Origin: a virus
Direction: 5' to 3' (one strand)
Length of the DNA stretch: 33,112 nucleotides
Virus record (IMG/VR): IMGVR_UViG_3300034106_000911
Span: 1 to 33,112 of that record
The translations under genes and the position numbers were made by a program. Position 1 is the stretch's first letter. Each line of letters starts with the position of its first letter. Below are positions 1 to 33,112 of the stretch, one piece after another. The notes under the pieces were generated by a model, which was given only the letters and a program-made list of their open reading frames with translations, was not told where the DNA came from and made no database searches.

Positions 1-43
1 GAACCTGCTCTTTGAACATTTCGATGTCGTGTGGCTCAGTCAC
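1..43 (-). CDS. Start of a small late-operon protein (partial)
   Basis: A GTG codon at 41-43 on the minus strand opens a frame reading MTEPHDIEMFKEQV up to the window edge. It lies four bases beyond the stop of the 81-aa gene and continues the late operon. The first residues are polar and helix-prone. Some phages have small XhlA-like coiled-coil proteins near this place, but fourteen residues cannot show that. The start rests on spacing and on a weak purine-rich site (AAGAAG) before it. Confidence 0.4.
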   Translation of the reverse strand, partial: MTEPHDIEMFKEQV

Positions 44-46
44 TTC

Positions 47-292
47 TTACTTGCCCCTTTGACGATACGCACGGGTTTTCTGCGAGATGCCTTTGGGCTG
101 CGCGACGAACTGCTTGCCTTGGGCTTTTCCTCGGCGCTTGGCGGCAGTGGTTCGGGCGTACTCAGCAGGGCTGAGAGCTTTAATCGCAGCCTCTGGTAGA
201 TATCTTTCACCCGTATCAGAAGATCGTTTACCACTCTTTGTCCTCCACTTCTGGGCAGTCCATGCCTTCAAGGATTGCTGCGGGGCTTTCAT
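47..292 (-). CDS. Small basic phage protein with RYLP motif (81 aa)
   Basis: This 81-aa protein is very rich in Lys and Arg and contains KAWTAQKWRTKSGK, then GERYLPEAAIKALSPAEYA, then a basic tail ending in YRQRGK. The W-Q-W-T-K-SGK / RYLP / LSPAEYA pattern matches a small family I know from many uncultured tailed phages and some large algal viruses. I believe it is a DUF5872-like family, but the name is from memory. No enzymatic role is known; the charge suggests nucleic acid or virion binding. Its ATG overlaps the stop of the upstream 98-aa gene by four bases (ATGA), which indicates translational coupling. A competing 64-aa frame at 40-234 is a shadow of this gene. Confidence 0.75.
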   Translation of the reverse strand: MKAPQQSLKAWTAQKWRTKSGKRSSDTGERYLPEAAIKALSPAEYARTTAAKRRGKAQGKQFVAQPKGISQKTRAYRQRGK

Positions 293-585
293 GACGTATA
301 TCCGCCGCCTTTTTCCTTATACCGCTTAGCCAACAACTGCGCCTTACGAGCCGACCATTGACCTGCCGCCGTGCCCTGAACAGCACTATTCTTGATGCTG
401 TTGAACAATGCTTTACGCATACTGGGCTTGGTGTAGTTACCGGCTTGGTTGACCTTGCTCTCGCCGCCTTCTTTGAAAGTACGGATGGGCTTGCCCGTCC
501 CGATCACAGGCTTTTTATCCCCGCGCCGCTTAGCACGGGGGATCTTTTTAGGGTTAATGTCACCCATGCCTCGGGACGCCATCAT
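289..585 (-). CDS. Small basic phage protein with QWSARKAQLLAKRYK motif (98 aa)
   Basis: This 98-aa basic protein has a polar N-terminal half and a conserved-looking C-terminal half: NYTKPSMRKALFN, then GQWSARKAQLLAKRYKEKGG. I recognise this segment as common in small proteins near the end of head-gene clusters of uncultured phages; its function is unknown. The ATG at 585 overlaps the preceding stop (TGATG) and has GGGAAG eight bases upstream; a second ATG follows directly at 582. It is coupled on both sides, by TGATG upstream and ATGA downstream, so it belongs to the same late transcript as the 119-aa-type and 81-aa proteins. Confidence 0.75.
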   Translation of the reverse strand: MMASRGMGDINPKKIPRAKRRGDKKPVIGTGKPIRTFKEGGESKVNQAGNYTKPSMRKALFNSIKNSAVQGTAAGQWSARKAQLLAKRYKEKGGGYTS

Positions 586-938
586 CAGACAATCTTCCCG
601 CGAGTCTTGCCTTTAACAGCACAGCCGTCAGCACGTTTGGAAGCGGAACCACCTTCCGAGAACTTCTTAAATCCGTACTTAGGACCGAACTTCGGCATCC
701 GACGCTTACTCGCTTTGAGCATACCGCCTTTTTTGAAAACGCCTCGGCCTTTCAAAACGTCAGCACGAGTAACTTTGCCGTCACCCGTCAGATCAGGCAT
801 GCCGCCACCGGCTAACTTTTTTTCTGACTCTTCATCCGGCATATCAAGGCTTTTGCCCGGTGCTCGCACCGCAGCCATGTAAATGCCACGAGGACTAGTT
901 GGGCCGATTGCCTTACGAGTCTTAGGACCACTGCTCAT
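585..938 (-). CDS. Small basic protein with dockerin/EF-hand-like loop (117 aa)
   Basis: Basic, glycine-rich protein. In its middle is GMPDLTGDGKVTRADVLKGR. The run D-L-T-G-D-G-K-V-T-R-A-D has the spacing of a dockerin-type calcium-binding loop (acidic or polar at 1, 3, 5 and 12, Gly at 6, hydrophobic at 8), present as a single copy. The C-terminus, RADGCAVKGKTRGKIV, closely resembles that of the upstream neighbour (RAADGIASKGKTKGKMV). I chose the ATG at 938 because it forms TAATG with the preceding stop and has GGCGG nine bases upstream; an ATG at 944 would add two residues. The role is unknown. The position suggests a minor virion or assembly protein, and calcium binding is inferred only from the loop. 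Confidence 0.72.
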   Translation of the reverse strand: MSSGPKTRKAIGPTSPRGIYMAAVRAPGKSLDMPDEESEKKLAGGGMPDLTGDGKVTRADVLKGRGVFKKGGMLKASKRRMPKFGPKYGFKKFSEGGSASKRADGCAVKGKTRGKIV

Positions 939-1318
939 TAGCATTTACCGCCGTAGTTCATACGAACCATCTTGCCCTTGGTCTTGCCCTTGCTGGCAAT
1001 ACCGTCAGCTGCACGACGATAAGAGCCGCCAACCGAGCCACCCTTAGCAAAACGAGTATTACGTTGCTGGACGGGGCCTTCATCTTGGAACTTGGGTGGT
1101 TTGAACGGAAGCGGGGCAGGTTCTCCACCCATCGCCATTTTCTTGACGCCCTTCTTTTTCATGAAGGCCACTTCTTTCTTCATCATTGCCTTGGTGTCGC
1201 CCCCCTTCTTCATTCCCGGCGGACGAGCCATAGCACGGCCAACCATGTCAGGAGTTGCGCTAGCGGGCATAGCACGGCCAGCTTTCGACATATTAATTGC
1301 TCTGCGGGACATTCCCAT
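938..1318 (-). CDS. Small Met/Lys/Gly-rich basic protein (126 aa)
   Basis: This 126-aa protein has a low-complexity N-terminal half rich in Met, Lys, Arg and Ala. It continues with a proline-rich stretch (PAPLPFKPPKFQDEGP) and ends with a tail, RAADGIASKGKTKGKMV, shared with the next protein downstream. There is no predicted membrane segment. A GAGG ribosome site nine bases before the ATG lies inside the end of the preceding 47-aa gene. It is a late-operon protein of unknown function. The shared tail could be a targeting or assembly tag, since the rest of the two proteins is not obviously similar. Confidence 0.7.
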   Translation of the reverse strand: MGMSRRAINMSKAGRAMPASATPDMVGRAMARPPGMKKGGDTKAMMKKEVAFMKKKGVKKMAMGGEPAPLPFKPPKFQDEGPVQQRNTRFAKGGSVGGSYRRAADGIASKGKTKGKMVRMNYGGKC

Positions 1319-1320
1319 GA

Positions 1321-1464
1321 TTATTTCCTCTTGAACTTGCGACCCTTGTCAGCCTTCATGAACTCCTTCCCAACCTTCTGGGGGACTCCAAGACGTTTGG
1401 CTGCTTTCGGGTCGTTAGCAACCAAGGCCATCAAACGATGTTGTTTACCCGACTTGCTTGGCAT
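1321..1464 (-). CDS. Small conserved phage peptide, MPSKSGKQH type (47 aa)
   Basis: This short frame encodes a 47-aa basic peptide that begins MPSKSGKQHRLMALVANDP, continues with KAAKRLGVPQKVGKEFM, and ends KADKGRKFKRK. The layout (MPSxSxKQHxxM, then GVPQxVGKEF, then ADKGxxF) matches a very widespread phage peptide often encoded among late genes; its function is unknown. It overlaps the end of the upstream membrane/coiled-coil gene by 20 bases and stops two bases before the next start. Its last codons carry the ribosome site of the 126-aa gene, so translation of the two is probably coupled. The recognisable pattern makes it a real gene despite its length. Confidence 0.8.
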   Translation of the reverse strand: MPSKSGKQHRLMALVANDPKAAKRLGVPQKVGKEFMKADKGRKFKRK

Positions 1465-1693
1465 TGTGATTCACCAATCTGTCTATTTTCTGCTCCAGCC
1501 GGTCAAGCCGGTCAAGAAGCATCTGGGCATCGGCTCGGACTTCCGCACGGGTGACATGATCACGAGCCACTTCTTCTCGGGTCTTGTTGAGGAGAATCCC
1601 CAAACGTTGAAGTTCGGCAAATTTCTCTTTCACAACAAAACCCAAAACGGCCACGATTCCCGTAAGAACCATGTTCCATACCAACATTTCCAT
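1445..1693 (-). CDS. Small membrane-anchored coiled-coil protein (82 aa)
   Basis: The protein starts MEMLVWNMVLTGIVAVLGF, a single hydrophobic segment at about residues 4-22. An amphipathic, charged helix follows (about 24-80) with heptad-like spacing, for example LLDRLDRLEQKIDRLV. This one-membrane-helix plus coiled-coil plan resembles XhlA/Rz-like or holin-associated small phage proteins. It could help anchor lysis or injection factors in the inner membrane, but no family is certain. The frame can be extended to an ATG at 1759, but that would overlap the DUF6321 gene by 65 bases. The ATG at 1693 lies one base after that gene's stop and is preferred. Confidence 0.65.
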   Translation of the reverse strand: MEMLVWNMVLTGIVAVLGFVVKEKFAELQRLGILLNKTREEVARDHVTRAEVRADAQMLLDRLDRLEQKIDRLVNHNAKQVG

Positions 1694-1694
1694 C

Positions 1695-1949
1695 TCAGCA
1701 GTTCCATGCTCGTAAGGACTTGTTGATACGACTGTTGGGATCATTGGCTGTCTTGGCACTCGTAAGCTTTTTCTTCATTCCGGTCATTCTCGCGCAGAAT
1801 GATTTCTTACGAGCGCCACCTTCCGGCTGCGGACGTTTCAGCCCCGGCTTACCGGGGTTAGCGCGGTTATAAGAAGCCCGACCTTTGGCATTTAAGCCGC
1901 CAGCAGGGTTTTTGCCTTCTTTGCGCTGCCAAGCCGGAGTTTTAGCCAT
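1695..1949 (-). CDS. DUF6321-like small phage protein (84 aa)
   Basis: This 84-aa basic protein begins MAKTPAWQRKEGKNPAGGLN, continues with KGRASYNRANPG, LKRPQPEGG and KSFCARMTGMKK, and ends SRINKSLRAWNC. This series of motifs is what I know as the DUF6321 family of phage proteins, usually 80-110 aa and often near head genes. No activity is established. The paired motifs SFCARM and the terminal WNC contain its two cysteines. The start overlaps the end of the 101-aa gene by eight bases, in keeping with the packed late operon. Confidence 0.8.
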   Translation of the reverse strand: MAKTPAWQRKEGKNPAGGLNAKGRASYNRANPGKPGLKRPQPEGGARKKSFCARMTGMKKKLTSAKTANDPNSRINKSLRAWNC

Positions 1950-2247
1950 AGATCACCATCGTCGAGACTACGGCTGACGGAGCGATATAGATGTTCTCTT
2001 GAAAGAGAAGACCTTCACCCGGCATCAGGACGTAATCCGGTGCGCTAGAACTAGCAAGAGTGTTCACGGTAATCTTGACCGGACCGCCCGATCCGCCATC
2101 GCGAAACACGACTTGCCCAGCCGAAGAGGTCGGGATGATGTAAATCGCTTTCACACGCGAACGGCCAATAACAAGGCTATTCTGGTCCAACAACTGACCT
2201 GCATCAGTGCGGACCTTACTAGCAAGGACATCTGTTTGCATACCCAT
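1942..2247 (-). CDS. Small beta-rich virion-type protein (101 aa)
   Basis: A 101-aa protein with alternating hydrophobic and small polar residues (KAIYIIPTSSAGQVVFRDGG, then VKITVNTLASSS, PGEGLLFQENIYI, VVSTMVIYG), which suggests a compact beta-sandwich. Such small beta proteins after the capsid gene are often head-decoration, head-completion or minor tail-attachment proteins; this role is inferred from position and composition. AGGAG sits eight bases before the ATG. The gene follows a GC-rich hairpin at 2271-2286 that separates it from the 78-aa gene. No close family is recognised. Confidence 0.65.
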   Translation of the reverse strand: MGMQTDVLASKVRTDAGQLLDQNSLVIGRSRVKAIYIIPTSSAGQVVFRDGGSGGPVKITVNTLASSSAPDYVLMPGEGLLFQENIYIAPSAVVSTMVIYG

Positions 2248-2270
2248 CTGAATCTCCTGTAATGGATGAA

Positions 2271-2286
2271 GGGGGCTTGCGCCCCC
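2271..2286 (-). other. GC-rich hairpin between late genes
   Basis: GGGGGC and GCCCCC form a perfect 6-bp stem around a 4-nt loop in the spacer between the 78-aa and 101-aa genes. No T-run follows on the minus strand, so it is a poor intrinsic terminator. It may instead protect the upstream message or tune the next gene's translation. Confidence 0.45.
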
Positions 2287-2296
2287 CTACGAAATC

Positions 2297-2533
2297 TTAC
2301 GGAGTCAGGCTGGAATACAGCGCGATGTACTTGACGGTCGATCCAATCTTGACCGGGATATAACCGGCTTGAGCCGAGACCGCGCCCGTGGCAACACCGG
2401 CAGTGATCGTGGTCGTGCCGACAACAAGAGTGCCCGTTGCAGTGACCGTAACAGCGGCCACCAAATCGCCAGCGATATCGCCCTCGAAGCCATTGTCAGA
2501 CTTAACCGGGCCGGAAAAAGTAGTACGTGCCAT
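2297..2533 (-). CDS. Small virion-type protein after the capsid terminator (78 aa)
   Basis: A 78-aa protein of almost entirely small and hydrophobic residues with repeated Val/Thr/Gly strands (AAVTVTATGTLVVGTTTITA, then IPVKIGSTVKYIALYSS). It begins MARTTFSGPVKSDNGF, a pattern I have seen in short proteins next to capsid genes of marine and freshwater phages. The likely role is a capsid-surface or decoration protein, inferred from composition and location. AGGA lies eight bases before the ATG. It is the first gene past the strong terminator that follows the major capsid gene, so its expression needs read-through or a promoter in 2534-2632. Confidence 0.65.
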   Translation of the reverse strand: MARTTFSGPVKSDNGFEGDIAGDLVAAVTVTATGTLVVGTTTITAGVATGAVSAQAGYIPVKIGSTVKYIALYSSLTP

Positions 2534-2632
2534 TTCAATTCCTCACATGCGAGTAAGTGTTTACCAGTCTGCATGTCGTCAGTCGGGTCTGTCTGGTAAA
2601 CGAATTTTTCCCGATAACGACTGTATATCACC

Positions 2633-2673
2633 AAAAAAGAGGGGCTACAAGCCTGTTTAACTTGTAACCCCTC
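2633..2673 (-). terminator. Rho-independent terminator after the capsid gene
   Basis: On the minus strand a 13-position stem (2661-2673 with 2639-2651, one mismatch) closes a 9-nt loop and is followed directly by six T residues (2638-2633). It begins about 28 bases past the stop of the major capsid gene. It would lower expression of the downstream small genes relative to the capsid gene. Confidence 0.85.
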
Positions 2674-2700
2674 AATGCTAGCCCTCTAGGGAGAAAGCTA

Positions 2701-3609
2701 TCAGGACGCGCCCGGCGAACCGAACATGCCCAGCGGGTCCGACCAGCCGAAGCTATAACGCTCGCGGCTCTTGTACCGGACGTTGCCGGTGTCGAAATCG
2801 CCGTCCATGCTGTTTTGCAGCGGGGTACGAACGAAGTGCTTCATGCCGTTCGGAACGTCGGTCGTCAAGAACCAAGCGTTCGTGTCGGTCAAGAAGTGGT
2901 TCACGGTGTAACCGCCCGGAATCGAACCCATCGCCTTGAGGGCGTTGATGTCGTTGTCAGCGGTCGCAACACGGAGTTCCGTGTCGAGGAGGCGCTTGGC
3001 AGTGAACATCAAAGCCGGGGGAACGATGAGCTTGCCGGGCTTCGCCGCGATCAAGAGACCACGCTCGTCGGTCCAACCAGCGATCTGAATGACAGCCGCT
3101 TCCAACGAAGTTTCGTTGAGGTCAGAAGCCGTCAAACGGTTGCTGTTGGTACCACCCGAGACAAGCGGATGCGAGGCCGAGAACAACGGCTGTCCGTCAC
3201 CGCCCGTGTAGGACGAGGAGAAGCCATTGTTAAGGACCGACGCCGCCTTGACTTGCTTCGTGTACGCCATAGCGCGAGCAAGAGCCTTCGTATAACGCTT
3301 GCTGAGCGAGTCGTACAGGTTGTCTTCAACCGCCTCTTCCGTGATGGAGAAGCCGAGAGCAATCGTCTCGTGGTTGTAGCGAGCAGTCCAAGCTTCTTGC
3401 GCGTTGTCGTACGCAATTGCGGCACCTTCGTTCTTCACGGGGGCGGCGCTGAAGCCGGAAAGCTTGGTCTCTTCTTCGAAGGAACGCTCGGAGGTCTCAG
3501 TCTCGTAGATCTCCTTGTGCTCTTCGCCATAGGTCTTGTACTCAAGGCCGAACAGGGCGTTCAAACCCGGAAGGAGTTCCTTGAGTAATTGTGCGCGTGA
3601 AATAGCCAT
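2701..3609 (-). CDS. Major capsid protein (Mu gpT/HK97-like, 302 aa)
   Basis: The 302-aa length, the position after the scaffold and before a strong terminator, and the sequence identify the main head subunit. The N-terminus is a charged helix (LLKELLPGLNALFGLEYKTY) followed by a glutamate-rich arm (KEIYETETSERSFEEETKLSG). GFSITEEAVEDNLYDSLSKR is typical of a Mu-like head protein helix. TGGDGQPLFSASHPL and LIVPPALMFTAKRLLDTEL also match that family, in which the middle domain binds neighbouring subunits in the HK97-fold shell. AGGAG stands nine bases before the ATG. There is no protease gene in the visible cluster and no large N-terminal pro-domain, so scaffolding is probably supplied by the 324-aa protein. 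Confidence 0.88.
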   Translation of the reverse strand: MAISRAQLLKELLPGLNALFGLEYKTYGEEHKEIYETETSERSFEEETKLSGFSAAPVKNEGAAIAYDNAQEAWTARYNHETIALGFSITEEAVEDNLYDSLSKRYTKALARAMAYTKQVKAASVLNNGFSSSYTGGDGQPLFSASHPLVSGGTNSNRLTASDLNETSLEAAVIQIAGWTDERGLLIAAKPGKLIVPPALMFTAKRLLDTELRVATADNDINALKAMGSIPGGYTVNHFLTDTNAWFLTTDVPNGMKHFVRTPLQNSMDGDFDTGNVRYKSRERYSFGWSDPLGMFGSPGAS

Positions 3610-3624
3610 GTCTTAGAACTCCTA

Positions 3625-4284
3625 TTACAGGCCGGTCGGGTTGTTGTAAGCGTGACCGCCCTCAAGCGTACCGGAGTTCACATACGGAGCATTGAACTTA
3701 ACGATAACTTCAGGGTAGTAAACGGTGCCGCTGACATCAAACGCGGTGTCCGGAACAACGTCGATAATACGCAGCGGAAGCGAATTGGTCGTGCTGGCCG
3801 AGGTCACGAGGACGCCCTGCTGGGAATCATTCGTGGTCGTGTTCAGCGTGTTCGCAACCAAAGCGACGTTCAGACCAACATCTGAGTACGTGAAGCCCGT
3901 CGAGGTCGAAACCACGAGCGAAGCAGTCACACCCGCCACTTGGAACAGGGTGTCCGGATCTTCGACCACGTACGCAACAACGAACGTGCCCGCCTTCACC
4001 GAAGTGCCCGAAATCCAAGCCTGCGAGTAGGTCGGTTGACCCGTCACAGAGGACACAAACGTGCAACCCAAGAAAACACCAGCAAACCCACGAGTGGGAG
4101 CCGTGCTCTCTTCAGTCGTCACAGCAACGGTGCCGTCGTTGACAAACTTCAGCGGGTCGCCATAGCCAATGCTCGAAGCATTAGAAGCAATACGACGCTG
4201 ACGAGTGGCACCGGCGAACACCTGACCGCCGATCAGATTGATCGGCTTCAAGCCATACGGCTTGCTAACGGTAGGATAAGCCAT
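3625..4284 (-). CDS. Probable capsid decoration/virion protein (219 aa)
   Basis: A 219-aa protein poor in charge and rich in Val, Thr, Ser and Gly, with long predicted beta stretches. It begins MAYPTVSKPYGLKPINLIGG, a start typical of small virion proteins placed just before a major capsid gene in uncultured phages. No enzyme motif is visible. It is probably a head decoration or stabilising protein; it could instead be a minor shell subunit. GGAG precedes the ATG by about nine bases. Its stop is 15 bases from the capsid gene start, so the two are expressed together. Confidence 0.7.
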   Translation of the reverse strand: MAYPTVSKPYGLKPINLIGGQVFAGATRQRRIASNASSIGYGDPLKFVNDGTVAVTTEESTAPTRGFAGVFLGCTFVSSVTGQPTYSQAWISGTSVKAGTFVVAYVVEDPDTLFQVAGVTASLVVSTSTGFTYSDVGLNVALVANTLNTTTNDSQQGVLVTSASTTNSLPLRIIDVVPDTAFDVSGTVYYPEVIVKFNAPYVNSGTLEGGHAYNNPTGL

Positions 4285-4305
4285 TTGTTACTCCAAAAAA
4301 GAAAG

Positions 4306-4755
4306 TTACTTGCCCTTACCGAATGAGACCGTCGTCTTTTTATCGCTAAAAAGAGGCATACGTTCATCATTCAGCCTCATAAAGTTGTTGTCTACCGACT
4401 GCAACTGAGACTGAGCTTGCTTCGCGTAATATTCATCACGCTGCTTCATCAGTTCAGCCGGAGCCTTGCAGAGCAACAACCCACCGATCTCGATATTTCC
4501 ACTAAATTTGGAATTCGGATCGGATTGCATCATCAATTTAGGCTGGTCTTCGGCCCTTACAGGCTCCCAACCTTCCCGGAATTTTGCAGAGGTATTAGAA
4601 GGATCTGCTTGTCCCATAATACTCGTGCGTATCCATCGGAACACCCAACCGTCTTGCGGCTCCGGTTCAGGGAGCGTCTGGGGCGGGGTCCATTGTTGTT
4701 TGCGCTTGGTGCCTTCTCGGTTTTCGGCTTCTCGCGCCAATCTGTTATCAGCCAT
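4306..4755 (-). CDS. Conserved-looking late protein of unknown function (149 aa)
   Basis: A 149-aa hydrophilic protein. Notable segments are a proline-rich stretch (WTPPQTLPEPEPQDGWVFRW), WEPVRAEDQP and GNIEIGGLLLCKAPAELMKQ. The last, a short hydrophobic strand then a helix, is a pattern I associate with unnamed proteins between scaffold and capsid genes. The C-terminal third is a polar helix ending in KKTTVSFGKGK. Its ATG lies inside the last codons of the scaffold gene (8-base overlap) behind GGAG, so the two are coupled. A head-assembly or minor virion role is inferred from place only. Confidence 0.65.
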   Translation of the reverse strand: MADNRLAREAENREGTKRKQQWTPPQTLPEPEPQDGWVFRWIRTSIMGQADPSNTSAKFREGWEPVRAEDQPKLMMQSDPNSKFSGNIEIGGLLLCKAPAELMKQRDEYYAKQAQSQLQSVDNNFMRLNDERMPLFSDKKTTVSFGKGK

Positions 4756-5722
4756 TGTTGTTCTCCAGTTTCATGAGTTCACGTGCGTACTGTTCATTGC
4801 TCAAACCAAGACGTTTAGCAAGAGCAACTTGAGTTGTCGTCAGACGAATCTGGCGTGGTGCGGTTGTCCGCGTCACTGGGGCAACTACATTGGCTGCTTT
4901 TGTACGAGTCGGTTTCTCAACCTCTCTCGTTTGATCGGCCTCTCCTTCGAAATACTCAGGAAAACGCCTACGCATGGTCTGGTCAATCTGCTTGTAGTAT
5001 TCATCACTACGAGGATCAACCTTCGCCCTGACCAATTTTTCGTGCAGTCCAAGTGCGAGGGCGGTCATCTCCTCGTCTGTTCCAAACCACGTATTACTCT
5101 GCCTCCAAGCCTCTGCCTTCGGGTCAACTGGCGGGGCGTTGTACTGTGGCTGGTTTTGAACCTGCTTATTTTCATTATTTACGCCTAATTCAGACTCTTG
5201 TAAAGATGGTCTGAATTTTTCTACCTCACGGAGCCGTAATTTGGCATCCGTCAGAACCTCTTGGGCTGCGGTAATAGCCTCCGCATCCCCCGATTCATAA
5301 GCCGCACGGAGTTTATCCTTTGCCGAATTAAGTTCTGTGTTAGCGGCTTTAGTAATCTCGTGGGCGAATACCCGCTCCCCAGTACCTAATCGCTGCTTTA
5401 ACTGGCGATTTTCTTCGTACTGAGCCTGTGCAAAACGAAGGGCTTCTTCCTTCTCACGGGCTGCGGCTTCTTTAGCACGACGCTCGTCGTGGTAAACCCG
5501 CTTCATCTGAATCAGCTTGTTTTTTACCTTTTCGCTGTATTCATCAAGCGAGTCATTTTCCAAATCTTCCACCACCTCCTTGGGTAGTGGAGCGCGGTCC
5601 CGGTCCTTAGTTGGGGTATCGTCTATAACTTGTATATCTAACGAGTCCCCGGAATCCTGTTCAGAAGACGCTTTCGTCTCCTCAATCTCGTCCGGAAACT
5701 TAAATTCCTGCTGTTCAGCCAT
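4748..5722 (-). CDS. Scaffold-like head assembly protein (324 aa)
   Basis: This 324-aa, strongly acidic and helical protein has the composition of a phage scaffold. The N-terminal 60 residues are acidic and probably disordered. A long coiled-coil follows at about 65-185, rich in Lys, Glu, Ala and Gln (for example RRAKEAAAREKEEALRFAQ). Next come a flexible Asn/Gln/Pro linker (about 185-205), a helical segment and a basic C-terminal region ending TTQVALAKRLGLSNEQYARE. The last part looks like a small helix-turn-helix, where scaffolds usually bind the coat protein. It sits between portal and capsid genes, the usual place. AGGAG is nine bases from the ATG. The function is inferred from composition and order; no specific family was recognised. 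Confidence 0.7.
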   Translation of the reverse strand: MAEQQEFKFPDEIEETKASSEQDSGDSLDIQVIDDTPTKDRDRAPLPKEVVEDLENDSLDEYSEKVKNKLIQMKRVYHDERRAKEAAAREKEEALRFAQAQYEENRQLKQRLGTGERVFAHEITKAANTELNSAKDKLRAAYESGDAEAITAAQEVLTDAKLRLREVEKFRPSLQESELGVNNENKQVQNQPQYNAPPVDPKAEAWRQSNTWFGTDEEMTALALGLHEKLVRAKVDPRSDEYYKQIDQTMRRRFPEYFEGEADQTREVEKPTRTKAANVVAPVTRTTAPRQIRLTTTQVALAKRLGLSNEQYARELMKLENNNG

Positions 5723-5734
5723 GATAATTACTCC

Positions 5735-6112
5735 TTATGCTCGTCGGATTCCACGGGGGTCTTCAACCACCGCTTCCACCGTATCGTCGTTAATGATGCG
5801 GAACTCTCGACCGTGGATGACCACACGGGTGCCTGAATACGGACGAGTCAGAACGAAATCGCCCTCTTTGCACCACGGTCCTGTCGGAAACCGATCCTTA
5901 TCCTGATAGCAGAGGTCTCCCATCTTCACGACGAACAGAACCACGGTGGTCTGCTCCTCGACTCGTTTGGTGTCGTCTGCTTTGATGATTCCCCCATCGA
6001 ACTCCTCTTCTACGTGCGGAACCGCACACAGAATTCGGTAGCCCTTGGGTTCTGGCAGTAGTTTTGCCTTCGCGGCCTCTTCCTGCGTCTTCTCTACGTC
6101 GATGCTACTCAT
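5735..6112 (-). CDS. GroES-like co-chaperonin (125 aa)
   Basis: This 125-aa protein shows the plan of a 10-kDa chaperonin. A first strand, GYRILCAVPHVEEEFDGG, runs into GGIIKADDTKRVEEQT (residues 40-55), which lines up with the GroES mobile loop that contacts GroEL. Then come VVLFVVKMGDLCY and a turn, FPTGPWCKEGDFVLTRPYSG (matching the GroES stretch of VKVGDxVLF type), and a last strand, FRIINDDTVEAVVEDP (matching the I-L-x-x-x-D-I-L-A-I-V end). Phage co-chaperonins such as T4 gp31 replace GroES to fold the coat protein. The place of this gene between portal and scaffold fits that job, with the host GroEL as partner. It overlaps the 64-aa gene by eight bases. Confidence 0.75.
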   Translation of the reverse strand: MSSIDVEKTQEEAAKAKLLPEPKGYRILCAVPHVEEEFDGGIIKADDTKRVEEQTTVVLFVVKMGDLCYQDKDRFPTGPWCKEGDFVLTRPYSGTRVVIHGREFRIINDDTVEAVVEDPRGIRRA

Positions 6113-6299
6113 CGTTTTGTTCCATCCTCTTCACTAGGTCTTTAATGTGGTTTTTAGCGAGGTCTAGACCCTGTAATACCCCGCATAACCTCTTGTATTC
6201 AGGCTCGCTAAGCTTGCCTTGAATTAGTGTCTCAACAATCAATCGACGCTCTTCTTCAAGCTTAGAGTCGAGATAGTCGAGTGGTGTGCTGTAACTCAT
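6105..6299 (-). CDS. Small helical protein between portal and co-chaperonin (64 aa)
   Basis: A 64-aa protein beginning MSYSTPLDYLDSKLEEERRL and continuing as two amphipathic helices (VETLIQGKLSEPEYKRLCGV, then LDLAKNHIKDLVKRMEQND). Small proteins of this form often sit directly after a portal gene in podovirus-like head clusters, but no function is known. The ATG shares one base with the portal stop (TAATG), which shows tight translational coupling. A 209-aa frame at 6262-6891 on the same strand is a low-complexity shadow of the portal's Gln-rich tail. Confidence 0.65.
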   Translation of the reverse strand: MSYSTPLDYLDSKLEEERRLIVETLIQGKLSEPEYKRLCGVLQGLDLAKNHIKDLVKRMEQNDE

Positions 6300-8872
6300 T
6301 ACTTACCTTTGCCCTTCGGCGGTCGTTGGCGGTCCTGTTCCGCCATAGCTCTGTCTCGTGCGATAGACGCACCCAGCTTTGCCCCTTCAAGCTCCATACG
6401 CTCTGAGGCTTCGCGGATCTTTTGCTCAGTGAGACGCTTCTCCTTCGCCACATCAACGCCAAGCTTCGCTCCTTCAAGCTCTTGCCGCGAGCGAATCTCC
6501 ATCTCGCGAAGCTTGATCTCGTCAGCTTTGATGGCAGCGTCAATCGCCATCTTCTGCGCTTGAGTCTGACTGCTCTGCTGCATCTTCTGTGCTTCAAGCT
6601 GCATGTCTTGCTGCATCTTCTGAGCCTTGAGTTCCAACTCTTTGGCGCGAAGCTGAAGCTCCATCTGCTGCATCTGCACGAGCGGATCTTGCTGTTGCTG
6701 GGCAATCTTCTGCGCTTGAGCCTCGGCCTGATCCTTCTGGAGAAGCTGACCTGCTGCCGCCGCTGCAAGCTGAGCAATCTGTGCGGCAACTTCTGGCTTG
6801 ATCTCCGGACGGTCTTCGTCGTCCTCGGTATACGGCGGAAGATTGGCACCCAACTGCTTTTCGATCTCTTTGCGGTACTGGAACGCCACATGCTCCATCA
6901 CGTGAGCAGCACCTGCTGCCATGATGGCTTGCGCTTGCGGGTTTTGCCCCACGACCTGCATGATCTTCGGGTCTTGCATCGCAGCCATGTGCACCTGCAA
7001 GTGAGCCTCGTGATCCTGTTCGATGAATGCTTTGACGGGCTTGCCCATCAGCAGATTCATATTCTCCGTCACCGGATCAATCGGCTTCTGATCGTCCGGC
7101 ATCGGTATTATCTTGGCAGCGTTCTTAATCCCTAACGTCTCAATCATCTGACGATGCAGATACGGCATGTCGTAAATCTGCGGATTGGTCTGAGATAACT
7201 GAAGAACGGCTTGGTACTGCACAATCTTCTGCGACATCGTTGCCGCATTTGGATCGCTGACCGGGATCACATCGACGTTATCGTAGTCAGACTTCTTAGC
7301 CTTCTTTGAGCCAACCTCTGGCTCATAGCTGTACTCGTCCGGCGTGTTATCACGGATGATGGCCGCAAGCAGTTTGAACTCCTGCTTCATCGCGTAGTAC
7401 ACACGCGCCTGCACAGCCGACATCACTTTGAGGACGCGTTCGAGGACGGCAAGAGTTGTTCCCACCGGAGCCTGTGACGACATATCCGAGATCTTGAGAT
7501 CCGACACCGCAGCGAAACGACGGCCTTCCTCCACAACCTTGTCCATCAACATGGCAAGAGTCTGGCTCGGCTCTTTGTAGGGCAGCGGGAGAATGTTGTC
7601 TCGCACTGCGCCGCTCGGTACGTCTACATCTCGCCACTCGCCGGGAGCAATAGGCGTATCGTCTCCCTTAATTCGCAACCCGCGCGACTTGAGACCACCC
7701 GGAAGGTTGCTGAGTGTTCCTGCGTCGATAAGCTGGCGAAGAAGTGATGTAGCTGCTTTAGAGTGTCCGCCGATAAGGTGGATGAGACCAAAGTAGTAGA
7801 ACCCGAAGCCGGGGATGTAACCATAATGAACAAAGTGCTGTCGCTTGGCTTTGAGGTCATCGTCTTCTCTCCAGTTCCTGCGAATTGCTAGAACTGTTCC
7901 TGTCCCCTTCTCAATCGTCACCACGTACGGCAGTGCAATCCCAGTCTCGTGATTGTCCTTGTCCACATCCGGATAACCCGGCAGGTCGAGGTTCACGTGC
8001 ATCTCAAGCAACTGGAACCGGTCGTCCATCGAAGCCGAGAAGCCTTGGTCCTCTGCCTTCTGCTTCTCCACTTCGTCCATGACACGAACCGGATCACCCA
8101 AGTCCACATCACGATAGAACCCGGCGTACTGAAGCTTCTTCAACTCATTCTTCGTCTTACGCATACGGTGCGTAACACGCTCAGCCGTTTCTAAGTTAGC
8201 TGCGCCGTACGGCACGATGATGTCTTCGGCTGGGATATAGACCGCAGTCTGACGGTCGAGGCTCGGGTCGAAGTACACCTTCTTAAAGGCGTTACCCGCC
8301 AAAGCCAAAGAAAGAAGAAGCCGTTCATGCTCCGGGCGATACTCCGGCATCTTCTCAGTCAGCTTATAGTTCATGTCATCTTGGACACGAATCGCTGAGT
8401 CGCGCTTCTCCGGGGTTTCTTTGCCGATGATCTTGGTCTTGACCGGACCCATCGCAGGGAAGGTCTCCATGATCGTCTCGGACTGAAACTTAACCGCCGA
8501 CTCCATCAGAAGAGGATGAAAGACTCCGCATGCACCCGGCCACGGCTCTGTTCTTTCCTCGTACCGGATACCTAGAATCTTCAAGCCTTTCACATATGTG
8601 TCGAGCCAATCTTTGCGGGAAGAGAGGTCGCCTTCGTAGTTCCCGATTAATTCGGAAGCAAGAGTCTGCAACTCGTTCTCTTCCATGTACTCCGCGAGGT
8701 TGGCATCAAAGTCCTCGGCTCGCGGCTCACGCTTCATTAGCTCGACAACAACACCGTCCATATCGACGGATACGCTCTCGGGGTCTTCGATCTCAATCTT
8801 GATCGGCTCTTCGTCTGCGGCGAGAGCTTCCATCCCCATAGGAGCCTGCATTAAACTTTTATCGACGGCCAT
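6299..8872 (-). CDS. Portal protein with long Gln-rich coiled-coil tail (857 aa)
   Basis: The gene is next to the large terminase, as portal genes usually are. The first 600 or so residues carry portal-like features: RKDWLDTYVKGLKILGIRYE, then TEPWPGACGVFHPLLMESAV, KFQSETIMETFPAMGPVKTK and PGFGFYYFGLIHLIGGHSKA. The 12-mer ring at one vertex carries DNA in and out and docks the terminase. From about residue 690 the protein is a long Gln/Ala/Lys/Glu coiled-coil with internal duplication (ELEGAKLGVDVAKEKR and ELEGAKLGASIARDR). It is longer than a typical 500-700-aa portal. The tail may form the crown that enters the head, as in P22-like portals. AGGAG lies before the ATG. The podovirus-like size is suggestive, not proof, of a short-tailed phage. 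Confidence 0.82.
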   Translation of the reverse strand: MAVDKSLMQAPMGMEALAADEEPIKIEIEDPESVSVDMDGVVVELMKREPRAEDFDANLAEYMEENELQTLASELIGNYEGDLSSRKDWLDTYVKGLKILGIRYEERTEPWPGACGVFHPLLMESAVKFQSETIMETFPAMGPVKTKIIGKETPEKRDSAIRVQDDMNYKLTEKMPEYRPEHERLLLSLALAGNAFKKVYFDPSLDRQTAVYIPAEDIIVPYGAANLETAERVTHRMRKTKNELKKLQYAGFYRDVDLGDPVRVMDEVEKQKAEDQGFSASMDDRFQLLEMHVNLDLPGYPDVDKDNHETGIALPYVVTIEKGTGTVLAIRRNWREDDDLKAKRQHFVHYGYIPGFGFYYFGLIHLIGGHSKAATSLLRQLIDAGTLSNLPGGLKSRGLRIKGDDTPIAPGEWRDVDVPSGAVRDNILPLPYKEPSQTLAMLMDKVVEEGRRFAAVSDLKISDMSSQAPVGTTLAVLERVLKVMSAVQARVYYAMKQEFKLLAAIIRDNTPDEYSYEPEVGSKKAKKSDYDNVDVIPVSDPNAATMSQKIVQYQAVLQLSQTNPQIYDMPYLHRQMIETLGIKNAAKIIPMPDDQKPIDPVTENMNLLMGKPVKAFIEQDHEAHLQVHMAAMQDPKIMQVVGQNPQAQAIMAAGAAHVMEHVAFQYRKEIEKQLGANLPPYTEDDEDRPEIKPEVAAQIAQLAAAAAGQLLQKDQAEAQAQKIAQQQQDPLVQMQQMELQLRAKELELKAQKMQQDMQLEAQKMQQSSQTQAQKMAIDAAIKADEIKLREMEIRSRQELEGAKLGVDVAKEKRLTEQKIREASERMELEGAKLGASIARDRAMAEQDRQRPPKGKGK

Positions 8873-8882
8873 TTAAAATCTC

Positions 8883-10394
8883 CTAGTAATACGATTCGCG
8901 CCTGTGGCTCTTGAACCATTTAATCGGTTCAGGCTCGTCAGACGGCAAACGGAGGAAACCACCCTGCCGGAAACGAAGTAGGGCTAGGGTAGTCGAGTCC
9001 ACCAAGTCGTCATTAGACCCGGACGGGAAATCATTACACTCTTCAATAACTTCGTGCGCCCACCTGCGGTCAGGTGCCCAGACTATACCCGCCGCAAACA
9101 AATCTGACACGGCATTTACGCGAGTGATCTTGTCTTGGCCTTTGCTCGGGGTAAATTCCGATATCGGAACACCCATCCTTCTCATTTCCTGATAGAGCGC
9201 CGCACCGTTGGATTTCTTTTCCACAATGAACGTGTCCGGGTTCCACTCCCGGTACTCCTCCAGAACTAATGCCTTTAGCTCTGGGAACTCTAATCGTTTC
9301 TTAATGCTGTTCAGGAGGATGATGTTGTGGTTGTTGGTCTCTTCATTAAAGAAGACACCCCACGTGGTCAGGGCATTGAAGTCCGACCGGTTGGTTTTCT
9401 CCTGAGCGGCGTCGAGCGACATAATAATGTGCTCACAGCGAGGCGGGTCGTCCTTCTCCCATATCTGCCACCACTCCCGCTTGATCAGAGCGCCTTCTTC
9501 CGAGGTCGGCTCCTGCATGTACTGGGCTTGCCAGTACCGAACGTCCATCGACGCCTTCTTGGAGAGCAACTCTTCTATCGTCCAGAACTCAGGCCAGAGC
9601 GGCTCGTCGTTCAGGATGGCTGGGAACTCAACCACTTCCCACTGATCCGCCTCATCTTCGCGGGTCATGTGGTCAATAATCTTGCCGGTCAAGTCCATCT
9701 TCGACCATCGGGTCATCACCACGATGATCGCGCCACCCGGCATCAGTCGCTGGACCGGACCTGACTGGAACCACTCCCAAGCCGGTTCAAAAACGTCCGC
9801 ACGACCCTGCTTGGCTTCCTGCTCCGAATGAGGGTCATCAATAATAAATAGATCGGCACCGCGACCAGCGAGAGCACCGCCCACACCAATAGCAAAATAC
9901 TCACCGTTAAAGTTAGTACCCCAACGGCTAGCACTTTTAGAGTCAGCTTGTAGCTCGACGTTAGGGAAAACATCACGGTAACTCTCCGATCCAACTAGGT
10001 TTCTAACTCGCCTACCAAAATTGACAGCCAAATCGGCTGTGTGCGAGGCCATAATCACTTTTTTCTGCGGGTATTTACCCAAAAACCACGCCGGAGCGAG
10101 GTAAGAAATCATTTCTGACTTGCCGTGACGGGGTGCAATGTTCACGATGACCCGTTTTTTCTTACCGGCAGCGATTTCTTCGAAGATTCTCGCTAATTTC
10201 CGGTGGTGCGGACCTACTTTGTAGCCCGGATACACGTGGCTAATAAAGTCTAGGAAGGAATCCTTTCCTAAGCGTTGTGTTATCTGTTGCTGATAACTCT
10301 TCAATAGCTCAGCAACACGCCGTTTCTCCTTGTCCGGCATGGTTGGCAACGCTGAGCGTAGCTTTTGTAGGCTTTCAGGCGTTAATTGGAGCAT
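8883..10394 (-). CDS. terL: Terminase large subunit (503 aa)
   Basis: The packaging ATPase and nuclease. The ATPase half has an adenine-side stretch (YKVGPHHRKLARIFEEIA), a Walker A-like APRHGKSE (residues 87-94), GGALAGRGADLFIIDDPHSE with the Walker B acidic pair near 186-187, and VVMTRW (226-230), the coupling motif. The nuclease half has MSLDAAQEKTNRSDFNAL (Asp near 328), TFIVEKKSNGAALYQEM and DDLVDSTTLALLRF, which supply the acidic residues of an RNase H-like fold. The length is normal for the family. The ATG overlaps the small-subunit gene by 20 bases without a clear ribosome site, so it is probably translated by coupling. A later ATG at 10340 is possible but has no better signal. Confidence 0.93.
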   Translation of the reverse strand: MLQLTPESLQKLRSALPTMPDKEKRRVAELLKSYQQQITQRLGKDSFLDFISHVYPGYKVGPHHRKLARIFEEIAAGKKKRVIVNIAPRHGKSEMISYLAPAWFLGKYPQKKVIMASHTADLAVNFGRRVRNLVGSESYRDVFPNVELQADSKSASRWGTNFNGEYFAIGVGGALAGRGADLFIIDDPHSEQEAKQGRADVFEPAWEWFQSGPVQRLMPGGAIIVVMTRWSKMDLTGKIIDHMTREDEADQWEVVEFPAILNDEPLWPEFWTIEELLSKKASMDVRYWQAQYMQEPTSEEGALIKREWWQIWEKDDPPRCEHIIMSLDAAQEKTNRSDFNALTTWGVFFNEETNNHNIILLNSIKKRLEFPELKALVLEEYREWNPDTFIVEKKSNGAALYQEMRRMGVPISEFTPSKGQDKITRVNAVSDLFAAGIVWAPDRRWAHEVIEECNDFPSGSNDDLVDSTTLALLRFRQGGFLRLPSDEPEPIKWFKSHRRESYY

Positions 10395-10926
10395 CGGTCT
10401 GGCTTATAACTTTCACTTCGATGCCCTCTAGCACGGTAAGAAGTTCTTTTTCGACTTCTTCGATGGGTTTAATGACATGCGTTATTTCGCTACGCCGTTT
10501 AAATGCATCAATACCGTCTACTTCACCGAGTGTTTTCAAGGCTGCGACGCGAACGCGAGGGTCTTTAGCCTCTTCGATCTCCATCACAAGCTTGTTGATG
10601 ATGTAGTTTTTCATCTCTGCCAACTCATCTACTAGTTGGCAGTTCATGTTCTGAACCATACCGGCCAAGTAGGCGACGGTTTCGTTCGGATACTTAGCAA
10701 AATCGACCTTCTCTCTCGGGTTGAGCAACATACTTTTGCCCAGTTCCCCGGCTTCTTTAATGTGTTCTTGACTGGCTGACAGCGGTTCGTTGTTGATATC
10801 AGCTAGAAGCTTAATAGTTCTTGCCCGCATCTCTAGCTCTTCATGCGCGGTGAGCGGAGGCAGGGCTTCGGCTGCGTTCTTAGGCAGCGGGATGCCGTCC
10901 TCAATGTCGGGAAGAATTGTCTCCAT
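10375..10926 (-). CDS. Probable terminase small subunit (183 aa)
   Basis: A 183-aa, mainly helical protein directly upstream of the large terminase and overlapping it by 20 bases. It contains an acidic N-terminus, a helical core (EELEMRARTIKLLADINNEP, then ASQEHIKEAGELGKSML), and an ARM-like stretch, EEAKDPRVRVAALKTLGEVD, before a C-terminal beta-like end. Small terminases recognise the packaging site and recruit the ATPase. The assignment rests on place and helical build, because small subunits are poorly conserved. An in-frame stop lies six bases before the ATG and no strong ribosome site is visible, so the gene may start close to the transcript end. An internal ATG at residue 33 is an alternative. 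Confidence 0.65.
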   Translation of the reverse strand: METILPDIEDGIPLPKNAAEALPPLTAHEELEMRARTIKLLADINNEPLSASQEHIKEAGELGKSMLLNPREKVDFAKYPNETVAYLAGMVQNMNCQLVDELAEMKNYIINKLVMEIEEAKDPRVRVAALKTLGEVDGIDAFKRRSEITHVIKPIEEVEKELLTVLEGIEVKVISQTDAPINA

Positions 10927-10934
10927 TAACTATA

Positions 10935-10963
10935 GATATAACAGAAAAACCGCATGGTACCAA
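10935..10963 (-). promoter_or_regulatory. Possible leftward late promoter
   Basis: On the minus strand TTGGTA (10963-10958) and TATATC (10940-10935) are separated by 17 bases, each matching four of six consensus positions, with a second AT-rich box (TATAGT) just after. The predicted start is almost at the small-terminase ATG, which would make a very short leader. The signal is weak. Confidence 0.35.
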
Positions 10964-10965
10964 AT

Positions 10966-11112
10966 TGATGACGGGGGGTGTTTCTATATGAGGGGGGTGG
11001 GGTACCAAACTTTGGAAAATGCGTAGTTATTTGTGTGGATTATGGGGTGTGGGGTGCGCGCGGAGTCCCGAATCCATTTCGGTGGGTATACCCCCAGTGG
11101 GGTGCGCGAAAC
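10966..11112 (+). other. G-rich divergent spacer with short direct repeats
   Basis: No credible gene lies here. It contains G runs (10973-10978, 10992-10997, 10999-11002, 11044-11047, 11051-11054), two copies of GTGGGGTGCGCG (11049-11060 and 11097-11108) and a 10-bp palindrome, GGGTATACCC (11084-11093). GGTACCAAA also occurs twice (10956-10964 and 11001-11009). Being next to the small terminase gene, it could hold packaging-site or regulatory elements. Confidence 0.5.
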
Positions 11113-11140
11113 TTGACTTTTCCATCGTTTATGATAATAT
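11113..11140 (+). promoter_or_regulatory. Rightward early promoter
   Basis: TTGACT (11113-11118) and TAATAT (11135-11140) are 16 bases apart, with TGA directly before the -10 giving an extended -10 form. It points into the first plus-strand operon, about 40 bases upstream of the 53-aa gene. This is the clearest early promoter of the window. Confidence 0.7.
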
Positions 11141-11146
11141 TAAATC

Positions 11147-11163
11147 ACGGTCAAGGTGACCGT
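11147..11163 (+). promoter_or_regulatory. Inverted repeat over the early transcription start (operator candidate)
   Basis: ACGGTCA, a 3-base spacer and TGACCGT form a perfect inverted repeat beginning seven bases after the -10 box. Such placement is typical of a repressor operator. It could also be a 5'-end RNA hairpin of the early transcript. Confidence 0.5.
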
Positions 11164-11181
11164 CAAAACGGAGAATCGGAA

Positions 11182-11343
11182 ATGGAAAAGATGGACGCAC
11201 TGGTGGATTTGGTACGAGCACTGTCAAAGAAGTGCGAGGAACTTGAGCAAGCTCAAAACCGTGTTGAGATGTATAAGCGATGGTACGAGCAAGAAAAGGA
11301 AGAGAAGAAAGAGCTTCGCGAACGTCTCAACCGTCAAGCCTAA
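11182..11343 (+). CDS. Small coiled-coil early protein (53 aa)
   Basis: A 53-aa charged protein (MEKMDALVDLVRALSKKCEE, then QNRVEMYKRWYEQEKEEKKE) predicted to be a single long helix or coiled coil. It is the first gene after the early promoter, where phages commonly place small host-takeover or regulatory proteins; no target can be named. The frame stays open far upstream (to 10978), but GGAG eight bases before the ATG at 11182 and the promoter position fix this start. Confidence 0.68.
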   Translation: MEKMDALVDLVRALSKKCEELEQAQNRVEMYKRWYEQEKEEKKELRERLNRQA

Positions 11344-11357
11344 TCACCAAGCGGCGA

Positions 11358-11375
11358 GGGGGGCGAAAGCCCCCC
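11358..11375 (+). repeat. GAAA-loop hairpin, copy 1
   Basis: GGGGGGC and GCCCCCC close a GAAA tetraloop. The hairpin and its flank share 23 identical bases with copy 2 (11675-11697). It lies between the 53-aa and 89-aa genes, just before the ribosome site of the latter, and has no T-run. It may stabilise RNA ends or mark a processing point. Confidence 0.7.
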
Positions 11376-11392
11376 GAGCCAAGGAGAGAATC

Positions 11393-11662
11393 ATGATTCG
11401 CCCATTGAATGAAATCGCCCACGATATCCACAGCAACTGGACAGCGTTACGCAACAATCCTAACCATTACGCTGCACCATACCTCCAAGCCATGTATGCG
11501 TTGGAGTCAATCAACGACAACTTTTATGCAGATTCGGGTCGAAGCGTAGTGTTGTACTTCCTTGCCAATGCCAACTCATGGCGCGGCGACACCGCTCGAC
11601 GAATAAAGGCTGAACTCAAAGCCATGCTGAAGCCGCAGCAACTCAAACTTAACCTTCAATAA
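11393..11662 (+). CDS. Conserved small phage protein (89 aa)
   Basis: An 89-aa protein, MIRPLNEIAHDIHSNWTALR..., with PYLQAMYALESINDNFYADS and a conserved-looking C-terminal half, VVLYFLANANSWRGDTARRI, ending in a basic helix (KAELKAMLKPQQLKLNLQ). I recognise this as a common, unnamed early-gene family in phages of Gram-negative bacteria. It is helical with no enzyme motif. GGAG lies before the ATG at 11393 (in the GGAGAGAATC leader). A longer frame from 11156 exists only because the reading frame is open through the 53-aa gene. Confidence 0.72.
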   Translation: MIRPLNEIAHDIHSNWTALRNNPNHYAAPYLQAMYALESINDNFYADSGRSVVLYFLANANSWRGDTARRIKAELKAMLKPQQLKLNLQ

Positions 11663-11674
11663 CTAACAGGCGGA

Positions 11675-11690
11675 GGGGGCGAAAGCCCCC
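11675..11690 (+). repeat. GAAA-loop hairpin, copy 2
   Basis: GGGGGC and GCCCCC close a GAAA loop. The same 23-base stretch as at 11359-11381 is present. It separates the 89-aa and 60-aa genes, again directly upstream of a ribosome site. Confidence 0.7.
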
Positions 11691-11708
11691 CGAGCCAGAG
11701 GGAATTAA

Positions 11709-11891
11709 ATGCACCCTTTCCACGTTGCTACAGATTTACAGAAGTACGGATTCTGGTACACCTATTGGAGTCTGCGGAACAACAACTGCTACACGAGACC
11801 ACAATCGCTTTGGTTGATTTGGGTAGGACACCAACACAACAAGTATATGGATAAGCGACTCAATAACAGCGTTCGAATTCTTACCAAGTAA
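11709..11891 (+). CDS. Small aromatic-rich early protein (60 aa)
   Basis: A 60-aa protein rich in Trp, Tyr, Asn and His (YGFWYTYWSLRNNNCYTRPQ, then SLWLIWVGHQHNKYMDK). It is the third gene of the early operon. AGAGGG lies about eight bases before the ATG, and a terminator follows 15 bases after the stop. The region near residues 33-40 is hydrophobic but too short for a sure membrane segment. No family is recognised; the gene is supported by its ribosome site and by the repeated intergenic hairpin in front of it. Confidence 0.6.
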   Translation: MHPFHVATDLQKYGFWYTYWSLRNNNCYTRPQSLWLIWVGHQHNKYMDKRLNNSVRILTK

Positions 11892-11905
11892 ACAATTTCT
11901 CCGTG

Positions 11906-11933
11906 GGGCAGGGACTTCCAACCTGCCCTTTTT
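11906..11933 (+). terminator. Terminator of the early operon
   Basis: GGGCAGG (11906-11912) and CCTGCCC (11922-11928) form a perfect 7-bp stem around a 9-nt loop, followed by TTTTT. It closes the operon of three small early genes. Confidence 0.85.
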
Positions 11934-11938
11934 CTTCG

Positions 11939-11972
11939 GCCTATTGATGCCAGTTATTAGTTGGCGCGCGCG
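11939..11972 (+). repeat. 34-nt imperfect direct repeat, left copy
   Basis: It matches 12837-12870 at 30 of 34 positions, including the shared core CCAGTTATT and a closing run of GCGCGCGCG. It starts six bases after the T-run of the early terminator and leads into a GC-alternating tract (to about 12001). The two copies bracket the 216-aa gene. Confidence 0.7.
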
Positions 11973-12123
11973 GGAGGGGGCGCGCGTGGCGCGCGCGACG
12001 CGAACCCTAATAAAATCAATGACTTACGATATAGTTCAGACAATTCTACCCCATCATGTATAACGATTCCATGCCACGCCGGGAGGCGCGCACCACCAAA
12101 ACATCATATGAGGATCAGATACT

Positions 12124-12774
12124 ATGGCTCGCAAAGTTAAGAATGCGGTTTCGGCCGCTGTCGCTGGCGCGAATATCGCCAGCATCAAGGATCTCGGCGT
12201 CCAGACGGCTGGACACCGGGCGCGCGGAATCGCCCTCGGGCATGCGGCGCTCAAACTGTGGCCTGCACTCGCGACGGATTTCGCAAAGGGCGATAAGGAT
12301 AATTGGGCGCGATTCGACGACGGTTCCCGCACAGCGTATGACGACACGCATACCGCACCGGTCGCGGTTCGCGACGAAAAAGGTCGCTATACCCTGATCA
12401 ACGCCGGGGACGGAGTCGAGGGGCAGCATTTGTCCGCCGCCTATCTCGCCAGCCAGACTCCAGCCGACTGGTCGCGGATCAAGAATGACTCGCCGACACT
12501 CTGGACGGTTATGGATCAGGTTCGGGAGCGGATTGGCAACTACGTCCGCGACAACCGCCGCAATCTCCGGGACAACGTCAATAAGGCGATGGGCGGAGTC
12601 AGCCGCAAGGCGCGAGTCACCAACCGCACCATGCCATCGATCATTGCCGACACGGTTGCGACACTCCGGGCAAAAATCAAACTGGATCTCGGCAACAAAG
12701 CCATCGATCAGGCGGAGCACGATAAGGTGCTGGCATGGTTGATCGACGGCGAGAAACTCTTCAAGAAAGACTGA
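12124..12774 (+). CDS. Unknown isolated early-region protein (216 aa)
   Basis: A 216-aa protein that I do not recognise. The N-terminus is basic and Ala-rich (MARKVKNAVSAAVAGANIAS). A middle part with turn-rich segments (DGSRTAYDDTHTAPVAVRDE, then KGRYTLINAGDG) precedes a long helical, charged C-terminal half (MDQVRERIGNYVRDNRRNLR, then IIADTVATLRAKIKLDLG). It has no membrane helix or clear catalytic motif; DNA binding is possible from the charge. GAGGATCAG lies upstream of the ATG. It stands alone between two terminators and two copies of a direct repeat. It looks more GC-rich than the small genes to its left, and the layout is like an inserted accessory (moron) gene. Confidence 0.7.
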   Translation: MARKVKNAVSAAVAGANIASIKDLGVQTAGHRARGIALGHAALKLWPALATDFAKGDKDNWARFDDGSRTAYDDTHTAPVAVRDEKGRYTLINAGDGVEGQHLSAAYLASQTPADWSRIKNDSPTLWTVMDQVRERIGNYVRDNRRNLRDNVNKAMGGVSRKARVTNRTMPSIIADTVATLRAKIKLDLGNKAIDQAEHDKVLAWLIDGEKLFKKD

Positions 12775-12779
12775 TCCGA

Positions 12780-12834
12780 CCGGGGCGGCAACGCCCCGGC
12801 CTTTCGGGGGAGGCGAAAGCCTCCCCCATTTTTT
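12780..12834 (+). terminator. Tandem-hairpin terminator
   Basis: A first hairpin (CCGGGGCG/CGCCCCGG with a GCAA loop, 12780-12799) is followed by a second one (GGGGGAGGC/GCCTCCCCC with a GAAA loop, 12806-12827), then a T-rich run to 12834. It ends the 216-aa gene's transcript. The second stem resembles the GAAA-loop hairpins at 11358 and 11675. Confidence 0.88.
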
Positions 12835-12836
12835 GT

Positions 12837-12870
12837 GCCTGTTGATACCAGTTATTTGTTTGCGCGCGCG
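12837..12870 (+). repeat. 34-nt imperfect direct repeat, right copy
   Basis: Partner of 11939-11972 (30 of 34 identical). It begins two bases after the T-run of the tandem terminator and leads into a similar GC-alternating stretch that shares GTGGCGCGCG. Confidence 0.7.
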
Positions 12871-12947
12871 ATGCGTGGCGCGCGACGCCGACCCGCGCGA
12901 GCCGGGCGAGCGGCTCATGGCGCGGCATGGCATGGAATAATTAAGCC

Positions 12948-12963
12948 CGTGGGAATTCCCACG
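12948..12963. promoter_or_regulatory. 16-bp palindrome, copy 1
   Basis: Perfect palindrome CGTGGGAATTCCCACG. Identical cores occur at 13590-13602 (within 13586-13605) and 14441-14456. This copy is not next to a gene start and marks the left side of the origin-like region. Confidence 0.65.
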
Positions 12964-12972
12964 CCGCTAAAT

Positions 12973-12999
12973 ATCATTTGCGAAAATTACAGAGTACGC
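12973..12999 (+). repeat. 27-nt direct repeat, copy 1
   Basis: ATCATTTGCGAAAATTAC plus the following nine bases recur exactly 60 bases later with one mismatch. It lies at the left edge of the origin-like region. Confidence 0.75.
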
Positions 13000-13032
13000 T
13001 TTCGTAGGTGACCCCCCTGCCGCGCTAAACGC

Positions 13033-13059
13033 ATCATTTGCGAAAATTACAAAGTACGC
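13033..13059 (+). repeat. 27-nt direct repeat, copy 2
   Basis: Second copy, 26 of 27 bases identical to 12973-12999. It is followed within ten bases by the first of the TGTTCCG 9-mers. Confidence 0.75.
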
Positions 13060-13482
13060 GCTGTTTTGTTCCGCTCGCTACGCTTGTTCCGCAGCCTGTT
13101 CCGGGCGACGCTCGTTTTGCGGAACAACGCAAGTGCTTGATTCTAATCAGGAAAACGCGATTTTTGCGCGATTTGTTCCGCTGTTCCGCAAAAAATAAGT
13201 AAAGAACTGCCGAGACGCAGTTTTTTCGCTCGCGAGGGTCGCGCAGCCTGTTCGGCAAGTTAGGTGTGTCTGGCAGTTTATACTCTCAAAACTGCGGAAC
13301 AGCGGAACAACCCCCCCTTTTTTCTTACTTACTACTACATTTTATTTATATATAAGATAAGAACGACTACGCAAAATCAAGCACTTACGCTCATCCGAGC
13401 GACGCTCATTTCACAAGTTACGCCCAAAAGCCCGAGCATAATATAAGCGGAACAAACTCGTTTTTCCGGAACAGCGGAACAG
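13060..13482. other. Candidate replication origin with 9-mer iterons
   Basis: No credible gene occupies 12835-13619. Eleven 9-mers of the type (C/T)TGTTCC-G-(C/G) are present. Four are forward as isolated or paired copies at 13066, 13084, 13096 and 13173, with a fifth at 13181. Six are reversed at 13119, 13294, 13302, 13447, 13466 and 13474. Three tandem pairs share one base. The pair at 13173-13189 is the exact reverse complement of that at 13294-13310. A second inverted repeat (AAGTGCTTGATT at 13131-13142, its complement at 13375-13386) surrounds it. An AT-rich tract lies at about 13311-13365. Iterons beside an AT-rich unwinding zone are typical of origins; an array of repressor sites is the main alternative. 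Confidence 0.55.
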
Positions 13483-13511
13483 ACTGATAAATAAAATAGT
13501 TATATATAAGC

Positions 13512-13539
13512 TTGAATTAGTATAGTTTTCAGGTAAAAT
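13512..13539 (+). promoter_or_regulatory. Promoter for the GP88-like operon
   Basis: TTGAAT (13512-13517) and TAAAAT (13534-13539) are 16 bases apart, directly right of the iteron region and about 80 bases before the GP88-like start. The leader contains the 20-bp palindrome. Confidence 0.6.
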
Positions 13540-13585
13540 GGGGTCTCGTGTCCGCAGTTCTGTTTGTACATCACCTCAACTTATC

Positions 13586-13605
13586 GGCGTGGGAATTCCC
13601 ACGCC
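13586..13605. promoter_or_regulatory. 20-bp palindrome, copy 2, in the GP88 leader
   Basis: GGCGTGGGAATTCCCACGCC is a perfect palindrome four bases before GGAGAATCAG, the ribosome site of the next gene. It may be an operator, or an RNA hairpin that affects ribosome access. Confidence 0.65.
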
Positions 13606-13619
13606 ACGGAGAATCAGAC

Positions 13620-14432
13620 ATGGCAAGCAAATTCAAACTCCTCAACATCGACGCCAACGCCAAAACGGTGAAGGGTCAAGCCCGTGGGTACCTGACGGGC
13701 ATCCTGTACCTCTCTCCGAGCGACGCTAGCGGCACTCAACTCTGCCCCCTATCCCACGTAGCCCGTTGCGCTGCCCCATGCTTGAACCTCGCAGGGCGTG
13801 GCGGCATGGCGAAGGGTAACGCTACCTTCACCTCACCCGGCGGCCACGAACTCTCTGATAACACCGTGCAGCGCGCTCGACTGCGTCGTACAGAATTGTT
13901 CTTGGAGGACTACGACGCCTTCTTTGCGCTGCTAGTGAAAGAAATACGCATGGCCGAGCGCATGGCACAGGAACAGGGTCTCACCCTTGCCCTCCGGCTC
14001 AACGGCACGAGCGACATTCGGTGGGAGGACATACCTCTGACCGTTGACGGGCGTGGCTACTACAACATTTTCCGTGCCTTCCCACACATTCAGTTCTACG
14101 ACTACACCAAGATTCCGAACCGACGCCGTGCGCTCATCATTCCTAACTATCACCTCACATACAGTTACTCGGGTGTATCAGATTTTGCGCCGGTAGTTAT
14201 CCAAGCCCTACGTACCTACGGGGAGCGGGTCAACATGGCAGTCGTGTTCCGTGGCGACGTACCCAAGACATTCCTAGGCAGACAGGTCGTCAACGGCGAC
14301 GAATCAGATTTGCGGTTCCTAGACCCCACAGGCGTCGTGATCGCACTGAAGGCAAAGGGGAAAGCCCAGAAGGACACCTCTGGGTTCGTTGTCGATCACA
14401 TCAATAGCCCTGCCCTGTCGGCAGCGGCGTAA
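13620..14432 (+). CDS. GP88-family phage protein (270 aa)
   Basis: This protein has the features of the family Pfam calls Gene product 88, first noted in mycobacteriophages; its function is unknown. It begins MASKFKLLNIDANAKTVKGQ. Then come YLTGILYLSPSDASGTQLCP and HVARCAAPCLNLAGRGG, with three close cysteines that could bind metal. Further motifs are RRTELFLEDYDAFFALLVKE, LALRLNGTSDIRWEDIPL, HIQFYDYTKIPNRRR and HLTYSYSG. The order of Cys region, RLNGTSDI, FYDYTK and LTYS is what I used to recognise it. The frame opens at 13548, but the ATG at 13620 has GGAG eight bases before it and lies after the palindrome. It is the first gene of the operon right of the origin-like region. Confidence 0.75.
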   Translation: MASKFKLLNIDANAKTVKGQARGYLTGILYLSPSDASGTQLCPLSHVARCAAPCLNLAGRGGMAKGNATFTSPGGHELSDNTVQRARLRRTELFLEDYDAFFALLVKEIRMAERMAQEQGLTLALRLNGTSDIRWEDIPLTVDGRGYYNIFRAFPHIQFYDYTKIPNRRRALIIPNYHLTYSYSGVSDFAPVVIQALRTYGERVNMAVVFRGDVPKTFLGRQVVNGDESDLRFLDPTGVVIALKAKGKAQKDTSGFVVDHINSPALSAAA

Positions 14433-14440
14433 CTAACTAG

Positions 14441-14456
14441 CGTGGGAATTCCCACG
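14441..14456. promoter_or_regulatory. 16-bp palindrome, copy 3
   Basis: CGTGGGAATTCCCACG lies between the GP88-like gene and the 81-aa gene. The ribosome site (GGAGGAGAG) starts within one base of its right end, the same arrangement as copy 2. Confidence 0.65.
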
Positions 14457-14469
14457 GAGGAGAGTCAGT

Positions 14470-14715
14470 ATGAGTCAGGAAGAGTTTGTTTACGTGGCGA
14501 TCTATACGCACAAGCATGGCATCGACTACGCCGTGTACCGCACTGCCGAAAAAGCCTACGAGTGGGGCGAGGACATAGCGCGTACGTACTGGGAAGACTT
14601 TTACCCCGACGACCCCATGCCAGAAGAGAAGGTGATGCAAGCCTACTTCAACAGCGCAAATGCTTGGATTCATGGTGAGTGGTTCACCGTAGAACGTAAA
14701 CAAATCGAGGGCTAA
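14470..14715 (+). CDS. Small acidic protein of unknown function (81 aa)
   Basis: An 81-aa acidic protein with many Tyr, Trp and Glu residues: EEFVYVAIYTHKHGIDYAVY, then TAEKAYEWGEDIARTYWEDF, then a C-terminal GEWFTVERKQIEG. The first part looks like two beta strands followed by an amphipathic helix, a plan shared loosely with the 85-aa protein at 18866. GGAGGAG lies upstream next to palindrome copy 3. No family is recognised. Confidence 0.65.
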   Translation: MSQEEFVYVAIYTHKHGIDYAVYRTAEKAYEWGEDIARTYWEDFYPDDPMPEEKVMQAYFNSANAWIHGEWFTVERKQIEG

Positions 14716-14717
14716 AC

Positions 14718-14948
14718 GTGAGCAGCATTAATTCAGTAGGTCGATTGGTCGTGGCCGTGCGTAACGTGTACGGCAACGAGATGGTGTATCCCATAAACGA
14801 CACGGCGAAGTTGTTCGCCAAGATCGCAGGGACGAAGACACTCAAGCCCGAGACTATCTACACAGCGCAGTTGCTTGGGTTCGATGTCGAGCAAGTGATC
14901 GAAGAGACAGCGACGCTCAACTTCACAAGGGGGAAACTCAATGGCTGA
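14718..14948 (+). CDS. Small unknown protein, GTG start (76 aa)
   Basis: A 76-aa protein reading MSSINSVGRLVVAVRNVYGN, then EMVYPINDTAKLFAKIAGTK and LKPETIYTAQLLGFDVEQVI. It starts at GTG two bases after the previous stop, behind GAGGG. The C-terminal helix-rich half, with TLKPETIYTAQLLGFDVEQV, could be a small helical bundle. Unknown function. It overlaps the next gene by eight bases. Confidence 0.65.
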   Translation: MSSINSVGRLVVAVRNVYGNEMVYPINDTAKLFAKIAGTKTLKPETIYTAQLLGFDVEQVIEETATLNFTRGKLNG

Positions 14949-15207
14949 TGACGACAATGAAACGCGGGTGAAGATCGACTACATCAGATATCTAAATCAC
15001 ATACGACATCTGAACAACCACTACGCCGGTATAAGCAACATGCACGGCAGGAGCATCATCAAGCAAGGCATGGCAGAGGGCAAAAAGTTTCAAGGTAGGC
15101 GTGTCGGTCACTTGCTTGATTCAAACCTACGCCCCGAGCGACAGATCGAAGAGCAGAAGTTGCTAGAACAATTCATGCGTGAACACAACATAGGAACAGA
15201 GGAGTAG
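14941..15207 (+). CDS. Small polar unknown protein (88 aa)
   Basis: An 88-aa hydrophilic protein with many His, Arg and Asn residues (KIDYIRYLNHIRHLNNHYAG, then ISNMHGRSIIKQGMAEGKKF). It ends in an acidic, helical segment, ERQIEEQKLLEQFMREHN. It overlaps the previous gene by eight bases and is followed after four bases by the next start. Helical DNA- or protein-binding adaptor is a guess only. Confidence 0.6.
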   Translation: MADDDNETRVKIDYIRYLNHIRHLNNHYAGISNMHGRSIIKQGMAEGKKFQGRRVGHLLDSNLRPERQIEEQKLLEQFMREHNIGTEE

Positions 15208-15211
15208 CGCG

Positions 15212-15463
15212 ATGCAAGTATCAGGAGTTGAAGGGTACATATTGAAAGAAGTGTCGCGGGTCGTGAAGTACAAGAAGTACCGCATCGATCTGACGTATGA
15301 CTCGCTAACGTTGCTTGGAAGAATGCGACAGGAGAGGACGATAAAGTTTTTGACCAAGGCAGAGATATCAACGTCACCACTCATGTTTATTAAGTTTGAA
15401 GGGCAACATGCCTTGGAGTTGGCGAAGTCATACATCAATGCATACCAAAAAAGTAAAGGCTAA
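15212..15463 (+). CDS. Small unknown protein (83 aa)
   Basis: An 83-aa protein with mixed strands and helices: MQVSGVEGYILKEVSRVVKY, then KYRIDLTYDSLTLLGRM, SPLMFIKFEGQHALELAKS. GAGGAG is near the ATG. Its stop is followed by about 100 bases with the promoter of the DUF3150-AAA operon, so it is the last gene of the GP88 transcription unit. No family is recognised. Confidence 0.6.
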   Translation: MQVSGVEGYILKEVSRVVKYKKYRIDLTYDSLTLLGRMRQERTIKFLTKAEISTSPLMFIKFEGQHALELAKSYINAYQKSKG

Positions 15464-15505
15464 CCATGCAAACTGGCCGGTTCAATAATTGTTTTAAATA
15501 AAAGG

Positions 15506-15534
15506 TTGATTCATTCGTCAAGAAAAGTTATGAT
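15506..15534 (+). promoter_or_regulatory. Promoter of the DUF3150-AAA-VWA operon
   Basis: TTGATT (15506-15511) and TATGAT (15529-15534) are separated by 17 bases, directly upstream of the DUF3150-like gene. Just after it, CAGAT (15541-15545) can pair with ATCTG (15555-15559) and place the CAGGAG ribosome site in a hairpin loop. Confidence 0.65.
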
Positions 15535-15560
15535 TCTTACCAGATCACAGGAGAATCTGT

Positions 15561-16460
15561 ATGACCATCGAACTTGAAACGCCCAAGCACATTACGTCGC
15601 TGCGTACCTCTGCGATTCTCGTGGGGGTGGAGATGACAGCGTCGAACTTCACCAAGTCTGACCGTGGCATTGCGTCGCGCATCAGTCAGGAGGCAAACGC
15701 CAAGGCCAACGTCACCAAGGTAGCGCATGAGTTGCTTGCCAATGACCCGGACTTGCGACTGCTACTCAACCACAGGCAGACCGTCTATAACTTCCTCGAC
15801 TCATGGACGCTGCCGTGGATGGGCAAACTGCGACTGCTGCCATCGTCGAGCATTGAGAAGTTCCTAGCCAAGTACAACGAACTGGAGCAACAGTTCTACA
15901 CATTGCTCGACACGTTCCTCGACAAGTACGAAGACAAGATCGCAGCACAGGCATTCGTGCGCGGTGACTTCTTCAATCGTAATGATTACCCAACACTGGA
16001 GCAGGTGCGCGGTGCGTTCACGATCAAGTTGTACCACCAACCCGTGCCAGAGAATGACTTCCGAGTGCAGGTCGCCAACGACCAAGCCGCTGACTTGCAG
16101 CGCAACTTCCAGAAGCAGGTCAACGACAAGGTGCAGGAGGCACACGCTGCACTGGTGGAGAAGTTCGTCGATGTCATGCAGTCGCTGTCGCACTGCTGCG
16201 ATGTCGAGGAGGTCACGGGCAAGGACGGCGAGATCAAGATTCGTCGCCGCAAAATCTACGACTCGACTGTCGAGAAGGCGATGGACTTGTGCGAAACACT
16301 AGAAGCGTTCAACCCAATGGGTGACGAGCGGCTCGACAAGGCTCGTGAAGAACTATTCGATACGTTGCGTACAGTCGATGCCACTACGTTGCGTGAGTCA
16401 GATTCTGCGCGATCCCGTGTCAAGGCAGATGTCGATTCCATATTGTCGAAATTCTGTTAA
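15561..16460 (+). CDS. DUF3150-like protein (299 aa)
   Basis: A 299-aa helical protein with the build of DUF3150 members, which are usually encoded just before a MoxR-type ATPase in phages and some bacterial elements. Key segments are MTASNFTKSDRGIASRISQE, then LLNHRQTVYNFLDSWTLPWM, a long helix (LEQQFYTLLDTFLDKYEDKI), RGDFFNRNDYPTLEQVRGAF and EKFVDVMQSLSHCCDVEE. The C-terminal part is a further helix set. No catalytic motif is seen. Inferred role: adaptor or substrate-recognition partner of the ATPase. It has its own promoter and an ACAGGAGAATC leader and is 41 bases before the ATPase gene. Confidence 0.72.
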   Translation: MTIELETPKHITSLRTSAILVGVEMTASNFTKSDRGIASRISQEANAKANVTKVAHELLANDPDLRLLLNHRQTVYNFLDSWTLPWMGKLRLLPSSSIEKFLAKYNELEQQFYTLLDTFLDKYEDKIAAQAFVRGDFFNRNDYPTLEQVRGAFTIKLYHQPVPENDFRVQVANDQAADLQRNFQKQVNDKVQEAHAALVEKFVDVMQSLSHCCDVEEVTGKDGEIKIRRRKIYDSTVEKAMDLCETLEAFNPMGDERLDKAREELFDTLRTVDATTLRESDSARSRVKADVDSILSKFC

Positions 16461-16501
16461 TTGGACTTTTTGTACTCATCAGAGAATCAGGAGTAATAGT
16501 T

Positions 16502-17623
16502 ATGACTACTACAAACGTTGACGTTCATTCCCTCCCCGTGTCCCTGTCCGAGGCGTTGCAGATGATCCTGCTGTACGGCAGTGAGATCACCCTGCTGATG
16601 GATGGTGAGACGGGTATCGGCAAGTCGTCCTTGCTACCGGCGATTGCCAAGAAGCACGGCGATCAGTGGCGTAAGCCCGGTCAGTACTTTGCGACTGACA
16701 AGTACAACTATCTCTACATCGACTGCACCACTGAAGAGATCGGTGATCGCAAGATGAAGATTCCCGTGCATGCCACGAAGAAGTTGGAGGACTACCTCGC
16801 CGCCGAGTGGCGGCTCGACGAGGGCAAGCCGCTTGTCCTCATGCTTGACGAGTTCAAGAAGTGTCCCAAGGCATTGCAGGTGCTGTGGTCACGGCTCATG
16901 CAGGAGCGCACCATCGGCAACGTGCCGCTGCCCGAGGGGTCAATCGTGTTTGGTACGTCCAACCTTGCGTCAGACGGACTGGGCGACATCATCAAGGCAC
17001 ACGAGGCTAACCGTGTGATGCGTGTCCATGTACGCAAGTCGAACTCAAAAGAGATGTACAAGTACGCTGCCGAGCAGGGCGTCGAGCAAGTGTTGCTTGC
17101 GTGGATCGCCTCGACCAAGCAAGCGTTCGCGTCGTACCTCGACGGCAACCAAGACAGCAACCCTTACATCTTCCATCCTAATCGTTCTGGTCAATGCGTT
17201 ACGCCGCGCTCCACCATGCGTTGCAATTACGTGCTACAGAAGCGACACCTTGTGCCGGAGCACATCACGCACACGGCACTGGCCGGACTGATTGGTCGTG
17301 CAGGTGCGGACAGCCTCATGGCCTGTGTCAACCTCGACGACAAGGTGATGAAGACCGAGCAGGTGATCAAGGCTCCGACTGCTGTACCTGTTCCAGATGA
17401 TGCGCTTGCTTTGATCCTGATGATGATTCACGGCGCGGCCGACGTTGAGACACAGGACGAGGTCGATGCGTTCATGCAGTTCGTGGATCGTGTGCCGTCG
17501 AGCGAGGTGCAGTCGATCTTCTTCCACATGCTTGTGACTTCCAACAATCCACAGAAGGTCATCTTGGTTCGCAACAACAAGCGATTGACCCAGTGGCGTA
17601 CTGACAACTACGAGTTGATCTAA
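16502..17623 (+). CDS. MoxR-type AAA+ ATPase (373 aa)
   Basis: A single AAA+ domain of the MoxR/AAA_5 type. It shows Walker A MDGETGIGKSS (GETGIGKS at 35-42), Walker B PLVLMLDEFKKCP (about 111-122), and a sensor-1 region, IVFGTSNLASDGLGD (148-162), with HEANRVMRVHVRKS (about 167-180) holding the likely arginine finger. A helical C-terminal lid domain follows (to 373). MoxR ATPases form rings that remodel proteins together with VWA-domain partners, as in RavA-ViaA and CbbQ-CbbO. Here the next gene encodes such a VWA protein, which supports the pairing. GGAGTAATAGTT precedes the ATG. Phage targets are unknown. Confidence 0.85.
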   Translation: MTTTNVDVHSLPVSLSEALQMILLYGSEITLLMDGETGIGKSSLLPAIAKKHGDQWRKPGQYFATDKYNYLYIDCTTEEIGDRKMKIPVHATKKLEDYLAAEWRLDEGKPLVLMLDEFKKCPKALQVLWSRLMQERTIGNVPLPEGSIVFGTSNLASDGLGDIIKAHEANRVMRVHVRKSNSKEMYKYAAEQGVEQVLLAWIASTKQAFASYLDGNQDSNPYIFHPNRSGQCVTPRSTMRCNYVLQKRHLVPEHITHTALAGLIGRAGADSLMACVNLDDKVMKTEQVIKAPTAVPVPDDALALILMMIHGAADVETQDEVDAFMQFVDRVPSSEVQSIFFHMLVTSNNPQKVILVRNNKRLTQWRTDNYELI

Positions 17624-17636
17624 TAGGAGTATTCAC

Positions 17637-18866
17637 ATGGATACAGCAATGAAGATCAAGAAGGCCAAGAGCCGCTTGATGCGACACGTTGAGACCCGGC
17701 ACATGGCGGGTATCTTTGTGAGTGGCAAGGTCGAGATATGCGACAACCTTCCTACCGCATGCACTGATGGGTGGAACGAGAAGTATGGTCGCAAGTTCAC
17801 TGACGGGCTGACCATTGCAGAGGCCACGGGTGTGGTACTGCACGAGGGACTGCACAAGTATGCGAAGCACATCCCTCGCTTCCGTAAGTTGATGAAGACT
17901 GACGGACGCATGATCAATGCAGCGATGGACTACGCGATCAACGACATCATTCATAACTTGAAAGACAAGACGTTGGCCGTGCTGCCCGAGCCGCATCTGT
18001 ACAACCCCATGTTCAGGAATTGGTCTGTCCTTGAGATATACGAGTTCTTGAAGACAGGTCGAGACAAGGACGGCAACAAGCGTGGCGATCCCAAAGAGAA
18101 CCGTGATGGTGTCAACGTTGGCGGTAGTCAGTACGACACCGAGTCGATGGATGAGCACAGCGCGGAGAGCATCACGGGCGAGGAACTCAGCGAAGCAGAG
18201 GCAGAGCAGATCGCCAAGAAGATCGACGATGCGATCAAGCAGGGCGCGATCATTGCCGGTGCGATGGGGCTTGACCTGCCCCGTGCGTTGACTGAATCGT
18301 TAGACCCGGTGGTCGATTGGACTGCGGAGTTGTATGACTTTGCTAGCAACAACGTGCGCGGTGCTGACGAGTACAGTTTCCAACGATACAACCGACGCCG
18401 GATCGCTGACGATATCTACATGCCGACGATGTACAAGGACACCATCAGCGAAGTGTTGATCATGCCGGATGCGTCCGGATCGATTGACCAACGTGCGATG
18501 AATGCGTGGGCAGCGGAGATCGCCAACGTGTGCGAGGTGATGCAGCCTGATCTGGTGCGTGTGTTGTGGTGGGACACGCAGGTGCATGCCGAGCAGGTGT
18601 TTGAGCCGGGTCAGTTCGATCAGATTCGTGACCTGCTCACGCCCCGTGGCGGTGGTGGTACGGAGGTCTCGTGCCTCAGTCGCTACATCAATGATAAGAA
18701 TATTACGGCAGACTGTGCCATCGTGTTGACGGACGGTTACGTCGAGCCTCAAGTGAAGTGGGACATCGACATCCCGACGCTGTGGATGGTGACGGAGAGT
18801 CGTATGTTTCGTCCCCCGGTGGGACGCATGGTGAAGATCGATAACCTTGGAAAGGAGAATCAGTGA
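17637..18866 (+). CDS. Zincin-like and VWA-domain protein, MoxR partner (409 aa)
   Basis: A two-part protein. The N-terminal half resembles the DUF2201 metallopeptidase-like domain: EATGVVLHEGLHKYAKHIPR contains HEGLH (69-73), an HExxH zinc site, followed by MINAAMDYAINDII (about 92-105), which may hold the third ligand. A charged linker (about 140-200) leads into a VWA domain with DASGS (278-282), GGGGTE (338-343) and LTDG (364-367), the three parts of a MIDAS metal site. VWA proteins with MoxR ATPases act as chaperone pairs. The HExxH suggests protease or structural zinc; activity is not shown. AGGAG lies before the ATG, 13 bases after the ATPase stop. Its stop overlaps the next start (TGATG). 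Confidence 0.82.
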   Translation: MDTAMKIKKAKSRLMRHVETRHMAGIFVSGKVEICDNLPTACTDGWNEKYGRKFTDGLTIAEATGVVLHEGLHKYAKHIPRFRKLMKTDGRMINAAMDYAINDIIHNLKDKTLAVLPEPHLYNPMFRNWSVLEIYEFLKTGRDKDGNKRGDPKENRDGVNVGGSQYDTESMDEHSAESITGEELSEAEAEQIAKKIDDAIKQGAIIAGAMGLDLPRALTESLDPVVDWTAELYDFASNNVRGADEYSFQRYNRRRIADDIYMPTMYKDTISEVLIMPDASGSIDQRAMNAWAAEIANVCEVMQPDLVRVLWWDTQVHAEQVFEPGQFDQIRDLLTPRGGGGTEVSCLSRYINDKNITADCAIVLTDGYVEPQVKWDIDIPTLWMVTESRMFRPPVGRMVKIDNLGKENQ

Positions 18867-19123
18867 TGAGTAAGCATTACATTGCGGTGATCGAAGAGAC
18901 CAACGGTAGTTTTGAGTACAAGTCAGAGTTCTTGTTCACTACAGACGAAGACCCGTGGGTGTATGGCAAAGAGGTCGCTGCCGACTGGCGTAGTGGCAAC
19001 ACCGAGTATGACAGTAACGTGGGTGGGTTCTGGAATGAAGACACCATCATTTGTTTGGATGCTGTGAAAGAAATTCCGGCAGATGACTTTGAGGTTCTGA
19101 GTAAATACTTGTCAGTCCTTTGA
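18866..19123 (+). CDS. Small acidic protein after the VWA gene (85 aa)
   Basis: An 85-aa acidic protein, MSKHYIAVIEETNGSFEYKS, then EFLFTTDEDPWVYGKEVAAD and GGFWNEDTIICLDAVKEIPA, ending in a helix. The alternating first half suggests a small alpha-beta fold. The ATG at 18866 overlaps the VWA stop and follows GGAGAATCAG. A GTG at 18863 is less likely. Close coupling links it to the ATPase set, but no function or family is known. Confidence 0.65.
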   Translation: MSKHYIAVIEETNGSFEYKSEFLFTTDEDPWVYGKEVAADWRSGNTEYDSNVGGFWNEDTIICLDAVKEIPADDFEVLSKYLSVL

Positions 19124-19134
19124 GGAGAATCAGT

Positions 19135-20166
19135 ATGAGCGACGATATCTTTTTCCTGAACAAGTTCGACACTGAGCGACGCAACTTCCTGCGTCGTACA
19201 GAACTATTCGCATTCGCCCGTGAACTACGTGCGAGATCAAACAACAAACTGTTCTTGAGTACTGCTTCCATCGACACTTACGTTGAGAAGGGTAGGATGG
19301 TGACAGAGCATGGCATCCCTGCCATGCACATTGAGATCAAGTACCCGAACAGTCGTAAGGATCGCGAATACAACCTGGAGTCTGTGCACACTGCCGGGTT
19401 CGATTACGGGACTAACAGTCTTGCCAAGTCCAAGCAGAAAGCCTACGTGATGCGACGCATTGCTACGGTGCGCGAACCGTTGCGATCATTCCATGTCGCC
19501 ATCAAGCAGGGCGATGACGAGTGGTTCCACAACGTCATCCTGAGATTGGTGAATCGATACATGGGTAGATTGTTGGAGCAACACCGGGTCGAGTCACGCT
19601 TCACGCCTAACTTTCATAACACAACACAGGAGTGGTTGCTGCGTGTACTGGGTGGCTACTCGCACCGCGCTGACTTCCCGGCTAGTGTCGAGAACGAAGT
19701 CGCTACCAAGTTGGCAGAGTACGAGAACCGTAATAACTTTCTAAAGCAAGTCCATGCGCTGACTGGTGTGATGTTTGACCGAGCCGAGAAGTGGCTTGTT
19801 GGACGTATACCTGACGGCTACGTCGTGGCGGCGTTCGACCCACGTGCTCTTGTGCGGTACATATCCGAGGCGGCAATTGAAGGGAACACTTACCTTGGCA
19901 TCAATCACAGCCACATCCCGTTCACTGTCAAGCCGCAGCCGTACCTGAGTCTGGATGATGTGCCGTCTGACATTCGCGATGACATGATGTCGGCTCTGCA
20001 CTTGCAACGTGTGATGCGCGAGTCTGCACACCCCGAGATAACTGGTATCGACTCCGACAAGATCTTTGCCAAAACGTCTGCGTTTTACATGTCGAACGAG
20101 GGAGGGTGGATGACGTACGGTTATCAGCACCGTCCCCTGCAATGGATCATTGCGGATAAGGGTTAA
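19135..20166 (+). CDS. Unknown protein of the ATPase operon (343 aa)
   Basis: A 343-aa protein that I cannot assign. It begins MSDDIFFLNKFDTERRNFLR and is rich in basic and aromatic residues. Segments include IPAMHIEIKYPNSRKDREYN, ESVHTAGFDYGTNSLAKSKQ, VRALVRYISEAAIEG-like helices (the actual text is DPRALVRYISEAAIEG), and a C-terminal MSNEGGWMTYGYQHRPLQWI. No P-loop, HTH or nuclease motif is evident. It starts 11 bases after the previous stop behind GAGGAGAATCAG. Because it follows the AAA-VWA pair so closely, it may be a substrate or effector of that machine; this is inference from position. Confidence 0.68.
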   Translation: MSDDIFFLNKFDTERRNFLRRTELFAFARELRARSNNKLFLSTASIDTYVEKGRMVTEHGIPAMHIEIKYPNSRKDREYNLESVHTAGFDYGTNSLAKSKQKAYVMRRIATVREPLRSFHVAIKQGDDEWFHNVILRLVNRYMGRLLEQHRVESRFTPNFHNTTQEWLLRVLGGYSHRADFPASVENEVATKLAEYENRNNFLKQVHALTGVMFDRAEKWLVGRIPDGYVVAAFDPRALVRYISEAAIEGNTYLGINHSHIPFTVKPQPYLSLDDVPSDIRDDMMSALHLQRVMRESAHPEITGIDSDKIFAKTSAFYMSNEGGWMTYGYQHRPLQWIIADKG

Positions 20167-20170
20167 CACT

Positions 20171-20572
20171 ATGTATACCTACAGTACTACCCCGATCAAG
20201 TTGCAGCATGATGAGTTGTGGTCTGTCTGCGTAGTGCGTGACACCACACAAAACCCAGAGATATATCGGGTGTACGTGGGCGATAACATGTTGCGGATGT
20301 TCGATGTTAAAACTCTACCCGATACGATCAAAGAGAAGTTGGCAATGGTTCATGGGTTGGGTATCGACGAGCGAGTTATCGCTCCAATGAATATAGCGTG
20401 GGAGTTAAATCCTCCCGATCATTACCCACGAGAGTACATAAATATTGGATGGTTCGTTGCCAATAGTAATGCAACTAACATATACTATTATCAAGTGGTG
20501 CTTTCGTTTGAAGAACTATCCGTCATACGTGGGATGAAACTAACGTTTCCACAACAGAGGGAAGTCGCATGA
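20171..20572 (+). CDS. Unknown small protein (133 aa)
   Basis: A 133-aa protein, MYTYSTTPIKLQHDELWSVC, then VVRDTTQNPEIYRVYVGDNM and YINIGWFVANSNATNIYYYQ. It looks like a compact alpha-beta domain with several aromatic strands. The frame opens at a TTG at 20150, but the ATG at 20171, four bases after the preceding stop and behind AAGGG, is better. It is unrecognised and overlaps the next small gene by four bases (ATGA). Confidence 0.62.
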   Translation: MYTYSTTPIKLQHDELWSVCVVRDTTQNPEIYRVYVGDNMLRMFDVKTLPDTIKEKLAMVHGLGIDERVIAPMNIAWELNPPDHYPREYINIGWFVANSNATNIYYYQVVLSFEELSVIRGMKLTFPQQREVA

Positions 20573-20685
20573 TCAGATGGTTACTAGGCTTCTTCAAGCG
20601 CGCTGATGATTTCCGCAGACGAGAGTGGTCACATGTGCCCCCACCTGCGTGGGGAGCCAAACGAAGTGGGAGAGACTACTGGTGA
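20569..20685 (+). CDS. Very small basic protein (38 aa)
   Basis: A 38-aa peptide, MIRWLLGFFKRADDFRRREW, then SHVPPPAWGAKRSGRDYW. A short hydrophobic N-terminus (IRWLLGFF) is followed by a strongly basic segment, so it may bind the membrane surface. It is supported by AGAGGGAAG before the ATG, an ATGA overlap with the previous gene and a GTGA overlap with the glycosyltransferase gene. It is small enough to be missed by length filters. Confidence 0.5.
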   Translation: MIRWLLGFFKRADDFRRREWSHVPPPAWGAKRSGRDYW

Positions 20686-21863
20686 ATAAATCTATACAAG
20701 ACATCTTCAAAGAATCATTGGAGATGTTGGATCAGGACAAGTTCGACGAGTGCATACCGGGGTTCACGAAACTCATCGACATGCATCCGTTGATCATTGC
20801 GTCCTACATTCAGCGTGGCCGAGCGCACTGGGAGATGAAGCGTTGGGACTTGGCACAGGCAGACTTTGAGAAGGCTCTGCACCACGATCCTGACACCGCT
20901 GATGCCAAGTGGACGATGGGTCTGATGGCGATGCAGCGCGGTGAATTCAAGCGTGGGTGGGAGTTGTATGACGAGCGTTGGAACAGTACGTCGTTTGCAT
21001 CCCCGCGACTCAAGACGAGGCTCCCCGAGTGGCGACCATACCGTGCCTATCAGTCTGTACTTGTATGGTGTGAGCAGGGCATCGGTGATCAGTTGCTGTA
21101 CAGCAGTCTGCTGAAGAAGGTTAAGAGTTGTACTAAGAAAGTTACAGTAATGATCGACGTTCGTTTGATGGGATTACTGCAACGAGCCAACCCAGACATC
21201 AAGTTCATTCCGCATAGCGCCAGAGTTAACAACGCTGAGTATGATTCTCAGATAGCACTGGGCAGCATCGGCAGACCTTTCATTGAGACAGAAGCCGACA
21301 TCGACGAGTGCACCCAGTTCAAGTACATCAGACACGACACGAATCGTGGTGTGCAAATACAGCAAGAGTTGGGTCTGACCGGAGAAGAGTTCGTCATCGG
21401 TCTCTCATGGGCTAGTACTGCACCTCGCATCGACAAGCACAAGAGCATCAAGTTAGAAGAACTGATCGGGCTGTGGGATATCCCGAACGCCAAGATCGTC
21501 AGTCTCCAATACGGCAAACCCGAGCACGAAATAGAACTATTTGAAGAGAAGACTCACCAACAAGTCTGGCAGACCACCGTGAGCAACTTCTTTGATCTAG
21601 AGGGTGTAGCCGCCACGATGTCGCTGTGCGATGTGGTGGTGTCGGTTAGTAATGCCAACGTGCATATCGCAGGGGCGATGGGCAAACCTACGTATGTGCT
21701 CGACGCTAACAAACTTTGGTACTGGAACCAGAAGCGTGGCCGCACGAGTCTGTGGTATCCATCGGTAAAACTATTTCCACGCGACAACGTAAAGGCTCCG
21801 TGGGACAAACAAGTTCAAGAACTAATTCAGGAGATTCAAGATGACTACTTCCCTAACTCTTGA
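20682..21863 (+). CDS. TPR-glycosyltransferase (393 aa)
   Basis: The N-terminal 100 residues are tetratricopeptide-like helices (for example ASYIQRGRAHWEMKRWDLAQ, then DFEKALHHDPDTADAKWTMG and GEFKRGWELYDERW). The remainder resembles GT9/GT41-type GT-B glycosyltransferases of Gram-negative bacteria: SVLVWCEQGIGDQLLYSSLL (GIGDQ at about 133), FVIGLSWASTAPRIDKHKSI, AKIVSLQYGKPEHE, and VVVSVSNANVHIAGAMGKPT as the donor-side motif. This family transfers sugars to proteins or surface glycans. Start GTG at 20682 (VNKSIQDIF) has GGAGAG before it and a GTGA overlap; a longer frame from 20625 covers the 38-aa gene. Together with the downstream GT8-like gene it forms a sugar-modification pair. Target unknown: DNA base, virion or host surface. 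Confidence 0.75.
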   Translation: MNKSIQDIFKESLEMLDQDKFDECIPGFTKLIDMHPLIIASYIQRGRAHWEMKRWDLAQADFEKALHHDPDTADAKWTMGLMAMQRGEFKRGWELYDERWNSTSFASPRLKTRLPEWRPYRAYQSVLVWCEQGIGDQLLYSSLLKKVKSCTKKVTVMIDVRLMGLLQRANPDIKFIPHSARVNNAEYDSQIALGSIGRPFIETEADIDECTQFKYIRHDTNRGVQIQQELGLTGEEFVIGLSWASTAPRIDKHKSIKLEELIGLWDIPNAKIVSLQYGKPEHEIELFEEKTHQQVWQTTVSNFFDLEGVAATMSLCDVVVSVSNANVHIAGAMGKPTYVLDANKLWYWNQKRGRTSLWYPSVKLFPRDNVKAPWDKQVQELIQEIQDDYFPNS

Positions 21864-22107
21864 TGACGATGTGTCCTATCTGGATGTTAAGCCAGAGGAC
21901 ATGGTTCCGATCCCGCCGCAGGAAAAAGTCTGGGCAACGATTGGTGACAATCTTCAGTTGGAGTACATCGACTGGGACATGATTGAAAACCTCGCTCATC
22001 AGTTTGATCTATTGCATAAGGCAGGAGAACAGAAGACTGAGAGCCATGTGATCTGCAAGTTACTAGTGTTGGTGCGGGACAAGACGAAGAAGGAGTGCGG
22101 TGCGTGA
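21841..22107 (+). CDS. Small acidic protein between glycosyltransferases (88 aa)
   Basis: An 88-aa acidic protein, MTTSLTLDDDVSYLDVKPED, then MVPIPPQEKVWATIGDNLQL and NLAHQFDLLHKAGEQKTESH. It overlaps the end of the TPR-glycosyltransferase gene by 23 bases behind CAGGAGATTC and overlaps the GT8-like gene by four bases (GTGA). The tight packing suggests joint action or simple compactness. No family is recognised. Confidence 0.62.
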   Translation: MTTSLTLDDDVSYLDVKPEDMVPIPPQEKVWATIGDNLQLEYIDWDMIENLAHQFDLLHKAGEQKTESHVICKLLVLVRDKTKKECGA

Positions 22108-22775
22108 AGATCTTTGTTGGTTGGGATAGTCGTGAAGACATCGCGTATCAGGTGTGCAAGGAATCATTACTCCGGCACACATCTGTACCGCTCGACATCC
22201 AACCGATTAAGCAGACTGATTTGCGCGAACGAAACGTGTACTGGCGGGAGCATGACCCTCTATCTTCTACCGAGTTTTCGTTCACTCGTTTCCTGACGCC
22301 GTATCTTGCAGGATACAAAGGGTGGGCGTTGTTCATGGATTGTGACTTTCTCTGGCGAGGAGATGTGGCAGGAGTCATGGACTACGCTGATCCGAAGTAC
22401 GCCGTACTGTGCGTGAAGCACAAGTACAAGCCGAAAGAAGAAACAAAGATGGACGGCCATGCACAGCACAAGTATCCGAAGAAGAATTGGTCGAGTCTGA
22501 TGCTGCTGAACTGTGAACACCCAGATATAAAACAAAACTTGACGCCGCAGATAGTGAACATTGGGACTGGGATGTACCTGCATCAATTCCGGTGGACGCT
22601 AGAAGAGAACATTGGTGAGTTACCCATCGCATATAACTACTTGGAAGGTTGGCACACAAAAAACACCTGCCCGAATCCCGTGGCTGTTCACTTCACTAGA
22701 GGTGGCCCGTGGTTTGAAGATTGGGGAAGCGTGGAATACGGGGATGAGTGGTTAGCGGTAGCCAAAGAGATGTGA
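22104..22775 (+). CDS. GT8-like glycosyltransferase (223 aa)
   Basis: The protein starts MKIFVGWDSREDIAYQVCKE, the usual opening of small GT-A glycosyltransferases of the GT8-like group. FSFTRFLTPYLAGYKGWALF then runs into MDCDFLWRGDV, where DCD (79-81) is the DxD site that binds a metal and the nucleotide sugar. Further conserved-looking parts are IVNIGTGMYLHQFRWTLEEN, NYLEGWHTKNTCPNPVAVHF and TRGGPWFEDW, which fit the acceptor side. GTG at 22104 follows AGGAG by eight bases; a GTG at 22095 is possible but overlaps the ribosome site. The donor and acceptor are unknown. Such phage enzymes can modify DNA bases, virion proteins or host receptors. Confidence 0.78.
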   Translation: MKIFVGWDSREDIAYQVCKESLLRHTSVPLDIQPIKQTDLRERNVYWREHDPLSSTEFSFTRFLTPYLAGYKGWALFMDCDFLWRGDVAGVMDYADPKYAVLCVKHKYKPKEETKMDGHAQHKYPKKNWSSLMLLNCEHPDIKQNLTPQIVNIGTGMYLHQFRWTLEENIGELPIAYNYLEGWHTKNTCPNPVAVHFTRGGPWFEDWGSVEYGDEWLAVAKEM

Positions 22776-22776
22776 G

Positions 22777-23199
22777 ATGCGACGAGATAAGAGAAAGGAA
22801 GGTAAGGTCTACACAAGGCTGTCGAGGTTTAACTTGGCTCTGTCGTATGAACAATACTTGTTCCTGTTGGAACGTAAGCGAAGAGCCAAAGAACTCGACG
22901 AACGTATGACTTACAAGGATTTGATGGTGCTGTGGAATCTGCCGCAGCATCACATGGCTACAGCAATGTACAGAGGGATTAAACAATATGACGACAGAAT
23001 TAAAGCCGAAGGTGGAGACGTTGGTAATCGACGATCAGTCCCCGCCCGGCGCGTGGAAAGACGAGATGAGTGCTGCCCCTTGGGGCTATGGTCAAAGTCA
23101 GCAGATGCGCGTCGAGCGATCCTTGCAGAATATACGGAGAGCGGGACTGTTCGACGAGGCTACAGTCCTCTTGTTAGAGTTGAATACTTTGAAGACTGA
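22777..23199 (+). CDS. Basic protein with overprinted C-terminus (140 aa as open frame)
   Basis: The first 70 residues look genuine: MRRDKRKEGKVYTRLSRFNL, then ALSYEQYLFLLERKRRAKEL and DERMTYKDLMVLWNLPQHHM, a basic helical domain. From about 22988 the frame runs under another gene in a different frame, uses many CGA and TCA codons and loses helical character. Either the real protein is extended by overlap, or it once ended earlier and read on into the neighbour. It may bind nucleic acid. No family is recognised. The ATG is two bases after the GT8-like stop. Confidence 0.5.
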   Translation: MRRDKRKEGKVYTRLSRFNLALSYEQYLFLLERKRRAKELDERMTYKDLMVLWNLPQHHMATAMYRGIKQYDDRIKAEGGDVGNRRSVPARRVERRDECCPLGLWSKSADARRAILAEYTESGTVRRGYSPLVRVEYFED

Positions 23200-23230
23200 A
23201 CTGGAGATACTGCGTGGAAATCGAAGATGA
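22988..23230 (+). CDS. Small unknown protein (80 aa)
   Basis: An 80-aa protein, MTTELKPKVETLVIDDQSPP, then GAWKDEMSAAPWGYGQSQQM and a helical C-terminal part, FDEATVLLLELNTLKTELEI. AGAGGG lies about eight bases before the ATG. Codon use in this frame is like that of neighbouring genes, so it is preferred over the overlapping frame. It lies inside the last 212 bases of the 140-aa frame, which is an unusually long overlap. Unknown function; its C-terminus looks like a leucine-rich coiled coil. Confidence 0.6.
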   Translation: MTTELKPKVETLVIDDQSPPGAWKDEMSAAPWGYGQSQQMRVERSLQNIRRAGLFDEATVLLLELNTLKTELEILRGNRR

Positions 23231-23411
23231 TATTCTTGATCTGATTCGCGCACTCCCCAACGACATCAATGATGCCTCGACCACAACAGAAATGAAGTTT
23301 CTGACAGTGGGCAGCGTGTTGTGGGCGTGTCGTGATGAGATCGTCTACTTACGCAGAGAAGTTGAGAGGTTGAAAAGTGAGCGTCGTAAAGCAAGAAAGA
23401 AGGTGTACTGA
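23214..23411 (+). CDS. Small coiled-coil protein (65 aa)
   Basis: A 65-aa protein (GTG start), MEIEDDILDLIRALPNDIND, then EMKFLTVGSVLWACRDEIVY and LRREVERLKSERRKARKKVY. The acidic N-terminus changes into a strongly basic helix. GGAG lies seven bases before the GTG. It overlaps its neighbours by 17 and 35 bases. No known family; possibly a small nucleic acid-binding or regulatory protein. Confidence 0.6.
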   Translation: MEIEDDILDLIRALPNDINDASTTTEMKFLTVGSVLWACRDEIVYLRREVERLKSERRKARKKVY

Positions 23412-23571
23412 GTGCAAGCGCAAGTTTGCAACGGCGAACTCATTTCACGCGCACAAATACAGATTTGGTGATTGCCGCTCTCTTGAAGCGATGGCGGCAA
23501 TCGGATTCGTAGAAACCGCGAAGGGATGGAAGTTAATTGACCCCCGAACGAAAAGTAAAAGACAAGGTTAG
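23377..23571 (+). CDS. Zinc-finger-like small protein (64 aa)
   Basis: The protein begins MSVVKQERRCTECKRKFATA and continues NSFHAHKYRFGDCRSLEAMA. C-x2-C followed by HxH and a further Cys gives a compact metal site like a single C2H2 or C2HC finger. Next comes AAIGFVETAKGWKLIDP, a tail that I have seen with this finger in other phages. It could bind DNA or RNA near the replication genes. The GTG start overlaps the previous gene by 35 bases and must lie upstream of the first Cys, which supports this choice. Confidence 0.65.
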   Translation: MSVVKQERRCTECKRKFATANSFHAHKYRFGDCRSLEAMAAIGFVETAKGWKLIDPRTKSKRQG

Positions 23572-23845
23572 AAAAGTTCTAACCGAGATCAAGGCTTACT
23601 ACGCGATGCCCATCGGCACAGGTTATGGCAACGCCGGAGTGCCAGACTTCCTAGTCTGCTACAAGGGGTTGTTCATAGGCATCGAATGCAAGGCCAAGGG
23701 GAACAAACCGACTGCCTTACAGATGAAAAACTTTAAAGACATTGAAGAGGCAGGAGGACAAGTGCTGTTGATTGATGAGTCTAATGTTGATCAGTTGTTG
23801 CAATTAATATTGATAGGAGTCAGTTCGTATGAAAAAGCAGAGTAA
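23537..23845 (+). CDS. VRR-NUC nuclease (102 aa)
   Basis: A stand-alone VRR-NUC domain of the PD-(D/E)xK superfamily. MTPERKVKDKVRKVL is the usual opening helix. Then GTGYGNAGVPDFLVCYKGLF carries the motif G-V-P-D, and IGIECKAKGNKPTALQ carries E-x-K plus the following KPT-x-x-Q, which together make the metal site. VRR-NUC enzymes cut structured or branched DNA, and phage copies sit in replication or recombination modules. The start is TTG at 23537: no ATG fits the conserved N-terminus. It overlaps the next gene by 17 bases. Confidence 0.82.
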   Translation: MTPERKVKDKVRKVLTEIKAYYAMPIGTGYGNAGVPDFLVCYKGLFIGIECKAKGNKPTALQMKNFKDIEEAGGQVLLIDESNVDQLLQLILIGVSSYEKAE

Positions 23846-24290
23846 TGCTGCGAAGATTCGCGCTCTCTTGGCAGAGGGGCTGTCAGTAAAAGAGATCGCC
23901 GCCAAGTTGAAACTCAAAGAGAACTACGTTCATCAAGTAAAGTTCTATTGGAAGAACAATATCAAGAAGGGTGAGCGAGTTAAGAAAACCAAGTTGTCGA
24001 AGATCGCAAAGACCCGCGAAGTATTGCAGCCGGTAAAGCCGTTGATCTTCAACGGGCAGAAGCCGATAAAAGTTCCCGAGGCCGATATGGTCAATCACCC
24101 ACCGCACTACAAGGTTGGCGGCGTGGAAACGATTGAGTTCATAGAGGCTAAGAATCTTAACTATCACTTGGGCAACGCTGTGAAGTACATCAGCCGCGCT
24201 TTCTACAAGGGCAATCCGTTGCAGGACTTGAAGAAGGCTAGGTTCTACATTGATCGCGAGATCGCCCGTCGAGAATCGAAGGCTGCTTGA
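23829..24290 (+). CDS. HTH plus DUF3310 protein (153 aa)
   Basis: An N-terminal HTH-like segment (about 5-35: AAKIRALLAEGLSVKEIAAK, then LKLKENYVHQVKFYW) is joined through a basic linker to a C-terminal DUF3310 domain: VNHPPHYKVGGVETIEFIEA, then YHLGNAVKYISRAFYKGNP and DLKKARFYIDREI. DUF3310 is found in T7 gp1.7, a nucleotide kinase for dTMP and dGMP, so the C-terminal half may act in nucleotide supply. The HTH could control expression or dock on DNA. The gene lies next to the DNA polymerase, whose start is two bases after its stop. Confidence 0.78.
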   Translation: MKKQSNAAKIRALLAEGLSVKEIAAKLKLKENYVHQVKFYWKNNIKKGERVKKTKLSKIAKTREVLQPVKPLIFNGQKPIKVPEADMVNHPPHYKVGGVETIEFIEAKNLNYHLGNAVKYISRAFYKGNPLQDLKKARFYIDREIARRESKAA

Positions 24291-24292
24291 TC

Positions 24293-26161
24293 ATGAGTTT
24301 CGTAACGCTAGATTTTGAAACGTACTATGCGAAGGACTTCAGTCTGTCGAAGATGACGACTGAGGAATACATTCGCGACCCGCGCTTTCAAATCATCGGC
24401 GTAGGTGTCAAAGAGAACGATGGCGAACCCGTTTGGTTTTCTGGATCTCACGATGAGATTAAAGAATTCTTAAACAGGTTTGACTGGAGCAGCACCGCTG
24501 TCCTATGTCACAACGCCATGTTCGACGGAGCGATACTGGAGTGGGTTCTGGATATTCATCCGAACTTCTACTACGACACGCTGTGCATGGCTCGTGCTTT
24601 ACACGGGGTCGATGCAGGTGGATCGCTTGCTGCGCTTGTTCAGCGTTACGAGATTGGTGAGAAGGGAACCGAAGTACACAACAACATCGGGAAACGGAGA
24701 GAGGACTTCTCTCCGGCAGAACTGGAGTTGTATGGGCACTATTGCATGAACGACGTTGAACTAACGTGCAATTTGTTTGCTCGTATGGCTCCAGTTTTTC
24801 CCGAGGTCGAGTTCAATCTGGTGGACATGACCCTCAAGATGTACACCCGTCCGACGCTGATGGTGGACGATGCGCTGTTGGTCACGAGGCTAGATGAAAT
24901 TAAAGCCGAGAAGACTGAACTGCTAAATGGTCTGAGAGGTTTGCTTGACTGTGGGCTAGAGGAAGAAGTTCGCAAGAAACTCTGTAGCAACAAACAGTTC
25001 GCGCAGATACTGGAGGACTTCAACATCCCCGTGCCCATGAAGATCAGTCCGACTACGGGCAACCCGACCTTTGCTCTTGCCAAGAATGATGTGGGGTTCA
25101 TGGCTCTGCAAGAACATCCCGACCCGATCATTCAACAACTCTGCGCGGTTCGTCTGGGTACGAAGTCCACCATCGAAGAGTCACGCATCGAACGCTTCAT
25201 CGGAATCGGTGCGCGAAACAATGGCATGCTGCCTATCCCGTTGAAGTATTACGGGGCACACACTGGGCGGTGGTCAGGGCAGGACAGCGTCAACTTCCAG
25301 AACTTGCCGAGCCGCGATGCCAAGAAGAAGGCGTTGAAGAATTCAGTGCTGGCTCCCCGTGGACATGTCGTTATTAACTGTGACAGTTCACAGATCGAAG
25401 CGCGTGTGCTGGCGTGGTTAGCCGAGCAGGAGGACATGGTCGAGGCGTTCCGTAACAAGCGGGATATCTATTCCGAGTTCGCCACGCAGGTCTACAACAG
25501 AACTATTACGAAGAAAGATCCGGTCGAGCGGTTCGTGGGCAAGACCTGCATCCTTGGACTGGGCTACGGCACAGGTGCTGCCAAGTTGCAGCACACTCTG
25601 GGCACGGCGCATCCGGTGAGCGTTCGCCTTGAAGAACATGAGTGCAAGCGCATCGTGCATCTGTACCGACAGGCCAACAGCATGATCCCGAGGTTTTGGA
25701 ATGACTGTGACCGAGCCTTGTCATGGCTGATGAGCACGGGTGCGAACGTTGGTAAGTCTTACTACTTGGACAACAAGCAAGTCGTGGAGATAACGCCGGA
25801 AGGCATAAGGCTTCCGAACCGACTGTACATCCGCTATCCGAACCTCCGCACTAGCGGCCTTGAAAACGGATGCGTTTACACATCACGCCGTGGCGTAATA
25901 AAGATCTGGGGCGGTGCAGTTACTGAGAATATCGTGCAAGCCCTCGCCCGAATCATCGTGGGCGAACAGATGCTAAAGATAAACGAACGTTATCGAACTG
26001 TACTGACCGTGCATGACGCAGGTGTCTGGGTTGTCCCAGAATCCGAAGTCGATGACGCCCTTGCATTTATAGTGAAAACTATGTCTACTCCCCCTGACTG
26101 GTGTGCCGATCTGCCCGTCGCTTGCGAGGCTAAATACGGACAATCATATGGGGATTGCTAG
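24293..26161 (+). CDS. Family A DNA polymerase with 3'-5' exonuclease (622 aa)
   Basis: A replicative polymerase. The exonuclease has VTLDFET (Asp7, Glu9), LCHNAMFDGAIL (Asn74 to Asp78) and HYCMNDVELT (Tyr150, Asp154), so proofreading should be active. The polymerase part has motif A INCDSSQIEARVLAWLA (Asp364), motif B RFVGKTCILGLGYGTG (Arg413, Lys417, Leu421, Tyr425) and motif C LTVHDAGVWVV (His574, Asp575). Leu421 aligns with E. coli Phe762. The usual Glu after HD in motif C is Ala576. It has no 5'-nuclease domain, so it is T7-like in length. A TTG at 24287 could add two residues, but ATG at 24293 is preferred. Confidence 0.92.
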   Translation: MSFVTLDFETYYAKDFSLSKMTTEEYIRDPRFQIIGVGVKENDGEPVWFSGSHDEIKEFLNRFDWSSTAVLCHNAMFDGAILEWVLDIHPNFYYDTLCMARALHGVDAGGSLAALVQRYEIGEKGTEVHNNIGKRREDFSPAELELYGHYCMNDVELTCNLFARMAPVFPEVEFNLVDMTLKMYTRPTLMVDDALLVTRLDEIKAEKTELLNGLRGLLDCGLEEEVRKKLCSNKQFAQILEDFNIPVPMKISPTTGNPTFALAKNDVGFMALQEHPDPIIQQLCAVRLGTKSTIEESRIERFIGIGARNNGMLPIPLKYYGAHTGRWSGQDSVNFQNLPSRDAKKKALKNSVLAPRGHVVINCDSSQIEARVLAWLAEQEDMVEAFRNKRDIYSEFATQVYNRTITKKDPVERFVGKTCILGLGYGTGAAKLQHTLGTAHPVSVRLEEHECKRIVHLYRQANSMIPRFWNDCDRALSWLMSTGANVGKSYYLDNKQVVEITPEGIRLPNRLYIRYPNLRTSGLENGCVYTSRRGVIKIWGGAVTENIVQALARIIVGEQMLKINERYRTVLTVHDAGVWVVPESEVDDALAFIVKTMSTPPDWCADLPVACEAKYGQSYGDC

Positions 26162-26820
26162 TGATCAAATGGTCGTACAGCGGACTGAAGGACTTCACCA
26201 AATGTCCGCGCCAGTATCATGAAGTAAAGGTTTTACAGAACTTCAAGAAGGAAGTAACGGAGCAGATGCGTTACGGAACTGAGGTTCACCAAGCATTAGA
26301 GGACTACGTCAGAAACGGTATACCACTGAATAGAAATTATGAACGCTTTCAACCTCTGCTGGATGTGCTTATGCGGATGCCGGGGACACGATTCCCTGAG
26401 CACAAGATGGCATTGACAATCGATAAGCAGCCGTGTGGTTTTGACGATGCAGATTACTGGGTGCGCGGTATTGCTGACTTGTTAATCATAGACGGAGACC
26501 ATGCTTTCGTTATTGATTACAAGACTGGCAAGCCGAAGATGCCTGACCCCGACCAGTTAAAGTTGATGGCGTTGATGGTGTTCGCGCACTTTCCTTCAGT
26601 GAAGAAGATCAAAGCTGCGCTTGCATTCATACTTTATGATGTTTTTATTCCAGAGGAATACGAACGTAATCAAGTTGATTCGATCTGGGATGTGTTCAAT
26701 CCGGATCTTATGAGGTTGAGTCTCGCTTACGAGAACAACACTTGGATGCCAAACCCCACTCCGCTTTGTGGTTGGTGTCCTGTAGATACTTGTGAATTCT
26801 ACAAGCGGAGGAGGAACTGA
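26161..26820 (+). CDS. RecB/Cas4-like PD-(D/E)xK nuclease (219 aa)
   Basis: The protein follows a RecB/Cas4-like plan. YSGLKDFTKCPRQYHEVKVL has a first Cys, and MRYGTEVHQALEDYV carries the G-x-x-x-H-x-x-L-E motif. YWVRGIADLLIIDGDHAFVI and DYKTGKPKMPDPDQLKLMAL then give the D...D-x-K catalytic pair with the Q-x-x-x motif. The C-terminus, LCGWCPVDTCEFYKR, has three more Cys that with the first could hold an Fe-S cluster. It likely processes DNA ends during replication or recombination. GTG at 26161 shares one base with the polymerase stop (TAGTG) and follows GGGGA; a TTG at 26155 is less likely. Confidence 0.82.
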   Translation: MIKWSYSGLKDFTKCPRQYHEVKVLQNFKKEVTEQMRYGTEVHQALEDYVRNGIPLNRNYERFQPLLDVLMRMPGTRFPEHKMALTIDKQPCGFDDADYWVRGIADLLIIDGDHAFVIDYKTGKPKMPDPDQLKLMALMVFAHFPSVKKIKAALAFILYDVFIPEEYERNQVDSIWDVFNPDLMRLSLAYENNTWMPNPTPLCGWCPVDTCEFYKRRRN

Positions 26821-26821
26821 G

Positions 26822-27103
26822 ATGGCTTACGTAAACAAACCCCGCCCGTACAAGAAAGAGTATCAGCAACAGAAAGCCCGTAAGGAACATGCAGATCGCA
26901 TGGAGCGTCAACGTGCGCGCCGCGCTGTTGATAAGAACGGTAAAGATTTAAATGGTAACGGAAAAGCAGATCGACGCGAGGGCAAGGACATTGCCCACAA
27001 GAAAGCGTTATCGAAAGGTGGAACCAACAAAGACGGTTACACCATCCAGTCAATTCGTCGCAACCGCTCTTTCAAACGTACCTCAAGCGGAGCGATGAAG
27101 TAG
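26822..27103 (+). CDS. HNH-like small protein with EF-hand-like loop (93 aa)
   Basis: A 93-aa, very basic protein with the overall plan of a common small phage HNH-like family: a basic N-terminal helix, then GKDIAHKKALSKGGTNKDGY, then IRRNRSFKRTSSGA. The usual first motif in that family is D-V-D-H-K-K; here it reads DIAHKK, so one acidic residue is replaced by Ala, and nuclease activity is doubtful. Just before it, DLNGNGKADRRE has the spacing of a calcium-binding EF-hand loop. Related small proteins are found in T7-like phages. AGGAGG lies eight bases before the ATG at 26822; an upstream ATG at 26792 is unlikely because it overlaps the nuclease gene. Confidence 0.65.
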   Translation: MAYVNKPRPYKKEYQQQKARKEHADRMERQRARRAVDKNGKDLNGNGKADRREGKDIAHKKALSKGGTNKDGYTIQSIRRNRSFKRTSSGAMK

Positions 27104-27269
27104 TCCCCACAAGGTATGAGTGTGGAGGACAGGGCAGTTCCCACCCACTTCTGCCCTAGCGTAGTCATAAGCGCTCAACCATGCCATTCAAGGCAGCGGC
27201 TATCTAACTGATTCTCACCGCTGTGACTTGAACGACTGGCCCCCGTAAGGGGCTTCTTCAAGAGGAATT
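27104..27269. other. Structured spacer before the helicase gene
   Basis: No credible gene lies in this stretch. Three possible RNA hairpins are visible: AGGGCAG/CTGCCCT (27131-27157), CAGCGG/CCGCTG around an 18-base loop (about 27195-27225), and GCCCC/GGGGC (27239-27253), the last directly before the helicase ribosome site. None has a T-run. It may be a regulatory leader or an unrecognised small RNA. Confidence 0.4.
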
Positions 27270-28856
27270 ATGGAAGTCATAGAGAACACGGCGCTACGCC
27301 TAACCGTGCCGAATCAAGTTGCTCAGAACATCCTGAGTAAAGTTGAAAAGAGCGAGTTGATCATCGACTGCGGAACAGCCAAAGACATTGCTGTCTACTG
27401 GGGTTTCGATGAAGCATCGTTGCTAACTTATCTACTCGACGGTGAACTTCCGAAGGAAGGCACACCTATCATCCCGTCGCCAATACTCAGAGATTACAAC
27501 TGGCCGGGCGTCTTCAAACCATTTGATCACCAGAAGAGTACTGCATCATTCCTAAGTCTGAGGCAGAGAGCGTTCTGCTTTAACGAAGCCGGGACAGGCA
27601 AGACCTCTGCTGCGATATGGGCAGCGGACTACCTGATGACACTAGGCTTGGTAAAAAGAGTTCTAGTGATCTGCCCGTTGTCGATCATGCACTCAGCATG
27701 GCAAGCAGACATCTTCAAGACCGCGATGCATCGTTCATGCGGCGTGGCATATGGCGATGGTGCGAAGCGGAAACAAATTATCAACAACCCTTACGACTTC
27801 ATCGTTATTAATTATGACGGAGTTGCAATCGTCAGGGATGAGATTCGTAACGGTGGATTCGATCTGATCATCGTTGATGAGGCGAATGCATACAAGACAC
27901 CGACGACGAAACGATGGAAGACGTTAGCGTCAATCATTACATCTGATACACGCCTGTGGATGATGACCGGCACACCTGCCTCGCAGTCTCCGGTGGATGC
28001 CTATGGCCTTGCGAAGTTGATCTCACCGTACCGTGTACCGAAGTTCATGAGTGCGTGGCGGGATAAAGTTATGCGCCAAGTCTCACGATTCAAGTGGATG
28101 CCCAAACCAGATTCGCAACACGAAGTGCGTTACGCGCTACAACCTGCGATCCGGTATACCAAGAAAGAATGCTTGGATCTACCAGAGGTGACGTATCAAA
28201 CCCGTGAAGTACCGCTCACGGTGCAAGTCGCAAGATACTATAAAACCCTTAAAAATCAGATGTTAATCGAAGCTGCTGGGCAAATGGTGTCAGCAGTCAA
28301 CGCTGCGGCAAGCATGAGCAAGTTGCTGCAAATCTCAGGCGGCGCGGTCTACACCGATCACCGCGATGTGGTCGAGTTTGATGTGTCTCCACGCCTTGAA
28401 GCGATGCGCGAAGTGCTTGACGAAACGTCAAACAAAGTTGTAATATTCGTACCGTACATACACACGATTGATGTTGTCACTGAATATCTGAACCGCGAGG
28501 GCTACACTAACGAAGTGATCAAAGGCGATGTGCCACCCAAGACACGCGCCGATATCATCGACAGGTTCCAGTCTCAAGAAAATCCGCGAGTGCTTGTGAT
28601 TCAACCGCAAGCAGCATCTCACGGTGTGACTTTGACCGCCGCTGATACGATCATCTTCTGGTCGCCTGTGATGAGCGTTGAGACTTATCTTCAGTGTATC
28701 GGTCGTATTGATAGAGTTGGACAGCGTAATCCGTGTACGGTCGTTCATCTTCAGGGTTCTGATGCTGAGCGTCGCGTGTACAACATGTTGCAAGGTAAAG
28801 TTGATTCGCATCAAAAACTAGTTGATCTGTATAAGCAGGAGTTGGAATCAGTATGA
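27270..28856 (+). CDS. SNF2-type DNA helicase/translocase (528 aa)
   Basis: A superfamily 2 helicase. KPFDHQKSTASFL (about 83-95) is the Q-motif region and FNEAGTGKTSAAI gives motif I (EAGTGKT at 106-112). The motif II residues are DEAN at 203-206, where most SNF2 proteins have DEAH or DEAQ. Motif III is MMTGTPAS (about 232-239). The second RecA-like lobe has KVVIFVPYIHTIDVVTEYLN, VIQPQAASHGVTLTAADTII and YLQCIGRIDRVGQRNP, which is motif VI. Phage SNF2 proteins are thought to help replication-fork or recombination-intermediate handling. GAGGAATT precedes the ATG. It overlaps the next gene by four bases (ATGA). Confidence 0.88.
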   Translation: MEVIENTALRLTVPNQVAQNILSKVEKSELIIDCGTAKDIAVYWGFDEASLLTYLLDGELPKEGTPIIPSPILRDYNWPGVFKPFDHQKSTASFLSLRQRAFCFNEAGTGKTSAAIWAADYLMTLGLVKRVLVICPLSIMHSAWQADIFKTAMHRSCGVAYGDGAKRKQIINNPYDFIVINYDGVAIVRDEIRNGGFDLIIVDEANAYKTPTTKRWKTLASIITSDTRLWMMTGTPASQSPVDAYGLAKLISPYRVPKFMSAWRDKVMRQVSRFKWMPKPDSQHEVRYALQPAIRYTKKECLDLPEVTYQTREVPLTVQVARYYKTLKNQMLIEAAGQMVSAVNAAASMSKLLQISGGAVYTDHRDVVEFDVSPRLEAMREVLDETSNKVVIFVPYIHTIDVVTEYLNREGYTNEVIKGDVPPKTRADIIDRFQSQENPRVLVIQPQAASHGVTLTAADTIIFWSPVMSVETYLQCIGRIDRVGQRNPCTVVHLQGSDAERRVYNMLQGKVDSHQKLVDLYKQELESV

Positions 28857-29269
28857 GTTTTAACACTGAAGAATTAGTTGAAGCGTTCATTGCTATACGC
28901 ACTGCGCGTGATGAGTTGAAGAAGAAGTACGAAGCAGACGACGCCGTGTTGGAAGAAGACATGAATAAGATCAAAGTTGAATTGTTGAAGATCTGCAATA
29001 CGGTTGGCGCTGACACGATCAAGACTTCTTCTGGAACTGTCATGCGTAAGTTGAACGAACGCTTTTACTGTAGCGATTGGAATGTGTTTGGTAAGTTCGT
29101 TCTTGAGAACAGTGCAGTTGAATTGTTGGAGCGGCGTATACACCAAACTAATTTCAAGCAGTTCATGTCTGAACATGAGGGGGATGGACTGCCACCCGGT
29201 GTCAACGCGATGCGTGAATTTGATGTCACGATTCGCAAGCCGTCCTCCTCATCCGTTGTTAACAATTAA
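28853..29269 (+). CDS. Conserved replication-module protein (138 aa)
   Basis: A 138-aa protein with a helical, charged N-terminal half (RDELKKKYEADDAVLEED) and a conserved-looking C-terminal half: DTIKTSSGTVMRKLNERFYC, then SDWNVFGKFVLENSAVELLE, RRIHQTNFKQFMSE and GLPPGVNAMREFDVTIRK. I know this T-x-x-G-T-V / W-S-D-W / R-x-HQTN / LPPG arrangement from proteins next to helicase and SSB-like genes in many phages; no activity has been set. The ATGA overlap with the helicase suggests coupled expression, perhaps as a helper. Confidence 0.68.
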   Translation: MSFNTEELVEAFIAIRTARDELKKKYEADDAVLEEDMNKIKVELLKICNTVGADTIKTSSGTVMRKLNERFYCSDWNVFGKFVLENSAVELLERRIHQTNFKQFMSEHEGDGLPPGVNAMREFDVTIRKPSSSSVVNN

Positions 29270-29282
29270 GGGAAGGTAACCC

Positions 29283-30146
29283 ATGAGCAATGATCTGATC
29301 CTGAGTATTAAAAATGAACTCGCCGTGCAGGGCGGCGTTGACGCAGACACTCTTGCAGTAGCCGGTGGCGAATCGCAGGAGGGTGCCCTCAAGCGCATTT
29401 CTATTGAGGGTGGTGTATTCCGCAAGATCGTCGGCGGCAAGGAAGTAGGTGCGATTGAAGACCGTCACATGAACGTGATTGTCGTCAAGATGGCACACAA
29501 CCCGAGCCGTATGTACTACAACTCCACTTACAAGAAGGGTGTCAAAACCAACCCGGCTTGTTGGTCAAGCGATAGCAAAACGCCGAACCCGGAAGTGCCC
29601 GAGCCTGTTGCAGCAGACTGCTTCAAGTGTCCCATGAGCGCGAAGGGTTCTAGTTCTACGGGTCAGGGGTCTGCTTGCCGTCTGTCGTGGCGTACTGCTG
29701 TGGTTCTCCCGAACGATCCTGCCGGTGATGTGATGCAGTTGGTTGTGCCGTCTGCGTCCTGCTTCAACGAAGAAGTGTCTGGCAAGTGGGGCTTCAAGCC
29801 TTACGTCCGTATGCTTGCTAGCAACAACATCAGCGTTGGCCGTGTTATCACAAAGGTGCAGTTCGACACAAACTCTTCCTCGCCGAAGTTGTTGTTCTCG
29901 CCGGTTGGGGCTGTCCCACCCGACATGGTCGATACGATCTCTGAACAGGCGAAGACTCGCGCTGCGGAGATGGCAGTCAAGTTGAACATCATGCCGAAGA
30001 AGAATGAGCAGACAGAGGAAGTTGCTGCTCCTGCTGCGCCAGTCGAGGTCGCTGAGAAGCAACCGAAACTGCGTGAAAAGAAACCCGCTGAAGCCGTCGC
30101 TCAGCCAGATCTGGCTAGCGTGGTGCAGAAGTGGGGCAAGAAGTAA
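29283..30146 (+). CDS. Possible single-strand DNA-binding-type protein (287 aa)
   Basis: A 287-aa protein with a central beta-rich region and close cysteines that could bind zinc: NPACWSSDSK, then DCFKCPMSAKG and GSACRLSWRTAVVLPND. The N-terminus holds VFRKIVGGKEVGAIEDRHMN. A Glu/Ala/Pro/Lys linker (about 235-270) leads to a short C-terminal helix, DLASVVQKWGKK. Gene order (helicase, 138-aa protein, this, HTH, primase) and the tail layout suggest a single-strand DNA-binding or replication scaffold protein, but no OB-fold motif can be shown from sequence alone. AAGGTAAC lies before the ATG. Confidence 0.5.
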   Translation: MSNDLILSIKNELAVQGGVDADTLAVAGGESQEGALKRISIEGGVFRKIVGGKEVGAIEDRHMNVIVVKMAHNPSRMYYNSTYKKGVKTNPACWSSDSKTPNPEVPEPVAADCFKCPMSAKGSSSTGQGSACRLSWRTAVVLPNDPAGDVMQLVVPSASCFNEEVSGKWGFKPYVRMLASNNISVGRVITKVQFDTNSSSPKLLFSPVGAVPPDMVDTISEQAKTRAAEMAVKLNIMPKKNEQTEEVAAPAAPVEVAEKQPKLREKKPAEAVAQPDLASVVQKWGKK

Positions 30147-30155
30147 GGATCGACA

Positions 30156-30470
30156 ATGGCACGACCGTACAGTCAAAAGTTCCTTTTGGATTTGTATCGC
30201 AACAATTCCACCTCACTTGGGGTGAATCTTGCGAGGCTGTGCGTCAACGCTAATCTTCCTGCTACATACGTTGCCGCTGCGTTGGAGACAACGCGAACGA
30301 CCGTCTACAGTTGGTTCCGAGGCCAAGGTATACGGGAGGGAAAGCACAACCTGATCAAGACCTTTATTGAACTGGTTGAAGAAGATATGGCTAACGGTGT
30401 GTTACCGGCGAAGACTGTCCTTGACGCTAAGCGATATATCGAACAGATGATTGGTTCGCCAATCAAGTAA
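30156..30470 (+). CDS. HTH regulator-like protein (104 aa)
   Basis: A 104-aa protein, MARPYSQKFLLDLYRNNSTS, then VNLARLCVNANLPATYVAAA and LETTRTTVYSWFRGQGIREG, which reads as a helix-turn-helix with the recognition helix near TTRTTVYSWFRGQ. The C-terminal part is helical (FIELVEEDMANGVLPAKTVL, then DAKRYIEQMIG). This arrangement is common in small phage DNA-binding proteins in replication modules. It could repress or activate the switch, or act with the primase. AAGGATCG lies before the ATG. A terminator follows 12 bases after the stop. Confidence 0.72.
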   Translation: MARPYSQKFLLDLYRNNSTSLGVNLARLCVNANLPATYVAAALETTRTTVYSWFRGQGIREGKHNLIKTFIELVEEDMANGVLPAKTVLDAKRYIEQMIGSPIK

Positions 30471-30482
30471 TCGTCACCATAT

Positions 30483-30505
30483 GGCGGAGGTAACACTCCG
30501 CCTTT
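30483..30505 (+). terminator. Terminator or attenuator before the primase gene
   Basis: GGCGGAG (30483-30489) and CTCCGCC (30496-30502) form a perfect 7-bp stem with a 6-nt loop, followed by TTT and a C/T-rich run. It lies ten bases before the primase ATG, and the stem holds the only GGAGG nearby. The T-run is short, so read-through is likely. Confidence 0.65.
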
Positions 30506-30512
30506 CTCTAAA

Positions 30513-33112
30513 ATGCTAAAACAATTCTACGAGAAAGTCCTGCCTACGGAAGGCGTGTACTGCGTCACGACGATTGACTCAGTATCTAAGCGAGTTACTA
30601 ACTCGTTTGCCCCTACGCTTGATGAGATGTTTGAACTGGTCGAGCAAGCGAAGTTAGATCGGCTCAACGTCTTTGTATCACCCAACACATTTAAAAATTC
30701 TAGCCGACGAGCAGAGAACGCGCTGGCAGGCCGTTCACTCTTTATCGATCTGGACGTAGGTGATACCGAGAAGAAGTATTCAAGCAAAGAGGAAGCGACT
30801 GCGGCGCTAGAAGATTTTCTTGCGAAGCACGAACTTCCTCCTCCTGCCATCATCGATACCGGCGGTGGCATCCATGCCTATTGGCCGCTTGATCGGAACG
30901 TACCGATTGCAGAGTGGAAGGTCTACGCCGAGAAGTTTAAGGCATTCTGCCAGACCGATGGACTGAAGATTGATGCTGCCGTCACGGCAGATGCAGCGCG
31001 AATCATGCGTTGCCCAGAAACATTCAACTACAAGTACGATGTTCCACGTGAAACATCCGTGGTCTCGCAAGAGATCTACGAGTACTCGTTTGATGTGTTT
31101 AAAGAATTCTTGGGGGTAGAAGAAGCAAGTGTCGAAGAAGTCCTAGCCTCTGCCATCAAAGGCTTTGACAAAGACATCTTTGACATAAGCAAGTTTCAAA
31201 ACTACGAGTACGAGTTCGACACGGTTGCAATGAAGAGCCTGTCGGACGAGGGCTGCAATCAGATCAAGCACATTCTGGTGAACTCACGCACTATCGACGA
31301 GCCGCTCTGGAGAGCAGGGCTGTCCGTTGCTATGCGCTGCGTTGATGCCGATCCCGCCATCTATAAGATGTCTGAGGATTACGAGGGCTACGACCGCGCC
31401 TATACCCAGAAGAAAGCCGAACAAACTTTATCAGCAAAATGGGCTTACACTTGTGAAAGATTTGAATCCCTCAACCCCGGTGGATGCGACGACTGCCCCT
31501 TCAAAGGAAAGATCCCGTCCCCTACTCACATTGGGCGACGCATCAAAGAAGCCTCAACAGATACGCCGGAATCAATTCGGGAGGACGAGGATTCCGAAGC
31601 GGTTTCTGCTTACCAAGCCTACTTAGAGATCTTCAAGCAGAATAAGTTGTATCCATTCATGCGACTGGCGGGCGGTATCTATTATCAACCTCCGCCGAAG
31701 TCCGAGAAGGGAAAGAAGATTGAGCAAGACCCAATCTTGCTAACGAAGTACGACCTGTTCCCAGTCAAGCGAATGTACAGCGAGACAGACGCATCATGCT
31801 TGGAGATGCGCGTAATTCTTCCACACGATGGCGTTCGTTCGTTCCTCGTGCCCATGAAGACCGTAGCGGCGTCGGACAAACTGCGCGAAGCCATGCTGAG
31901 TCAAGATGTGGTGTTCGACCCAGAGGTTAGTGCCTTGATTACCAAGTATGTTTTGAAATGGACGGATCACATGGTTAACATCGAAGCAGCCGAGCAGATG
32001 CGTATGCAAATGGGATGGACGGAAGACCGTAAGGGATTCGTCATCGGGCACTCCGAAGTCCGCGAGACAGGTGAGGTTCTCAAGACTGCTACGTCTCCGC
32101 TCGTCCGCTCAATAGCTAAACTTCTTAAAACTGAAGGCAACTTTGACGACTGGAAGAAGGCAGTATCGATCCTCAACGCGCCAAGCATGGAACTCCATGC
32201 CTTTGGCATGCTGACTGGGTTTGGTGCGCCGCTGATGAGCCTGACCTCCACGCCCGGAGCATCGATCTGCTTTACGGGCGGCACGGGCTGCGGCAAGACG
32301 GGTTCGCTTTATGCGGCAATTAGCATATTCGGTGCGCCGCGAGAGTTAGGTTTGATTGACGGAGGTGCAACCGAGAACGGCTTTGTTGCGCGCTATCTAA
32401 ACCTGAAGAACATCCTGCTTGGCCTAGACGAAGTGTCCAACGCCAAGGCAGAGCATCTATCGAAGATCATCCACCAGAACTCGCAGGGTAAGCCCAAAGT
32501 TCGTGTGAGAGCGTCGGTCAATGCCGAGCGCGAAGTACAGCAGAACGCATCCACCATCCTGTTCATGACCTCTAACAAGAACATCAACGACATCTTGGAG
32601 CAGATCAAGGCTAGCCCTGACGGTGAACTGGCACGTGTCGTTCAGTTCCATATTGAGAAGCCGCACCTGCTGCGCGAGAAGCCTGAGTACGGTCGGCTGA
32701 TATTTGAAACTCTGCACAAAAACCACGGGCATGCCGGTGTAGAGTTCATTAAGTACTATTACACAGTTGGCGAAGAAGTAGTCCTTGAGAAGATCAAACG
32801 TTGGGCACAGGAGTACAACAACTATCTGGGCAACGACACTGAGTACCGCTTCTACGAGAACTTGATCTCAGCGACGTTTGCCGGAGCAGAACTTGCTTGC
32901 GAGGCCGGTATCATCAAGTTCGACCTACACCGCATATTCAAGGCAGTGATTCAGGAACTAGCCAACCTCAAGAGCGACAGGAAACTGAACGTTACGGATT
33001 ACCGCGACATCCTGAACGTGTTCATCAACCGCAACATCAGCGGCTTCCTGATCATGAATGACAACAAGGTGGTGACCGAGCCACGAGGTCCGTTGATTGG
33101 CCGTAGCGAGAT
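30513..33112 (+). CDS. Primase-helicase, AEP and DUF927-like (partial, at least 866 aa)
   Basis: The frame stays open from the ATG at 30513 to the right edge. The N-terminal third resembles an archaeo-eukaryotic primase: GRSLFIDLDVGD (DxD metal site), IIDTGGGIHAYWPLD (the G-x-H-x-Y-W motif) and DAAVTADAARIMRCPETFNY (Asp and the R-x-P-x-T-x-N motif). Middle cysteines (NPGGCDDCPFKGK) may bind zinc. The C-terminal part resembles a DUF927 superfamily 3-like ATPase: ASICFTGGTGCGKTGSLYAA is Walker A, NILLGLDEVSN Walker B, and TILFMTSNKNIND a sensor-1-like strand. Such fusions prime and unwind at phage forks. No ribosome site stands close to the ATG. GGAGG is 24 bases upstream, inside the terminator stem. 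Confidence 0.85.
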   Translation, partial: MLKQFYEKVLPTEGVYCVTTIDSVSKRVTNSFAPTLDEMFELVEQAKLDRLNVFVSPNTFKNSSRRAENALAGRSLFIDLDVGDTEKKYSSKEEATAALEDFLAKHELPPPAIIDTGGGIHAYWPLDRNVPIAEWKVYAEKFKAFCQTDGLKIDAAVTADAARIMRCPETFNYKYDVPRETSVVSQEIYEYSFDVFKEFLGVEEASVEEVLASAIKGFDKDIFDISKFQNYEYEFDTVAMKSLSDEGCNQIKHILVNSRTIDEPLWRAGLSVAMRCVDADPAIYKMSEDYEGYDRAYTQKKAEQTLSAKWAYTCERFESLNPGGCDDCPFKGKIPSPTHIGRRIKEASTDTPESIREDEDSEAVSAYQAYLEIFKQNKLYPFMRLAGGIYYQPPPKSEKGKKIEQDPILLTKYDLFPVKRMYSETDASCLEMRVILPHDGVRSFLVPMKTVAASDKLREAMLSQDVVFDPEVSALITKYVLKWTDHMVNIEAAEQMRMQMGWTEDRKGFVIGHSEVRETGEVLKTATSPLVRSIAKLLKTEGNFDDWKKAVSILNAPSMELHAFGMLTGFGAPLMSLTSTPGASICFTGGTGCGKTGSLYAAISIFGAPRELGLIDGGATENGFVARYLNLKNILLGLDEVSNAKAEHLSKIIHQNSQGKPKVRVRASVNAEREVQQNASTILFMTSNKNINDILEQIKASPDGELARVVQFHIEKPHLLREKPEYGRLIFETLHKNHGHAGVEFIKYYYTVGEEVVLEKIKRWAQEYNNYLGNDTEYRFYENLISATFAGAELACEAGIIKFDLHRIFKAVIQELANLKSDRKLNVTDYRDILNVFINRNISGFLIMNDNKVVTEPRGPLIGRSE

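Follow-up and report, generated by a model that had tools for sequence, protein, structure and literature searches.

The intergenic region at 13067–13481 of the viral DNA analysed here (33,112 nucleotides, the window) carries a dense two-stranded cluster of short repeats, or iterons, at which the phage very likely starts replication; their reader is most likely the primase-helicase that the phage itself encodes. An initial annotation of the DNA had proposed a candidate origin at this place, and that proposal is now supported by the conserved position and architecture of the cluster, its AT-rich tract and IHF-type sites, its unique occurrence and the tracking of its motif with the primase-helicase; what computation shows is the anatomy, its conservation, the way in which the motif tracks the winged helix, and the fold predicted for the binder. 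The phages that would start replication here form an abundant, uncultivated, aquatic family.

Architecture of the iteron cluster

The predicted origin holds 11 exact copies of the 7-mer TGTTCCG, five on the plus strand (starting at 13067, 13085, 13097, 13174 and 13182) and six on the minus strand (13120, 13295, 13303, 13448, 13467 and 13475), which bears out the eleven repeats in both orientations over about 420 bases noted initially; the repeat unit, described there as a 9-mer, is this 7-mer, usually followed by C. The cluster is far above chance. TGTTCCG occurs 18 times in the whole window compared with 5.1 expected (at most 12 in 100 shuffles), the remaining seven copies being scattered outside the cluster, and no 7-mer of any kind exceeded five copies per 415 bp in 60 Markov-simulated windows, as against 11 here. 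A second TGTTCCG cluster was found neither in the window nor in 24.6 kb scanned past its end, a scan that covers the sister contig except for about 2.7 kb. ORFs of 60–74 aa in the region recur in near-identical contigs only, in agreement with the earlier view that it contains no credible gene.

As had been described, the iterons include three tandem pairs, repeating every 8 bp (13174/13182, 13295/13303 and 13467/13475); the first and second of these pairs together make up an exact inverted repeat of 18 bp (13173–13190 and 13293–13310). The left core pair, TGTTCCGcTGTTCCG (13174–13188, plus strand), faces right and the right core pair (13295–13309, minus strand) faces left, the starts of their innermost copies being 113 bp apart; the core spacer between them (13189–13294) contains the inverted arms AACTGCC (13205–13211) and GGCAGTT (13273–13279). 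The outer tandem pair lies at 13467–13481 on the minus strand. A surrounding 12-bp inverted repeat, reported earlier as a further feature (13092–13103 and 13475–13486), is not a separate element, because its match of only 92% includes iterons. A pRN1-like stem-loop origin was rejected: the good folding of the core (z −6.4) stems from the inverted arrangement of the iteron pairs, and the spacer alone shows no consistent folding excess in relatives.

The AT-rich tract noted inside the cluster is confirmed, and a second one is found at its right edge. Tract 1 (13318–13360), a candidate unwinding element, lies directly outside the right core pair and is a joint AT maximum of the window, tract 2 spans 13485–13529, and no 40-mers in the 33-kb window are richer in AT than the two that start at 13318–13321 and 13485–13490. 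The window has four IHF-consensus sites, and two of them, AATCAAGCACTTA (13375–13387, plus strand) and AATCAAGCACTTG (13130–13142, minus strand), flank the core in inverted orientation relative to each other. No DnaA box (TTWTNCACA) occurs in the cluster, the only matches in the window being near 9.2 kb and 5.4 kb. The GC-skew check proposed initially places the minimum where expected, near 13.5–14.5 kb, but it is confounded by gene orientation.

On its left, the origin region follows an intrinsic terminator (12806–12835, plus strand) that closes the neighbouring gene; Rfam returned sub-threshold matches only, among them BjrC68 at the terminator hairpin (27 bits versus 39). The right neighbour of the cluster is a rightward gene of the GP88 family (13620–14432). 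A 27-nt direct repeat, ATCATTTGCGAAAATTACARAGTACGC, occurs directly left of the iterons at 12973–12999 and 13033–13059, 60 bp from start to start. A perfect 14-bp palindrome, GTGGGAATTCCCAC, occurs three times (12949, 13589 and 14442), within the intergenic stretch of the origin and immediately ahead of rightward genes, and is probably an operator or promoter element. Farther right, at 16502–18866(+), an AAA ATPase gene is followed by a DUF2201 (metallopeptidase-like/VWA-like) gene, which together resemble a MoxR–VWA pair.

The predicted initiator and conservation of the cluster

The initial statement that the window encodes no known initiator is not supported. The ORF at 30513–33110(+) encodes an AEP primase-helicase that is predicted to be an initiator of the Cch/SaPIbov1 Rep type (DUF927, MCM-like helicase) fused to a primase, and its putative origin-binding winged helix had been missed because the contig ends inside the gene. 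The ORF, open at the window end, covers the first 866 of 942 aa; a contig identical over 15,389 bp up to the last base of the window completes it and contains the C-terminal winged helix, which lies mostly (from residue 867) beyond the window. The protein combines the AEP primase motifs FIDLD and GGGIHAYW, a DUF927 helicase with Walker A and B motifs (Pfam, E 4.5e-17) and the winged helix. An AF2 model of the C-terminal 170 residues (pLDDT 84) resembles SCCmec Cch (Z 9.7) and SaPIbov1 Rep (Z 9.4), the only other strong match being the oriT-binding relaxosome accessory protein of pCW3 (Z 8.7) and the bulk of matches scoring Z 5 and below. With the full-length model the same two helicases are best (5dgk and 8tch; E 1.7e-19 and 1.2e-15), followed by PrimPol AEP domains and MCM helicases. 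A PDB sequence search with the C-terminal profile gave no meaningful match, and fold comparison was needed. The presumed extender is a family A DNA polymerase (24287–26161, plus strand). There is no cluster in the flanks of the primase-helicase gene; the origin cluster ends at 13481 and the gene starts at 30513.

For the window's terminase, metagenomic relatives number in the hundreds. With a cluster defined as six or more copies of a both-strand 7-mer, one is present at the syntenic place in 23 of the 26 relatives with at least 3 kb of sequence upstream of TerL and in 0 of 30 loci without that region. It lies 1.2–3.8 kb, mostly about 2 kb, upstream of TerL. The automatic scan gave no cluster in the other three, one of which (G078) displays by eye a mixed TGTGCC/TGTTCC array. 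The motif varies across phages (TGTTCCG, TGTTCCA, TGTTCTA, TGTGCCG, TGTGTCA, TGTGCGG, TGTACGC, AATTCCA and AAGTTCT), and the plan is constant, with inward-facing tandem pairs, an adjoining AT- or TAA-rich tract and usually ATCAANNACTTR. There are 27 copies of this last element in 15.9 kb of clusters versus six in 235 kb of flanks, the IHF-type site being mostly missing in the TGTTCTA clade, and the AT maximum of the locus falls inside the cluster in 30 of 31 loci. One relative (L320, 882–1854) carries, near its terminase genes, one-strand repeats of a kind that differs from the iterons (GCTCGCC, 16 copies; CTCGCCC, 14 copies).

Core spacers in the relatives measure 103, 113–114, 118 and 122–126 bp, apart from a few incomplete cases, and these values are suggestive of roughly whole helical turns (R 0.685; p 1e-4 against a uniform distribution and 0.01 on distinct values, with shared ancestry and a broad period to be considered).

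Viral contigs were furthermore scanned for TGTTCCGCTGTTCCG, and dense clusters appeared in unrelated phages as well. In eight distinct cases (L017, L020, L038, L040, L044/L071, L062, L070 and L075; just three exact copies in L020) the cluster sits at the 3' end of a primase-helicase gene, as it does in SaPIs, and the adjoining enzymes belong to the VapE, DUF927, AAA_25 and Toprim classes; the clusters of L018, L045, L057 and L067 were not linked to a primase gene. In L018, a 13-copy TGTTCCG cluster (4368–4730) adjoins a TerS-like gene and not a primase. A host factor reading the TGTTCCG shared by unrelated phages was considered and rejected as an ascertainment effect, since the contigs had been retrieved with that 15-mer; the shared motif is thus due to the search, the gene adjacency is not. 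Among isolates, only the cultivated Pseudomonas phage Rollin (L387) has a relative of the primase over nearly its full length (26%, 90% coverage); it carries an unannotated, origin-like cluster of AAAAGGTAG/ACTACCTTTT at position 1–570 of its record, with a strict IHF-type site and an AAT tract. In satellite P4, taken as a positive control, the same scan ranks the annotated type 1 repeats, TGTTCACC, first.

Motif variation and the iteron-reading protein

In the 24 genomes having both parts (motifs of G056, G061 and G078 assigned by eye), motif distance correlates with the distance between primase C-termini (rho 0.60), and less strongly with that of TerS (0.42), TerL (0.41), the rest of the primase (0.36) and a small HTH protein (0.21). 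The correlation with the primase C-terminus persists given TerL or TerS (0.49 and 0.50; p 0.001), and with near relatives collapsed to 17 genomes it is 0.37 given TerL (p 0.007). Given the primase C-terminus, no significant motif correlation is left for TerL, TerS or the HTH protein. Motif changes thus appear to track the C-terminal winged helix of the primase-helicase better than the terminase or the neighbouring HTH protein, as judged from moderate partial correlations among phages of shared ancestry. In one clade, the recognition helix reads EMKAQN or EMAAQN in TGTTCCA phages and EMRAKN, DMREKK, DMRERK or EMREKN in TGTTCTA phages, and in AATTCCA phages the wing contains KKHLETGW or RKHLETGW.

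That the cluster is an origin whose iterons are read by another protein, which recruits the primase-helicase, is improbable. One candidate, an HTH-like protein of 104 aa (30156–30470, plus strand), is encoded directly upstream of the primase in 24 of 24 genomes; however, its recognition helix is nearly constant across motif classes, which makes it a poor candidate for the iteron reader, and the motif correlates negatively with it in partial tests (−0.19 given TerL, −0.16 given the primase C-terminus). A host initiator in this role is disfavoured by the absence of a DnaA box from the cluster. We speculate that the HTH protein might take the place of IHF as reader of the constant ATCAANNACTTR element. 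A packaging site (pac/cos), to which the small terminase subunit would bind, is still less probable. The location some 2 kb upstream of the terminase genes and the TerS-like neighbour of the L018 cluster would suit such a site, but TerS (0.17, p 0.11) and TerL (0.05, p 0.27) add nothing to the motif correlation once the primase C-terminus is given, and elsewhere in phages clusters sit at primase-helicase genes. Moreover, DSL-LC04 and HTVC027P, which have a related TerL (50–53% identical) and no match to the primase, yielded nothing comparable on both strands when 50 kb of each was scanned (at most six and five copies). The AT maximum and IHF sites fit an origin, although IHF occurs at some packaging sites too.

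Least probable, in our view, is an array of operators through which an early repressor or activator would act; the intergenic position upstream of the rightward gene 13620–14432, near a switch in gene orientation, would suit it. Eleven copies within 415 bp in both orientations, combined with an AT maximum and IHF sites, speak against it, as does the lack of an excess of sigma-70 promoter matches (4 versus 2.7 expected). Furthermore, the flanking gene differs between relatives, the window being the only one of 24 genomes in which a GP88 homologue was found next to the cluster, while the cluster stays.

Relation to known origins and proposed mechanism

The cluster is likely an origin read by the primase-helicase itself and would work in the manner of SaPI Rep/ori and P4 alpha/ori. 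We do not file it as a member of either system, because 17 kb separate it from the initiator gene, the fused primase is of the AEP type, and the iteron differs. SaPI Rep recognises an iteron origin through its C-terminal domain, and Cch contains DUF927 and is related to SaPIbov1 Rep (PMC7581432). These self-loading initiators share with the present protein the DUF927 MCM-like helicase core and, at the C-terminus, a winged helix whose predicted fold is the same, and likewise have origins of short iterons; in contrast, the helicase is here fused to an AEP primase, the origin is not directly downstream of the initiator gene, and the carriers are tailed phages rather than chromosomal islands.

P4 alpha also unites primase, helicase and winged-helix origin binder in one protein, and its 8-bp iterons, TGTTCACC, occur in both orientations with AT-rich DNA nearby, but they have only the core TGTTC in common with the TGTTCCG(C) found here. 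Its primase is of the Toprim type (PMC4234260), whereas AEP motifs and AEP structural matches are found here, and P4 needs two cis regions, ori and crr (annotated in X51522), compared with a single cluster here over the window plus the 24.6 kb scanned past its end. The pRN1-type and BIP-1-type AEP–SF3–winged-helix proteins resemble the present initiator in domain composition; for these a stem-loop origin without iterons has been proposed (PMC4234260), unlike the iteron-based origin here, even though its core can fold through the inverted iteron pairs. The AT-rich unwinding element and IHF-type sites beside iterons are also features of DnaA-assisted iteron plasmids. There, the iterons are typically about 17–22 bp and are read by a separate Rep protein, whereas the iterons here are 7–8 bp, the cluster lacks a DnaA box, and the predicted initiator is itself the helicase-primase.

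From this architecture we infer how binding, hexamer loading, opening and bidirectional firing might proceed at this region, which would be the only origin that the phage has. The primase-helicase would bind the TGTTCCG iterons through its C-terminal winged helix, and each of the two inward-facing tandem pairs, about 113 bp apart, would assist in loading one MCM-like hexamer, so that the two hexamers stand head to head. The DNA would be bent at the IHF-type sites and the adjacent AT-rich tract would open, after which the fused AEP domain would prime and the family A polymerase would extend in both directions. More tentatively, and with rather less than even confidence, we propose that a widespread phage lineage uses a fused AEP primase/MCM-like self-loading initiator that acts on one distant origin of two inward-facing iteron pairs, at a roughly helically phased spacing (mostly 103, 113–114 and 122–126 bp), to load a head-to-head double hexamer, with a fast-evolving, readable code linking winged helix and iteron.

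The findings provide a predicted origin, its putative cognate initiator and a natural series of matched variants of motif and winged helix for a large group of uncultivated phages. The recognition code and the loading geometry of self-loading MCM-like helicases would thereby become directly testable with short oligonucleotides and one small domain, and the combination of a both-strand 7-mer cluster, an AT maximum and an IHF-type site offers a recipe for finding origins in phages with such primases.
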